From Anaerolineae bacterium (GTDB lineage: Bacteria; Chloroflexota; Anaerolineae; Anaerolineales; UBA4823), in NCBI GenBank assembly GCA_003130835.1, contig QEXX01000016.1:43950-107949 (forward strand): a DNA stretch of 64,000 nt, written 5' to 3'. Numbering within the stretch: the stretch's first letter is position 1; every line of letters starts with the position of its first letter. The position numbers and the translations under genes are program-made. The notes under the pieces were generated by a model, which worked only from the letters and a program-made list of their open reading frames with translations, did no database searches and was not told the origin of the DNA. Of this stretch, positions 1 through 64,000 are shown piece by piece.

Positions 1-1895
1 GAGGGCACGGGGGTTGGGGTATAGAGCGCTTCTGCCGGATAGAGCTCCAACATAGCTGAGTACCAATCTAACCCATCTCGTTTGACCAGAATCGAATACC
101 GGGAGGTGCTCAGAGCAGTGCGCCAAGTGGTCAAAGCTGGCAAACGCTCCCATCCATAGCGTTGAGCTAACTCAGTCAAATCAATCCAATAACCGCTGGG
201 GGAGACAGACATCAACGCTCCGCCCTCCTCATACGCTATCGGATCGCCACTATAGCGGGCATTGAGATCAAAGGGTAACTCGCGCAAGGGCATCCCCTGA
301 CGCCCATCCTGATAGCGCGTCTTGAGGTAGAGCCGCCAATACACTTCTGCGCCGTACGGCTCGCGCACCACTACGAGCCAACCGGCATTGAGAGCCGCCG
401 GTTCTAGCGCAATCGCCCGCCCCGTATAGAGCCATTCTTCTTGAGAGGAAGGAAAAGAAGGCTTCGATAGCGGTAAATAGGCGTTTTCAAGACGTGAAAG
501 CATATCCCACCCGGCGCGTTCCTCGACCGCTGATCGCAAGGCTTGAAAAGCCTCCACAACATCCTCGTGGAGGTAAGGCAACGGTGCTTGAATGCTCGCT
601 AAGGGCTTCAAACGTTGTCTCAGGGGGGTTTGAGATTTTTGTGAACGGCTTGCCTCCTGCAATGGGAACAGCCCTTCCAGATTGGATAATGGCTGAAAAG
701 CAGAAAGCAGTTGCCCGCTTTGACCCTTTGGTAACCAAGCCATCCCTTTTGGTTCAGCAGGAAGGAGAATCAAAGGCATCGGATAGGTTCTATCTGGAAG
801 GGAAAATGCCTGTAAATAAGCTGAATGTGGGGTTAACAGAACACTGAAAAGCACGCGACCGTCATCGCTGAGAATGGGGGAACTGCCCGGCACGACTTTT
901 CTCGAAGGTGTAAAGGGTGAATTTGCCTCCCAACGGTAGATCCATTGCACGCCTTCATCGGCGGCATTCCAATACAATTCTTTGCCATCCATAGACCAAG
1001 AGAGCGCTTGAACGCTAGAGCTATGATCGGCACTCAAATTCCGATAGCGATCATCCATCCGATCTAAGTCAGCGATCCACAAGTCATTTTCCCCCTCCCG
1101 CTGTGAGATAAAGGCGATCTGACGTCCCATCGGAGACCATTGCGGCGCAAAGTCAGCTCCGCTGGTCGAGGTAAGTTGTAAAACTTGAGCAGCTTGACCA
1201 GGCGGCGGGTTAATCTCTCGGATTACGATTTCCAAATTTCCTTGCTGCGTTTGCGGGTCGATGACATAGCTCTCATAGGCAAGCCACTTTCCATCCGGAG
1301 ACCAAGAAGGTGCGCCATCGTATTGAGGTGACTGCGTCAGCGGATAAAGGCGGCCATCCTGAAGGGATAAGAGGTACAAATCCCAATACCCCTCCCGATT
1401 GGAAGTAAAGGCGATCCATCTGCCATCCGGGCTTACCGCTGGATACAAGTCATCCCCCTTGCCATCGCTTAGGCGTAACCATGTTTGGGTCGCCATCTGA
1501 TATGCGAACAGATGATAATCATCTCGATCCAACAACGACAAGACCAGCCATCCCTCATGAACGGCAGAACCGGTTGAAAGCAGAGCAGGAGTTGTAGGCG
1601 TCTGGAAATTGGGTTGAACGGTCTCGGTTGGAGCAACCCTCAGGGTTGGGGATGCAGGCGTGATCGCGGGGAGATTCGTTGGCAAGACAGTCGGGCTATT
1701 TTGTTGGGCAAAGCTTGGTAAGAGAGACAGAAAACTTCCCCCAAGCGTCTCTCTTAATCGGGAGCTAAACGGGGGAAGGAGGGTTAAGAAAAACAAGCCA
1801 ATCACAATCAGGGTTAATAAAACCCCTCGGAGAAGCCAGCGACGAGGTGGCTTCTGAGGGGTTGGGGGAACTGATGATGGGGCAGAGGGTTGCAT
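1..1895 (-). CDS. TolB/PD40 beta-propeller-like membrane-anchored protein (partial, runs off left edge)
   Basis: Manual minus-strand translation from ATG at 1895 is open to position 1: MQPSAPSSVPPTPQKPPRRWLLRGVLLTLIVIGLFFL...; repeats such as YPAVSPDGRWIAFTSNREGYWDLYLL and APSWSPDGKWLAYES. Missing from the ORF track because no stop lies in the window. Confidence 0.85.
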   Translation of the reverse strand, partial: MQPSAPSSVPPTPQKPPRRWLLRGVLLTLIVIGLFFLTLLPPFSSRLRETLGGSFLSLLPSFAQQNSPTVLPTNLPAITPASPTLRVAPTETVQPNFQTPTTPALLSTGSAVHEGWLVLSLLDRDDYHLFAYQMATQTWLRLSDGKGDDLYPAVSPDGRWIAFTSNREGYWDLYLLSLQDGRLYPLTQSPQYDGAPSWSPDGKWLAYESYVIDPQTQQGNLEIVIREINPPPGQAAQVLQLTSTSGADFAPQWSPMGRQIAFISQREGENDLWIADLDRMDDRYRNLSADHSSSVQALSWSMDGKELYWNAADEGVQWIYRWEANSPFTPSRKVVPGSSPILSDDGRVLFSVLLTPHSAYLQAFSLPDRTYPMPLILLPAEPKGMAWLPKGQSGQLLSAFQPLSNLEGLFPLQEASRSQKSQTPLRQRLKPLASIQAPLPYLHEDVVEAFQALRSAVEERAGWDMLSRLENAYLPLSKPSFPSSQEEWLYTGRAIALEPAALNAGWLVVVREPYGAEVYWRLYLKTRYQDGRQGMPLRELPFDLNARYSGDPIAYEEGGALMSVSPSGYWIDLTELAQRYGWERLPALTTWRTALSTSRYSILVKRDGLDWYSAMLELYPAEALYTPTPVP

Positions 1896-2011
1896 ATTTG
1901 CCTACGATGCTTCACATGGCATTCTAGCACGTCCAGCAAAGTCAGTCAATTGCTTCACCATGCTAGGTTGTGCAAGGCAAATGCCAACCTCGCCTGCCGC
2001 TAGCAGGAACG

Positions 2012-2407
2012 TTACAAAATCGGTACTTCAAAACTGGTCTGAACCTGATCGACTACCATCACCGACCGTTCCAGGTCTGTCTCGCCTTCGGCTTGATCTT
2101 CATTGCGCAAGTAATAGATGCGCGCCTGTAACTGGTGTGGATTCAGCACGTCACCGCGCAGATGAAGGGTAAACTCCATGCGTGGGGAAAGCGCTTCAAT
2201 AAAACTTGCGCTGGCTAGTTCAACTCCTTGGGCATTGACAATGCGCACCTCGCCGCTCGGTCGCTTTTGGAAAGCGGTGATGTGCAAGAACACCCGCACC
2301 CGTTGTCCATCAGCACGCGGTTCGGCACGCAACTCTTTGATCCTCACTTCTTCAGGAGGAAAGACTGGCTCATTTGGGTCTCGAAAAAACGCTTCCATAG
2401 CTACCAC
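2012..2407 (-). CDS. conserved hypothetical protein
   Basis: 131-aa ORF co-oriented with neighbours; coherent beta-rich sequence; no family recognised. Confidence 0.6.
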   Translation of the reverse strand: MVAMEAFFRDPNEPVFPPEEVRIKELRAEPRADGQRVRVFLHITAFQKRPSGEVRIVNAQGVELASASFIEALSPRMEFTLHLRGDVLNPHQLQARIYYLRNEDQAEGETDLERSVMVVDQVQTSFEVPIL

Positions 2408-2453
2408 TCATCTACCGTCCATGTCAAATCGTTTGCTACCAAGCATCGCATCC

Positions 2454-3629
2454 TTACGGCATCCGCCACTCAAAGCGCCAGATACCGCCTTCTTTCTTAT
2501 CTAGCGTCGAACTGGTACCCATAACGACATAATAAGTCACGCCTGGCTTGTAGGGATAGGGTGTGCCATCGGCGAATTGGAGGGTGAATAAGGCATCGTC
2601 AGCCGTGCGCACCCAGCGCACTTCGTAGGCATATCCATCGCGGAAAGCGTAAGCCAAGCCCGAGTCCTTCATTTCAATATCGATGATCTCACTATTGCCC
2701 GATTTATACTCGTATCGATGGGGCAGGACAAGAATGACCACGTTATCGGTGCTGATTTGAGTGTTGGTCACCCGGTCAAGGAAGGGTGCATAGGCTTCAC
2801 CCTGTCCGGCATCCTCTTGGGTGTCTTGAAAGCGCAGATATTTTCCAGTGGTCTGATCAAAATCCCAGCGCACATAGGCGCTGATCGAAAAGCGGGTAAA
2901 GATTTGCACCGCAGGTGTTCCGCCTGGCGGCGTAGCATGTTGAAACTTCATCCCATCCAAGTTTTGCCGTTCGTTTTTCTCGCCGCGTGTTTCGATGTAC
3001 GGTCCCATCTCTTTGGTGTTGGCAACCAAGTAGTTACCGCCATTCGGATCAATGCGGCACATGGGAGGACAATTTAGCGCTCCCTCAAAGATCAAGCGAT
3101 TGGCATAGGTCGAATTCAGCAACTTGCGCAAAATCCGCTTATCAGCGCTACCAAAGGCAAAAATCGAGTGATACATTTGGATCAACTCACCATCGAACAA
3201 ACGCGCCGAACGGATTGGCCCGACTTGCTCATAATCATTGCCGTAAAAAATGGCATGTAAGCGGGTCATGCCGTTGTTCTGGTAGTAATCAAACACGATA
3301 TCCGCCAAGGACAACCCGAAGGGTGGACGTCCATCGCGCGGGAAGAGCTGAATTTTGATCGCCAAGGGACGCCGCTCCAAAGTGGCTGGGTCGCTGACCG
3401 GCAAGCCGGTTAGGGGATTAATATTGGGCGGAAATCCGCTCGGGCCGTAATCAACCAATTCAGCAGTTGCTGTAGGCAATGGAGTTGGAACCGCCGTTGG
3501 CGTAGCAGGCACCGGCGTATCCGTAGGGATGGGCGTTTCGGTGGGTGCAGGTGCTGGAGTGCTGCGGAAAAGGCCGCAGGAGCTCAAGAGCAACACCAGC
3601 AGTGATATGACCAAAGTGAATCGTTTCAT
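2454..3629 (-). CDS. DUF3048 (YerB-like) domain lipoprotein
   Basis: 391 aa; lipobox LLSSC; TP-rich linker; NPLTGLPVSDPATLERRPLAIKI and VGPIRSAR motifs. Confidence 0.85.
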   Translation of the reverse strand: MKRFTLVISLLVLLLSSCGLFRSTPAPAPTETPIPTDTPVPATPTAVPTPLPTATAELVDYGPSGFPPNINPLTGLPVSDPATLERRPLAIKIQLFPRDGRPPFGLSLADIVFDYYQNNGMTRLHAIFYGNDYEQVGPIRSARLFDGELIQMYHSIFAFGSADKRILRKLLNSTYANRLIFEGALNCPPMCRIDPNGGNYLVANTKEMGPYIETRGEKNERQNLDGMKFQHATPPGGTPAVQIFTRFSISAYVRWDFDQTTGKYLRFQDTQEDAGQGEAYAPFLDRVTNTQISTDNVVILVLPHRYEYKSGNSEIIDIEMKDSGLAYAFRDGYAYEVRWVRTADDALFTLQFADGTPYPYKPGVTYYVVMGTSSTLDKKEGGIWRFEWRMP

Positions 3630-3800
3630 AAGCCATAAACCTCCTGAAGCGACAATGATACCTTAATTCAAAGGGTTTTTCTGAAATCTTAAGAATTCCT
3701 TAATTGTCCAGGTTTGATAGATTCAATGTGCATGAGTTGGTTCATTGCTTTTTACTCTATACACCTTGCACATTCTCCAAAAGCCTCTATAATGTCAGGC

Positions 3801-4619
3801 ATGTTTGGCTTTATTCGAAAAGTGCGCTCCAATCCACAAATTCTCAAACTAACGCTCATCATTGCTGTCGGATTCCTCTCCATTGCCTTTATCCTGATCT
3901 CCCCCGAGGGATTATTGGGGAAAGCTGATGCCCTCGGATATGCAGTCTGCCATCGAATCGATCTTCGCTCCTTTCATCTTGGCGATCGCCCCTTACCACT
4001 TTGCGCTCGCTGTACGGGTATGTACCTTGGCGCACTGCTAGGACTTGTTTTTCAATTTTGGGTCGGCAAGCGCTGTAGCGGGACTCCACCGCGGCGGGTG
4101 ATTGTGGTCTTCGTCCTGCTTGGACTGGCTTTTGCCTTGGATGGAGTGAATTCTTACCTTACCCTTTTCCCAGGTTTACCTCACCTCTATACACCCCAAA
4201 ATGCCCTGCGGCTGGCGACCGGAAGCGGAATGGGATTAACCATCGCCGCTTTGCTCTACCCATCTTTTCAACAAACGATCTGGAGCGAGGTTCGAGAAAC
4301 AGCCGCCCTTCAGAACCTACGGCAACTGTTTGGTTTAATCTTTTTGGCAGGGGTGGTTAACGGATTGGTCTTAACTCAAAACCCCCTAATTTTATATCCG
4401 TTTGCCCTACTTTCTGCCAGCGGGGTGCTGGTTTTATTGACTATGGTCTATACCATGCTCTGGGTGATCGTCCTGCGTCGTGAAAATTCCTTTGCACGAT
4501 GGCATGAGCTTAGGATGTTCCTCCTTGTCGGTTTTGGGTTCAGCCTCCTACAAATTTTTCTAATTGACATCGGACGATTTTTATTAACCGGCACTTGGGA
4601 CGGCTTTAAGATCGGCTAA
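3801..4619 (+). CDS. DUF2085 family membrane protein
   Basis: ORF 3714..4619 trimmed to the ATG at 3801; CHRIDLRSFHLGDRPLPLCARCTGMYLGALLG signature and multiple TM segments. Confidence 0.8.
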   Translation: MFGFIRKVRSNPQILKLTLIIAVGFLSIAFILISPEGLLGKADALGYAVCHRIDLRSFHLGDRPLPLCARCTGMYLGALLGLVFQFWVGKRCSGTPPRRVIVVFVLLGLAFALDGVNSYLTLFPGLPHLYTPQNALRLATGSGMGLTIAALLYPSFQQTIWSEVRETAALQNLRQLFGLIFLAGVVNGLVLTQNPLILYPFALLSASGVLVLLTMVYTMLWVIVLRRENSFARWHELRMFLLVGFGFSLLQIFLIDIGRFLLTGTWDGFKIG

Positions 4620-4657
4620 TTTACAACTTTTCTTATGAGTTAACGTATAATAATTAA

Positions 4658-5230
4658 ATGGACGTGCTCAGTGGTCTTTTATCTGCTTTTGGTTTATCGG
4701 CGAGTGCCGGCTTGAACGCTTACATTCCTTTGTTGGTTGTCGCATTGTTGGGGCGTTTTACCAATTTAATCAAACTCAACCCCCCATGGGATACCTTAAC
4801 CAATGGATGGATCCTTGGATTGCTGATTGTTCTGATCGCCATTGAATTTTTTGCCGACAAAGTACCTGCCATTAACCATATCAACGATCTCATTCAGACC
4901 ATCGTCCGCCCGACTGCCGGCGCAATTCTATTCGCCGCAAGTGCTAGAGTCATCACTGATATCCATCCTGTCTTGGCTCTATCGTGTGGATTAGTGGTTG
5001 CAGGCACAGTTCATGCTGTCAAAGCAATAGCCGTCCGGCCAGCAGTAACCGCCTCCACAGGGGGAGCTGCTAACGTACCGGTCAGCATTGCTGAAGACCT
5101 GATCTCGACTTTGCTCTCCATCCTTTCTGTAGTGATCCCATTGCTGATTGCAATGATCGTGATTCTGTTCACTTCTTGGATCATCTGGAAGCTTTGGCGA
5201 CGCGCCAATCAAGAACGCTCGAGAAGCTAA
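4658..5230 (+). CDS. DUF4126 family membrane protein
   Basis: 190 aa; GLSASAGLNAYIPLLVVALLGRF motif. Confidence 0.8.
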   Translation: MDVLSGLLSAFGLSASAGLNAYIPLLVVALLGRFTNLIKLNPPWDTLTNGWILGLLIVLIAIEFFADKVPAINHINDLIQTIVRPTAGAILFAASARVITDIHPVLALSCGLVVAGTVHAVKAIAVRPAVTASTGGAANVPVSIAEDLISTLLSILSVVIPLLIAMIVILFTSWIIWKLWRRANQERSRS

Positions 5231-5253
5231 TTTTTTAATTTCAAGGAGGCATT

Positions 5254-5604
5254 ATGACCAATTCATCTTATCCCCCGAGCTACTCGCCCCCAACGAGCAG
5301 CATGGCGATTGTAAGTTTAGTAGCCGGTATCCTCGGGTTGTCTTTGTTCCCTTTCATCGGTAGCATCGTGGCTGTGATTACTGGAAATATGGCAAAGAAC
5401 GAGATCCGCGATAGCCGAGGTGCACTCGGCGGCGAAGGATTAGCCAAAGCTGGCGTAATTCTCGGTTGGATCGGCATTATCCTTGGCATCCTCGGGTTCT
5501 GTGGTGCGATTCTAGCGATCCTGATACCGTTCTTGCTGGTCGCTTTGGGTTTGGCTGCGGAAGGTTCCAGCGCGATTCCGCTGCTTTGGCTTGTACTAGC
5601 CTAA
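5254..5604 (+). CDS. DUF4190-type small membrane protein
   Basis: 116 aa; SMAIVSLVAGILGLSLFPFIGSIVAVITG...; AGGAGG ribosome-binding site upstream. Confidence 0.75.
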   Translation: MTNSSYPPSYSPPTSSMAIVSLVAGILGLSLFPFIGSIVAVITGNMAKNEIRDSRGALGGEGLAKAGVILGWIGIILGILGFCGAILAILIPFLLVALGLAAEGSSAIPLLWLVLA

Positions 5605-5638
5605 ATTCGAGACGAACATTTTTTATGGAGAAGAAAAT

Positions 5639-5818
5639 ATGGAACAATCCCCCTTCCCTCCGGTCGAAGAAAAGAAAAAGAAAAACACCACATTAATCAT
5701 CATCATTGTCGTGCTCTTAATCCTCTGCTGTTGCTGTGTGGTACTCGGCGTGGCAGCTTACCAGTTTGGCGATCAAATTCTTCAATCCCTTAGTTCCATG
5801 GGAAGCTTTGCCCCGTAA
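5639..5818 (+). CDS. small single-TM protein with CCCC in the membrane segment
   Basis: 59 aa, just under the ORF-track cutoff: MEQSPFPPVEEKKKKNTTLIIIIVVLLILCCCCVVLGVAAYQFGDQILQSLSSMGSFAP; follows the DUF4190 gene by 34 bp and precedes a hairpin. Confidence 0.65.
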   Translation: MEQSPFPPVEEKKKKNTTLIIIIVVLLILCCCCVVLGVAAYQFGDQILQSLSSMGSFAP

Positions 5819-5849
5819 AACCCAGGCTGTCTGACTGATTCAGATTGGA

Positions 5850-5879
5850 GAGGTGTTTCCCCGAATCGGGAAACACCTC
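5850..5879 (+). terminator. hairpin after the small membrane protein gene
   Basis: GAGGTGTTTCCC-cgaatc-GGGAAACACCTC, 12-bp stem; no good T-tract on +. Confidence 0.55.
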
Positions 5880-6183
5880 CAGCAAAAATAATAAAGAAGG
5901 CGAGGCATAGCTTTCTTTGGATTCAATCCTTTACAGCATCTGACCAGAGCTTCAATATTCCCCTGCGGGCCTGACCTAAAGAAGGCAACAGCCTAGCTTA
6001 ATTCCGCAACAGAATCAACTCAAAGCATATTCGCCCCTAAGCTTCCTGTAGGCCGGCGATCCTATTAGAGTTTCAAGCACATCTAGAAACCTGCCTACTT
6101 TATACGGAAATCGAAGAAGCGAGAAGGCTTTCAGGCGACCTCCTCGCTTCCCTGCTCACAAAGAATTTTCGATACGGCAGTTT

Positions 6184-7089
6184 CTAGAGCATCGGCAAAA
6201 GATAATCATAGGCGCTGAGAGCCGCCTTTGCCCCTTCACCAACCGCAATCAACACCTGCTCAGCGAAGGTATCGGTGACATCCCCGGCAGCAAAGATGCC
6301 TGTCACATTCGTGCGGCAAAAGCCATCGACGCAGATTCGTCCTTGCGGGTCAAGTTTGACCAGATCAGCCACCATTTGCGAATTGGGCACCAAACCTAAT
6401 TCAATAAAAGTCCCTTCAGCATCAACTTCTTTTGTTTCGCCTACAGGGCTCTTAACGACTAAGCGCTCGGCAAAACGATCCCCCTTGATCTCTGTAACCT
6501 GATACTGCTCCAAAATGGTTACGTTTGGCGAATTTTTCACTTTTTCACCGAGCGCAGATTTGAGGGTATCGGCAGAGATTCCGATCAGGGTGACATGTTT
6601 GGCAACCGTAGCCAATTCCGCCGCCGAGCGCAAAGCCAATTCGCTATCACCAATCACAGCCGTTTTTCGGTCAATAAAGAGTGGCGCATAACTCAGCGCA
6701 GAGTAGCACAACCCTCGCATGAGAAATTCTTTTTCGCCTGGCACACCCAGACGTTCTTGTTTCGTGCCGGTCGCCACGATCACCGCCTTTGCCATCAGTT
6801 CACCCCCACCCTTGGTGATCACGCAGAATCCATCCCCTCTCTTTTCTACTTTTTCAACCGCTTCCATGTGACGAGCAAAACTCAAATACTCCAACTCACT
6901 CTTAAACTTGTTAACCACTTCCAAGCCTTTGATCACTTGGTATTCTTCTACCCAAGGCAGTTCCAACCGCCACATGGTCTTGCCGCCCAAATCCTTTGAG
7001 ACCAACAAGGCATTGAGGCGCTTGCGAATGGCATAAATCATGGCAGTTAATCCTGCCGGTCCTCCTCCGATGATAATCAGATCATACAT
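6184..7089 (-). CDS. thioredoxin-reductase-like FAD/NAD(P) oxidoreductase lacking CxxC
   Basis: 301 aa; N-terminal GGGPAGLTAMIYA, second nucleotide site GDSELALRSAAELA, C-terminal GIFAAGDVTD; expected CATC region reads RGLCYSALSYAPLF. Confidence 0.85.
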   Translation of the reverse strand: MYDLIIIGGGPAGLTAMIYAIRKRLNALLVSKDLGGKTMWRLELPWVEEYQVIKGLEVVNKFKSELEYLSFARHMEAVEKVEKRGDGFCVITKGGGELMAKAVIVATGTKQERLGVPGEKEFLMRGLCYSALSYAPLFIDRKTAVIGDSELALRSAAELATVAKHVTLIGISADTLKSALGEKVKNSPNVTILEQYQVTEIKGDRFAERLVVKSPVGETKEVDAEGTFIELGLVPNSQMVADLVKLDPQGRICVDGFCRTNVTGIFAAGDVTDTFAEQVLIAVGEGAKAALSAYDYLLPML

Positions 7090-7145
7090 AGCATTTCCTC
7101 CGAGTAAATATAATCGAATTCTTAGTAATCAGTCGCACAGAAATT

Positions 7146-8504
7146 CTACACCGGCGCCTCGGCGATAAAACCTTCCTTCATCATCATGTGGGTCAAATCG
7201 CGGGAGCGCTTAATGATCTGATGAGCGTGTTCGTAAAGCTCTTGATAGCTCTTGTTCACGCGTGCTACGCCCTGTTCTTGAGCTTTCATTGCCACTGCAG
7301 CCGCCTCGCGTGGGAAGACCTCCCAATCGTCCATCGTAGGGATAATATGTTCTTCATCTAAGCGATCACCGATATGTTCTGCCAAGGCTTGGGCAGCCGC
7401 AAAGCACATTTCATCCGTGATGGTGCGCGCTCGCACATCCAACGCGCCGCGGAAGATGCCCGGAAAACCAAGCGAGTTATTGATCTGATTGGGGAAATCG
7501 GAGCGTCCGGTGGCGACAATGCGGGCGCCAGCCGCTTTGGCTTCCCATGGCCAGATCTCCGGCACCGGATTAGCGCAAGCAAATACGATGGCGTCCTTTG
7601 CCATGGTCGAGACCCACTCCGGCAGGATCACACCAGGTCCAGATTGAGACAATCCGATGACGACATCCACACCTTTCATTGCCTCAGGAATGCCGCCTTC
7701 ACGCCCTAGCTCGTTTGTGATCTGGCACAAGCGCCATTTATCCACAAACTCTGCTTTGCGCATCTCAATATCTTTGCGATGTTTGCCGAGAATGCCTTTA
7801 CTGTCTACCATATAACACCGCGCCGGATCAGCACCCCATCCAAAAATTAGCCGCGAGCAAGCAACGTTCGAAGCCCCACTACCGATGAAAGCAATACTCA
7901 CTTCGCTGATCTTCTTGCCAACCACTTTGAGGGCATTGATCAAACCAGCCAAGGTGACGGTTGCTGTGCCTTGCTGATCATCGTGCCAGATGGGGATTTC
8001 TGCTTTTTCGCGCAGGGTATCCAGAATGCGGAAACACTTTGGTTGGGCAATATCTTCCAGATTGACCCCACCCCAGCCCGGCTGCAACATCAATACGGTG
8101 TTGATAATCGCTTCGGGGTCCTTGCTGTCAATCATGATGGGAACGCCATCAACCCCACCCAAGTACTTATACAACAAGGCTTTGCCTTCCATGACCGGTA
8201 AGCCGGCTTTGGGACCAATATCCCCCAAACCCAACACACGTGTGCCATCGCTGACGACCGCTACGGTGTTCCATTTGTTGGTATGCTCATAGACCAACTC
8301 TGGGTTCTCGGCAATCGCCCGGCACGAAGCGGCAACGCCTGGCGTATACCAGATGGCAAAGTCATCAAACGAGCGCACACAACACTTTAAGGTTGTCTCG
8401 ATCTTGCCTCGATAAAACGGATGCAAGATCATTGCATCTGCGGAAGGCTTTTTGGCTTTTGCTAAAAGCTCCTCCACACTCATTTCTTTGGTACCACTTG
8501 TCAT
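7146..8504 (-). CDS. NAD(P)-dependent malic enzyme (malate dehydrogenase, decarboxylating)
   Basis: 452 aa; YTPGVAASCRAIAENPELVYEHTNKWNTVAVVSDGTRVLGLGDIGPKAGLPVMEGKALLYK and PIWHDDQQGTA motifs. Confidence 0.95.
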   Translation of the reverse strand: MTSGTKEMSVEELLAKAKKPSADAMILHPFYRGKIETTLKCCVRSFDDFAIWYTPGVAASCRAIAENPELVYEHTNKWNTVAVVSDGTRVLGLGDIGPKAGLPVMEGKALLYKYLGGVDGVPIMIDSKDPEAIINTVLMLQPGWGGVNLEDIAQPKCFRILDTLREKAEIPIWHDDQQGTATVTLAGLINALKVVGKKISEVSIAFIGSGASNVACSRLIFGWGADPARCYMVDSKGILGKHRKDIEMRKAEFVDKWRLCQITNELGREGGIPEAMKGVDVVIGLSQSGPGVILPEWVSTMAKDAIVFACANPVPEIWPWEAKAAGARIVATGRSDFPNQINNSLGFPGIFRGALDVRARTITDEMCFAAAQALAEHIGDRLDEEHIIPTMDDWEVFPREAAAVAMKAQEQGVARVNKSYQELYEHAHQIIKRSRDLTHMMMKEGFIAEAPV

Positions 8505-9344
8505 AATCTGCCTCCTCTTTAGGTTAAATCATATAACGGGATTTGAGAGAATGCTTCATCGATATGCTGAGCTTGAAATCAATCGAAAGATCTTTGGATT
8601 CATCGAGACAACGCGTGTGTCCACCTTAAGAGAAACCCACCCACAGAGTCAATCTCTACTTTTAGCTGGGATCTGTCCGTACAATCATTGTACAGCGGTT
8701 TTCTTGCGATAGGATTAGATAAACATCATCTAAGCCACAGACATTTATCCTAAACCCCGCGCGGGATGTTCTACGCTTTTTGTGATTCTCTTCCCATGCG
8801 AAAATATAACTTTACCCAAAATCTGCTGCAAGTATCGATTGCTGCAGGATGCTCCACTTTCGGTTTGGCAGGCCAATCCTTTCAACCCCAACTGATCTTG
8901 CGGTGGACTAGCAAGATTGACTCCCAGCTCCCAAGGGAAGGCAGATATGCTCGTCCACCCAATCCCATAGGAGAAGACGCTTGATTTCCGAGAGAAGCAA
9001 AACAAGCGGGTCAACGGCTGTCAAGACGGTTGGGTAACACTCCCCATAGACTCAAAGCCAATGCTTTTTCACACAATTTTCTTGGCATTTCGATAGAACT
9101 GTGACGAAAAACAGGACAAAAAAGTCGATGATCAAATCAACCGCATCGGTGACTTCCGTACACGCTGCGGGTTATCCTTCGTAAAAACCAAAAATATCTA
9201 GATTAAGGTCTTATAAACTATTTAACTTTTCTTAACCTAACAGGTTTGTTCGTAAACAAACACACAAACTTAAATAAAATGTATACAGGTGTTTGTCAAC
9301 TGGCTTATAACAAGTAAATTGAAATCAGGGAGATTAAGGAACTG

Positions 9345-12300
9345 GTGAACTTATCATCCCATATTTTGCGCAAAATCTGCGATCATGCTTCCGCAGCCGT
9401 AATGGTGTTAGACGCAAAGGGAAGGATCGCTCTCTTAAACGCCGCGGCTGAACGCCTGCTTGGAACTCCCCAGGTGCCTGTGCTAGGTCAACCGGTTGAC
9501 CAAATCCTTGAAATTTACCACCAAGAAGATCCCAATCAGCGATTGTTTTTCCCCATTCGTTCTCTGCTTGAGCAAGGTGAGACGATTGAGCGAGTGAATC
9601 ATGCCGTGCTAAAGACCAAGCAAGGTGTTGACATTCGAGCTGAAATTTCCCTATTGCCGTTTGATCAGCAAGGGCATAGCGGCGCTCTCCTTCTTATCCA
9701 TGAGGTCAATAAATCAATTGCCCCCATCCCCACCCCTTTCATTAACCAAGAGACTCTTCAAGCCTTGATTACCAACTTTCACCATGGAGTCACGGTTTTT
9801 GAATGGTTACGCGATGAATCAGGTCAGGTGATTGATTTTTCTTTGGTGGAATTCAATCCCAGTTTTGCTGCTCTAGTCGGATGCAACGCAAGTGAACTGC
9901 CCGGCTGCTCAAGTGCCCAAATTTTCAAAGACGATTCAAGCAACTTTCTTAAACAGTTTCTAAAGCTGCAGCAAGGCGCAGCTACAGTGCAATTTGAGGT
10001 CTTTTTCGCGCCTACCAGACGCTCTTTTCAAATTCTTGCCTTTCCGCTCGATAATGATCGCTTCGTCGCCGTATACAATGACAACACGCCCCTCAGACAG
10101 GCTCAACAAGCCTTAGAAAGAGGCGTGCAAATCTTTCAGAAGTTCATCCATACCGTTCAGGATGGCATTCTCATTGTCGATTTAAAAGGAAGGATTCAAC
10201 TTTGGAACGAGGCTGCTGAACGCATCTTCGGCTACCGTAGTGACGAGGTGTTGGGGAAAACGGTGGACGAGCTGATCATCCCTAAGGATCGGCAACGTTG
10301 GGTAGATGAACAATGGGCACAATTCATCCGACACGCAAAAGACAGCGGAGAAGGCATCACCCTTGAGTTTGAATGCCAAACCAAGCATGGAGAGTCCGTT
10401 CCGATCGAAGTTTCCATCTCCCTAGCTAACGTTGAAGAAGAATGGATGGCGATCGCGATTGTACGAGAGATTGGGGCACGGAAAGCCTTTGAACGCGCCA
10501 TCGAGCGCCGCGATGCGATTCTCACGGCGGTAAACTTTGTTGCCGAACGGCTGCTGCTTGCAAACCAATGGCAAGATGTCATTGACGACATCCTTAGGGA
10601 GCTTGGAGAGGCAACCAAAGTTGACCGCGTTTACTTGTTCAAGAACGATTCAGTTCCATTCGACGGCGATGTTTATGTCAGCCAAATTTATGAATGGACG
10701 GCTGCAGATATTCGTCCTCAAATGGATAACCCTGACTTGCAGCACCTGCCTCTGCGGCAGAGCGGCTTTGGACGCTGGCTTGAACGTCTCAGCAAGGGGG
10801 AATCCTTATATGGCTTAATTACTGAATTTCCAATCTCCGAGCAGGCAATTCTGGCTGATCAAGATATTCAATCTTTAGCTGTTGTGCCGGTCTTTTGTGC
10901 GTCGCATTGGTGGGGATTCTTGGGTTTTGACGATTGTCATAACCCTCGACCGTGGAGCCGGACAGAGATCGAAGCCCTGCGCACAGCAGCTAACCTGCTC
11001 GGCACAGCGATTCACCGCCAAACCATGAGTTGGCAAGTGCAAACCAGTGAGAAGAAGTACCAAGAATTGGTCGAACAATTACCGGTTGTGGTCTACACAG
11101 CCGTTGCAGACAAACATAGAACGCTGCAAGCTGATTATATCAGCCCAAACATGGTAGAGCTGTCTGGCTACACTCCTGAAGAGCTTATCAAAGACAATTA
11201 TTTATGGATCGAATGCATTCACTCTGAGGATCGCGCACAAGCCATTGCCACCTATAATCGTCACATCACCGAACAAACCGCTTGGGAGCAAGAGTATCGC
11301 ATCCTCCGCAAAGACGGCAACGTTGTTTGGGTAAAAGAACAGGCTCTTCCCATCCTCGATCCGCAGTCCAAACTTTTGAGAGTGCAAGGGGTATTTCAAG
11401 ACATCAGTCTAGAAAAACGCCGTCAGCTCGAGCAGCAAGCCATTGCCCTCGTCCATCAAGCGTTGCAAGGGGATGACCGGTTGCAACCCTTATTGGAACG
11501 TTTACTAGCCGCAGTCATTCACGCCATCCCTAACGGTGAAAAAGGCAGTATTCTGTTAAGAAACGGTGAAGATCAGTTAGCCTTTGGAGCGTTGTATGGC
11601 TATCAAGATGTACGCATCAGGAAAATCATTTTTCCCCTGCAAGCCGGTTATGCAGCCAAAGCCTTCCGTTCACGCCAAGCGCTGATTATCCAAGATGCTC
11701 GGGGAGATCCATCCATTCGCTTTGAAGGAGAAGTGGAGGAAATGAGACAAGTCCAAAGCGCCATTGCTGCTCCTCTGCTCCTTCACGATCAAGCCATTGG
11801 GGTTATCACTGTCGATAACTGCACTCGGAAGAACGCCTTCAGCCCCGATGATTTGCAGTTTCTCAACCATATTGCTTCAACGGCTGCCTTGGTGGTAGAG
11901 AATGTTCGTTTATTGGAGGAAGCCCGGCATCGGGTTAAGGAACTCGAAGTGATTGCTGGAGTGAGTTACGCGCTGCGCGCAGCCGACAATCACCTAGAAA
12001 TGGTTGAAGCAATTCTTGAGCACGTCCGTAGCGGACTTGGGATGAACACGGCTGCTTTGCGTTTATTTGATCCGCAAAACCAGCATCCTATTTGCGAAAA
12101 GGTTCAAGGCGACTATCACCACCTAGAAGAGTTTCTAAAAGCCTTTGGAAAGCAAACGATCACAGCGCTGCAGAAGAGTCGATCGGCGGTATTTATGGAA
12201 GAAGACGATTATGCAGGGCAAGAACCTTATCCCCGCCCTGCAATGGTAGCCATTCCGCTGATAGCTCAGGACGTTTATCTGGGTGAGCTATATGCCTGTC

Positions 12301-13505
12301 GGCGTAGCCAAATCTCAGCCCAAGAGCTACACCTACTGGAGATGATTGCGGATATTGCTGCCAATGCATTTTACCGCGCCCGCCTACACCAACAAACAGA
12401 AAAACAATTACAGCACCTATCCACACTCTTTAAGATTGATCAAGCGATCAGCAAACGGCACGATTTGAACGCCATTCTTGAGATCATTGTCCAAGAAGCC
12501 CACATACAGCTTGGCGGCGATGCCATTGCCATTCATCTCTACGATCCCCAAACCGAACAATTGACGTTTATTGCTGGGCATGGTTTTCGCACCGAATTGA
12601 TAAAAGAGATAACCTATTCGGTTAGAGAAGGCCGCTTCAAGACAACCCAAACCACCTTAGAATCCCTATACATTCCCAGTATTTTTCGGACAAACATTTC
12701 TACAACCCATACAAAACTTTTTTTAGAGGAAGGGTTCATCGCTTATGCTGCGACGCCCTTGTTGATCCAAAATCAACTGCGAGGGGTGCTTGAAGTCTTT
12801 CACCGCAAAGAATTTCAACCGCAAGAAGAGTGGAAGCGGTTGTTCGAAGCCTTTGCCAGCCAAGCAGCCATCGCCATCGATAACGCTCAAATGTTTGCCG
12901 ATATCCAACGCACCAATTTACAATTGTCAATCGCCTATGACGCCACCCTAGAGGGCTGGGCAAAAGCACTAGAATTGCGCGATGGCGAAACGTCCGGTCA
13001 TTCCAATCGGGTGACCGAGCTTACCCTGCATATTGCCGCTGAAATGGGCGTTCCCAACGATCAAATGATTCACATCTGGCGAGGAGCTCGCCTGCATGAT
13101 ATTGGTAAAATGGCTGTCCCAGATTCGATTTTGCTAAAACCCGCTCCGCTTAGTGAAGGTGAATGGGAGATTATGCGTCGCCATCCGGTCTACGCGTATG
13201 AGCTGCTTGCCCCAATCGAATATTTACGCCCTGCGCTAGATATCCCCTATTGCCATCACGAACGTTGGGATGGCAGCGGCTATCCACGCGGCCTAAAAGG
13301 CGAAGAAATCCCGCTAGCAGCGCGTATCTTTGCTGTGGTCGATGTTTGGGACGCCTTGACCAGCGATCGCCCCTATCGACCGGCATGGGACAAAGAAAAA
13401 AGCTTACAATATATTATAGAACAGCGCGGTAAGCAGTTCGATCCAGCAGTTGTGGATGTTTTTCTGCGAATTATCAAAGAACAAAATGACAAGGACAAAG
13501 GATGA
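9345..13505 (+). CDS. multi-PAS / multi-GAF sensor protein with C-terminal HD-GYP domain
   Basis: 1386 aa, GTG start; about four PAS-like and four GAF-like segments; RLHDIGKMAVPDSILLKP...HHERWDGSGYPRGLKGEEIPLAARIFAVVDVWDALTSDRPYR. Confidence 0.95.
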   Translation: MNLSSHILRKICDHASAAVMVLDAKGRIALLNAAAERLLGTPQVPVLGQPVDQILEIYHQEDPNQRLFFPIRSLLEQGETIERVNHAVLKTKQGVDIRAEISLLPFDQQGHSGALLLIHEVNKSIAPIPTPFINQETLQALITNFHHGVTVFEWLRDESGQVIDFSLVEFNPSFAALVGCNASELPGCSSAQIFKDDSSNFLKQFLKLQQGAATVQFEVFFAPTRRSFQILAFPLDNDRFVAVYNDNTPLRQAQQALERGVQIFQKFIHTVQDGILIVDLKGRIQLWNEAAERIFGYRSDEVLGKTVDELIIPKDRQRWVDEQWAQFIRHAKDSGEGITLEFECQTKHGESVPIEVSISLANVEEEWMAIAIVREIGARKAFERAIERRDAILTAVNFVAERLLLANQWQDVIDDILRELGEATKVDRVYLFKNDSVPFDGDVYVSQIYEWTAADIRPQMDNPDLQHLPLRQSGFGRWLERLSKGESLYGLITEFPISEQAILADQDIQSLAVVPVFCASHWWGFLGFDDCHNPRPWSRTEIEALRTAANLLGTAIHRQTMSWQVQTSEKKYQELVEQLPVVVYTAVADKHRTLQADYISPNMVELSGYTPEELIKDNYLWIECIHSEDRAQAIATYNRHITEQTAWEQEYRILRKDGNVVWVKEQALPILDPQSKLLRVQGVFQDISLEKRRQLEQQAIALVHQALQGDDRLQPLLERLLAAVIHAIPNGEKGSILLRNGEDQLAFGALYGYQDVRIRKIIFPLQAGYAAKAFRSRQALIIQDARGDPSIRFEGEVEEMRQVQSAIAAPLLLHDQAIGVITVDNCTRKNAFSPDDLQFLNHIASTAALVVENVRLLEEARHRVKELEVIAGVSYALRAADNHLEMVEAILEHVRSGLGMNTAALRLFDPQNQHPICEKVQGDYHHLEEFLKAFGKQTITALQKSRSAVFMEEDDYAGQEPYPRPAMVAIPLIAQDVYLGELYACRRSQISAQELHLLEMIADIAANAFYRARLHQQTEKQLQHLSTLFKIDQAISKRHDLNAILEIIVQEAHIQLGGDAIAIHLYDPQTEQLTFIAGHGFRTELIKEITYSVREGRFKTTQTTLESLYIPSIFRTNISTTHTKLFLEEGFIAYAATPLLIQNQLRGVLEVFHRKEFQPQEEWKRLFEAFASQAAIAIDNAQMFADIQRTNLQLSIAYDATLEGWAKALELRDGETSGHSNRVTELTLHIAAEMGVPNDQMIHIWRGARLHDIGKMAVPDSILLKPAPLSEGEWEIMRRHPVYAYELLAPIEYLRPALDIPYCHHERWDGSGYPRGLKGEEIPLAARIFAVVDVWDALTSDRPYRPAWDKEKSLQYIIEQRGKQFDPAVVDVFLRIIKEQNDKDKG

Positions 13506-14362
13506 ATTACCAAACGCTCATCTCACCCACCGAGCTTGCCAATCATTTAGACGATCCGAAATGGGCAATCATAGACTGCCGTTTTACCCTCGGCAACCCA
13601 GAGCGAGGCCGTCGGGATTACCTTGAAGGCCATATCCCAGGCGCAGTATATGTGCACTTAGAAGAAGAGATGTGTGCACCGGTTATTAAAGGAAAAAGCG
13701 GCCGACATCCCCTGCTTCCTCTTCAGGAGACCGTTCAGTTATTTTCCCGTTTAGGGATCGATCAAGAGGTACAAGTGGTCGCGTATGATGATTGGACACC
13801 GATCAGCGGGGCAGTGGCGGCGCGCTTTTGGTGGATGCTACGCTGGCTAGGTCATGAGCGGGTAGCTGTTTTAGATGGAGGTTGGCAGGCTTGGTTAAGA
13901 GCGCAGATGCCTACGGCATGCGGGCCAGAAAGACGCCAACCTCGCACTTTTCTTCCCAACCTGCATTTAGAAATCTATGCCAGTATGGCAGATGTCAAAG
14001 CTGCGCTGCTTTATCCCACTTGGAAAGTGTTCGACTCTCGTACGGCGGATCGCTACCGAGGCGAAAACGAAACCATTGACCCGGTAGCAGGGCATATTCC
14101 AGGCGCAATCAATGCTCCTTATACCGAAAACGCCACTCAAGAAGGAACCTTTCGCTCTGTCGAAGAGTTGCGTCAACGCTTTAGGACCTTACTGGGTGAC
14201 ACCCCCGCCCGAAAAGCAATTTTCTACTGCGGTTCGGGGGTTACTGCAGCCGTAAATGTGCTGGCGGTCAAACAGGCCGGTTTGGGAAATGCCCGTTTGT
14301 ACGTTGGATCGTGGAGTGAATGGATCACCGATGCGGAAAACCCAGTTGCTCACAACGGATAA
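13502..14362 (+). CDS. thiosulfate/3-mercaptopyruvate sulfurtransferase (tandem rhodanese)
   Basis: 286 aa; two rhodanese halves; active-site loop FYCGSGVTA; ATGA overlap with the upstream sensor gene. Confidence 0.92.
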   Translation: MNYQTLISPTELANHLDDPKWAIIDCRFTLGNPERGRRDYLEGHIPGAVYVHLEEEMCAPVIKGKSGRHPLLPLQETVQLFSRLGIDQEVQVVAYDDWTPISGAVAARFWWMLRWLGHERVAVLDGGWQAWLRAQMPTACGPERRQPRTFLPNLHLEIYASMADVKAALLYPTWKVFDSRTADRYRGENETIDPVAGHIPGAINAPYTENATQEGTFRSVEELRQRFRTLLGDTPARKAIFYCGSGVTAAVNVLAVKQAGLGNARLYVGSWSEWITDAENPVAHNG

Positions 14363-14418
14363 GTCTTATCCGTTCTAGCCATGGCTGGGTTACAGATAGA
14401 ATACTCGAGGTACAAAAT

Positions 14419-14457
14419 GGCACTAGGACAACCTTAAAGTTGAGTTGTCCTAGTGCC
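14419..14457. terminator. bidirectional hairpin between convergent genes
   Basis: GGCACTAGGACAAC ... GTTGTCCTAGTGCC, perfect 14-bp stem. Confidence 0.75.
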
Positions 14458-14486
14458 GCTTCTTCCCCTAAAGCTTGCTATTGATC

Positions 14487-15410
14487 CTAGTTGGGATGAA
14501 TCACTGCAAGCGATTCTTTGACAATCAAGGTAGAGCAAGGACAGTAGTGCAATAATTTGCGAGGTAACGATCCTAATTGCCACGTATGCCCTTTGCTCAA
14601 GCCGCGTGCGCCTAGCACAACCAGGTCAATCGCCACTTTTGACACATAGTCTCGAATCTGTTCGCATGGGTCACCTTGTAGCAAGACTGCCCGCGTTGGC
14701 AATTCGTGCTTTTCTAGAATCAAGGTTGCCCGGCGCAGGATTTGATCCGCATCTGGTAGCAATCCGGTTTTGGTTTTCCCGTTGCCGTTGGGCTTGGGTT
14801 GTTGCAAAGCCTCTCGGTCGATCGGCTGCATGGCAAGCGTGGGGGTCACATGGACGATATGAATCTTTGCTCCATCGGGCAATGGAAACTTACCCAAGTA
14901 CTCAGCAGCTGCTTCTGCGTGAGAGGAGCCATCGGTAAAGAAGCCAATGTTGCGCAAACCTCGATAAGGTTCTCGGAAGACTAACACCGGGCGATGAATC
15001 TGTTCCACCACTTTCTCAACCACACCCCCTAACATCACCCCCAAAGCATGATGTAAACCGTTTGCGCCTAAAATCACCAAGTGAGGCGAAAGCTCTTCTG
15101 CCACTTGCAGAATTACCTCAGCCGCAGAGCCCTCTTTCAACATCGTGCGAGCGCAGAGCTCTGCTTGCTCAAGACGTTGGCGAGTCTGTTCGAGGCTGGC
15201 TTCTCGAAAAAGGACGTTTTTCTTTTCTGTTTGGCTAACCACCGATAGCACAGTTACAGTGCAGTTATAAAGCGGCAAATCCACTAAGAGATCCACAGCA
15301 GCCAAAACGTCCGGTGAACCATCATCGGCGAGTAAAATGCTAAGGTATCGGCGATACGGATGAAGCGTGACCCTTCGAATCGGTTGAGGGAAATCATATT
15401 CTCGGCTCAT
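14487..15410 (-). CDS. tandem universal stress protein (UspA) family
   Basis: ORF 14487..15467 trimmed to MSREYDFPQ; ILLADDGSPDVLAA and VVLGARGLSKGHTWQLGSLPRKLLHYCPCSTLIVK. Confidence 0.88.
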   Translation of the reverse strand: MSREYDFPQPIRRVTLHPYRRYLSILLADDGSPDVLAAVDLLVDLPLYNCTVTVLSVVSQTEKKNVLFREASLEQTRQRLEQAELCARTMLKEGSAAEVILQVAEELSPHLVILGANGLHHALGVMLGGVVEKVVEQIHRPVLVFREPYRGLRNIGFFTDGSSHAEAAAEYLGKFPLPDGAKIHIVHVTPTLAMQPIDREALQQPKPNGNGKTKTGLLPDADQILRRATLILEKHELPTRAVLLQGDPCEQIRDYVSKVAIDLVVLGARGLSKGHTWQLGSLPRKLLHYCPCSTLIVKESLAVIHPN

Positions 15411-15677
15411 ATCACTACTCCTTTTTGTCAACTTTCCGCTGGACATCTTCCACCTCCTACGGAACAAAAAACGCCTGCTTACACTTCACCCATTGCGTCC
15501 GTCAGCCGGAACCAATGGCAGCATACCAGGCACACAAGGAGTAGTTTAGTCGATTTTTGCTGCCAGGGCCTTGTGGGCCTGGCAATCTTTTCTATTCCTA
15601 ACTATAGCAGATTATTAAGAAGATTTCAATATTATTAACATCCATTAACTTTATTACCTTGATCACAAAGTAAAGAA

Positions 15678-15714
15678 AACGCCTGTGAGATGAAGACTCA
15701 TGCTCACAGGCGTT
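15678..15714 (-). terminator. intrinsic terminator downstream of etfA
   Basis: AACGCCTGTGAG...CTCACAGGCGTT stem followed on the minus strand by TTCTTTACTTT. Confidence 0.75.
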
Positions 15715-15735
15715 CAGCGCACGATTGGGTCGGTT

Positions 15736-16722
15736 TTACTTACCGAGCCGTTTCTTGAATTCTTCCGTCAGGGCAGGCACAATCTCAAACAAATCTCCTA
15801 CCACACCATACTTGGCGAGGTTGAAGATCGGTGCATCCTTATCTTTATTAATCGCCACAATCACTTTAGAGGTACGCATGCCGGCTTGGTGTTGCACTGC
15901 TCCAGAGATGCCGCAGGCGATATACAGGTCAGGAGAGACCACTTTTCCGGTCTGACCGACCTGATGAGAATAAGGGATCCAACCTGCATCTACAGCGGCG
16001 CGGCTAGCACCGACAGCCCCACCAAGCACTTTCGCCAAAGCTCGCAGCGGCTCAAAGCCTTGCGGACCATTAACCCCACGGCCACCGGAGACGATAATGG
16101 CGGCACCATCAACGGAAACCTCGCCCTCCTCAACCACATAGTCCACCACCTTCGTGGTTAACTGATCTTCACTCAACACTGGGGCGACCTTCGTGACATT
16201 GCCGCTTTTCCCGGCGCCGCTCTGTGGTAGCGGAAATGCCCGCACGCGCACGCTCACCAATAGCGGCTGCCCTTTCTTTGCCACTTCATTGCATAACAAC
16301 TTTCCGGCATAGACCGGGCGAGTGACCACGACACCACCATCCTTCACCTCTATTCCCACAGCATCCACAATCACGCCGCTGCCGAGGTCGATCGAGGCAT
16401 AAGCGAATAAATCGCGCACGCGCGTGCTGGCAGTGCCAATGACAACCTGCGGTCGCGCTTCCCCCAGAACCTTTGCAAATACAGCCGCATAGGGTTCAAC
16501 CCGAAAGTCTAGCAGGCTAGCATCATCACAAAGGACCACTTCATCCACGCCATAATCGAAAGCTTGTTGGGCTATCCCTTCCACCCCGCTGCCAATTGCT
16601 AAGGCTGTCACGCCGCTTCCCAACTGGCTTGCAACCATTTTGGCTGCACTGACCGCTTCCCAAGCGGAGGGAGTAGCTTGTCCTTTGAATTGATCGATAT
16701 AAACCCAAACTTGATTTGCCAT
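15736..16722 (-). CDS. etfA: electron transfer flavoprotein alpha subunit
   Basis: ORF 15736..16755 trimmed to MANQVWVYIDQF; SGGRGVNGPQGFEPLRALAKVLGGAVGASRAAVDAGWIPYSHQVGQTGKVVSPDLYIACGISGAVQH. Confidence 0.97.
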   Translation of the reverse strand: MANQVWVYIDQFKGQATPSAWEAVSAAKMVASQLGSGVTALAIGSGVEGIAQQAFDYGVDEVVLCDDASLLDFRVEPYAAVFAKVLGEARPQVVIGTASTRVRDLFAYASIDLGSGVIVDAVGIEVKDGGVVVTRPVYAGKLLCNEVAKKGQPLLVSVRVRAFPLPQSGAGKSGNVTKVAPVLSEDQLTTKVVDYVVEEGEVSVDGAAIIVSGGRGVNGPQGFEPLRALAKVLGGAVGASRAAVDAGWIPYSHQVGQTGKVVSPDLYIACGISGAVQHQAGMRTSKVIVAINKDKDAPIFNLAKYGVVGDLFEIVPALTEEFKKRLGK

Positions 16723-16735
16723 AGCTTTACCCTCT

Positions 16736-17530
16736 CTAGATAACCTTTTCGGCAATAAGTTTATCCGCTAGCTTGGCAGCGATTTCTTGTGGACTGCTGC
16801 CTTCGATCCACTCAACTTTGGTCTCTTTGACCGGCATTGGGTAAATCTCAGGCCAGGCGACAAAGGCACCGTTAGCGCCAACCTGAGCGGCATCCAGACC
16901 CAAATCGGCTACACCCCATGAAGGAATGGTAGCTTTTGAGGCTTTACGGATGCCCATAAACGACGGATAGCGTGGCTCATTGATCCCTTTTATGACGCTA
17001 ACCACGGCTGGCAGTTTGGCTGTGCAAACCTGACGACCTTCTTCCATAAATCGCTCGACCTTGATCGTCTTTGCGCTTGGATCAATTTCGTGGATTTTGA
17101 TCACTTGCGTTAAGACAGTCCAACCCAGATGGCGGCCGAGCATGGCTGCCGTCAAGCCAGTGTCGCCATCAATCGCTTGCTTCCCCAGTAAGACCAAATC
17201 GACATCGCCAAGCTTTTGAACCGCTTTCGCAAGGGTCAATGCCGTGGCAGAGGCATCCGAGCCTTTGAGAGCTGGATCGGTAATCAAGTAAGCTTCATCA
17301 CACCCAACGGCAAGACAAGTCTTGAGGGCTTCAACCGCGCTTTCGGGACCCATCGTAATCGCCGTGGCTTTCCCGCCAAATTTTTCCTTGAGTAAGAGGG
17401 CTTCTTCATAAGCATATTCATCCCAAGGGTTTACAATGAGAGGTGAGTCTCCCCAGGTCACATGTGAGTCAACCACTTGCAGTTTCGCAGCCGTATCCGG
17501 CACTTGTTTGACACAAACTACAATGTTCAA
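16736..17530 (-). CDS. etfB: electron transfer flavoprotein beta subunit
   Basis: 264 aa; MNIVVCVKQVPDTA, VNPWDEYAYEEALLLKE, LLGKQAIDGDTG. Confidence 0.97.
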   Translation of the reverse strand: MNIVVCVKQVPDTAAKLQVVDSHVTWGDSPLIVNPWDEYAYEEALLLKEKFGGKATAITMGPESAVEALKTCLAVGCDEAYLITDPALKGSDASATALTLAKAVQKLGDVDLVLLGKQAIDGDTGLTAAMLGRHLGWTVLTQVIKIHEIDPSAKTIKVERFMEEGRQVCTAKLPAVVSVIKGINEPRYPSFMGIRKASKATIPSWGVADLGLDAAQVGANGAFVAWPEIYPMPVKETKVEWIEGSSPQEIAAKLADKLIAEKVI

Positions 17531-17632
17531 TTCTGACCTCCTTTATTCTCAATTGTAAGTGTATATCGAATCGGGAGGGAGCTTCAGCGTCCCTGTCCAA
17601 CTGCAGGCTCCCTCTTTTCTCCTAATTACATT

Positions 17633-20071
17633 TTAGCATCGAATTCGCTCGCCCTTTGGATCCCAGAGCGGTTCTCTGACCACTTCTGCTCCGACCGGTT
17701 CGCCGAAGAACTCGATCTCGAGACGCGTACCGATCTTCGTATACTCGATGGGAAGATAGGCATAAACGATGCTCTTTTTCACCGAATAGCCATAACCACC
17801 CGAGGAAACCCAACCGATGATCTCTGCTCTTCCTTCTGGGCGAATCGGTTCTTTGCCAAGCGCAATGGTGCGATCATCATCCAAAACAATGCAACAGAGT
17901 TTGCGCTTAAGCCCCTCGGCTTTCTGTTTGAGCAATGCTTCACGGCCGAGAAAATCGCCTTTATCCAACTTGACCGCAAACCCAAGTCCAGCTTCGTAGG
18001 GTGTGTAATCGGGGGTTGTCTCGCTTGCCCAATAGCGATAGCCCTTCTCCAAGCGTAGGCTATCAATGGCTTTGTAACCGGCCGGCACCATACCCAAAGG
18101 ACGACCAGCTTCCCAGAGCACATCCCACAATCGTTGGCCGTATTCCATTGGGCAATAGAATTCCCATCCCAATTCTCCAACGTAGGTAACGCGCATGGCT
18201 TGGCACGGCACATCTCCCACAGCGATCTTCTTGGTGGTCATATACGGGAAGCCTTCGTTCGAGACATCATCTGTGGTTACTTTTTGCAGGATTTCGCGAG
18301 CCTTTGGGCCCCACAAACCGATGCAAGCGTAGGCAGAAGTAATATCCTCCACAATAACTGACCCATCTTCGGGCATGTTCATGCGAATCCACGAGAGATC
18401 GTGTTCACCAAAAGCCGTACCGGTGATAATCCAGAAGCGATCTTCAGCAATGCGTGTGACGGTGAAATCGCACTCAATGCCGCCGCGCTTATTCAGCATC
18501 TGAGTATAGATGACCGTTCCCACTGGGCGATCGATGTCATTGGCGCACAGGTACTGCAAGAACTTCAAAGCCCCCGCTCCGCGCACTTCAAATTTGTTAA
18601 AGGAGGTCTCATCAAACAAGCCGGCGATCTCACGCGTCTTAAGATGCTCATACCCAATGGCACGTGACCAATTATGATGTGCCCAACCTTTTGGTTCATG
18701 GCCATGGCGCGCAAGCGCTTCATGCGGTTTAAACCAGTTCGGGCGCTCCCAACCGGTCTTCTCGCCAAACACGGCGCCTAAATCGCGCAAGCGGTAGTAA
18801 GTTGGCGAGAGGCGCAAAGGCCGCCCACTCATCCGCTCTTCGCCGGGATAGTGAATATCGTAATATTGGGTATAGGTCTCAATTGTGCGGGTGACGGTAT
18901 AATTCATGCTGGCGTAATTCGAACCAAAGCGGCGCACATCCAAACGCCAGACATCATATTCCGGTTGTCCGTCAATGATCCACTCTGCCATCACTTTGCC
19001 GATCCCTCCGGCGCCGGCAAGCCCGTGCGCACAAAAAGCGCATGCCACCCAGAAGCCTTTAACGGCTGTTGGGCCGAGCAAGAATTCTCCATCGGGGGTA
19101 AAACCTTCAGGGCCATTGTAATACATCTTGATTTCGGCTGTCTCGATGGCCGGCACGCGCTTAATAGAATTTTCCATCAGTGGCGTAAAGCGGTCCATGT
19201 CAAACGGCAGCAGTTGATACTTAAAATCTTTGGGAATGCCGTTAAGTCCAAAGGGCATTGGATCACGCTCATACCCGCCGGTCACCAATCCGCCAGTTTC
19301 ACGCCGCCAATAGACCAAAAGGTCGGGATCGCGCAAGGTCGGCATATTCTGCTCCACCCCTGGAATGGGTTTGGTCACAATATATAGGTGCGCCATCGGC
19401 ACAACCGGCAGGAACAGACCGACCATTTTACCGATCTCACCGCCCCATTGCCCAGCGGCATTGACCACGATTTCGGTCTTGATTGAGCCCTTGTCCGTCA
19501 CGACTTCGTCAACGCGCCCATTTTTGAGTTTAATCGCCTCAACATTGGTGTTTTGGAAGATTTGCGCGCCGCGCATTTTGGCTCCAGCAGCTAGAGCTTG
19601 GGTTAAGCCAGATGGATCGATGATGCCATCCGTCGGGGTATAGGCCGCCCCAAGCACGCCATCCGTGCTCATTAAGGGGAACATTTTCTTGGCTTCTTGT
19701 GGGCTGATTAATTCCATCTGCATCCCAAAGGAGCGCGCCATACCCACCAAACGCTTCAAGTCCTCCATCCGTTCCGGGGAAGAAGCCAACCGAATTCCGC
19801 CCACCTCATGCCATTCAGGATCCACGCCCGTCTCATCCTTAAGTTGACGGTATAAATCGGTGCTGTAGAACATCATGCGCGTTAGGTTAGCATCGGAACG
19901 CAATTGTCCAACCAAACCGGCGGAGTGCCAAGTAGAACCGGCGGTCAGTTCATGGCGCTCCAAAATCACGACATCTTTCCACCCCATTTTGGTTAGATGA
20001 TAGGCAATGCTACATCCCCCTACACCTCCACCGATAATCACAACCTGAGCATGGGAGGGTAATTCTGCCAT
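17633..20071 (-). CDS. dimethylglycine/sarcosine dehydrogenase-like FAD oxidoreductase with C-terminal GcvT-type domains
   Basis: 812 aa; VVIIGGGVGGCSIAYHLTKMGWKDVVILERHELTAGSTWHSAGLVG (WHxAG flavinylation-type motif); GcvT-like C-terminus GLGFAVKLDKGDFLGREAL. Confidence 0.92.
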   Translation of the reverse strand: MAELPSHAQVVIIGGGVGGCSIAYHLTKMGWKDVVILERHELTAGSTWHSAGLVGQLRSDANLTRMMFYSTDLYRQLKDETGVDPEWHEVGGIRLASSPERMEDLKRLVGMARSFGMQMELISPQEAKKMFPLMSTDGVLGAAYTPTDGIIDPSGLTQALAAGAKMRGAQIFQNTNVEAIKLKNGRVDEVVTDKGSIKTEIVVNAAGQWGGEIGKMVGLFLPVVPMAHLYIVTKPIPGVEQNMPTLRDPDLLVYWRRETGGLVTGGYERDPMPFGLNGIPKDFKYQLLPFDMDRFTPLMENSIKRVPAIETAEIKMYYNGPEGFTPDGEFLLGPTAVKGFWVACAFCAHGLAGAGGIGKVMAEWIIDGQPEYDVWRLDVRRFGSNYASMNYTVTRTIETYTQYYDIHYPGEERMSGRPLRLSPTYYRLRDLGAVFGEKTGWERPNWFKPHEALARHGHEPKGWAHHNWSRAIGYEHLKTREIAGLFDETSFNKFEVRGAGALKFLQYLCANDIDRPVGTVIYTQMLNKRGGIECDFTVTRIAEDRFWIITGTAFGEHDLSWIRMNMPEDGSVIVEDITSAYACIGLWGPKAREILQKVTTDDVSNEGFPYMTTKKIAVGDVPCQAMRVTYVGELGWEFYCPMEYGQRLWDVLWEAGRPLGMVPAGYKAIDSLRLEKGYRYWASETTPDYTPYEAGLGFAVKLDKGDFLGREALLKQKAEGLKRKLCCIVLDDDRTIALGKEPIRPEGRAEIIGWVSSGGYGYSVKKSIVYAYLPIEYTKIGTRLEIEFFGEPVGAEVVREPLWDPKGERIRC

Positions 20072-20101
20072 AAGTCTCTCCTTTTCATAAAAAATAATTA
20101 A

Positions 20102-20130
20102 GAGACCAGCCTCTTGGGAGGTCTGGTCTC
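20102..20130 (-). terminator. intrinsic terminator after the CBS-domain gene
   Basis: GAGACCAG...CTGGTCTC hairpin; minus strand continues TTAATTATTTTTTATG. Confidence 0.7.
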
Positions 20131-20139
20131 GGTTTCACC

Positions 20140-20997
20140 TTATTTTTGCCACACCGAATTCGGATGTGCCATCAGACCCACAATATCAAACGATGAAATT
20201 ACTCCTAAAGGCATCGAATCAGGATCTTCAGGGTCAATCACCACCAAACGGTGATAATGACTTTCAATCATTTTATTTGCCGCTTCTTGCAAAGTCGCAT
20301 CAATCGGCACCGTAAGGGCTGGATGCATAACTTCGGTCACCAATTTCGTGCCACACTCATCATCTAGGCAAACGGGCAGTAGATCCAAGCCGCTCACCAC
20401 TCCTAACGGCGAGCCTTTTCTATCCACCACAACCACCGAACGCCAGCCGGTGCTGGTCATGGCGCGTGCAGCGGCTGCAATGGGAGTTTTATCGCGGCAG
20501 ACCAAATAGGCATCTGACATCACATCGCCCACCTGTCCACGTCCAATGGGGGCAGACATGGCGATATGGGCAACAATATCTGAAACTGAAATGACCCCAA
20601 CCGGCTTGCCTTGATCGGTAACTAGAAGTCGGCGAATAACCTCCTTAATCATCCGATCAGCAGCTTCTTTGATGGGGGCATCCGCTTCGATGCTGGCTAC
20701 CGGCGAAGACATTAAGTCGCCGGCGGTTAAGCTTTTCATTACGTTCAGGCTTTCGGGATCCTGTGACAGCCACTCTCCGGCTAAAAGGTCAAAATCTGTG
20801 ATGACACCGATAATCCGTCCATCCCGATCGGTGACCATCAAGGAGTGTACTTTGTGTTGATCCAACATGACCGCCACCTGACCGATGCGGGTCTCCTTTC
20901 GACAAGTCAAGACACCGGGACGCATGAAATCTCTCACTTTTGTATGCATGGCAAATGACTCCTTTTGCTTCACAAGAACATCAATGAACTTCGTCAA
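20140..20997 (-). CDS. tandem CBS-domain protein (four CBS repeats)
   Basis: 285 aa; repeated pattern VRDFMRPGVLTC...HSLMVTDRDGRIIGVITDFDLL; start may be internal (MHTKVRDF, 20949). Confidence 0.92.
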   Translation of the reverse strand: MTKFIDVLVKQKESFAMHTKVRDFMRPGVLTCRKETRIGQVAVMLDQHKVHSLMVTDRDGRIIGVITDFDLLAGEWLSQDPESLNVMKSLTAGDLMSSPVASIEADAPIKEAADRMIKEVIRRLLVTDQGKPVGVISVSDIVAHIAMSAPIGRGQVGDVMSDAYLVCRDKTPIAAAARAMTSTGWRSVVVVDRKGSPLGVVSGLDLLPVCLDDECGTKLVTEVMHPALTVPIDATLQEAANKMIESHYHRLVVIDPEDPDSMPLGVISSFDIVGLMAHPNSVWQK

Positions 20998-21772
20998 CGT
21001 CTTTATACCACTTTACGCGATCGCCCACACGGGCACGCAGTCGCCAGGCAAGGGTTTTAGGCTCCTCTTCTAAGCGGGCTAGAATTTGATCAACTTGTTT
21101 TTGAACGTGTTCTTTCTGTTCGTCGGTTAATTGGGGATAGGTCAACGCCAAACGTTTTACTTTGTCTAAATTCATGGTCGTCGTCCGCCACAGCCCCCAA
21201 TCCTTGGCACACAACATTGCCACCCGCGCCACGTTAATCACCTCCTGATCGTGCTCCCCCAATGGGTGTTCGAGTAATAGCATGATCGTGTCAATGACAT
21301 CTTTCTCGTTAATCTTGACAATCTGCATTTTTTCTAAAAGCATTTCTGCCAATGGGATAGTCGGCGAGTCGACTTCCAACCGGCCTGTCCAATAAATGGT
21401 GTGGCAGAAATCCAATTTCTCGTAGAAGACGTCAACATGCAATCCATTGGTAGGATTATTAAAAATGGCTCGATCGCCCTCGCTCACAATGAAGACTTCT
21501 TTTTCTTCCTCATAGCCTAAACCGGCCATCAGGATGGAAACTTCTTTTGCCTGACCACGATAGCCAGCAAAGTCGATGTCAGTATACGCTCGTCCCATCG
21601 CGGCTTGCAAATAACCATACGTCGGACAATGCATTTGGAAAGCCAAAGAACCGATCACCCGCAACAGCAATCCCCCTTTCTGACTGGCATCCAGGATGCG
21701 TTTTAATTCGTCCTCAAACTTTTTGCGTTCTGATTCATCCTGTTTGCCCATGCCAATTGGACTTGTCGCCAT
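20981..21772 (-). CDS. nucleotidyltransferase-like protein
   Basis: 263 aa; RVIGSLAFQMHCPTYGYLQAAMGRAYTDIDFAGYR resembles GS...DxD of the nucleotidyltransferase fold; overlaps the CBS gene. Confidence 0.6.
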   Translation of the reverse strand: MATSPIGMGKQDESERKKFEDELKRILDASQKGGLLLRVIGSLAFQMHCPTYGYLQAAMGRAYTDIDFAGYRGQAKEVSILMAGLGYEEEKEVFIVSEGDRAIFNNPTNGLHVDVFYEKLDFCHTIYWTGRLEVDSPTIPLAEMLLEKMQIVKINEKDVIDTIMLLLEHPLGEHDQEVINVARVAMLCAKDWGLWRTTTMNLDKVKRLALTYPQLTDEQKEHVQKQVDQILARLEEEPKTLAWRLRARVGDRVKWYKDVDEVH

Positions 21773-21945
21773 ACCTAAACTCCTGAAATCAGAATTGAAT
21801 TGGGGAAGAGCGAGAAGCGTTTGGATTCACAGCGTGACAAGGACAAAAGACCGGCTAACGTCTCGCAATCCAAATCCGCTACTTTTCTATTATAACAAAA
21901 AAATCAAAAACTTGCAAATTTCTTCAAAATCCGTCTCGAAATTTG

Positions 21946-23682
21946 TCACTGGTCTTCAAAACCCAACTCCCGTAAGGATTGCCTTGCATCGCCTGGAGTG
22001 AGTTTATCTCCTAGCATTTCTTTCCAAAAATTCTCGTCATAACGACGGGAGCGCAAAGGAATGGGTAAAGGCACGCCCCAACCCAACAGCAACACCTCTT
22101 CTTTCGGCTGTAAGTGACTCAACATGCCGCGCAAGGTATCGCGGCCGGCTAGACCAGCCAATACGGCGCGAATGTCGTCATCATCCCCAAGCCAACCCGA
22201 GATGCGAGTGCCCAACTGAGACATCACTTCATCATAGATTTGCGAAGGCCGTTGATCAACGATCAATAAGGTCACATAATACTTGCGCATCTCTCTGGCG
22301 ATGGTGCTGAAGGTCGTCTGGCTGGCTAACTCACGGTTGAGCAATTTGTGCGCTTCCTCAAGAACGATCACCAAGGGGCGCGGCTCATTGGCTCGCGTTG
22401 TGCGATAAGCATCTGTGCGCTTTTCCCAAGCTTCGCGAATACGGCGGGTAAGTAAATTCGAGACAAACAGGTAATCCACATCCTGCTCATAGGGGCCAAA
22501 CGAGAGGATGACATGCTGACCCTGTTCCAACAGGCGCACAATCTCTCCCACGCTATCGGCAGCCGGTTGCTCAACAATATAATCCCGATGAAACAGGATA
22601 CTTAACTTTGAGTGCAACCCTTCGGCTGCCAACGGATGCACACCACTGCGATTTGCCCAGGCTGCCACACTATCGGGTGCCGGCAGCCGCTTGCCATCTT
22701 CGGTCTCGATCATTGCCCCATTGCGCAAGGCACGAAACTCGCGAAACCAATGTTCGGCGCCAAACGAACTGACCAGAGCTTCCAACGTCGTTGGGGTGGT
22801 TTCGCGCAAATTGAGGACACCACTTAATAGCTCGATATCGGCTGGGCGAATATCTTTCATGGCAATTTCAAGGTGAAAATCGGGCGATTGACCGCGAATC
22901 GTGCTTCCCCTCCCCAGCCCAACCACGCGAACTCGAGCTGGAAAACCACTCCTTAAGCCTTTGACCAACATCCCACTATCGGATGCAATATCATCAAAGC
23001 CATATTCATTATGCATATCGAAGACCAGCACCGACGCCCGATTGCGCTTGATCAATCCGGCTAAGAGCAGACGGGTTAGAAAAGACTTCCCGGTTCCAGT
23101 CGCCCCAAAAATCCCAGCCGAACGCTGAATAAAGCGATCCAAGTTGATACACACCGCATGACCGGCTTCGCGCGTGTGACCGACCACAAAGTTCCCTTCA
23201 TCCTCTGGGTCGCCAAAGATTTCAGCAATGTCGCCAGCGGAAGCCAGGCAAACATCAGCATGGTGAGACGGCACCGTCTTCACCGGCAAGATGCCCGGCT
23301 CAGAGCGCAAGCCCTGATCGATTTCCGCTCGCCATTGCCGATAGGCTTGTGTGCCCGGCTCGGGACCACGCTCCAGCATTAAGACCGGCAGGATTTCAAG
23401 ATTGGTAAATAAGGTTTGGGCGCGCAACGATTCAGCGATGGGTGCTGGAAATCGTTCCCCAAGTTGCTCCTCCGCAAAGCGGGGGTCGGTAGCGTGCAAT
23501 TGCAAATTGGTCACCAAACCGTAAAATGTCCAATTCCCACTATAAATTACGACAAAACTGCCCTCTTGCACCTGATCGGCCGGCACGGTCAGGCGAGCGC
23601 GCAAGTTTTCTCTTAGCCCGCCGCCAACAATGTAGCCAATGGTCTGATTTGGTTGTGTTTGATTCGGCAGATTCATTTGCAT
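21946..23682 (-). CDS. herA: HerA-like ATPase/helicase with N-terminal HAS-barrel
   Basis: ORF 21946..23700 trimmed to first ATG; Walker A IFGATGTGKSFLTRLLLAGLI; Walker B LVIVLEEAHKLL; N-term TIGYIVGGGLRENLRARL. Confidence 0.9.
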   Translation of the reverse strand: MQMNLPNQTQPNQTIGYIVGGGLRENLRARLTVPADQVQEGSFVVIYSGNWTFYGLVTNLQLHATDPRFAEEQLGERFPAPIAESLRAQTLFTNLEILPVLMLERGPEPGTQAYRQWRAEIDQGLRSEPGILPVKTVPSHHADVCLASAGDIAEIFGDPEDEGNFVVGHTREAGHAVCINLDRFIQRSAGIFGATGTGKSFLTRLLLAGLIKRNRASVLVFDMHNEYGFDDIASDSGMLVKGLRSGFPARVRVVGLGRGSTIRGQSPDFHLEIAMKDIRPADIELLSGVLNLRETTPTTLEALVSSFGAEHWFREFRALRNGAMIETEDGKRLPAPDSVAAWANRSGVHPLAAEGLHSKLSILFHRDYIVEQPAADSVGEIVRLLEQGQHVILSFGPYEQDVDYLFVSNLLTRRIREAWEKRTDAYRTTRANEPRPLVIVLEEAHKLLNRELASQTTFSTIAREMRKYYVTLLIVDQRPSQIYDEVMSQLGTRISGWLGDDDDIRAVLAGLAGRDTLRGMLSHLQPKEEVLLLGWGVPLPIPLRSRRYDENFWKEMLGDKLTPGDARQSLRELGFEDQ

Positions 23683-23700
23683 AGCCAAACCATGGATCAA

Positions 23701-24315
23701 TTAGGCTGGGTTAAATAACTGGGCATCTGCTAAGCAATGCAACACCCGCAGGAGGGTTGAGGCATCATCCCGCAGCCAAGTGATAATCGCCTGAACGGCT
23801 TGCTGCGACCAATCCGCATGCCCGCTTTGTTGATGAATCCCTTGCGCCCACTGCAAGTGAGCCGCTAAAACCTCGATCATTAAGGGTGAGGTCTCTTGTA
23901 ACAGATGGCGCAAGTAACCCAATCGTCCAGTGGAAGTAAAATTGACAACCTCCTCTGGAGCACATGACACCAGTAAGTCTAAACCCAAGGGCGGTTTTGG
24001 CGGCAACAAATGGAAAATCTGATCGCCCGACCGGTAACCAACCGAGAGGACACGCATCTCTAACGGAACATTGCGATTCAACCGATGATCGCGCACAATT
24101 GCCTCGTCAATTGGGTCAACGGTCGCCAATTGGCGCACAAAGCCATCTTCGGCGATCGAGATGTCAATAATGATGCCATAGACGGCAAACCGGTCGTTTA
24201 AGTCCACGCGCACTAACGCGCCCAACGAAGGTAAATTAGCTTGCGAAACATGACAACCCACCAGGAATTGACGACTGTTGGCACTGAGTAATCGACCAAT
24301 TTGAATTGCACTCAT
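23701..24315 (-). CDS. uncharacterised protein between herA and nurA, HAS-barrel-like N-terminus
   Basis: 204 aa from ATG at 24315: MSAIQIGRLLSANSRQFLVGCHVSQANLPSLGALVRVDLNDRFAVYGIIIDISI; 0-bp/11-bp spacing to flanking genes. Confidence 0.75.
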   Translation of the reverse strand: MSAIQIGRLLSANSRQFLVGCHVSQANLPSLGALVRVDLNDRFAVYGIIIDISIAEDGFVRQLATVDPIDEAIVRDHRLNRNVPLEMRVLSVGYRSGDQIFHLLPPKPPLGLDLLVSCAPEEVVNFTSTGRLGYLRHLLQETSPLMIEVLAAHLQWAQGIHQQSGHADWSQQAVQAIITWLRDDASTLLRVLHCLADAQLFNPA

Positions 24316-24326
24316 CGCATGATATC

Positions 24327-25505
24327 CTATTCCAGAGCGCTTTTCTGCCGCAGGGGTAAATTTTTCAACGCTTGTTTGTGAGAAAGCTGAACTGCAGGGT
24401 ATCCATGACGCTGCAACTCGATCGCCAAAGCGCGCAGAATGGTCTCGCGGTCTTCTGCCCGCACCACGGCTACCTCGTGTGCGCGATGCAGGAGATAGGG
24501 ATATGCATAAGCACCGCTTTGACGACATTGTGAAACCAGTTCGGCGTGAATTCGATCCACATTAAAAGCATCTCTTGCCACCCAAAGAGGCAGCTCTACC
24601 CTTGCCAAACTCATCTCGGTCTCCCTGCCCACCCGTAAATAGAAAAAGCACACTTCACTTTCCTTTGGAAAATGATTCATCAGCGGAGATTGCAAACAAA
24701 AGATGGCTGAACGCTCACCCGGACGCAGGAAACTTCCAAACAGGTCCGCATCCAGAACACCTTTGAAAGGGCGAAAGCGGCGCAAATCCGCCCAATCTTG
24801 GGCGGTTGCCGTTGCGAGTTCCAACAAGCGCACCACATAGGCCGATTCAGGACGGTCTACATAGCCACTGAGTAGAATCCCCTGCTGGCGAAAGGTTTCC
24901 AATGTGTCGCAGTAGATCTGTAACAAGCGTTTCAATTCTCTGCCATTCTCATCGCTGGGTTGATATTCCATCCATAACTCCAAAGGGCCATCCATCAGGG
25001 CAAGCCGCGGCGGCGGTAGCGAGAGGCTGATTTCTAACAAGAGCTTACGTTCCAGCACATCTCGCCGAAAGTTAAACAGCGATTCAATGAACTCGTCGGT
25101 ATCGGAGTACCAAAATTCACTCCGCGAAATTTCTTGCGGCACAGCGTGCAGGGTTTGAGGCAGGGTGATCCCCCCTACGTTAATCATCCCAAAGTACAGC
25201 TCGGCATGACGGTCGGGTAGCATTTGGGATCCATCTGCGGCAGCAAGGTTGAGATGATTTTGAACTGTAGGCAAGGGAAAAACCTGATCCAAAATCGGAT
25301 CAAATGGTTTGGCGCAACGCAGGGTTTTCCCTTCTTGAGCCAGAGCTTGCTCAATCCGTTCATTGAGAAAGTCGCTTTGGTCAGAAAAGCGCTGCAAGGC
25401 CTGCAGGGCGCTTTCACAACGGCGGCGATGACCGTCAGCAGCCTGCTCAATTTGCTGGACAAGGTTTTGAATTTTTGGATACAGTTGCCGGTAATCTACG
25501 CTCAC
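24327..25505 (-). CDS. nurA: NurA-domain nuclease
   Basis: 392 aa; LAAADGSQMLPDRHAELYFGMINVGGI (first acidic motif), RLALMDGPLELWME, FGSFLRPGERSAIFCLQSPL...FFYLRVG; adjacent to herA. Confidence 0.85.
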   Translation of the reverse strand: MSVDYRQLYPKIQNLVQQIEQAADGHRRRCESALQALQRFSDQSDFLNERIEQALAQEGKTLRCAKPFDPILDQVFPLPTVQNHLNLAAADGSQMLPDRHAELYFGMINVGGITLPQTLHAVPQEISRSEFWYSDTDEFIESLFNFRRDVLERKLLLEISLSLPPPRLALMDGPLELWMEYQPSDENGRELKRLLQIYCDTLETFRQQGILLSGYVDRPESAYVVRLLELATATAQDWADLRRFRPFKGVLDADLFGSFLRPGERSAIFCLQSPLMNHFPKESEVCFFYLRVGRETEMSLARVELPLWVARDAFNVDRIHAELVSQCRQSGAYAYPYLLHRAHEVAVVRAEDRETILRALAIELQRHGYPAVQLSHKQALKNLPLRQKSALE

Positions 25506-25694
25506 CCAAAGCCTCTCAAAGATTTGTTCATGCTCTTAAGCCAATCCGCAGGAGGAAAAGAGTCGAGACTTGAAGTCAACGGATGACTTTCGCGGTAGAA
25601 TTATTGAAGCACTGAATTAATTTTATCACGATGGTCCAATGAACCTCTCCACATTTCATGCTATAAACATCGGCGGGGAAAGCTCAATTTTGCA

Positions 25695-26726
25695 ATGAAT
25701 CAGCCTTCTTATCCTCCCATGTTGCGGCCGCTCAATCCGCGCAAAGATTTATTGGCAATTGCCGATTTGATCGAACTGTGTTTTGCCGAGACACTAGACC
25801 AAAGCGGGCGCGAATATATTCGCCAATTGCGCCGGATTGGAAAAGATGCTTCGACCTTCTGGATCGGCCGCTCCACCGACCATTTCTATGCCCCCCGACA
25901 GGGGTTTGTTTGGGAAGAAGAAGGTAAGATCGTTGGCAATCTATCGATTTTCTCGTTCCAGACCCCAAGCGGCGTCGAATATTTGATCGCCAATGTGGCA
26001 GTTCACCCCGATTTTCGGCGGCGCGGCATTGCCCGTTTGCTCACCGAGCGCGCCCTCGATTACATTCACCAACAAGGCGGACGCCGTGCTTGGCTAAACG
26101 TGCGCCAAGATAACCTGCCCGCGATTTCTTTGTACCGCAGTCTCAACTTCTCCGAGAGGTTACGGCGCACCCAGTGGCAATATCCCAACACCTCATTCAC
26201 TCCTCAGGGACAGCCCCCCACCCTCCGCTTTTCCCCTGCTTCTTTGAGCATCCAAATCCGCCGCCGCAAGCGCGCCGATTGGCAATTACATCAACACTGG
26301 CTTTTGTCAACTTACCCGCCGGATTACCATTGGCACCTTGACTTTCAAATCGATTGGTTTGCACCGGGTTTCTTTGCCTGGCTGCGAGGCTTCTTGAGCG
26401 ATACTCGCTACGATCATTATTCAATTGTTAAAAACGGCGCTCTCATTGGCGTTGCCACTCTTCAATCCAACCTGAATGAAGGCAAAACGTTATGGATAGC
26501 CTGCGATGCCGCTTGGGAAAATGAAGCTTTGCAAAGTTTCCTAAACTACCTTTCCAATGAGCACCTTCTTCGGGAAAAGATCACGCTGGATTATCCAGCA
26601 CAACGAGCAACCGAACCGTTACAAGCGGCTGGTTTCACTCCTGTGCAAACGCTGATCTGGATGCAGCACTCCATTGAACGTCCTAAACACATTGCTCAAA
26701 AAATTCCTAATTCAACTCCTTTCTAA
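25695..26726 (+). CDS. GNAT-family N-acetyltransferase
   Basis: 343 aa; IANVAVHPDFRRRGIARLLTERALDYIHQQGGRRAWLNVRQDNLPAISLYRSLNF. Confidence 0.92.
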   Translation: MNQPSYPPMLRPLNPRKDLLAIADLIELCFAETLDQSGREYIRQLRRIGKDASTFWIGRSTDHFYAPRQGFVWEEEGKIVGNLSIFSFQTPSGVEYLIANVAVHPDFRRRGIARLLTERALDYIHQQGGRRAWLNVRQDNLPAISLYRSLNFSERLRRTQWQYPNTSFTPQGQPPTLRFSPASLSIQIRRRKRADWQLHQHWLLSTYPPDYHWHLDFQIDWFAPGFFAWLRGFLSDTRYDHYSIVKNGALIGVATLQSNLNEGKTLWIACDAAWENEALQSFLNYLSNEHLLREKITLDYPAQRATEPLQAAGFTPVQTLIWMQHSIERPKHIAQKIPNSTPF

Positions 26727-26738
26727 TCCTAATCGCCC

Positions 26739-27623
26739 ATGACCACTTTCGTCATTTTCATTGTCTTGCTTTCTACCTTTATGCATGCAGGTTGGAATCT
26801 GCTGGCTCATTATGACCGCAGCGAGAGTTTATTCTACCGGCGCATGTTAATCTTTATCATCGTGATTGGGTTTTTCCCCACACTGATCAGCGAACTTCAA
26901 AGCCGGTCGCTCCCCCCCTTAGCTTGGTTATGCGTGATCGGCTCGGGTTTTTCAGCCGGCTTGTATCTTTTTTTCTTGGCAAAATCGTTTGAGTCGGCCG
27001 ACTTCTCCGTGGTTTATCCGGTGGCACGCTCCTTGCCGGTCATCTTCATCGGCATCATCGATACGTTGCGCGGGCGGCCGCTGACCCTCTGGGGATGGGT
27101 TGGGATTGGGCTGGTCAGTTTGGGCTGTTTTCTGGTACCGCAACGGTCACTGCGATCTTTTTCCTGGCGATCATATCTAACGCCAACCACTATTTGGATG
27201 CTCTTGACCGCCTTGGGAACCATTGGTTATACCTATCTAGATAAGATCGCTGCTGAAGTGGTGCAACAAAGCCCAGCCACCGCAGCCCGCTATGGCTATG
27301 TTTACTTTGCCATTTCCTTCATCCCGTATTCGTTGTTCCTAAAGTTCTCTCATCCAACCTCACCCAAAGAAAGGCCCAATCCCAAAGGCTGGAAATTAGC
27401 TGTTCCGGCCGCCATCTTGAGCTTTGGAGCGTACTGGTTGATCTTGTGGGCTTATCAACTCAGCCCGTATGCCAGTTACATTGTCGCCTTTCGCCAATTC
27501 AGTATTGTCATCGGTAGCGCGGTTGCGCTAACGTTTTACAGAGAAAGCGGTTTAGCCGTCCGCCTGAGCGGGGCTTTGCTCATTACAGCAGGTTTGATCT
27601 TGATTGCCGTGCTAGGGAGGTAA
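26739..27623 (+). CDS. EamA/DMT-family transporter
   Basis: 294 aa, about ten TM segments; DFSVVYPVARSLPVIFI. Confidence 0.85.
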   Translation: MTTFVIFIVLLSTFMHAGWNLLAHYDRSESLFYRRMLIFIIVIGFFPTLISELQSRSLPPLAWLCVIGSGFSAGLYLFFLAKSFESADFSVVYPVARSLPVIFIGIIDTLRGRPLTLWGWVGIGLVSLGCFLVPQRSLRSFSWRSYLTPTTIWMLLTALGTIGYTYLDKIAAEVVQQSPATAARYGYVYFAISFIPYSLFLKFSHPTSPKERPNPKGWKLAVPAAILSFGAYWLILWAYQLSPYASYIVAFRQFSIVIGSAVALTFYRESGLAVRLSGALLITAGLILIAVLGR

Positions 27624-27840
27624 AAGCACCTCAATCGCAGGCAAGCAGGTAGGTTCTCTTTGCCAGATTTGGACCAAGGCTGCGGGTTTTTGTACGCTCG
27701 CTGCCCAAGCTGCGTATTTCCTGCAAGTCGAGGAAACGAATGATTTCCCTACCAAGACCCACACAACAGCTTTGAGCGCCTTGCACGGCATTCCACACAC
27801 TATCTTGCACCACCCTACAAGATCGAGGAGGCAATCCTGC

Positions 27841-28506
27841 TTACCCCATTTTGACCACAATATCCGAAAGAATGTTTGCTGCCTCATCGCCGCGATCGGC
27901 CGCGTTGGATAGGTGGCGATAGGTTTCACGGTATTTCAACATTTCGACAATGTGTTCTGCATCCTTGGGCTGATGAAACAAATCCGCCAACGCTTCCCGA
28001 TAGAGCCGTTCGACTTGATTTTCGATCTGTTTGGCACGCACAGCGTGGCTCATGGTCACGCTGCTGTGATCCGAAAGCCGCTGAACGCCCAAATGCACTT
28101 CTGAAGCCATTTTCGCTAACCGCTGCCCGATCTCCAACATATAATCATTCGGATTCACTTCGAGGATCTCCATCTCAACCGTAGTCGTATAGGCGTAGTC
28201 CAACATATCATCAATCGCTCGAGAGAGGGCATGGATATCCTCGCGGTCAAACGGCGTGACAAAGGTACGGTTCAATTCATCGATGAGAATGCGACGAATC
28301 TCATCGGCTGTTTCTTCTAATTTACTAACAGCCTCAGCATTCTTTTCGTTGGGATCCTTAAAGTAATCTACCAAGGCGCGCATCCCTTCCTCGGTCAAGG
28401 CCGCTTGTTGAATCAAAAGTTCAACAAACCGGTCGGGTTTTTGTTTGAATAAGTTTTTTAAGGACAATTTTTTCCACAAAGGTGTACTTTTTTTCATGCC
28501 AATCAC
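27841..28506 (-). CDS. DUF47 (PhoU-like) phosphate transport regulator
   Basis: 221 aa; LEETADEIRRILIDELNRTFVTPFDREDIHALSRAIDDMLDY. Confidence 0.95.
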   Translation of the reverse strand: MIGMKKSTPLWKKLSLKNLFKQKPDRFVELLIQQAALTEEGMRALVDYFKDPNEKNAEAVSKLEETADEIRRILIDELNRTFVTPFDREDIHALSRAIDDMLDYAYTTTVEMEILEVNPNDYMLEIGQRLAKMASEVHLGVQRLSDHSSVTMSHAVRAKQIENQVERLYREALADLFHQPKDAEHIVEMLKYRETYRHLSNAADRGDEAANILSDIVVKMG

Positions 28507-28519
28507 CTCATTCGATACC

Positions 28520-29512
28520 TTATAGGATGGAATTTAAGAACGCATAGAAGAGAGCACCCAGCAAACCAGAGAAAGGAATGGTCAAAATCCAAGCAATAAC
28601 AATCTGCCAGGCAACTCCCCAACGCACTTTTTGAATCCGCTCAGCCGAGCCAACCCCCACAATGGAAGAACTAATGACTTGAGTTGTGCTGACCGGCGCG
28701 CCGAGCAGGGCAGCTCCGAGAATCACCGCCGCACTTGCCATTTGAGAAGAAAAGGCATGCACCGGCCGGATGCGATAAAACTTCCCCCCCATCGTGCGGA
28801 TTAACCGCCAACCGCCTAAGGCTGTCCCTAAGGCAATGGATGCAGCACAAGCCTCAATCACCCAATTGGGCACATGGAAGGTAGGAATCGCCCCGAAAGC
28901 AACCAAACCTAGGGTCAGGATGCCCATGGTTTTTTGCGCATCGTTGGTGCCATGGCTCAAGCCTAAAGCAACTGCCGTCACCCACTGGGCGCGTTTGAAG
29001 AACGTGTTTATCGCAGGGGAGGTTACCTTGCCAACTTGTAAGGTCAAGCGCATGAAAATCCAGCCCATCACTAAACCAATCAAAGGAGAGACAAAAAGGC
29101 CAACCAGCACCTTTTCCATCCCCTCAAAGCGAATCACACTCACGCCATACCCCATGATCGCTGCGCCGACAAAGCCCCCAATCAAGGCGTGCGAAGAACT
29201 GGAAGGTATCCCAAACCACCAGGTCAAGATATTCCACAGAATGGCTGCCAGCAAAGCCGCCATAGCTACAGGCACCGTGACTGCCGGGCTTTCTAACACC
29301 TCATTGCCAATGGTCGTAGCAACCGCTACCCCAAATAAAAAAGGGCCAACCAAGTTCGACAGGGAAGCAATAGCTAAGGCTGTCACCGGCTTCATGGCTC
29401 GGGAGGCAATCGCAGTGGCAACCACGTTGGCGCTATCGTGGAATCCATTGAGAAAGTCAAAAGTCAAAGCTACGATGACGAAAAGAATCAACAAAGGGTT
29501 CACGTTTTGCAC
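28520..29512 (-). CDS. PiT-family inorganic phosphate transporter
   Basis: 330 aa; FLNGFHDSANVVATAIASRAM and LGLSHGTNDAQKTMGI signatures. Confidence 0.97.
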   Translation of the reverse strand: MQNVNPLLILFVIVALTFDFLNGFHDSANVVATAIASRAMKPVTALAIASLSNLVGPFLFGVAVATTIGNEVLESPAVTVPVAMAALLAAILWNILTWWFGIPSSSSHALIGGFVGAAIMGYGVSVIRFEGMEKVLVGLFVSPLIGLVMGWIFMRLTLQVGKVTSPAINTFFKRAQWVTAVALGLSHGTNDAQKTMGILTLGLVAFGAIPTFHVPNWVIEACAASIALGTALGGWRLIRTMGGKFYRIRPVHAFSSQMASAAVILGAALLGAPVSTTQVISSSIVGVGSAERIQKVRWGVAWQIVIAWILTIPFSGLLGALFYAFLNSIL

Positions 29513-29611
29513 CTGATTTCATTGATCTGGTTATAAATTCCAATTATACACTATTTTGTTAATGATATTAAGGGTTATTAATAAGAATTTCAAGAATTTA
29601 ATAGTTGTTAA

Positions 29612-29657
29612 TTTGCAAACGATAAAATAAGCTAAGATGAAACAAAGCGTTTGCAAA
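29612..29657. promoter_or_regulatory. candidate operator: two TTTGCAAA palindromes in inverted arrangement
   Basis: TTTGCAAACG (29612-29621) and its exact reverse complement CGTTTGCAAA (29648-29657) in the divergent intergenic region. Confidence 0.4.
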
Positions 29658-29868
29658 CCGATCTCTTTAGGGTTCTTTGCAGTTCGTCAAATTCTAATGT
29701 TTTATTAATTTATGATGACAACAATTGAGTTTATGATTGGGTAATTTGTATCCTATTTATCCATGATCAACAAGGAGGTGTCCCCATTGAATTATTCCAG
29801 ATGTAAGAGAAGACAAGTATCTTTCCATAATAATTTATTCAACTGTTCCGTCAAAGGAGTGTAACCTA

Positions 29869-30954
29869 ATGAAAAAGCTCTATTCCCTTATCTACGCCAA
29901 GAGACAATGGGGACTATTTTTGTTTATCTTCGCTTCTGCGCTTGTCATCACGGCCTGCGGCCCGGACAAAACCATCGGTTACCAAGGCCACCTGACCGAT
30001 TCATCTGGCAATCCCATTAATGGAAATGTATCGATTACTTTTCGATTATGGACATGTGAATCATGTACTACCAGCGGAGACAAAGTCTTTGAAAAAACGG
30101 CTACCGTTAATGTGGTCAACGGGCTATTTAACTATTCCATCGGAAGTGATGTTGTAGACGCCTACAATCGTAACGGCCTTGATCCAGCAATCTTCGCCCA
30201 ACCACTCTGGCTAGAGTTAGTCGTAGGCGGCCAAACACTCACCCCGCGTCAGAAATTGGTCGGTGCGCCTTATGCTATGAGCCTGGCAGGAGGTGCCGTA
30301 ATAGGCTCAGCCCATGAAGGAGATGGTGCAGGAGGTTCAGATACGACCGATATTAACTACGGCTCCTTAACCGTAGGTGCCGGTGGCGGTGGAACCGCAC
30401 TGGTTCTCGGCGTACTCCAAGGCGGCCCCGGTGATCTGATTCGCGGTTGTAGTGCTGCCTTAGTCGCTGGACGAACATGTCCGGATCTAGAATTCCGAGT
30501 AACCAAAACAGGAAATGTCACAGCCGATGGTTCATTTACCGGTGGTGGCGCTGATTTTGCTGAATTGATAGCCATTGACCCGCAGGCAGGGGAAGTGGAA
30601 CCCGGCGATGTCCTGGTCATTAGCCCTAATCTCGATCGGGCGGTTACGCTGGCAAACGAGCCTTATTCCACCGCAATTGCTGGTGTCTATTCGACCGAAC
30701 CGGGGTTTGTCGGTGGAGGGGGAGCAGAAGAACTAACGGATAACCGTATTCCGGTGGCGATTGTGGGCATTGTGCCGGTGAAAGTCTCAGCCGAGAACGG
30801 GCCAATTCAGCGGGGAGATTTGCTTACCTCCGCTTCCTTGCCCGGACATGCCATGAAAGCCACAGAGTACATTCCCGGCGCAATTCTTGGCAAAGCCATG
30901 GGCGAATTGCAAAGCGGCACAGGAGTGATTCTCGTCCTTCTCTTACTCAAATAG
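29869..30954 (+). CDS. secreted lipoprotein with a tail-fibre/peptidase-G2-like C-terminal region
   Basis: 361 aa; lipobox-like VITAC; N-term IGYQGHLTDSSGNPINGNVSITFRLW; C-term VPVKVSAENGPIQRGDLLTSASLPGHAMKAT...GAILGKAMGELQSGTGVILVLL; SD AAGGAG. Confidence 0.7.
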   Translation: MKKLYSLIYAKRQWGLFLFIFASALVITACGPDKTIGYQGHLTDSSGNPINGNVSITFRLWTCESCTTSGDKVFEKTATVNVVNGLFNYSIGSDVVDAYNRNGLDPAIFAQPLWLELVVGGQTLTPRQKLVGAPYAMSLAGGAVIGSAHEGDGAGGSDTTDINYGSLTVGAGGGGTALVLGVLQGGPGDLIRGCSAALVAGRTCPDLEFRVTKTGNVTADGSFTGGGADFAELIAIDPQAGEVEPGDVLVISPNLDRAVTLANEPYSTAIAGVYSTEPGFVGGGGAEELTDNRIPVAIVGIVPVKVSAENGPIQRGDLLTSASLPGHAMKATEYIPGAILGKAMGELQSGTGVILVLLLLK

Positions 30955-30964
30955 GAGTAGGAAG

Positions 30965-31264
30965 ATGAAATCCAAATGGACAAAGCAATTCATGCTCTTC
31001 CTGTTGCTGCTGATCCTTCTTGGCGTCCCCCTTGCAACCGCAGCCATGAGCACAGCCAGTTACAACCTGATCAGCAGTTCGTTTCAAGGTGGAGGAACGA
31101 GTGGAGGAATTTCGACCTCCAGTGGCTTCCGGCTTGAAGGATCGTTTGGAAGTGCGATCCTCGTATCCAGCACAAGCTCATCTTACAAGGCTTGTAGTGG
31201 CTTCATTTGCAGCGGACTAGGTCTGCATTACCAAGTATTCCTCCCCCTTATTCTCAGACAATAA
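30965..31264 (+). CDS. small secreted protein with C-terminal FLPLILRQ tail
   Basis: 99 aa; signal peptide MKSKWTKQFMLFLLLLILLGVPLATAA; 10 bp after the lipoprotein gene. Confidence 0.7.
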   Translation: MKSKWTKQFMLFLLLLILLGVPLATAAMSTASYNLISSSFQGGGTSGGISTSSGFRLEGSFGSAILVSSTSSSYKACSGFICSGLGLHYQVFLPLILRQ

Positions 31265-31277
31265 GGTTTATTGCCAC

Positions 31278-31317
31278 GATAAAAGTAGGTCGAAATTCCT
31301 TTCGACCTACTTTTATC
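31278..31317. repeat. palindromic repeat copy 1 / bidirectional terminator
   Basis: GATAAAAGTAGGTCGAAA-TTCC-TTTCGACCTACTTTTATC, perfect 18-bp stem between convergent genes; core shared with 35667-35698. Confidence 0.85.
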
Positions 31318-31339
31318 CTTCAATCCACCAATCGATCTC

Positions 31340-32410
31340 TCAGGCCGGCTGTTGTTGCAGCACCAGCACTGCTTCTTTCGAACAAGTGATTTCCGTTGGA
31401 TCACCGATGTTGGGCAAGGTAAGATAGGGATTGTTGAAGGTGTCCATATAAAAAACGCTTTCGCCTAACTTGACCTGAATGCGCACAATCGATCCCAAAA
31501 AAGTAATGTTCTTGATCGTGCCCGTCAGGATATTTGCCTTTCGCCCTTCGTGGGCAAAACTCAACCGCTCAGGACGAATAGCCACCATAATTCTGTCACC
31601 GTTACGGTAACCTTCTAACTTATCAGCCGTATGCACTTGTTGTCCATCAAAGCGCAATAAGCCATCCTTGACATCCACGATCTCCGCCAAGACCGCATTC
31701 AAGGTTCCGACAAACTGAGCCACAAATTCCGTTTGGGGGAAATTGTAGATTTGGAACGGTGTACCGACCTGTTCGATGCGGGCGTTGTTCATCACTACTA
31801 CCCGATCGGAGATCGAAAGAGCTTCTTCTTGGTCATGCGTGACGTAAATGGTCGTGATTCCCAACTCTTGTTGGATGGCGCGAATCTCGGCGCGCAGGGA
31901 GACGCGGATTTTTGCGTCCAAGGCTGAAAGCGGCTCATCGAGCAGCAAAACTTCAGGGTGCATCGCCAGGGCACGCGCCAAGGCAACCCGCTGTTGTTGA
32001 CCGCCGGACAATTGATGCGGATAGCGGTTTTCAAAGCCCGGCATATGAATTAACTCTAACATTTCTTTCACCCGCTGCTCGATTTCTTCTTTGGGTTTTT
32101 TGGCAATTTTCAAGCCGAAACCGATGTTGCCGGCTACGGTCATATTGGGAAAAAGCGCATAGGCTTGAAAGACCATGCCCACCGGGCGTTGGTTGGGCGG
32201 AGTAAAGGTCATATCTTTGCCGTCAATGATGATTTGTCCCTCTGAAGGCACTTCAAAACCAGCTACCATGCGCAACGTCGTTGTTTTTCCACATCCACTC
32301 GGGCCGAGAAAGGATACCAACTCCCCTTTTTCAACCTTAAGGTCGAAGTCTTTAACCGCTGTTGTCTTGCCAAAATATTTACTGACATTGTTGATTTCTA
32401 GGAATGCCAT
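31340..32410 (-). CDS. ABC transporter ATP-binding protein (PotA/FbpC type)
   Basis: ORF trimmed to MAFLEINNVSKYFGK; Walker A GPSGCGKTT, signature LSGGQQQR, Walker B VLLLDEPLSALD. Confidence 0.95.
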   Translation of the reverse strand: MAFLEINNVSKYFGKTTAVKDFDLKVEKGELVSFLGPSGCGKTTTLRMVAGFEVPSEGQIIIDGKDMTFTPPNQRPVGMVFQAYALFPNMTVAGNIGFGLKIAKKPKEEIEQRVKEMLELIHMPGFENRYPHQLSGGQQQRVALARALAMHPEVLLLDEPLSALDAKIRVSLRAEIRAIQQELGITTIYVTHDQEEALSISDRVVVMNNARIEQVGTPFQIYNFPQTEFVAQFVGTLNAVLAEIVDVKDGLLRFDGQQVHTADKLEGYRNGDRIMVAIRPERLSFAHEGRKANILTGTIKNITFLGSIVRIQVKLGESVFYMDTFNNPYLTLPNIGDPTEITCSKEAVLVLQQQPA

Positions 32411-32426
32411 GTTTGACTCTCCAAGG

Positions 32427-33218
32427 TTAGTGTCCGACAGCAATTTCTTCAGCCCTGCCGGCTCCGCGCCCAAGCCATTGAATCAGCATCATCATCGACC
32501 AGGTAATGAAGAAGCTCATCAAGGATAGTGCCTGAGGCGTATAGGCGCGCATTGATCCGATCTCCTCTAAGTAGGTTGCAAAGGCGGGCCAGGAGAGCAA
32601 GGATGCAAACACAAACTCTCCCATGACAATGGCAAACGTCAGAAACACCCCACTTAGGATCGCCACGCGGATATTGGGAAAGATGACTTGGGTAATGATG
32701 GTACCCCAGCCAGCCCCAAGGCTCAAGGCTGCTTCGGTTAGCGTACGGATGTCAATGGCGCGTAAGCCGGCGTCCACCGATCGAAACATATACGGCAAGG
32801 AGAGCACGATATAGCCGGCGATTAGAGGAATCGGTGTCGAGGTCAGCACCAGCGGCGGTGACCCATACAAACGAATTAGCCCAAAGGTTAGCACCACAGC
32901 CGGCGTAACAAAGGGCATCAAGGTAATAAACTCCACAATCGGGCGCGCTTTGGGCAATCGCCAATGAACCCAATAGGCGGTTGGGACAACCAAAATCAAG
33001 CTGAATAAGATGGTCAATACAGCCCAGAGGACCGAATATCCAAAATTGTAATAAAATTTCGGATCCTGGAAGGCTACCCGATAGGCCTCAAAGGAATAGA
33101 CGCCCTTTTTCATCCTTAAGCTGAACTCGAAGGTAGAGAAGAGGGGCAGGAAAAAGTAAATGATCCCCAAAATAAAGATGATCCAGGCGAAGAGATTGAC
33201 GCGTTTCATTTTAACCAC
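32427..33218 (-). CDS. ABC transporter permease (PotC type)
   Basis: 263 aa; EAALSLGAGWGTIITQVIFPNIRVAILSG EAA motif. Confidence 0.93.
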   Translation of the reverse strand: MVKMKRVNLFAWIIFILGIIYFFLPLFSTFEFSLRMKKGVYSFEAYRVAFQDPKFYYNFGYSVLWAVLTILFSLILVVPTAYWVHWRLPKARPIVEFITLMPFVTPAVVLTFGLIRLYGSPPLVLTSTPIPLIAGYIVLSLPYMFRSVDAGLRAIDIRTLTEAALSLGAGWGTIITQVIFPNIRVAILSGVFLTFAIVMGEFVFASLLSWPAFATYLEEIGSMRAYTPQALSLMSFFITWSMMMLIQWLGRGAGRAEEIAVGH

Positions 33219-34129
33219 CTCGAGGCGCGGCGTTGTAAGGAAACATATCCCACCATCGTCAAAGACATAATGATGATCATTCCAAGTGCTAAGGCATTGC
33301 CCAGACCTGGGTTATACAAAACATCCCCTTGGATTTGGGCACCAATTAAGATCGTCACCAAGTTAATAAAACTGCCTGAGAAAGCATAAGCCGTTGCATA
33401 AGCACCAAAGGCATTCCCAAACAGCAAAATCATCGTACCCAGTAAAGTGGGCATAAGGATCGGCAAGGCGACATACCGCCAGTAATGTATCTCAGTTCCG
33501 CCCAAGTTCTCACAGGCTTCGCGCCATTCACGACGTAAACCATCCAAGGCCGGCGCCATGATGAGCACCATTAAAGGAAATTGGAAGTACATATAAACGA
33601 CGCTCAAACCGTAGATGTTATAGATCGTAAAGCCCTTGGCATGAATATCCACATTGAGAAGATCTTCGATCAGTCGGGTTACTAATCCGGCATTGCCGAT
33701 GGTAGCCACAAAGGCAAAAGCAAGGGGCACACCAGCGAAATTGGATGCAACCCCAGAAAAGGTTAGCAAGAAGGAACGCAAGATACGGGGTAATCCTCCC
33801 ATAATCACCGAGTAAGCCAAGAGAAAGCCAAAAATGCCGCCTCCCACAGCCGTGATAAAACTGATTGTCAAGCTCGTCCGATAAGCGTTAATGATATCTT
33901 TGACCGTAAAAAGAGCGATAATGTTATCGAAGGTAAAATTGCCGCTTCGATCCTGAAAACTTCGAACAACAATCGAAGCCGAAGGCAAGAACAGGAACAT
34001 CACCGCAAAGATTAAGAAAGGTAACAAACCCAGCCAAGCCATCCAATCCGAGCCAAAGCGTTGGGGGCGCGCCGGTGACGCGCCCCCTTCCTTTTGGCGT
34101 GTCTCTATATTCTTGACAACGCCTAACAT
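33206..34129 (-). CDS. ABC transporter permease (PotB type)
   Basis: 307 aa; EACENLGGTEIHYWRYVALPILMPTLLG EAA motif. Confidence 0.93.
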   Translation of the reverse strand: MLGVVKNIETRQKEGGASPARPQRFGSDWMAWLGLLPFLIFAVMFLFLPSASIVVRSFQDRSGNFTFDNIIALFTVKDIINAYRTSLTISFITAVGGGIFGFLLAYSVIMGGLPRILRSFLLTFSGVASNFAGVPLAFAFVATIGNAGLVTRLIEDLLNVDIHAKGFTIYNIYGLSVVYMYFQFPLMVLIMAPALDGLRREWREACENLGGTEIHYWRYVALPILMPTLLGTMILLFGNAFGAYATAYAFSGSFINLVTILIGAQIQGDVLYNPGLGNALALGMIIIMSLTMVGYVSLQRRASRWLK

Positions 34130-34131
34130 CC

Positions 34132-35289
34132 TTACTCTCCGTAAACGACCTTACGCCAGTTTTCGGTGATGTAGGTCTTAACTTCGGTCAGTTCCTCGAC
34201 AGAAAGGAAAACGGCTTTCTCGTAGGCTTCGGCGGGTGGTAGTTTGTCAAGCAGTTCTTGTGGAATGACACCGCGTTTCACCATATCATTAAAGCGAATT
34301 GGGTGAGCATAACCCTTGAGATAGATGAGTTGCCCTTCGTCTGACATAACGAATTCCCACCACAGGCGGGCAGCATAAGGATGCGGGGCATAGGCGCTGA
34401 TGCCGCCCGCATACGGACCACCCACGACACCCGTCTTTGGCACGATAATCTCCAGTTCGGGGTTGCCGGCTAGCGCATCACGGTTCGCCAGAGCCAAATA
34501 GTCCCACTCGATCGTCACAGGGGTCTCGCCTTGGGCAATCCGACCTTGATCAGCAATCACCGGGATGAAGTTCCCCTTGGCGTTCATTTCTTTCCAGAAT
34601 TCCAAGCCGGCTTGCGGCGCCGCCTTGATATCACCATTCGCCATGGATAGGCCTGCGGCGAATACCGTCATAACCGCCTCATTGGATTTCAACACATCGC
34701 CAGCCATGGCAACTTTGTTCTTATATTCCGGCTTGAGCAGATCTGGCCAGTCTTCAGGGATCGGAATCTGTGGATCTTTAATGACCTCGAATGTTAGAAC
34801 ACCATAATATTCAGCCCACCAATAGCCCTCCGGGTCTTTCAACGGGATGCTATCCCACGTTGCCACTTTGTACTTCGCAACCAACCCTTCTTCTTTGGCG
34901 ATCTTGGTATAGGCAATCCCGATATCGATCACATCCGGGGCTTGAGGGCCCTTGCTGTCTTTATTGGCGCGAATGGCTTCCAATTCATCAGCAGAACCGG
35001 CATCAGGGTTTAATTCGTTGATCGAGATACCATATTTCTTTTTGAAGGTATCCAACATTTCGCCATAGTTTGCCCAGTCATGGGGCAGGGCGATGGTGGT
35101 CAGGTTCTTGCCCTCGACTTCAACCGCTTTGATCAATTCTTCTAATGGAATAGTCTCACCACTGGTCAGGTCAGGCAGCTTGACCTCAGGCGGGGGCGTC
35201 GCTTGCGGTGCACACGAAGCCAATACGGCCGCCCCACCAGCTAGGCCGGTCAATTTTAAGAATTCACGTCGGGAAATTTTGCGATCCAT
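34132..35289 (-). CDS. ABC transporter substrate-binding lipoprotein, Tat-type signal
   Basis: 385 aa; MDRKISRREFLKLTGLAGGAAVLASCAPQ; heads the permease/ATPase operon. Confidence 0.93.
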   Translation of the reverse strand: MDRKISRREFLKLTGLAGGAAVLASCAPQATPPPEVKLPDLTSGETIPLEELIKAVEVEGKNLTTIALPHDWANYGEMLDTFKKKYGISINELNPDAGSADELEAIRANKDSKGPQAPDVIDIGIAYTKIAKEEGLVAKYKVATWDSIPLKDPEGYWWAEYYGVLTFEVIKDPQIPIPEDWPDLLKPEYKNKVAMAGDVLKSNEAVMTVFAAGLSMANGDIKAAPQAGLEFWKEMNAKGNFIPVIADQGRIAQGETPVTIEWDYLALANRDALAGNPELEIIVPKTGVVGGPYAGGISAYAPHPYAARLWWEFVMSDEGQLIYLKGYAHPIRFNDMVKRGVIPQELLDKLPPAEAYEKAVFLSVEELTEVKTYITENWRKVVYGE

Positions 35290-35666
35290 CTTATCCTCCA
35301 GTTTGTTTGGGTTAGTTTAAAAAACATGCTCGCAGGAAAGGCAAATTTGGGCTTACTCCGATAGCCTCTACCACCTCCTTTCTAATATCGTCGCATGACC
35401 AATTCAGATGCATGAATCTTCTTGGACTTGATGGGGATTTTGAAATTGATCAAATTTGTTTAATGGAATTTCTCTTTATTAAGGTTTCTTAATTGTTATA
35501 ATTTTATCATAATCTAAAGCCAATGTCAATTTCAGTAATCCTCCTGATGATGCATTTTGCAAAGTAGTGTTCGGAATTCTAGCTCATCCTGCTTGAGTCA
35601 AATTAAGGTCTTTGTAAAGATGTTGTAAACAAGCCTTAATAAGCAATTTTGCTAAGATTAAGAAAA

Positions 35667-35698
35667 GAAGTAGGTCGAAATGAATTTCGACCTACTTC
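35667..35698 (-). repeat. palindromic repeat copy 2 / terminator downstream of APC permease
   Basis: GAAGTAGGTCGAAA-TGAA-TTTCGACCTACTTC; minus strand continues TTTTCTTAAT; same core as 31278-31317. Confidence 0.85.
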
Positions 35699-35705
35699 AA
35701 AAATT

Positions 35706-37586
35706 CTACTCAACCGGAATCTCTTTGTAAACTTTCTCGACGTCAATGCCTTGGCGGCGTCGGTACAAGTTGAAGCCGAAGTAGATCGCCGCCGCAAGCA
35801 GGTAGTTAAAGAGCATGAAGAGCATGGAGCTGACATTTGACCACCCAATGGCGTAGTAAGGAAAGTCAAAGGGCGGCACATGCGGATCCCACAACCATTC
35901 GATCAATAGCCAGTCCAAGAATCCTAGGAAGACCAACCCGGCCGTGGTCACGAGAGGCAACAATTCTCCTTTCACCAGTCGCGAACCGACATAATACAGG
36001 ATCCACAACAATAGCCCTGCATTGAACACGGTCAGTAACGAGACGACAATGACGATGAACCACGTCAGGCCGTCTGCGCCGATTGACGATAAACCACCTA
36101 ACACGCTGACCATGTACCCAAAGGAGGTGACGATCAGGTAAATCGTAGCAACGGCATACAAAATCATCACCAACCAGCCTAAGGCGGAAGGTGTCTTATA
36201 TTGAGCAATCGGTGACCCTTCAAAAATCTCTTTCTGTCGCCAGGGTAAGATAATTGCAGCTACCGTTGTACCCAAGAAGGTAACCGCAATGACCAAGGTA
36301 GCGTCTAGGGCTAAGGTTTGGAAGTTCCAAATGTTGAAGGAATAGAGGATCGAGATAATCACCGAGGGGATCACCATCAGCAAGAGCGCGTTGATCGGGG
36401 TGCGCGTGCGCGGTTCTACGGCCGACACCCACTCAGGCAACATGCGGTCAAAGGCTGCAGCGAAGATGACGCGGGTAGAGCTGAGGAAGACCGTTCCTGA
36501 CCAGCCAAACCACCATAAACTGAGCAGTAGCACCACAATAAAGTGAATTACCGGGCTTTGGCTCATAAAGGCTGCAAACAGCACTGGGTAGGGCCAAAAC
36601 GGCAAGGGAGGCGCTTGATCGGTATATCCCCAGGTGTAATTCCAGAAAGCGCCATTGGCTTTATGGTAGAAGTCCCAGCCAATGGACTTGCTGATCAGGG
36701 CAAAGAAAATTAGTGCCAAGGCAGCGGTAATGATGACTGCCCAAGCCATACCCCAGAAATTGCGCTTATAGTCATTGGCGCCGCGCACCTCACCATATAA
36801 GGTCGAACCCCAGTTGGGCCACAGGTTGAAGAAGACGATCATAGGGATCAAAGCCATGCTGGCGCCAATGGCGATGTTACCCAAAGGGGCTGCCACCGTT
36901 CCAGCCGCTTCACCAGCCTCCAAAGTGGCTTGATAGAGAATACTGCCGCTAACGCCGAAGTATTTGGCCGTAAACAGGTCTAAGTTGGTCATGAAGGTCT
37001 GCTGGTTGCCAAACAAGAGCAGCAAGAAAACAATGAACAGCCCCAACATGCCGCCGAAGAAGCAGAACTTTTGCACGCGGGCATACCACTTCATTCCAAC
37101 AGCGATGTAAATAAATACAATGAGACAAACCGCCAGACATCCTACCAGCAACCCTGTGGATGTATTGGTAAACCACAAAGCGGCATCCTTTGCGCCTAAG
37201 ATCGCTAAAATGGGGGTGAAGAAGGTATAAACCAGCATCTGACCGTACAGCGGCACCCAGAGCCAGAGGATGAACCACCAGCCGGTCACTGCCAGCAAGA
37301 AGCCAATGCCCCTCCCTAGAATACGACTTTGCCAAACGTAATCCCCTCCCGCGCGCGGCATAGCAGAGATTAAGCTTGCATAGACAATGACCTCAAAAAT
37401 GGTGAATGCACCGCCGATCACCACTGCAGTTGCCAAATTCCCCTCGAAATAGTAGCAATAGGAAAAAATGTATAAACCAAGGGTGATCAGGTTAATGGAG
37501 AAGGTGGCATAAATGAAGGCATCGAAGGTTGACCACGCTCGAACCAGGCCACTCGCTTTGCGGACAAATAATGTTACCTCACTCAT
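35706..37586 (-). CDS. APC-superfamily amino acid/amine permease
   Basis: 626 aa, about 12+ TM segments; SLISAMPRAGGDYVWQSRILG. Confidence 0.9.
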   Translation of the reverse strand: MSEVTLFVRKASGLVRAWSTFDAFIYATFSINLITLGLYIFSYCYYFEGNLATAVVIGGAFTIFEVIVYASLISAMPRAGGDYVWQSRILGRGIGFLLAVTGWWFILWLWVPLYGQMLVYTFFTPILAILGAKDAALWFTNTSTGLLVGCLAVCLIVFIYIAVGMKWYARVQKFCFFGGMLGLFIVFLLLLFGNQQTFMTNLDLFTAKYFGVSGSILYQATLEAGEAAGTVAAPLGNIAIGASMALIPMIVFFNLWPNWGSTLYGEVRGANDYKRNFWGMAWAVIITAALALIFFALISKSIGWDFYHKANGAFWNYTWGYTDQAPPLPFWPYPVLFAAFMSQSPVIHFIVVLLLSLWWFGWSGTVFLSSTRVIFAAAFDRMLPEWVSAVEPRTRTPINALLLMVIPSVIISILYSFNIWNFQTLALDATLVIAVTFLGTTVAAIILPWRQKEIFEGSPIAQYKTPSALGWLVMILYAVATIYLIVTSFGYMVSVLGGLSSIGADGLTWFIVIVVSLLTVFNAGLLLWILYYVGSRLVKGELLPLVTTAGLVFLGFLDWLLIEWLWDPHVPPFDFPYYAIGWSNVSSMLFMLFNYLLAAAIYFGFNLYRRRQGIDVEKVYKEIPVE

Positions 37587-37767
37587 TCCTATCTCCTTTC
37601 ATTGAGTTTGGAAACAACACATTGACATACGTCAAAAGCTTAGATAGACGTTTGTAAATGATGGATCAATTGCTCGATAAACACCTCCTTAGTAAAAGGA
37701 TTTCTCCTCATCCCTCCAATGAAGTCCTATGCAAAAGGCTAGAGGGGTACTCCACGACCATTCTCCT

Positions 37768-38706
37768 TTAGCCGGTGGTCAACACATAACTGCGAATTTT
37801 CTTCGCATCCAATTCTACGACCACCCCTTGTAAGATGCCTTGTTCGTACTGGCTGCCGGCATTGATGCACAAGGTGCGCCGGTATTTGCGGGTGCCTTTG
37901 CCTTCATGGATATGCCCATGCAGGCTCAGCAAGGGTTGGTATTTTTCAATGACTTGCAACACCGCTTTACTGCCCACCGGAACCATCGAACGACCAGCGT
38001 ACGCCAAGCGCATATCCTTGGTCAATTCCGGCGCTTCATCGAGACCGCTGCCATAGGGTGGAGCATGCAGATTGAAAACCGCATTGCCAACATCCTTAAG
38101 TTGGGCGATCATGGTTTCGATGCGTTGTAATAGTTTCTCATCCTCTTCCTCGCGGTGAGTGTCCCAAGGGGTGGGGTTCGACCAACCGGTGCTGATCATC
38201 TCGTGGTGCTCATCCAGCCATACCACCTTTCCTTCAGCTAACTTAACCGTTTTCGACTGAGCGATCACCTCATCGATTTCAAACACGTCGTCGTTTCCAG
38301 GACAAACGTAACAGGTGATTCCAGTACCGGCTAGTTTCTCATCGGCATATTCCATCCAACGCTGAATCGTTTTGATCACATATTCAGCAAACAACTCATC
38401 GGAACGTCCGGGCGTCTCGGCGATCTCCTTGACCTCATCGGGATCGGTGACATGCGGATAGTAGCCGCGGTTCATAATGGTAGTCACCATCTTATCTACA
38501 GCTTCTTTTCCTTCCAAGATGGTCTCTTGCTCTAGCAGAGTCACCTTCCATTTATTATTCCCTTGGGCAATGATAGGGATGATTGCCTTACCGGTCATGT
38601 CACCGCCTAGGATCAACGTGTCCACTTCGTAAAATTTGCCCCCGCTGATGAATTTTTTCCAACAGATTTCCGAACCATGCACGTCGGTGGCGAAGAAAAA
38701 TCTCAT
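37768..38706 (-). CDS. calcineurin-like metallophosphoesterase
   Basis: 312 aa; FFATDVHGSEICW, LILGGDMTG, CPGNDDVFEID, NLHAPP, LHGHIHEG. Confidence 0.92.
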   Translation of the reverse strand: MRFFFATDVHGSEICWKKFISGGKFYEVDTLILGGDMTGKAIIPIIAQGNNKWKVTLLEQETILEGKEAVDKMVTTIMNRGYYPHVTDPDEVKEIAETPGRSDELFAEYVIKTIQRWMEYADEKLAGTGITCYVCPGNDDVFEIDEVIAQSKTVKLAEGKVVWLDEHHEMISTGWSNPTPWDTHREEEDEKLLQRIETMIAQLKDVGNAVFNLHAPPYGSGLDEAPELTKDMRLAYAGRSMVPVGSKAVLQVIEKYQPLLSLHGHIHEGKGTRKYRRTLCINAGSQYEQGILQGVVVELDAKKIRSYVLTTG

Positions 38707-38899
38707 AGCATTCTCCTAATAAGCAATGTAGATAGAATATCGTGTGTATGGAAGGTGAGGCCGGAGGAACGTCATAGCCATGGGCTTTGAGCCCCATAAG
38801 GAGTCTTTTCTCGGCCTGCTTCTTATAGTATACAAGCAACCATGACAATCGTATTGAGAAATGCCCTTCTGGTTGATTGACACGGCTTCCATACTACCA

Positions 38900-40348
38900 T
38901 CAACCTCCGAGTGGCGTGACGTCACCACGCACCATTTGCGGGAAGGCCGCTCGGATGCGGCTTTCAATCTCAGGCGGAAACAAGGGAGGGGTCGGATTTG
39001 CCAAGATTTCTGCTGCGCGCTGTTTGGCTTTGTGATAGGCATCGGGGGCGCCGCGCTTTTCCCACACTTCACGCGGATCGCGGTCGGCGATGCGCGGCAT
39101 CAGCGCAACTTTACGCATCCACTTAACGGTATGTTTGTGGGTCATAAAGGTTCCACCGGGTTTAACCTCGGCGATGACATCCAGAGCCAGGTTCTCCTCG
39201 CTGAATTCCATCCCGCGGCGGATACGCTTGAGCATTTGGGCAATTTCATCGTCAATCACAGCTTTGGCATAATCAAAAGCTTTCAAGGCATCCAATAAGC
39301 CGCCCATATTGAGCATATTGGCACCGCCCAACAAAGCTGCCGTTGAAGAGATGCCGGTTTCAAAGCCGGATTGGGCATCGTTGATCTTGGCGTTGCTCAA
39401 GCCGATGTATCCACCACACGGCACACCATAGAAACGCGCCATCTGGGCGAACGCCATGTGCAACATACCGCATTCCACCCCTCCCGAAGCGTATGCGCCG
39501 GTGCGCATATCGGCGATGGTTGGCAGGGTGGAATAAATCAAGGGGGTTTGGGGCTTCACCATTTGCATCAGCACGGCTGCAGCCAAGAATTCCGCGTTTC
39601 CTTGTACCAAGGTGCCGCTCATCGTCATCGGAGAAGTCAAGCCACCATTCGGGACAATGCTAGGGTAAACCGGCAAGCCCTTTTCAGCAAAGAAGATGGT
39701 CAGTTCAGTGGAAGCGACATCCATGGTCAAGGGCGAGACCACCGGGCAGAAGTGATGGGTGATGAAGGGGCGTTGGAAATACGTTTTTTCATCGCCGGCA
39801 ATTAATGCGCCCAACTGAAGCACCTTTTGAGCATCATCCAAGTCTGTTGCCGTGCTGCGCACCGGTTTGAGGCAATTTTTCAAAGCTGGATAGAGGCGTG
39901 CCAAAGTAAAATAACCGTCCGGCGCGTCTTCGGCGAGGGTGGAAATAGAAAAAACATCGTAACCGGGCAGTTCGTTGATCAGATAGGCGATTCGGGCAAT
40001 ATCCTCTGAGGTCGATCGCCGTTCCTGCCCAGTAATCGGATCGATGATATTCGGTGCAGAGGAAGCTGTCACAATGACTGGGCTGTCATCGGGCAAAACC
40101 TTATCGAACTTTTCATCCCGCCCGCGAAAGATAAATTTGGGCGGTAACATCTGGCGGAATTCTTCCACCACGTGGGGCGGGAATCGCACCAAGTGCGTTT
40201 CCTCATCCACTTGACAGCCATGCCGAGCAAAGATTTGGCGAGCCTTTTGATTGCGCACCAGCAGACCGACCTCGGCGAGAATTTGCAATGAAGCTTGGTG
40301 GGTGCGTTCAACTTGTTGGGCGGTTAGCAATTCCGAATAGGTGAACAC
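38900..40348 (-). CDS. MttB-superfamily (trimethylamine methyltransferase-like) protein, non-pyrrolysine type
   Basis: 482 aa continuous ORF; RSTSEDIARIAYLINELPGYDVFS, YPSIVPNGGLTSPMTMSGTLVQGNAEFLAAAVLMQMVKPQTPLIYS, MRKVALMPRIADRDPREVWEKRGAPDAYHKAKQRAAEIL. Confidence 0.92.
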   Translation of the reverse strand: MFTYSELLTAQQVERTHQASLQILAEVGLLVRNQKARQIFARHGCQVDEETHLVRFPPHVVEEFRQMLPPKFIFRGRDEKFDKVLPDDSPVIVTASSAPNIIDPITGQERRSTSEDIARIAYLINELPGYDVFSISTLAEDAPDGYFTLARLYPALKNCLKPVRSTATDLDDAQKVLQLGALIAGDEKTYFQRPFITHHFCPVVSPLTMDVASTELTIFFAEKGLPVYPSIVPNGGLTSPMTMSGTLVQGNAEFLAAAVLMQMVKPQTPLIYSTLPTIADMRTGAYASGGVECGMLHMAFAQMARFYGVPCGGYIGLSNAKINDAQSGFETGISSTAALLGGANMLNMGGLLDALKAFDYAKAVIDDEIAQMLKRIRRGMEFSEENLALDVIAEVKPGGTFMTHKHTVKWMRKVALMPRIADRDPREVWEKRGAPDAYHKAKQRAAEILANPTPPLFPPEIESRIRAAFPQMVRGDVTPLGG

Positions 40349-40373
40349 AATTTACTCCCAGAATAAAATTTGA

Positions 40374-40412
40374 CAAAGCCTCCCGCAATCATCATATTAG
40401 CGGGAGGCTTTG
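40374..40412 (-). terminator. hairpin between Rieske oxygenase and mttB-like genes
   Basis: CAAAGCCTCCCGC...GCGGGAGGCTTTG, 13-bp perfect stem, then TCAAATTTTATT on minus strand. Confidence 0.7.
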
Positions 40413-40415
40413 GTT

Positions 40416-41678
40416 TTACGTAGAGAGGCCTTGGTCGAGTTCTTTCAAATACCAGCGCAAGAAGCGATCGACATTGTATTCCTTATAGGTTGAGAGCGGT
40501 CCGGGCACGTAAGCGCGTGAGTTGACACCTAGTTGCGCGTTTTTGCAAATATCCCAATCTTGCTCGGCAGTCAACTGCCAGAATGGCAAGAGTTTCTCAA
40601 GCTCGTAATCCTTGCCTTCTTCGGCGTTTTGATCGACTAACCAATACATGCGGACTTTGGTAGAGTAGATTCCGTTTGGGGTTAAGCGCACTGTGACTCC
40701 GTGATCGCAACTAGAGTGGTTCCAGAAATTGGGCATGGTGCGAATGCGCAGCGTGCCTACGTCTGGGTCGGGATAATCGCCCATCAAGGGTGCCACCTGT
40801 TTGCCATCCATGGTCTCACTGACATACCCATCGACCAAGGGCGTACGGTTTGCCAAGTACCAGCGCCCTGTATCGGGGTCGGGGAACTCGCTCATGCCGG
40901 TTTTGGTGTGCGTGACAGCTAAGCCGAGCTTTGCCCACTTCTCCTGCGAGCGGGTAGTCACTGCATGAAGCTGCACAGCCACACGTTCGATGGTATCGTC
41001 CTCGTTATAGTGGTCAAAGTTGGCTTTAATATACTGAGGATGGTTGACATTGCAGTGATAGCACTCGCGGTTGTTTTCCCAAACCAGTTTCCAATTCGCC
41101 GGCACTTCGTAGTCGATAATTTTAGCAATCTTGGCACGGTTGAAGCCCTGCGGTTTAGCATAAAAGGCGATTTCTTCATAAGCGGCGTCGAAATCGGGTG
41201 GATTATCGGCGAGACTGATAAAAATCAACCCTTCGACATCACGCACATGCACCGGCCGTAACCCCAATTGAGATTTATCCAACCCATCCTGCATGCCGCG
41301 GTAGGTGATCAAACGTCCGTCTCGGCCATACGTCCATTGATGGTAGGGGCAAATAAAGCGATGCACATGCCCTTCAGGCTCAACGCACACCAACGAGCCG
41401 CGATGGCGACAAACATTGTGGAAAGCTTTTACGGCACCGTCATCGCCGCGAGTGATAATGACGGAGTCGGTATCCAGGTCGTAGAGGAAGTAATCGCCGG
41501 GCTTAGGGATTTGACAGGCATGCCCAGCAAACAACCAACCTCTGCGCCAAAAGACCTCTAGGTCGGCGCGATAAATTAACTCATCGTGGTAGAAGGGGCG
41601 CGGCAAGCCATACCCCTCTGTTCGGGATTGGATCATTTCTTTGATTTTCGCAATTTCTGCTTGTGTAAATGTGCTCAT
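40416..41678 (-). CDS. Rieske non-heme iron oxygenase, GbcA-like (glycine betaine/quaternary amine monooxygenase alpha subunit)
   Basis: 420 aa; Rieske CRHRGSLVC...CPYHQWTYG; mononuclear Fe region NNRECYHCNVNHPQYI. Confidence 0.9.
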   Translation of the reverse strand: MSTFTQAEIAKIKEMIQSRTEGYGLPRPFYHDELIYRADLEVFWRRGWLFAGHACQIPKPGDYFLYDLDTDSVIITRGDDGAVKAFHNVCRHRGSLVCVEPEGHVHRFICPYHQWTYGRDGRLITYRGMQDGLDKSQLGLRPVHVRDVEGLIFISLADNPPDFDAAYEEIAFYAKPQGFNRAKIAKIIDYEVPANWKLVWENNRECYHCNVNHPQYIKANFDHYNEDDTIERVAVQLHAVTTRSQEKWAKLGLAVTHTKTGMSEFPDPDTGRWYLANRTPLVDGYVSETMDGKQVAPLMGDYPDPDVGTLRIRTMPNFWNHSSCDHGVTVRLTPNGIYSTKVRMYWLVDQNAEEGKDYELEKLLPFWQLTAEQDWDICKNAQLGVNSRAYVPGPLSTYKEYNVDRFLRWYLKELDQGLST

Positions 41679-41820
41679 TGCTGTTCTCCTTCACCATTAA
41701 AATCTTAATTTTTTGTACTGCACCTGCACAGCACCCGCTTTGGCGAGGCAACCCAGTTCGGGGTTACCTCGCCTTCGAGCGGTGGCTGATAAGCATCCAA
41801 AAGTTCCTGCACTGAACTCC

Positions 41821-44247
41821 TTAAGCACGCAATTTTTCACCTTTTGGATCGACCAGCACGGTAGGCGCGACTGTAGCCTGCACGCGTTGGTCAAACAATT
41901 CTACTTGGAAGGTATTGCCTGCTTTTGCCAGTTCAATTGGTAGATAGGCATATACAATGTTCTTGCCAACCGTAAATCCATAACCACCGCTGCGCACGCG
42001 GCTGATCACTTTACCATCCAGATAGACAGCTTCCCCACCATACACCGGCAACCAATCCTCGCCCTCGAGAGTAAGCGTGCACAGCTTGCGTCGAATACCT
42101 TCCTGTTTGGCTTTCACCAAAGCCTGTTTGCCAATGAAATCGTCTTTCTCAAGATCGACACAAAAACCCAAACCAGCCTCGTAGGGATTTTCGCGCGGGG
42201 TGACATCGCCGGTGAAATAGCGGTAGCCTTTCTCAAGGCGCAAACAGTCCGCCACCTTGTAACCGCACGGCTGCATACCGAATTCCTGTCCGGCTGCCCA
42301 AAGACGATCCCAGACCTGCATGGCGCGTTCCCAAGGGACGTACAATTCCCAGCCCAATTCGCCGATGTAGCTCACCCGCTGAGCTAAAACCTTTGTGCCG
42401 TTGATATTGATCCAAGCAGCGTGCAAATATGGGATGGCTTGGTTAGAGACATCGCTATCGGTCACTTTGGAAAGCGTTTCGCGCGCTTTGGGTCCCCAGA
42501 CCGGGATACACGCCCATTCGGTGGTTATATCACGGATTTCCACCTCACCGTCTGCGGGGTCCTGGTGCATGCGCAGCCAAGCCAGATCGTTGGCGATAAA
42601 GGACGAACCGGTGACAACCCAAAAATGCTCCGCTCCTAAGCGGGTGACGGTCAGATCGGCTTCCACGCCGCCGCGCGTATTCAGGAATTGGGTGTAGATG
42701 GCACTGCCCACCGGGCGGTCAATGTTGCTATCAGCAACGCGTTGCAGCAATGGCAGAGCGCCGGGCCCGCGCAACTCGATCTTACCAAAGGAGGTGAAAT
42801 CGAAGATCGCCACCCGTTCCCGTGCTGCCGTATGCTCAACCCGCAAGCGCTCGAAATAGGGCGGTTTGCCCCAGCCCCACTTGCGCTGATCGGCGCCCAT
42901 GCGGCGGCTTTCCTGACCCGGCTGGAAATAGTTTACGCGCTCCCAACCAAACTTCTCTCCAAACACGGCGCCTAATTCCTGCAAGCGGTGATGCAAGGGT
43001 GACACACGGTGCGGCCTTGCCCATTCGTTCTCATCGTTGGGGAACTTCAGACGATAATAGTACTTCACCCCTTCGCGGGTGCGTTCAGTGGTGTAATAGT
43101 AGCTCGTATAGTAGTTGCCGAAACGGCTGGCTTTGAAAGCATACACATCCCACGATGGTTCGCCATCGATGATCCACTCGGCTAAGAGCTTGCCAATGCC
43201 ACCGGCGCCGCCAAAGCCATTCAAAGACATGCCGCACGCCATCCACAAGCCGCGCACCTGCGGCATCGGGCCGATCATCGGTTGGCAATCCGGTGAATAA
43301 GCGCCCGGATGGCAAATGAGCTTGAGCATCTCGGCGTTCTCCAAGATGGGGATGCGGCGGATGGCGCCTTCCAGCAACTGTTCAAAGCGCTCAAAATCTG
43401 GCGGCAGCGAGGTGTTGCCATGCTCCCACGGCACGCCATCAATCCAGCGCTCTTTGGGATTTGGCTCATAGCCGCCAATCACCAAGCCACCTTGTTCTTC
43501 GCGCAGGTAGATCAGGTTATCGGGGTCGCGCAAGCAAGGCGTTTTGTGGTCAAACTCTTTGCCGGGAATGGCTTTGAGGGCAATATGCTGATGGTCAACC
43601 GGCGTGGTTGGGATGTGTACTCCCGCCATGGCCGCTACCCGCGGCGCCCACAAACCGGCTGCATTGATGACAATCTCGGTGCGGATGGCACCTTTATCGG
43701 TCAAGACGCGATCGATTTCTCCTCTAGGGGTCAATTCAATGCCGGTGACGCGGGTATTGGTGCAGATTTCCACCCCCATCTCTTTGGCAAGCCCAGCGAT
43801 ATGGGTGGTGGTCAGATAGGGGTCCAAGTGTCCATCATCCGGCAGATAAATAGCTCCGTACAAGTCTTTATCGCTCAGAGCCGGCATGATCTTGACCGCC
43901 TCGGCGGGAGTGATGATCTCAACTTCCATGCCAATGCCCTTGGCGCGGCTGACGCTGCGCTGCAATTCCTTAAACTGCTCCGGGCTGGAAGCCACCCGTA
44001 AACTCCCCACCACATTCAACAATCCCAATTGCGTGTATAACTCTACGCTGTACTTACGGATTTGCATCAACGTCTCTGAGGTAGCAAATTGGGTCACCAA
44101 GCCAGCCGCATGCCCAGTTTCACCGCTGGCGATATCCATCTTCTCGAGCAAAACCACATCCGTCCAGCCGCGTTTGGCTAGGTGATAAGCAATGCTCACC
44201 CCAAAAATGCCTCCCCCAATGACAACGACTTGGGCTTGTTCTTTCAC
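41821..44247 (-). CDS. second dimethylglycine/sarcosine dehydrogenase-like FAD oxidoreductase with GcvT-type domains
   Basis: 808 aa; VVVIGGGIFGVSIAYHLAKRGWTDVVLLEKMDIASGETGHAAGLVTQF; C-term GLGFCVDLEKDDFIGKQALVKAKQEGIRRKLCTLTLEG; paralogous to 17633..20071. Confidence 0.92.
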   Translation of the reverse strand: MKEQAQVVVIGGGIFGVSIAYHLAKRGWTDVVLLEKMDIASGETGHAAGLVTQFATSETLMQIRKYSVELYTQLGLLNVVGSLRVASSPEQFKELQRSVSRAKGIGMEVEIITPAEAVKIMPALSDKDLYGAIYLPDDGHLDPYLTTTHIAGLAKEMGVEICTNTRVTGIELTPRGEIDRVLTDKGAIRTEIVINAAGLWAPRVAAMAGVHIPTTPVDHQHIALKAIPGKEFDHKTPCLRDPDNLIYLREEQGGLVIGGYEPNPKERWIDGVPWEHGNTSLPPDFERFEQLLEGAIRRIPILENAEMLKLICHPGAYSPDCQPMIGPMPQVRGLWMACGMSLNGFGGAGGIGKLLAEWIIDGEPSWDVYAFKASRFGNYYTSYYYTTERTREGVKYYYRLKFPNDENEWARPHRVSPLHHRLQELGAVFGEKFGWERVNYFQPGQESRRMGADQRKWGWGKPPYFERLRVEHTAARERVAIFDFTSFGKIELRGPGALPLLQRVADSNIDRPVGSAIYTQFLNTRGGVEADLTVTRLGAEHFWVVTGSSFIANDLAWLRMHQDPADGEVEIRDITTEWACIPVWGPKARETLSKVTDSDVSNQAIPYLHAAWININGTKVLAQRVSYIGELGWELYVPWERAMQVWDRLWAAGQEFGMQPCGYKVADCLRLEKGYRYFTGDVTPRENPYEAGLGFCVDLEKDDFIGKQALVKAKQEGIRRKLCTLTLEGEDWLPVYGGEAVYLDGKVISRVRSGGYGFTVGKNIVYAYLPIELAKAGNTFQVELFDQRVQATVAPTVLVDPKGEKLRA

Positions 44248-44407
44248 AAAGTCACCTCCAGTTGAGATTCATGTCCACATTTGGACAAAGGCTAAAAAAA
44301 GCGTTCAAGCTTCACAACTCAAATACCGTTCGGCAAACTTTTGCAAACCGATCGTTTCAACCTGCCGCGCTGGTGGTCTGCCCAGCAGCATGACTGAAAT
44401 CGCCATC

Positions 44408-45205
44408 TTATGTTGCCACAATCACCTCAATCGAGCGGCTGATCAACGCCATGCGCGCATTAGCATCCAAGCCGCGATCGGTAATGACTTTATCAACCTG
44501 TTCAAGGCGCGCGATAAGGTGATTGGAAACCGCTCCCCATTTCGTGTGATCGCTGACGATGATGACCGGGCCTTGTGTGTGTTCAATCATCAAGCGGATG
44601 ATCTCTGCTTCAGGGAAAGTTGAAACAGTGCATCCATAGCGCAAGCTGATGCCTTCGATACCAATAAAGGTTTTGGTGGCATAGACATGGGCAAGGTTGG
44701 TTGAGGTTAATGGGCCAACCACTGCTTTGGAGAGCGGCAGGTAACTGCCGCCCAATAAGACCAACTCGTAGTCGCAGTCATAGGCGTCGTTTAACAGCGC
44801 CGTATTGTTGGTGAAGACGGTCACATTGGGCACGCCGCGAATATGGCGCAAGACCTGCTCGGTGGTGGTGCCCGAGTTAGCAAAGATGACATCGCCTGGT
44901 TCCACCAAAGCGGCAGCCGTTCGTCCGATCAAGCGCTTTTCTTCGATCATGCGCTGAGCGCGCTGCACAAACTCGGCTTCGTAACGGATGCGCTCATTCA
45001 AAATTGCCCCACCGCGGGTTCGTTCAATAAGCCCTTGCTTTTCGAGAATTTCCAGATCGCGGCGAACGGTCGATTCGGACACATTTAAAGCTTCCGCCAA
45101 AGCCGCACAAGAAGCGATGCGTTGGGCAGCCAGCACTTTTAAGAGCAATTGATGTCGTTGCGCAGGGATCAGGGAAGTTGCGGAGGAAATTTGGACTGTC
45201 TCCAT
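44408..45205 (-). CDS. DeoR-family transcriptional regulator
   Basis: ORF trimmed to METVQISSATSLIPAQRHQLLLKVL; HTH CAALAEALNVSESTVRRDLEILEKQGLIERTRGGAIL; VIFANSGTTTEQVLRHI. Confidence 0.92.
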   Translation of the reverse strand: METVQISSATSLIPAQRHQLLLKVLAAQRIASCAALAEALNVSESTVRRDLEILEKQGLIERTRGGAILNERIRYEAEFVQRAQRMIEEKRLIGRTAAALVEPGDVIFANSGTTTEQVLRHIRGVPNVTVFTNNTALLNDAYDCDYELVLLGGSYLPLSKAVVGPLTSTNLAHVYATKTFIGIEGISLRYGCTVSTFPEAEIIRLMIEHTQGPVIIVSDHTKWGAVSNHLIARLEQVDKVITDRGLDANARMALISRSIEVIVAT

Positions 45206-45560
45206 AATTTGAAACGCAAAGATGAAAATTATTGCTAATACTTGAGTAATAGTATAGCAAATTTTGCGCAAAATTGCAAGATTTTGCGAAGAATATGTTT
45301 CTTTATATACAGTTTTTGTGGGGGATCGGGCCGTACCTTTCACACCCGGCCGCAAAGTGGACGTCCCTGTCCACCCACGATGGAGCCACAGGGTTCACAA
45401 CAATTTGCCCTTCAGCATGCTCACTTGCGGAAAATGTTCGCCGACTCTCTTTTCAACACCCATCGATCGGCTTTGAAGTCCCTCGAGCTTCGGGGTGCTT
45501 TTTATGCCAATCTGATTTATAATCCCCCAGAGAAGACCGCGAAAATATGCAGAGATATCC

Positions 45561-46625
45561 ATGACCCAGAACCATCATTTTTCCATTGAACATGTCTTGA
45601 GCCATTATTCGCTTGGTAAACTGCTGAGTTGTGAACAGAATTTACGCGGCTACTGTAACACCAGCTTCGCCATCCAAACGCTAGATGGAAACATCCCGAC
45701 TTGGCACTTCCTGCGGCGCTATAAAGCCACCATTCGCGAACCGGAAATCCTTTTCGAACACTCGCTTATTCAACACATAGCACAATTTCCAGACCTGCCC
45801 GTAGCAAAGCTGGAAATCACCAAAGAAGGCAAGACCTACCTCATCGAACCTTGTCAGGATTCCACCTGCTCTCCTACCTTTTTTGCCATTTTCGACTATT
45901 TGCCTGGAGAGGATCGCTATACGTGGGTCAACCCGCACTGCAGCGAAGTAGAATTACGCCAGGCAGCCGCACTTTTAGCGCGCTATCATCGTGCGGTTTG
46001 GGATTTCCAACCACAAGGAAAGCGAGAAGAACCCGATCTGCGGGGGTTGCTGCCCATCATCTCTGCCAATTTGCAGGCCTGCCTTGAAAGGCCCTTACCT
46101 GCCGAATTTCAAAAGCCCATCGGGGATTATCTGAGCTTTTTACAAAATAAAATTGCTCAGCTTCAGCATGTTTTTTCCGATCCGAAAACAGCTCATTTAC
46201 CACGCGTGATCATTCACCACGATTATCATCCTGGCAATCTGCGTTTTGTCGGCGACGAAATTGTCGGTTTGTTCGATTTCGACTGGGCAAAACGCGACTG
46301 TCGGATTTTGGATGTCGCTCTGGCGCTGTTTTACTTCGCTACCGAATGGCAAGGGGAAGCTGATGGACAGCTCCGTATGAACGAGGTCAAAATCTTCCTA
46401 GACACTTATCAGCACACGATGCTTGCCCAACCACAGGGACAGGCGCTCAGCAAGTTGGAAGAAGAAATGGTATGGCAATTCATTGAAGCTGCCAATTTAT
46501 ATGTGCTGAACTGGACGATCCTGGATATTCTGAACAAAGAAGTGGATATCCCTGAATACGCTGTGTATCTCTGGCATGGCTTGAATACGGCTGTGTGGCT
46601 CGACGAAAACAAGCCACTCAAGTAA
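45561..46625 (+). CDS. aminoglycoside phosphotransferase/choline kinase-like family protein
   Basis: 354 aa; VIIHHDYHPGNLRFVGDEIVGLFDFDWAKRDCRILDVA. Confidence 0.88.
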   Translation: MTQNHHFSIEHVLSHYSLGKLLSCEQNLRGYCNTSFAIQTLDGNIPTWHFLRRYKATIREPEILFEHSLIQHIAQFPDLPVAKLEITKEGKTYLIEPCQDSTCSPTFFAIFDYLPGEDRYTWVNPHCSEVELRQAAALLARYHRAVWDFQPQGKREEPDLRGLLPIISANLQACLERPLPAEFQKPIGDYLSFLQNKIAQLQHVFSDPKTAHLPRVIIHHDYHPGNLRFVGDEIVGLFDFDWAKRDCRILDVALALFYFATEWQGEADGQLRMNEVKIFLDTYQHTMLAQPQGQALSKLEEEMVWQFIEAANLYVLNWTILDILNKEVDIPEYAVYLWHGLNTAVWLDENKPLK

Positions 46626-46680
46626 CCGAAAACGCCCCTGACCTCTAACCCATCTACCTGTAAGCGAGAAGCGAAAAAAC

Positions 46681-46703
46681 TCCCTCTCCCAATGGGAGAG
46701 GGA
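46681..46703 (-). terminator. terminator of the ribosomal protein operon
   Basis: TCCCTCTCCC-att-GGGAGAGGGA then GTTTTTTCGC on minus strand. Confidence 0.8.
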
Positions 46704-46724
46704 TAGGACAAATAGAAAAACGGC

Positions 46725-47120
46725 TTAACGCTTGGTATAAGTAGGAGCTTTACGAGCGCGCTTCAAGCCAGGTTTCTTCCGTTCTTTCACGCGAGCATCC
46801 CGAGTGAGTAAGCCCCCCTCACGAAGTACCTTACGATAGTCAGGGTTCATCAACAACAAGGCTCTTGCCAAGCCAAGCTGCACGGCACCGGTCTGTCCGG
46901 AAACACCGCCTCCTTCGACCTTCACAGTCACATCTAAAGCAGAGGGGTTCTCGCCAGTCACTTTGAAAGGAGCCAAGATTGCCTCAATGTCGCCCAAGCG
47001 GGTGAAATATTTCTCAATAGGTTTGTCATTGACAATAAAACGCCCGCTCCCGCTCATCAAACGCACGCGAGCAGTGGCTTCTTTGCGGCGACCAATTCCT
47101 TCGTAATACTGTTCGCTCAT
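46725..47120 (-). CDS. rpsI: 30S ribosomal protein S9
   Basis: YYEGIGRRKEATARVRLM ... KKPGLKRARKAPTYTKR. Confidence 0.98.
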   Translation of the reverse strand: MSEQYYEGIGRRKEATARVRLMSGSGRFIVNDKPIEKYFTRLGDIEAILAPFKVTGENPSALDVTVKVEGGGVSGQTGAVQLGLARALLLMNPDYRKVLREGGLLTRDARVKERKKPGLKRARKAPTYTKR

Positions 47121-47123
47121 CCT

Positions 47124-47585
47124 TTATGCTCCTTTAGCCAGCGGTTTAGGTTTTTGGGCTTGATGGGGATGATCAGGTCCAGCATAGACTTTCAAGTTTT
47201 TGATCAAACGCCGCCCTAAACGGTTATGGGGTAACATCCCCCATACCGCAAAGCGAATGACTCGTTCCGGGTGTTTGGCAAGCAGGTCGCGCAGGCTGAT
47301 CGCCTTCAGACCGCTCGGATAGTTCGAATGCCGATAATAAATCTTCTCAGTCATCTTCTTGCCCGTCACCCGAATCCGCTCAGCGTTGATCACCACGACA
47401 CAGTCACCCATTTCGACGCCCGGTGTAAAGTTCGGTTTATGTTTGCCCAATAACAAACGGGCAATTTGCGTGGCTAGGCGGCCCAAGTTTTGATCATTGG
47501 CATCCACCAAAATCCACTCCTGAGTGATCTCTTGTTCTTTCGGATAGTATGTCTTTTCCACAGGTTCTCTCTCCAATAATAACAA
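47124..47585 (-). CDS. rplM: 50S ribosomal protein L13
   Basis: [32 protein letters not shown]; exact start uncertain. Confidence 0.97.
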
Positions 47586-47603
47586 CTTTCGTCAACTGGT
47601 TTT

Positions 47604-48362
47604 TCAGTACAGTACTTCCATCAAAGTTAATCCTTGCGGCGGGGCAAGCTCGGCCTTGAGCACAGACGTTTCACCTTGCAACGCGCCCTGAAACTGCTCC
47701 AAAGTCAGCCTCCCCTGCCCGATGGCAACCATGGCTGCCACCAACCGTCGCACCATGTGATATAAAAAGGCATTGGCTTGGATATCGAATTGCCAAGCAC
47801 TCATCACACCGTCTTCTTGCCAAGGCCTCCAAGCTGCTGATTGCACCTGTCGTAGGGTGCTTCCCCGCGCCGACAGAGGTGAACCAAACGCGGCAAAGTC
47901 GTGCACACCGAGGATAAGCTGAGCCGCGTTTTGCATCGCTTCGATCTCAACCACAGGCCAGACTCGCCAAGCGTATCGCTCCAACAACGGTTGACGGGTC
48001 TCACTGCAAAACAGACGGTAACGATACCGCCGCCCAATCGCCTGATAGCGCGGGTGAAAGGTAGGCAAGCATTCTTTCACCGCCTGAACCGCAACTTCGT
48101 TGGGCAAGTAAGCGTTCAGCGCAGCCTGTAAAGCCTGGGGGGCATGTTTCCATTCCAGATCAAAAGCTACGACCTGCCCCTGAGCATGAACGCCTCGGTC
48201 AGTGCGTCCGGCATACAGGATCTTCTCACCCTGCCAACCGAGCTTGCGCAACGCTTCTTCGAGCAAGCCCTGGACGGTTGGGGCTTGGCTGGCGCGCCTT
48301 TGGCGTTGGAAGCCGGCAAAACGGCTGCCATCATAGGCAAGGATCACTTGGTAACGTGCCAT
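47604..48362 (-). CDS. truA: tRNA pseudouridine synthase A
   Basis: ORF trimmed to MARYQVILAYDGSRFAGFQRQ; AGRTDRGVHAQGQVVAF. Confidence 0.97.
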   Translation of the reverse strand: MARYQVILAYDGSRFAGFQRQRRASQAPTVQGLLEEALRKLGWQGEKILYAGRTDRGVHAQGQVVAFDLEWKHAPQALQAALNAYLPNEVAVQAVKECLPTFHPRYQAIGRRYRYRLFCSETRQPLLERYAWRVWPVVEIEAMQNAAQLILGVHDFAAFGSPLSARGSTLRQVQSAAWRPWQEDGVMSAWQFDIQANAFLYHMVRRLVAAMVAIGQGRLTLEQFQGALQGETSVLKAELAPPQGLTLMEVLY

Positions 48363-48425
48363 TGTGACTGGTGATGGGAAACGGCAACCGAAAACCGGAC
48401 ACCCGCTCCCCTTCCAGTACGACAA

Positions 48426-48803
48426 TTATTCTTCGACCAGTTCCAAAATCACCATTTCGGCAGCATCACCCAAGCGCGGCCCTAATTTGACCACGCGGGT
48501 ATAACCGCCTGGGCGATTTTCAAAGCGCGGCGCAATATCGTCAAAAAGCTTGCGAACCGAAGCTGCATCCCCAAGGCGAGCAGCCGCCAAACGCCGCGCA
48601 TGCACTTGCTGGATTTCCGAAGCTTGCAAACCGCGCTTGGCAAGTGTGATCAAACGTTCTGCCTGCCCGCGTACCGCATCGGCTTTTGCCCGCGTTGTCT
48701 GAATGCGCCCGTGATCAAACAGCTCTTTGATAAGATTGCGTCGTAAAGCTTTTCGATGATCTTTACTGCGTCCGAGTTTAACTCCGGCAACTTTATGTCG
48801 CAT
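48426..48803 (-). CDS. rplQ: 50S ribosomal protein L17
   Basis: MRHKVAGVKLGRSKDHRKALRRNLIKELFDHGRIQTT. Confidence 0.98.
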   Translation of the reverse strand: MRHKVAGVKLGRSKDHRKALRRNLIKELFDHGRIQTTRAKADAVRGQAERLITLAKRGLQASEIQQVHARRLAAARLGDAASVRKLFDDIAPRFENRPGGYTRVVKLGPRLGDAAEMVILELVEE

Positions 48804-48808
48804 AGCAC

Positions 48809-49780
48809 TTACTCCGCTGTGATTTCTTCTTCATCTTTGAGATAGCCTTTTTCGCGCATTTTCTGGCGCAGTTCCTCGAGGCTTTTCTCACCGAAATTGC
48901 GGATGGACATCATCGCTTCCTCACCCTTTTCCAGCAACTCCAACACCTCACCGACCGTGGTGATACCGGTACGCTTAAGCGAATTGAACACCCGCACCGA
49001 CAGATCCAGGTTCTCGATAGGGGTTTCGATCATTTCACTGGTTAATCGTCCGCTCTCTGTAAATTCATCTTCGCGCAGCGCCAGGGATTCTTCGCTTACC
49101 CCTGCCAAATGGCGGAATTGCTCGATGAGGAGTTTCGCAGCCGAGCTAAGGGCTTTCTCCGGGCTGATCGTTCCATCCGTCCAGATTTCGAGTCTCAAAC
49201 TATCGTAATTTGTGCTCTGACCGACTCGCGCGCTGCCCACGGTCCAGTTCACTCGCCGCACCGGGCTGAAAATCGCATCCACGGGCAGTTCCCCAATCGG
49301 CAGTTTCCCGATGCGATCATCGGCCGGCGAATAGCCCCGTCCGCGCTCAACGGTCATCTCGATATCTAAATCCGCTTTACTGTCGTCAACCGTAAACAAA
49401 TATAAGTCCGGATTGACAATCTCGATTTCGGGAGGCGCGATGATATCAGCAGCAGTTACTGCTCCGGCACCACGCACTTCCAAATGTAGGCGGGCGGTAT
49501 CCACATCATGCATCCGCATGCGCAGTTGTTTGATATTTAGCATGATGCGGATGACATCTTCGCGCACACCGGGAATATCACTGAATTCGTGGTGAATATC
49601 GGAAATGCGGATGGAGGTTACCGCAGCGCCTTCCAGGGAAGAAAGCAGCACGCGACGTAACGAATTTCCAATCGTAATTCCGTAACCGCGCTCGAGTGGG
49701 CTGATGACAAATCTGCCATAATTACGCGCTTCTGCATCGCGCTCAATTTTTGGCGTCACTAAACTAAAATAGCCAATCAC
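48809..49780 (-). CDS. rpoA: DNA-directed RNA polymerase alpha subunit
   Basis: ISPLERGYGITIGNSLRRVLLSSLEGAAVTSI; alpha-CTD LKRTGITTVGEVL. Confidence 0.98.
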   Translation of the reverse strand: MIGYFSLVTPKIERDAEARNYGRFVISPLERGYGITIGNSLRRVLLSSLEGAAVTSIRISDIHHEFSDIPGVREDVIRIMLNIKQLRMRMHDVDTARLHLEVRGAGAVTAADIIAPPEIEIVNPDLYLFTVDDSKADLDIEMTVERGRGYSPADDRIGKLPIGELPVDAIFSPVRRVNWTVGSARVGQSTNYDSLRLEIWTDGTISPEKALSSAAKLLIEQFRHLAGVSEESLALREDEFTESGRLTSEMIETPIENLDLSVRVFNSLKRTGITTVGEVLELLEKGEEAMMSIRNFGEKSLEELRQKMREKGYLKDEEEITAE

Positions 49781-49860
49781 GCTTCACCTCGTCTCCAGTC
49801 CCAGAAGGGTACGCACACTCACGAACTTAGCCAAAACTTCTTTCTCCATAGGTAAGCTTT

Positions 49861-50499
49861 CTAACGCGAGTAATACTCAACGATGAGCTGTTCGTGAAGA
49901 TTACCATCGATCTCCGAACGCTCCGGCAAGCGCAAGACCGTTCCGCTGAGGTTCTTGAGATCACGCTCTAACCATGGCAGCACGGTGCGAGTTTCAGCGA
50001 TGGCGGGTAAATCCTTGAAGTACGTGCGTGAGCGTGAACCCTCGCGAACCGCAATCTTATCGCCGGGGCTCAGGATCATCGAAGGGACATCCACGCGCCG
50101 ACCGTTGACGGTGAAATGCCCATGGGTGACCAACAATCGTGCCTGAGCGCGGCTATCTGCAAAGCCTAAGCGATAAACGATATTATCCAAACGAGTTTCC
50201 AAGATCTGTAACAAATTGAAACCCGTCAAGCCACGCCTTTGCAGAGCTTCTTCGTAATAGCGTCGGAATTGACGCTCAAAGACCCCATAAATGCGCCGCG
50301 CTTTCTGCTTTGCCCGTAATTGGCGGTTGTAATCCGATTCACGCTTGCGTTTAAACTGTGAGCTTTTGCCATGTTGACCTGGTGCATAACCGCGGCGTTC
50401 AAAAGCGCACTTTGGGGTCATACAACGTTCGCCCTTCAGGAACAATTTTTCGCCTTCTCGGCGGCATAATTTACAAACTGCATCACGATATTTCGCCAT
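49861..50499 (-). CDS. rpsD: 30S ribosomal protein S4
   Basis: [44 protein letters not shown]. Confidence 0.98.
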
Positions 50500-50537
50500 A
50501 TCGACTGAACCTTTTCCTTCCAAAAAGTCTTACAAGC

Positions 50538-50939
50538 TTACACACGCCGTTTCTTTGGCGGGCGGCAACCGTTATGCGGCACGGGTGTCACATCTGAAAT
50601 CGAGAGGATCTTCAAGCCTAAGGCTTGGACGGCGCGAATAGCCGACTCGCGTCCTGGGCCAGGGCCTTTGACGATCAGATGAACCTCTTGCAAGCCCATG
50701 GCTTGGGCTGCTTTCAGCGCCTGTTCGGTAGCCAAACGGGCAGCAAAGGGAGTGCTCTTCCGCGAGCCTTTGAAGCCAGCCGATCCTGCACTACCCCAGG
50801 TAACGGTATTGCCATTCATATCCGTAATAGTTACGATGGTATTGTTAAATGTTGCCAGGATATGAACCTGCCCAACAGAGATTGTACGTTTGATTTTCTT
50901 TACGCCCTTGCGGCGAGTACTCCGAACTGTTTGAGCCAT
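50538..50939 (-). CDS. rpsK: 30S ribosomal protein S11
   Basis: [39 protein letters not shown] ... [13 protein letters not shown]. Confidence 0.98.
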
Positions 50940-51050
50940 AACACCTCTCTTCGCACTTTAACTCTTCGAACTCTACCTTGGGTGAGTTGATTTGCCGGTT
51001 CAGCCGCTGGGTGGAAGGAACCCAACCGGCAAACCAACCCAACACAAGGA

Positions 51051-51440
51051 TTATTTCTTCTTCGCTCCACGGCGGCGGCCGCGTCCGGCAACCGTCTTGC
51101 GTGGACCTTTGCGCGTCCGCGCATTGGTACGGGTTCGCTGACCACGCACCGGCAAGTTTCGGCGATGGCGTAAGCCGCGATAGCAACCGATCTCGATCAG
51201 CCGCTTGATATTCATTTGCACTTCACGCCGCAGATCGCCTTCGACTTTATAGTTCTGGGCAATATAATCGCGTAAAAGGGCGACCTCTGCATCGGTCAAA
51301 TCCTTAACGCGAGTATCAGGATTAATATTTGTGGCGCGCAAAATCTCTTGCGCTCGCGGTTTGCCAATCCCATAGATATACGTCAAGCCGATCTCGACGC
51401 GTTTGTTGCGGGGTAAATCAACACCTTCGATACGAGCCAT
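51051..51440 (-). CDS. rpsM: 30S ribosomal protein S13
   Basis: [26 protein letters not shown] ... [30 protein letters not shown]. Confidence 0.98.
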
Positions 51441-51446
51441 GTTTCA

Positions 51447-51560
51447 CTATCCCTGTCTTTGTTTATGCTTTGGATTTTGACAAATCACATACAAGATGCC
51501 CTTCCGCTTGACAATCTTGCATTTCGCACAACGTTTTTTGATCGATGATGACACTTTCAT
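51447..51560 (-). CDS. rpmJ: 50S ribosomal protein L36
   Basis: Below ORF cutoff; manual translation [37 protein letters not shown]. Confidence 0.97.
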
Positions 51561-51649
51561 AAGCATTTCTCCTTGAGTTACCTCGCGCCCAAAATTGGAA
51601 CGCCATCCGAAATTTTCATTATACTCGAAGATAGCTCCTTCGTCTAGAT

Positions 51650-52420
51650 TTACGGGACCGTCAAAATTTCAGGCCCGTTCTCGGTAATTGCAACCGTATG
51701 TTCCACATGAGCTGTCAAACTACCATCAGCAGAAGCCACCGTCCACTGGTCGGCAAGCACCTTGGTCTTCTCCGTCCCGACCAAAACCATCGGTTCAAGT
51801 GCGATGACCATGCCCGCCCGCAGTGGAATGCCTCTTCCCGGTATGCCATAGTTGGGCACTTGGGGACCTTCCCACATCGATCGCCCGACTCCGTGGCCGG
51901 TGTACTCTTTGGTCAGGTAAAACCCTTCCCCTTCCACGTATCTTTGAATGGCAGCTCCTACATCACCGACCCGATTACCAGGACGCAGTTGCTCGATGCC
52001 AATTTCTAACGCCCGATAGGTCACTTCGATGAGACGCTTTGCCAAGGGCGAAATCTCACCTACCCCAACCGTGAAAGCCGAGTCGCCCACAAAGCCTTCA
52101 TAAATTGTCCCGCAATCCACCGATACGATATCTCCCTCTTGCAAGCGGCGCTTGCCAGGGATGCCATGCACCAACTCGTCATTGACGCTCACCGTTAGGG
52201 TTGCCGGATAGGGATAGGCTCCTGGAACACCAATGAAAGCCGGTTTAGCGCCATGTTGAAGAATGATTTCATGGGCAATTTCATCCAATTCAGCCGTCGT
52301 AATCCCAGGTCGAATGGCTTCTCGCACAGCTTGTAGGGCTAAAGCATTGATTCGACCTGCCTGACGCATGATCGCTAATTCCGCAGGACTTTTCAGAATA
52401 ATTGCCCGCGCCCAGCTCAT
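51650..52420 (-). CDS. map: methionine aminopeptidase type I
   Basis: [63 protein letters not shown]. Confidence 0.97.
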
Positions 52421-53079
52421 TGCACTCCTGCCAAAACGGTTAGGATTTCCTGCTTTACCGCCTCAATGGATTGGGTGCCATCCACCCGCACCAAAACACC
52501 CTTTTGACGGTAATACTCGATGAGCGGTTCGGTTTGCGAGCGATAAACCTCAATTCGTTGACGCACCGTCTCGGCTTGGTCATCTGGGCGCTGGATCAAA
52601 GGTGTCCCATCGTTATCGCAGATACGGGCTTGTTGGGGCGGGTTGTATTTCTCGTGGTAAACCCTCCCACAAGTTGGACAACTCCAGCGCCCGCTCAAGC
52701 GTTCCACTAACACCTCCGCTGGCACCTCTAACGAGATGACCGTATTGACCGAAGCTCCCATCTTCGCCAAGAAATCATCCAACGCCTCAGCTTGGGGGAG
52801 GGTGCGCGGAAAACCGTCCAATAATGCCCCATTGACGCAGTCGGGCTGTTTTAGGCGATCGCCGATCATACGGATGGTCACATCATCCGGCACCAGTTGA
52901 CCGCACTTTATGTAGCCATCTGCCAACTTTCCCAGCTCTGTTTGTTTGCTAAGGTGCTCGCGAAAGATGTCCCCAGAAGAGACATGCGGGATCTGCAGGG
53001 CTTCGCTAATCGCCTTTGCCTGTGTGCCCTTTCCTGCGCCGGGTGGACCGAGTAAAACGATAAAATGAGCCATTCCCAT
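52417..53079 (-). CDS. adk: adenylate kinase
   Basis: LLGPPGAGKGTQAKAI, DGFPRTLPQAEALD, LID CPTCGRVYHEKYNPP. Confidence 0.98.
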   Translation of the reverse strand: MGMAHFIVLLGPPGAGKGTQAKAISEALQIPHVSSGDIFREHLSKQTELGKLADGYIKCGQLVPDDVTIRMIGDRLKQPDCVNGALLDGFPRTLPQAEALDDFLAKMGASVNTVISLEVPAEVLVERLSGRWSCPTCGRVYHEKYNPPQQARICDNDGTPLIQRPDDQAETVRQRIEVYRSQTEPLIEYYRQKGVLVRVDGTQSIEAVKQEILTVLAGVQ

Positions 53080-53086
53080 CCCCTAT

Positions 53087-54424
53087 CTAGCGAACCAGCA
53101 GCGTGTCCTCGTAGCCATGCAGTTTCAATTCTGCTTCAATGTTAAAGAACAAGTCTCGCACCACACCGACCACAATCAACAAGCCCGCCGAAGAGACCAA
53201 AAGCGGATTCCCGGTCGTACCAAACCGGAAAATCAGACTAATTAGCCAGGGCAAGATTGCAACGATTCCTAGGAACAGAGCACCTGGAAGGGTAATGCGT
53301 CGTAAGACTTTCATCAGATATTTTTGAGTGGGTGCGCCGCGACTGACACCTGGAATCTGCGCTCCAACCTTCTTAAGGTTTTCACCATAGTTCTGTTGCG
53401 AGAAAAGCACGTCCGTGTAAAAGAAGGTGAAGGCAACCACCATAATAAAATACATGATGTAATACAAGGACGTCTCGCCACCAAAATTGCGTTGAATACT
53501 GCGCGCCAAGTTGGCTAACCACTCCACTTGCGAAGTGGCAAAAAAGCTGGCAATGATGGCCGGAAACGTGAGCAGGGATTGGGCAAAGATCAAGGGAATC
53601 ATCCCAGCCATATTAACCATCAGGGGTAATGTGCCTTTCACCGGCATCGACATGCGGTTGCCAACCCGCCGCCCAGGATACATCACCGGAATATTGCGCC
53701 GTCCCTGTTGCACAACCACAATGGCAAAGACGATCAAGCTGGTCATCACAAGAATAAAAATAAGATTAAACCAGCGCCGTTGCTCGTCCGCCATTAAACG
53801 AATGAAACTTTGGGGAATCTGCGAGACGATACCGGAAAAGATGATCAGCGATAAACCCTGATTACGGATACCGTACTCAGAGATCAACTCACCCAACCAA
53901 ATGGCGAACATGGTTCCGGCTGTCATGCTGATGATGATTGTCAAGGAGGGCAATAACGCCTCCCCTCGAAAGCCAAAATTGCGCAGGATTTGTGTCCCAG
54001 CGAAACTGGAAAAGAGGTTAATCTGACCAATCGCCTGTAAAGCCGCCATCGGGACCGCTAACAAGTAAGTCCATTTCTCCATCCATTTTTGCCCTTGGCG
54101 GGGGTCTTCGGTCATCTTTTTCTGCAGCGAAGGAATAATCGGCACCAAAAGTTGCAAAATGATTTGAGCTGTAATGTAGGGATAAACCCCCATTGCCATG
54201 ACCGAGAACTGCGACACGGTACCGCCGGAGAGCAAATCCAACAGGCTCACCAACGTACCGCCCGCAGTCCCGCCGGCCATAATTGAGGCAATTGCCTCAC
54301 GGTTTACGCCTGGCACCGGCACATGCGCCACCAAGCGGAAGATGCCTAAAATCAGTAAGGTAAACAGCAACTTCCGCCGGATGTCCTGCGCCGACCAGAT
54401 ATATCGCCAAGCCGATCGTTTCAT
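53087..54424 (-). CDS. secY: preprotein translocase subunit SecY
   Basis: 445 aa multi-TM; LDLLSGGTVSQFSVMAMGVYPYITAQIILQLL. Confidence 0.98.
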   Translation of the reverse strand: MKRSAWRYIWSAQDIRRKLLFTLLILGIFRLVAHVPVPGVNREAIASIMAGGTAGGTLVSLLDLLSGGTVSQFSVMAMGVYPYITAQIILQLLVPIIPSLQKKMTEDPRQGQKWMEKWTYLLAVPMAALQAIGQINLFSSFAGTQILRNFGFRGEALLPSLTIIISMTAGTMFAIWLGELISEYGIRNQGLSLIIFSGIVSQIPQSFIRLMADEQRRWFNLIFILVMTSLIVFAIVVVQQGRRNIPVMYPGRRVGNRMSMPVKGTLPLMVNMAGMIPLIFAQSLLTFPAIIASFFATSQVEWLANLARSIQRNFGGETSLYYIMYFIMVVAFTFFYTDVLFSQQNYGENLKKVGAQIPGVSRGAPTQKYLMKVLRRITLPGALFLGIVAILPWLISLIFRFGTTGNPLLVSSAGLLIVVGVVRDLFFNIEAELKLHGYEDTLLVR

Positions 54425-54455
54425 TGTATAGGCTCCTTATTCACTCGCTCCAGAT

Positions 54456-54917
54456 TTAGCCTTCACTCTGGATAAGCTCAACACTGCCACCTGCGGCTTC
54501 AATTTTGGCGCGCGCGCCTTTGCTAACACGATGCACCTTTACCTTTAAGGCAGCTTGAATCTCTCCCTCGCCCAAGATGACGACCGGGTTGCGCTCGTTG
54601 CGCAACAGGCGCGCCTGCGCAAGGGTTTCAGGGGTAATTTCACTGCCATCGGGGAATTGGGTCAATTGATAAAGATTCACCTCGTTGTATTCCACGCGAT
54701 GGATTGGCGTGAACCCAACCCCACGCATGAAGGGTAAGCGGCGGAAGTAGGGCAAGTTGCCACCCTGATGGTACAGCCGCGTTCCTCCTCCTGAGCGCGC
54801 CCCTTGCCCTTTGGTGCCGCGTCCAGCCGTTTTTCCCTGACCGGCTGCAATGCCGCGTCCGACTCGTTTGCGCTCTTTTTTGGAGCCTGGTTGTGGTTTC
54901 AAATCGTGCAATTTCAT
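54456..54917 (-). CDS. rplO: 50S ribosomal protein L15
   Basis: [43 protein letters not shown]. Confidence 0.98.
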
Positions 54918-55126
54918 AACGCGTTCCCTTCTTCTACTTCAACGAGATGGGGGATTTTGGCAATCATCCCTCGCAAAGTTGGGCTATCCGCATGTTCAAC
55001 GGTTTGGTTGAGGCGTCGCAAACCAAGCGCCCGAACTGTTGCCTTTTGGCGTTCCGAATAGCCAATTGGGCTGCGAACCAACGTGATACGTACAGTTTTC
55101 GGTGTTTCTTGTTCTGGTTTAGGCAT
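54914..55126 (-). CDS. rpmD: 50S ribosomal protein L30
   Basis: [52 protein letters not shown]. Confidence 0.96.
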
Positions 55127-55643
55127 GCTTCCTCCGATCCCAGAAAGGAGTGACATCGGCAAGAGCCTTGCCGCGGCGAGCTGCCTCTGCTTGGGGATCT
55201 TTTAACTGATCCAAAGCAAGCATGGTCGCTTTGACCACATTAAGGAGATTACTACTGCCCAAAGACTTGGTCAAAATATCCGAAATGCCGGCTGCTTCCA
55301 ACACAGCGCGCACACCACCACCGGCAATGACACCCGTTCCCCGTGAAGCTGGCTTGAGAAGCACTTTGGCTCCCCCAATCTTTCCAATCACTTCGTGAGG
55401 AATCGTAGTATCGTAGAGTGCGATCTTGTGCATATTTTTACGCCCGCGTTCCACCGCTTTACGCATGGCATCTTGTACGGCGTTGGCTTTACCCACACCG
55501 ATACCAACCTGTCCGCGGTTATCTCCCACGACAACCGTCACGCGAAAAGCAAAACGCCGGCCGCCTTTGACCACCTTGGCAACTCGCGCAATCTCAACGA
55601 TTCGCTCATCATATTCGGGTTCGTAATCCATATAATCCGTCAT
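55119..55643 (-). CDS. rpsE: 30S ribosomal protein S5
   Basis: [36 protein letters not shown]. Confidence 0.98.
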
Positions 55644-55673
55644 GATTTACTCCATCTAGAGAGTCATCCAACT

Positions 55674-56039
55674 CTAAAACTCTAAGCCACCTTCGCGTGC
55701 ACCATCGGCCAGAGCTTTGACCCGCCCGATGTATTTATAACCGCCGCGGTCAAAAACCACCTTCTGGACACCTTTTGCTTTGGCTCGTTCGGCTAAAGCC
55801 AAACCAACCAAGCGAGCTTGTTCTGACTTTTTTAGCCCCTGCAGTTTTTCACGCAGCTCATGATCGATGCTCGAAGCAGCTACAAGTGTATGACCGCAAG
55901 TGTCATCAATAATTTGAGCATAGATTTGCGATAAACTGCGGAAGACGTTCAGGCGCGGGCGATCGGGTGTACCACTGACCCGCTTGCGCACATGAAGATG
56001 CCTGCGAATCCGTGCTTCATTTCGTGATTTCGTAGCCAT
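55674..56039 (-). CDS. rplR: 50S ribosomal protein L18
   Basis: ORF trimmed to [46 protein letters not shown]. Confidence 0.97.
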
Positions 56040-56040
56040 A

Positions 56041-56586
56041 TTACTTTCCCTTACCCGTTTTACCAGCCTTGCGTCGGACAACTTCGTCGATATAGCGAAT
56101 GCCCTTCCCCTTATAGGGTTCAGGCGGGCGCACACTGCGCACATCCGCCGCAATCTGACCGACTAATTGTTTATCGATGCCCATCACTTTGATTTGACGG
56201 GTTTTTGCATCCACATCGAAGGAAATCCCTTCGGGAGGCTCCATGCGCACAGGATGTGAATAGCCCACGTATAAAACTAAGGTCTTCCCATCCATTTCAG
56301 CACGATAGCCTACACCGTTGATTTCCAGTACTCTTTCAAAACCGTTGCTAACCCCGGTAACCATATTCTGAATCAGAGCGCGGGTCATTCCGTGTAGGGC
56401 GCGATGCCGATCAGCATCGGATGGACGGCGTACCACGATCTGGCTATCCTCCACGCTGACCTGCATCTCACCCGGGAAAACATAGCGGAGTTCTCCTTTC
56501 GGGCCCTTGACTCGAATCGAAGTGCCTTCAATTTGCACCTCAACCCCTTTGGGTATAGTGATCGGCATTCTTCCTATTCGCGACAC
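56041..56586 (-). CDS. rplF: 50S ribosomal protein L6
   Basis: [21 protein letters not shown] ... [11 protein letters not shown]. Confidence 0.98.
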
Positions 56587-56656
56587 GCTACTTTACCTCC
56601 TTCACAGGTGAAACCGAGGCGGCTCTGCAGCCGTTCTTTTTCACCCATGGATTGTT

Positions 56657-57070
56657 TTACCATATCTTACAGATCACCTCGCCGCCCACTCCTAATTGAC
56701 GAGCGCGCTTGCCAGTCATCACGCCTTTTGGCGTAGATAAGATGGCAATCCCGATCCCCGATAACACCCAAGGGATTTCCTTCTTTCCAGTATATACTCG
56801 TCTGCCAGGACGGCTAACACGTTCCAGACCGGTAATGACCGGTTTCCGATTGCGCCGTTCTCCAACATACTTCAATTGAATGCGGAGAATCTTCTGCCCA
56901 GCGCTTTTACCATCGACGACTTCATAATTGCTAATGTATCCTTCTTCTTGAAGAATTTTCGCAATGGCAACTTTTAGCTTCGAACTGGGCAACGCCACCA
57001 TCGAATGACCGGCCATAATGGCATTGCGGATGCGAGTCAACATATCAGCAATTGGATCATTTACACTCAT
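56657..57070 (-). CDS. rpsH: 30S ribosomal protein S8
   Basis: [22 protein letters not shown] ... [22 protein letters not shown]. Confidence 0.98.
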
Positions 57071-57088
57071 CTTTCACACTCCATCCGT

Positions 57089-57271
57089 CTACCACGAAGA
57101 CTTCGTAACGCCGGGGATTTTGCCCTGCAAAGCAATTTCGCGGAAGCAAATGCGGCACAATCCAAAGCGTCGCATGTAGCCTCGCGGCCTTCCACAAATT
57201 TTGCACCGATTTCGTACCCGATTAGGGTACTTGCGGCGTGTTTCTCGAATCATCATGCATTTCTTTGCCAT
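57089..57271 (-). CDS. rpsN: 30S ribosomal protein S14 type Z (zinc-binding)
   Basis: 60 aa; [38 protein letters not shown]. Confidence 0.98.
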
Positions 57272-57274
57272 GTT

Positions 57275-57820
57275 CTACCCATCCTTCTTGAAGGGCATGC
57301 CTAATAGTTTGAGTAATTGACGTCCTTCTTCATCTGTACGCGCAGAGGTGACAATGCTAATTTCCAAGCCACGCAGCTTATCAATTTTGTCATAATCGAT
57401 CTCCGGAAAGACCAATTGCTCACGCAAACCGAGCGTATAGTTGCCGCGGCCATCAAACGCATCGGTTGGAACGCCACGAAAATCGCGCACCCGCGGCAAA
57501 GCGATGTTCATCAAACGATCCAAAAAGTCCCACATGCGCTCGCCGCGCAAGGTCACTTTGACCCCGATTGCGCGCCCCTCGCGCAGTTTGAAGGCGGCAA
57601 TGCTTTTGCGCGCTTTGGTGATCACCGGCTTTTGTCCGGTGATTTTTGTGATGTCTTCTACGGCTGCCTCTAACGCTTTCGGATTATCCAAGGCTTCACC
57701 AACACCGACATTGACGACCACCTTTTTGATTCTCGGAACTTGCATGACATTGGTCAAGTTCAGGCTTTTCATCAATGCGGGTGCGACTTCTTTTCGATAT
57801 CTTTCTTTCAAATGGCTCAT
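57275..57820 (-). CDS. rplE: 50S ribosomal protein L5
   Basis: [16 protein letters not shown] ... [17 protein letters not shown]. Confidence 0.98.
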
Positions 57821-57837
57821 ACCGTACTCCCTGCGGA

Positions 57838-58179
57838 TTAGTCAATCCACGCCTGACATTTCTTGCAAACCCGATGCACGCCATCGCCTTCACGGGCAAT
57901 GCCTACCCGCGTCGGCTGATCGCACTTGGGGCAAACAAGCATAACATTGGAGATATGGATTGGACCTTCAAACTCAACGATCCCGGGGGTAATGTTACGG
58001 CGGCCTTGGGTCTGAACAGCGCGTTGATGCTTCTTGCGCATATTGACACCTTGGACAACAACGCGCTGTTCGTCCACCAAGACCCGAATCACCTCGCCCC
58101 GTTTGCCGCGGTCTTCTTCTCTGCCGGAGATCACTTCGACCTTATCGCCTTTGCGAATTTTCACCTTCATCGCTAACAC
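57838..58179 (-). CDS. rplX: 50S ribosomal protein L24
   Basis: [30 protein letters not shown]. Confidence 0.97.
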
Positions 58180-58187
58180 TCCTCTCC

Positions 58188-58559
58188 CTACAGCACTTCC
58201 GGCGCCAAAGAGACGATCTTCATAAAACCTTTTTCACGCAGTTCACGCGCCACAGGGCCGAAAATACGGGTGCCTTTGGGATTTTTGCCATCGGTGTCCA
58301 AAATGACGGCCGCGTTGTCATCGAAGCGAATATACGATCCGTCTTCACGCCGCCACTCTTTGGCACATCGTACAACCACAGCTTTGACAATCTCGCTTTT
58401 CTTTACAGCTCCGTGCGGGGCAGCGGATTTGACCGTCGCAATGACCACATCCCCTACACGCCCATACCGGCGCGTTGAACCCCCCATGATGTGAATAACC
58501 AAAATTTCACGGGCACCAGTGTTATCCGCTACTTTCAAGCGCGACTCTTGTTGAATCAT
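58188..58559 (-). CDS. rplN: 50S ribosomal protein L14
   Basis: [28 protein letters not shown]. Confidence 0.98.
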
Positions 58560-58840
58560 GCCCCACCTCCTTGCGCTAGGTTTGGCGCTTCAACACCTAC
58601 CTGATGACGCACAATCGCTTCAACCACCCAACGCTTGCGTCGCGAGAGCGGTCGGCTTTCAACGATCCGCACCTGATCGCCAATTTGGCAATTTAATTCA
58701 TCGTGTGCCATAAAGCGTCGCTTGCTGCGCACCACTTTCTTATATAACTGATGGATATAGGTGCGGCTAACTTCAACCACAACCGTTTTCTGCATTTTGT
58801 TGCTGATTACCACACCGGTCAATCTACGACGGGTATTCAT
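58556..58840 (-). CDS. rpsQ: 30S ribosomal protein S17
   Basis: [23 protein letters not shown]. Confidence 0.97.
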
Positions 58841-59049
58841 TTTTCACTCTCCCTGACAATTGAGAGTTGGCGTTCGCGTTGAATGGTCAACAATCGCGCT
58901 AACTCTCGACGGGTCTGCCGCAGTGCCGAAGTATCCGTAAGGCTTCCCATCGCCAGTTGAAAGCGCAAATTCATCAACGCTTCACGGGTTTCGTTGATCT
59001 TTTTCTGCAATTCGGCATCAGACAAGGCTCTCATCTCACTCACTTTCAT
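58837..59049 (-). CDS. rpmC: 50S ribosomal protein L29
   Basis: [33 protein letters not shown]. Confidence 0.97.
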
Positions 59050-59477
59050 GCCTCGCCTCCTGCTCGCTCTAGGCGGTTGACGATCTTGGTTTTGATCGAG
59101 AATTTATATTGAGCCAGACGGAGCGCTTCATGCGCTACATCTTCTGGCAAACCGCCCCCCACCTCGAACATGATTCGGCCTGGTTTAACAACCGCCACCC
59201 AATATTCGACATTGCCTTTGCCTTTTCCCATGCGAGTTTCAGCCGGCTTCTTGGTCACCGGTTTATCGGGGAAAATGCGAATCCAGATTTTGCCGCGGCG
59301 GCGCATTGCCCTTACAATCGCCCGCCGCGCTGCTTCAATTTGCCGCGCCGTCACCCAACCGGGTTCCAGCGCTTGTAAACCGTAATCTCCAAAGGAAATT
59401 TCTGAACCGCGGTAGGCTTTGCCTTTCATGCGGCCACGCATTTGCTTCCGCCATTTGACACGCTTTGGCATTAACAT
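59046..59477 (-). CDS. rplP: 50S ribosomal protein L16
   Basis: ORF trimmed to [24 protein letters not shown]. Confidence 0.98.
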
Positions 59478-59552
59478 AATTGCACCCTCGTCTTCATCCT
59501 CGAATTCTCTGCGGTCTGCCTGCCAGATGGGGCAAACCAGCACGTTAAGAAA

Positions 59553-60230
59553 CTATTCACTAACATAAACTCCTTCTGTGGTTTCCACCATCTCCTCGGT
59601 TTCCAACCTTGCTTCACCGCGATAAATCCACACCTTAACCCCGATGATCCCATAGGTCGTCAAAGCGGTTGTTTTAGCAAAATCAATGTCTGCCCGAAGG
59701 GTTTGGCGGGGAACTTGGCCTTCGCGCATATTGACCGTGCGCGCCATCTCGGCACCACTCAGGCGACCACCGATCTCAACGCGAATACCTTGCGCGCCTT
59801 GACGCATGGCCTGTTGAATAGCCCGTTTCATCGCTCGTTGGTAGGAAATGCGGCGTTCAAGCTGTTCTGCAATCGTGGTTGCCACCAGATAAGCATCTAA
59901 ATCCGGGTAGGGAATTTCTTTAATCTCTAAATCGATCTTCTTCCCAACCAACTGCTCCAATTCCATTCGCATCTTCTTGACGCTTTCTCCTTTACGCCCG
60001 ATGAGCACACCAGGTTTAGCGGTATTGACCACCACCTTCACCTTGCCCGGGAAGCGTTCGATTTCGACGCGGGAAACACCGGCGCGGGGAGCCTCGTTTA
60101 GCACGATCTGGCGAATTTGAAAGTCTTGATGGAGCTGGTCAACATACTCATTCCCTTCGGCATACCAGCGACCTTCCCAGGTCTTATTGATTTTCAAACG
60201 AAATCCGATTGGATGAACTTTACGACCCAT
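59553..60230 (-). CDS. rpsC: 30S ribosomal protein S3
   Basis: ORF trimmed to MGRKVHPIGFRLKINKTWEGRWYAEGNEY; KPGVLIGRKGESVKKM. Confidence 0.98.
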   Translation of the reverse strand: MGRKVHPIGFRLKINKTWEGRWYAEGNEYVDQLHQDFQIRQIVLNEAPRAGVSRVEIERFPGKVKVVVNTAKPGVLIGRKGESVKKMRMELEQLVGKKIDLEIKEIPYPDLDAYLVATTIAEQLERRISYQRAMKRAIQQAMRQGAQGIRVEIGGRLSGAEMARTVNMREGQVPRQTLRADIDFAKTTALTTYGIIGVKVWIYRGEARLETEEMVETTEGVYVSE

Positions 60231-60249
60231 AAATTTCTCCTTACTTAGA

Positions 60250-60591
60250 CTACTCTTTTTCGCGCAAAATGACCGTGATATGAGAAGCGCGCCGCAACCA
60301 CGGTTTAAACCGCCCCCGCGCCCCGAACTTACGCCACTTGCGGGTGGGAGCTTCGTTGGCATAGATCGTGTGAATATATAGGTCTTCTTGGTTTAGGCCA
60401 AAATTTTCTTCCGCATTCGCTACCGCAGAGTTGATCAATTTCAGCAACGGGGTCGCTGCTGCCTGAGGAGCAAAGCGGAGGATATCCTGAGCCTCACCGA
60501 CCTTTTTCCCGCGCACCAGATCAACCAACAGGCGCACTTTCTGCGGTGAATACGGGACATAACTGACATGAGCGCGAACATCAATACTCAT
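60250..60591 (-). CDS. rplV: 50S ribosomal protein L22
   Basis: VPYSPQKVRLLVDLVRGKKVGEAQDIL. Confidence 0.98.
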   Translation of the reverse strand: MSIDVRAHVSYVPYSPQKVRLLVDLVRGKKVGEAQDILRFAPQAAATPLLKLINSAVANAEENFGLNQEDLYIHTIYANEAPTRKWRKFGARGRFKPWLRRASHITVILREKE

Positions 60592-60875
60592 TACTTCTTC
60601 CCTCGCTTCACTTTCTTTTCTGCCACGTGACCGCGGAAGGTCCGTGTGGGGGCAAATTCTCCCAATTTATGACCGACCATGTTCTCGGTGATATAGATCG
60701 GCACATGCCGCCGACCGTCGTGAACGGCAATGGTATGGCCGACCATTTGCGGAAATATCGTACTATCGCGGCTCCACGTGCGAATGACTTTCTTTTCGCC
60801 TTTTTCATTCATCGCTTCAATACGAAGAAGCAATTTTGGATCTACGAACGGACCTTTTTTTAGTGATCGTCCCAT
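60591..60875 (-). CDS. rpsS: 30S ribosomal protein S19
   Basis: [16 protein letters not shown] ... [18 protein letters not shown]. Confidence 0.98.
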
Positions 60876-60920
60876 TCCATCTTCTCCATTCGGTTCTACA
60901 TCCGTTTCATTTTCATCGGT

Positions 60921-61757
60921 TTAGCGTCGTTTCTTACTGCGCCGACGCACAATATATTGATCGGTTTGCTTATTCCGCCGTGTCTTATAGCCACGCGTTG
61001 GTTTGCCCCAGGGGCTTTTCGGGCCCGGCATACCGATCGGTTGCCGCCCTTCCCCACCGCCATGAGGGTGATCACGGGGACTCATTGCCGTACCGCGCAC
61101 CGTTGGGCGAATGCCCAAATGCCGTTTGCGTCCGGCTTTACCCAGCTTAATATTGCTGTGATCGACATTCCCAACTTGACCAATGGTGGCATAGCACTGC
61201 TGTAAAACCAAGCGCACCTCGCCAGAAGGTAAACGAATTTGTGCATAATTCCCTTCTTTTGCCAGCAGTTGCGCTGCGCTCCCAGCCGCTCGCACCAATT
61301 GCCCGCCCTTGCCGACCTTGAGTTCGATGTTGTGTACCATGGTTCCAACCGGAATATTGGCGATCGGCAAGCTATTGCCCGGACGAATTTCCGCCGTCGG
61401 CCCAGCCATGACGGTATCGCCAACTTTCAGTTCAAGTGGGGCGATAATATATCGTTTTTCACCATCTGCATAATGCAAGAGAGCTAAGCGAGCCGTGCGA
61501 TTGGGATCGTATTCAATGGCAGCTACTCGGGCGGGGATGCCTCTCTTATCCCGCTTGAAGTCCACGATGCGGATAAAGCGGCGATTGCCACCCCCACGAT
61601 GGCGAACGGTTACTCGCCCATAAACGTTGCGACCACCTTTCTTGCGTAACGGAACGATCAACGAGCGCTCCGGGATCGTCTTGGTGATCTCTTCAAAAGT
61701 ATAGCCGGTCATGCCACGTTGACCGGGGGTTGTCGGTTTGTACGTTTTAACAGCCAT
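60921..61757 (-). CDS. rplB: 50S ribosomal protein L2
   Basis: [25 protein letters not shown] ... [35 protein letters not shown]. Confidence 0.98.
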
Positions 61758-62059
61758 TACTTCACCCCTTCAAAGATGGGTATGGTATCACCAGGTGCCA
61801 AGGTGACAATCGCTTTCTTATAACCACTGCGCCGCACCCGTAGGCGCCGATTCCTAGCTCGGCGTGTCCGTTTGGCGGGGAGGTTAATCACATTGACCCG
61901 CAAGACATCGACGTCAAAAAGAAGCTCAACAGCATCTTTGATTAAGGTCTTGCTTGCATCTGGAGCAACTTCAAAGACATATTGATGCAGATCGGCATTC
62001 AAGTAATTGGATTTTTCCGTGATGATCGGACGGCGTAAAACATCATAAATCGTCGACAT
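61757..62059 (-). CDS. rplW: 50S ribosomal protein L23
   Basis: [18 protein letters not shown] ... [16 protein letters not shown]. Confidence 0.97.
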
Positions 62060-62072
62060 GTCTGCCTCCAAC

Positions 62073-62702
62073 CTATCCTAAAAACGATACCAGCACATCC
62101 AAGGCTTTGAGAGGCATGACAACTTTGTCATACTTCAACAAATCCCGAATGTTGAGGTAATTTGCCAATAAGGTCTTGGCATCCGGCAGATTGTTGGTGG
62201 AACGGATAACCGGCTCATACAGGGCATCTTTAGAGGGAATCAAAATCAACGCACTTGCGTCCCCAACCAAACGATCGAGAGCTTGAGCCATTAGGCGGGT
62301 TTTCGCCTCAGGCAAGGTTAACTCATCCAAAACCACAATGCCCTGTCCAGCAGCTTTGATAGATAGGGCTGAACGCAAGGCTGCCCGACGCATTTTCTTA
62401 GGCATCCTTTGGTCGTAATCGCGCGGTTTTGGCGTATGTACCTTGCCACCTCCAACCCACTGCGGAGCACGCCGCGAACCTTGTCTCGCTCGTCCGGTAC
62501 CCTTTTGTCGCCAGGGCTTTTGACCGCCACCTTCGACTTCACTGCGTCCCTTGGTCTTATGAGTCCCTAAGCGTGCGTTCGCCATCTGACGGACATAAGC
62601 CTGATGCATCAGGCTGACGTTCGTTGGGGCTTCGAAGATCGCCGCCGGCAACTCGACCGTACTTACTTTTTCACCTTGGATATTCAAAACATCTACAATC
62701 AT
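62073..62702 (-). CDS. rplD: 50S ribosomal protein L4
   Basis: [52 protein letters not shown]. Confidence 0.98.
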
Positions 62703-62716
62703 TCCAACGCTCCTCA

Positions 62717-63349
62717 TTACTGCTTGCGAGCTCCCTTGATCATCAGCAAGCCGCCTTTTGGACCGGGCACCGCTCCCCGCACACCAAGCAGGTTTCGTTC
62801 TCCATCCACCAACACAACCTTTAGGTTCTGAACGGTTACGCGCTCGTTGCCCATGTGGCCTGGGCCGCGTGAGCCTTTGAACACTCGCCCAGGGGTCGTG
62901 CCGGAGCTACGCGCCCCAGGAGCACGCCATCGATCGGATTGACCATGCGTTTTCTTGCCACCGCCGAAGTGGTAGCGCTTCACAGCTCCCGCAAAGCCCT
63001 TCCCCTTGCTGATGCCGGTGACATCCACCAATTCACCAGGGGTAAACACCTGATCTACTGTCACCTTATCACCTTCAGAGACCTCGGGCTGTTTTTCGCG
63101 AAACTCGCGTAAAAAGCGCAACGGAGGAAGATTGTTGCGCTTCAGGTGCCCGAGTTCACCGGCAGTCAGTCGCTTTGGCTTAACTTCTTCAAAGCCCAGT
63201 TGGACTGCGGTATAGCCATCCTTCTCAACGGTTCGGATCTGTGTAACGTAACACGGTCCGGCCTCGATCAAAGTAACCGGAATAGCCACGCCCGACTCGT
63301 CGAAGACCTGAGTCATACCGACTTTTTTGCCAAGTAGCCCTTTTAACAT
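62717..63349 (-). CDS. rplC: 50S ribosomal protein L3
   Basis: [40 protein letters not shown]. Confidence 0.98.
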
Positions 63350-63542
63350 CTCAATTGTCTCCTATAATCAAAAATCATCTTGCGGGACTGTCAGTCTGGG
63401 CACGACTGCATCATCCCTGCCCGCAACGCAGTCACACGATCTGCCGCACAACAGCGCGAATTTTGGGTGCACGTACAGGATCGTTCTTGCGCTGCCTATC
63501 TTTCGATGCGAAAGGTTGTTTTCCTTTCGCCTTGCTCACTTG

Positions 63543-63851
63543 TTAAATCTTGATCTCGATATCCACTCCCGCAGGGAGATTCAATCTCATCAACATGTCA
63601 ATCGTCTTTGAATCTGGATCCAACACATCAATCAGCCGATTATGGGTGCGAATTTCAAAATGTTCATGAGAGTCCTTGTCGATGAACGTTGAGCGCCGCA
63701 CGGTAAAGCGTTCAATACGAGTTGGCAAAGGCACCGGACCGACTACCCGGGCGCCCGTTCGCTCGGCAGTCTCAACAATTCGCTTTGCCGACTGATCGAG
63801 TACACGATGATCGTATGCTTTAAGCCGAATGCGTATTTTCTGTTTAGCCAT
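63543..63851 (-). CDS. rpsJ: 30S ribosomal protein S10
   Basis: [42 protein letters not shown]. Confidence 0.98.
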
Positions 63852-63858
63852 ATCCTAC

Positions 63859-64000
63859 CTAGTCCAAGATTTTGGTGATCACGCCGGCGCCGACCGTCAG
63901 ACCGCCTTCACGGATGGCAAACTTCGAACCTTGCTCCAACGCCACCGGCACAATCAACTCCACTTCCAAGTTCACATTGTCGCCCGGCATCACCATCTCC
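63859..64000 (-). CDS. tuf: elongation factor Tu, C-terminal fragment (cut by right edge)
   Basis: Manual translation [46 protein letters not shown]. Confidence 0.95.

Follow-up and report, generated by a model that had tools for sequence, protein, structure and literature searches.

In the window, the 64-kb stretch of DNA analysed here, a gene of 204 codons stands between the genes for the nuclease NurA and the DNA translocase HerA, and the question raised by this locus is whether the HerA-NurA pair works with a third protein. The middle gene (24315-23701) is given the working name MID. The three genes are transcribed head to tail in the order nurA, MID, herA, with gaps of 11 bp (from the nurA stop to the MID ATG) and 0 bp, the MID stop abutting the first possible herA start (Table 1). 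An earlier note on this DNA had described the middle protein as tightly packed between herA and nurA, and three open reading frames at the coordinates it gave, all on the minus strand, bear this out. The herA frame can begin at a TTG at 23700 or at ATG codons 7 or 9 of the frame (about 23682 and 23676), and one of the two ATGs is probably the true start. The MID frame is kept at 28-78% identity among aligned relatives, a conservation that rules out a chance open reading frame.

Table 1. Genes of the nurA-MID-herA operon and their spacing in the window
Feature	Coordinates	Strand	Description	Evidence
nurA	24327..25505	(-)	392-aa nuclease of the NurA family with a GTG start; opens the operon	PF09376
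nurA/MID intergenic gap	24316..24326	(-)	11 bp	Sequence read-out
MID	23701..24315	(-)	Predicted standalone HAS-barrel protein, 204 aa, class 1	AlphaFold2, Foldseek and family alignment
herA	21946..23700	(-)	DNA translocase of the HerA/FtsK family, at most 584 aa	DUF87

The operon lies in an ordinary core chromosome, in a genome that its relatives place in the Chloroflexota. GC content in this setting is 0.46-0.53, the neighbours, read by eye, are housekeeping genes, and a ribosomal-protein cluster is found in the last third of the same window (about 46.7-63.9 kb). No tRNA genes were found in the 64-kb window (1-64000), despite the ribosomal-protein cluster. MID is present in a single copy in its own genome, and mre11 and rad50 are absent beside the window operon.

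The window NurA matches PF09376 over residues 87-348 (E 5e-21; 75.7 bits against a cut-off of 21). Residues D91-G-S93, R148, E152 and D172 are invariant in its alignment (A8), and we take the conserved acidic residues (the DGS motif, E152 and D172) to be catalytic. A sequence-profile search from NurA reached no solved NurA structure. HerA is a HerA-family ATPase with intact Walker motifs. Its central domain matches DUF87 (E 2e-27; 97.3 bits against a cut-off of 23.2), and the Walker A residues G202, G204 and K205, together with E448/E449, R472, K473, Q483 and R484, are invariant (alignment A6). Its own HAS-barrel match in Pfam is weak (E 0.009). In profile searches the best match is the Thermococcus kodakarensis (T. 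kodakarensis) HerA (E 1e-60), and when the window HerA is used alone, defence HerAs score about the same as archaeal HerAs. Because of the T. kodakarensis profile match, the mre11-rad50 linkage described below and the core genomic setting, this HerA-NurA pair stands nearer to repair than to defence.

In Deinococcus and Thermus, too, nurA precedes herA within one operon, and the ATPase motifs of HerA and the conserved acidic residues of NurA are retained in the window. Descriptions of the Deinococcus and Thermus systems give them two genes (PMC9960219, PMC5448004), whereas the window adds a third gene between the two.

Predicted fold of the middle protein

The window MID has no usable family match in Pfam, NCBIfam or PADLOC, as the earlier note had said of it, and scores below the gathering cut-off of the HAS-barrel family PF09378 (25.2 bits). 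The AlphaFold2 model, made with 45 homologues, is confident (pLDDT 93.9, pTM 0.88) and predicts a barrel at about residues 1-118, with a helical insert at 58-80, followed by a helical C-terminal domain at about 120-197. When this class 1 model was compared with the PDB by Foldseek, all 50 listed matches were HAS-barrel chains of HerA or TdpA (best E 5e-6, probability 1.00, query TM about 0.37-0.48 over about 130-145 columns). The model of a second class of MID, described below, has a pLDDT of 88.9, and its top PDB matches are HerA HAS-barrels too (best E 3.6e-7). On these predicted structures, MID of both classes has the HAS-barrel fold. The likeness of the N-terminus to a HAS-barrel, first noticed from the sequence, is borne out by the model and by three cyanobacterial MID orthologues that score above the PF09378 cut-off (32.4, 29.7 and 33.4 bits against 25.2).

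The fold is the one found at the N-terminus of HerA itself (PF09378). In contrast to HerA, MID is a standalone protein without the RecA-like ATPase and with a helical C-terminal domain of its own, which stands after the barrel where HerA carries its ATPase. Weak HAS-barrel matches were obtained for 20 of 45 class 1 MID proteins (best E 0.005), and searches of the MID profile against PDB sequences gave weak or artificial matches only. The MID profile also matches the HerA HAS-barrels of this clade weakly (hhalign probability 19.5%, E 0.0012, in one comparison), so the relation between the two barrels is remote and rests on the fold and on the cyanobacterial members.

The HAS-barrel domain and the HerA-NurA pair are already known, and the part that seems new is a standalone HAS-barrel as their near-obligate companion. 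In a search of open-access papers, no standalone HAS-barrel protein was found described as a partner of HerA-NurA.

Co-inheritance, gene order and two classes

MID is co-inherited with HerA and NurA and is near-obligate in two phyla. It is present in 172 of 301 Chloroflexota genomes and also occurs in Cyanobacteria, so the triplet is not specific to one strain. Counting strong HerA and NurA matches only, 169 of the Chloroflexota genomes carry both MID and HerA, 3 carry MID only, 6 carry HerA only and 123 carry neither (phi 0.94). The corresponding counts for MID and NurA are 167, 5, 12 and 117 (phi 0.89). All three genes are found in 164 of the 301 genomes, and none of the three in 115. In the cyanobacterial phylum (146 genomes), MID with each partner gives 66 genomes with both, 1 with MID only, 4 with the partner only and 75 with neither (phi 0.93); all three genes are present in 65 and none in 74. 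The Fisher p values for co-occurrence (1e-35 to 1e-72) take no account of shared ancestry and do not count independent events. HerA and NurA occur with no detected MID in four Chloroflexota and three cyanobacterial genomes. Among 101 relatives, MID is found in 85 and NurA in 84, in almost identical sets of genomes, and the sole relative scored NurA-positive and MID-negative (G007) turned out to have a MID after all, a divergent one that stands between its nurA and herA.

The order nurA-MID-herA on one strand is found in 61 of 79 fetched relative loci; the loci had been selected by the presence of MID or NurA, and a locus or contig edge cuts off most of the others. Most of the fetched Chloroflexota show this triplet. 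The cyanobacterial genes mostly lie at a distance from one another, and in one genome (G491) they occupy three separate places. The association of MID with HerA and NurA is therefore not a by-product of linkage. The earlier note had named conservation of the triplet across Chloroflexota and Cyanobacteria as a check, and MID is indeed conserved in both phyla and tracks HerA and NurA, although in crown Cyanobacteria the three conserved genes are mostly non-adjacent. Of the two findings that the note said would refute it, a middle protein that lacks the HAS-barrel fold and a triplet confined to this strain, neither was obtained.

In some genomes, MID is beside herA and nurA is elsewhere, usually next to rad50 (G120, G242, G179, G129, G132, G115 and G138). 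In others, MID is beside nurA and herA is elsewhere (G189, G228, G131 and G437). MID adjoins herA in some genomes and nurA in others, and is therefore tied to both partners. In one genome (G089), a single reading frame runs through MID and HerA without an intervening stop codon (L047:2173-4425, L218:8172-11288), a lone case of in-frame fusion in a fragmented assembly. Several Chloroflexota families keep MID and herA as a pair and have nurA at another place, mostly next to rad50 (L200-L206 with L122-L125, L127-L129, L135 and L138). A loss of MID together with HerA, with NurA staying beside Rad50, was considered for such genomes and rejected, because they keep MID beside HerA elsewhere.

In a tree of 87 sequences, MID falls into two classes that are separated with 100/100 support: class 1, to which the window protein belongs, and class 2. 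Chloroflexota and Cyanobacteria both have members of each, and the two classes are ancient. In class 1 the order is nurA-MID-herA, followed in some lineages by mre11 or rad50. In class 2 the typical order is mre11-rad50-nurA-MID-herA, which groups the same four partner genes as the archaeal mre11-rad50-herA-nurA operon. The window operon differs from the archaeal one in that MID is added between nurA and herA and that mre11-rad50 are not adjacent.

Five cyanobacteria (G401, G404, G420, G452 and G481) carry two MIDs of different class, with at least two NurA and at least two HerA matches, as if two complete HerA-NurA systems coexisted there and were kept as whole sets. No cyanobacterial class 1 MID was found on plasmids. 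Beyond the two phyla, class 2 is found on four haloarchaeal plasmids, in a Sericytochromatia genome and in one genome labelled Acidobacteria. On the haloarchaeal plasmids (NZ_CP119991, NZ_CP084885, CP002989 and NZ_CP099995; L141-L144), MID is followed by HerA. Three haloarchaeal plasmids have the order metallophosphoesterase-SMC ATPase-NurA-MID-HerA, with a phospholipase-D or DEAD-helicase gene ahead, and this plasmid-borne set could serve plasmid repair or defence. A phage or viral origin of MID was rejected, since neither class had a match in a phage collection and class 2 had none in viral contigs.

A proposed third protein at the HerA-NurA junction

MID very probably belongs to the HerA-NurA system as a working part. 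The computed basis for its membership consists of the operon, the fold, co-occurrence even where the genes are unlinked, adjacency with either partner, the one fusion and the frequent linkage to mre11-rad50. The favoured reading, with a probability of about 0.6, makes MID a third subunit of the HerA-NurA DNA-end-processing machine, one without catalytic activity. The earlier note had proposed a third subunit or adaptor, and the genomic context supports this. The structures considered contain HerA and NurA only. The presence of one more gene alongside HerA and NurA throughout two large bacterial phyla, and also on haloarchaeal plasmids, suggests that existing reconstitutions may lack a component, and very probably a part of this break-repair machine has been overlooked. 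The Deinococcus, Thermus and archaeal pairs are described as functional without a MID-like protein (PMC9960219, PMC5448004, PMC12977600), and MID is therefore dispensable for the basic chemistry.

That MID binds its partners, its stoichiometry and position, the bridging, and its effect on resection and strand choice are points that we infer. In known complexes the NurA dimer docks on an exit ring made of the HAS-barrels of the HerA hexamer, and in D. radiodurans HerA these six barrels make up the exit pore and contact NurA by way of acidic residues (PMC9960219). The simplest role for a free barrel that has an added helical domain and is co-inherited with the two proteins would be that of a docking element at the junction of HerA and NurA. 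MID probably docks on HerA through its barrel, and a barrel-to-barrel contact at the NurA-facing ring of HerA is slightly favoured as the mechanism. The MID barrel would pack on or among the HerA barrels at the exit ring, and its helical domain would reach NurA, a contact to which we give even odds. Placed in this way, MID could bridge or clamp the motor and the nuclease and tune the entry of the pumped DNA strands into NurA.

A different role is that of an assembly or loading factor or regulator, in which MID transiently holds the NurA-docking surface of HerA as a competitor or placeholder and times the attachment of the nuclease, with no stable bridge. A barrel alone could compete for the NurA-binding ring, the dependence of NurA binding on acidic HerA HAS-barrel residues in D. 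radiodurans (PMC9960219) fits such competition, and in several lineages MID has stayed next to herA, nurA being found at another place and mostly adjoining rad50. However, other lineages keep MID with nurA and not with herA, and near one-to-one retention with both partners better suits a structural component, which leaves the regulator as an unlikely candidate. MID could also be a platform that couples HerA-NurA to Mre11-Rad50, SSB or RecA loading, its helical domain serving as an outside docking site. Both mre11 and rad50 precede nurA-MID-herA in class 2 operons and follow it in several class 1 lineages, but they are not adjacent in the window and in many class 1 genomes. Moreover, the four-gene operon of archaea is reported without a MID-like protein (PMC12977600), so MID is not required for such coupling in general, and this role is improbable.

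The least probable reading is a HerA-type anti-phage defence locus with MID as its specificity or effector subunit: defence HerAs are structurally related, the hexamer HAS-barrels of SIR2-HerA, DUF4297-HerA and TdpAB resembling the MID barrel, class 2 operons on haloarchaeal plasmids adjoin phospholipase-D or DEAD-helicase genes, and a 2026 study suggests that HerA-NurA may destroy foreign DNA (PMC12977600), but MID is single copy and near-ubiquitous in relatives, has no match in the phage collection (both classes) or viral contigs (class 2), and sits in a core chromosomal setting of ordinary GC with a ribosomal-protein cluster in the window. Unlike the anti-phage HerA complexes, the window has NurA as the nuclease partner. 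PADLOC yields generic HerA-type matches only and no other partner, and neither a dedicated effector gene (SIR2, DUF4297 or TdpB) nor a defence-island setting was found at the locus by PADLOC and by reading the neighbours by eye. Both the chromosomal setting and the lack of effectors speak against a defence role here, and the earlier suggestion of a defence variant finds no support at this locus.

Strand choice and other end-processing genes

With MID as a third subunit of HerA-NurA, strand choice is one activity that it might affect. The way in which the 3' strand escapes HerA-NurA is said to be unclear (PMC9960219), and in a 2026 study the archaeal HerA-NurA cuts both strands and its role in resection is questioned (PMC12977600). 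A MID lodged between the exit ring of HerA and the dimer of NurA might give strand bias by steering one strand off a nuclease site, an unlikely proposal. If true, a both-strand cutter would become, through MID, a genuine resector of 5' ends whose 3' tails are ready for recombination, and many Chloroflexota and Cyanobacteria might process breaks mainly by this route. The role of MID is testable in genetically tractable cyanobacteria. NurA was detected in one of these, Synechococcus elongatus, which served as a control genome.

The genome of the window has short PDDEXK_1 matches only, in frames of 318 and 187 aa (G000:C151:24422-25135 and G000:C38:54109-54540), and no ORF of AddB or RecB size was found in its assembly, which is about 94% complete. 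On these grounds the genome may lack AddAB/RecBCD. Large AddB-like ORFs are somewhat commoner in relatives without MID (6 of 15, against 12 of 86 with it; Fisher p 0.025), the p value being 0.13 once a contig-edge fragment is dropped. The contrast is no more than suggestive of a replacement of AddAB/RecBCD by the HerA-NurA-MID system.

Elsewhere in the window are two long FAD-oxidoreductase genes with similar N-termini (17633-20071 and 41821-44247; 812 and 808 aa). Both resemble dimethylglycine/sarcosine dehydrogenases by eye, and a Rieske-type oxygenase-like gene lies nearby (40416-41678).
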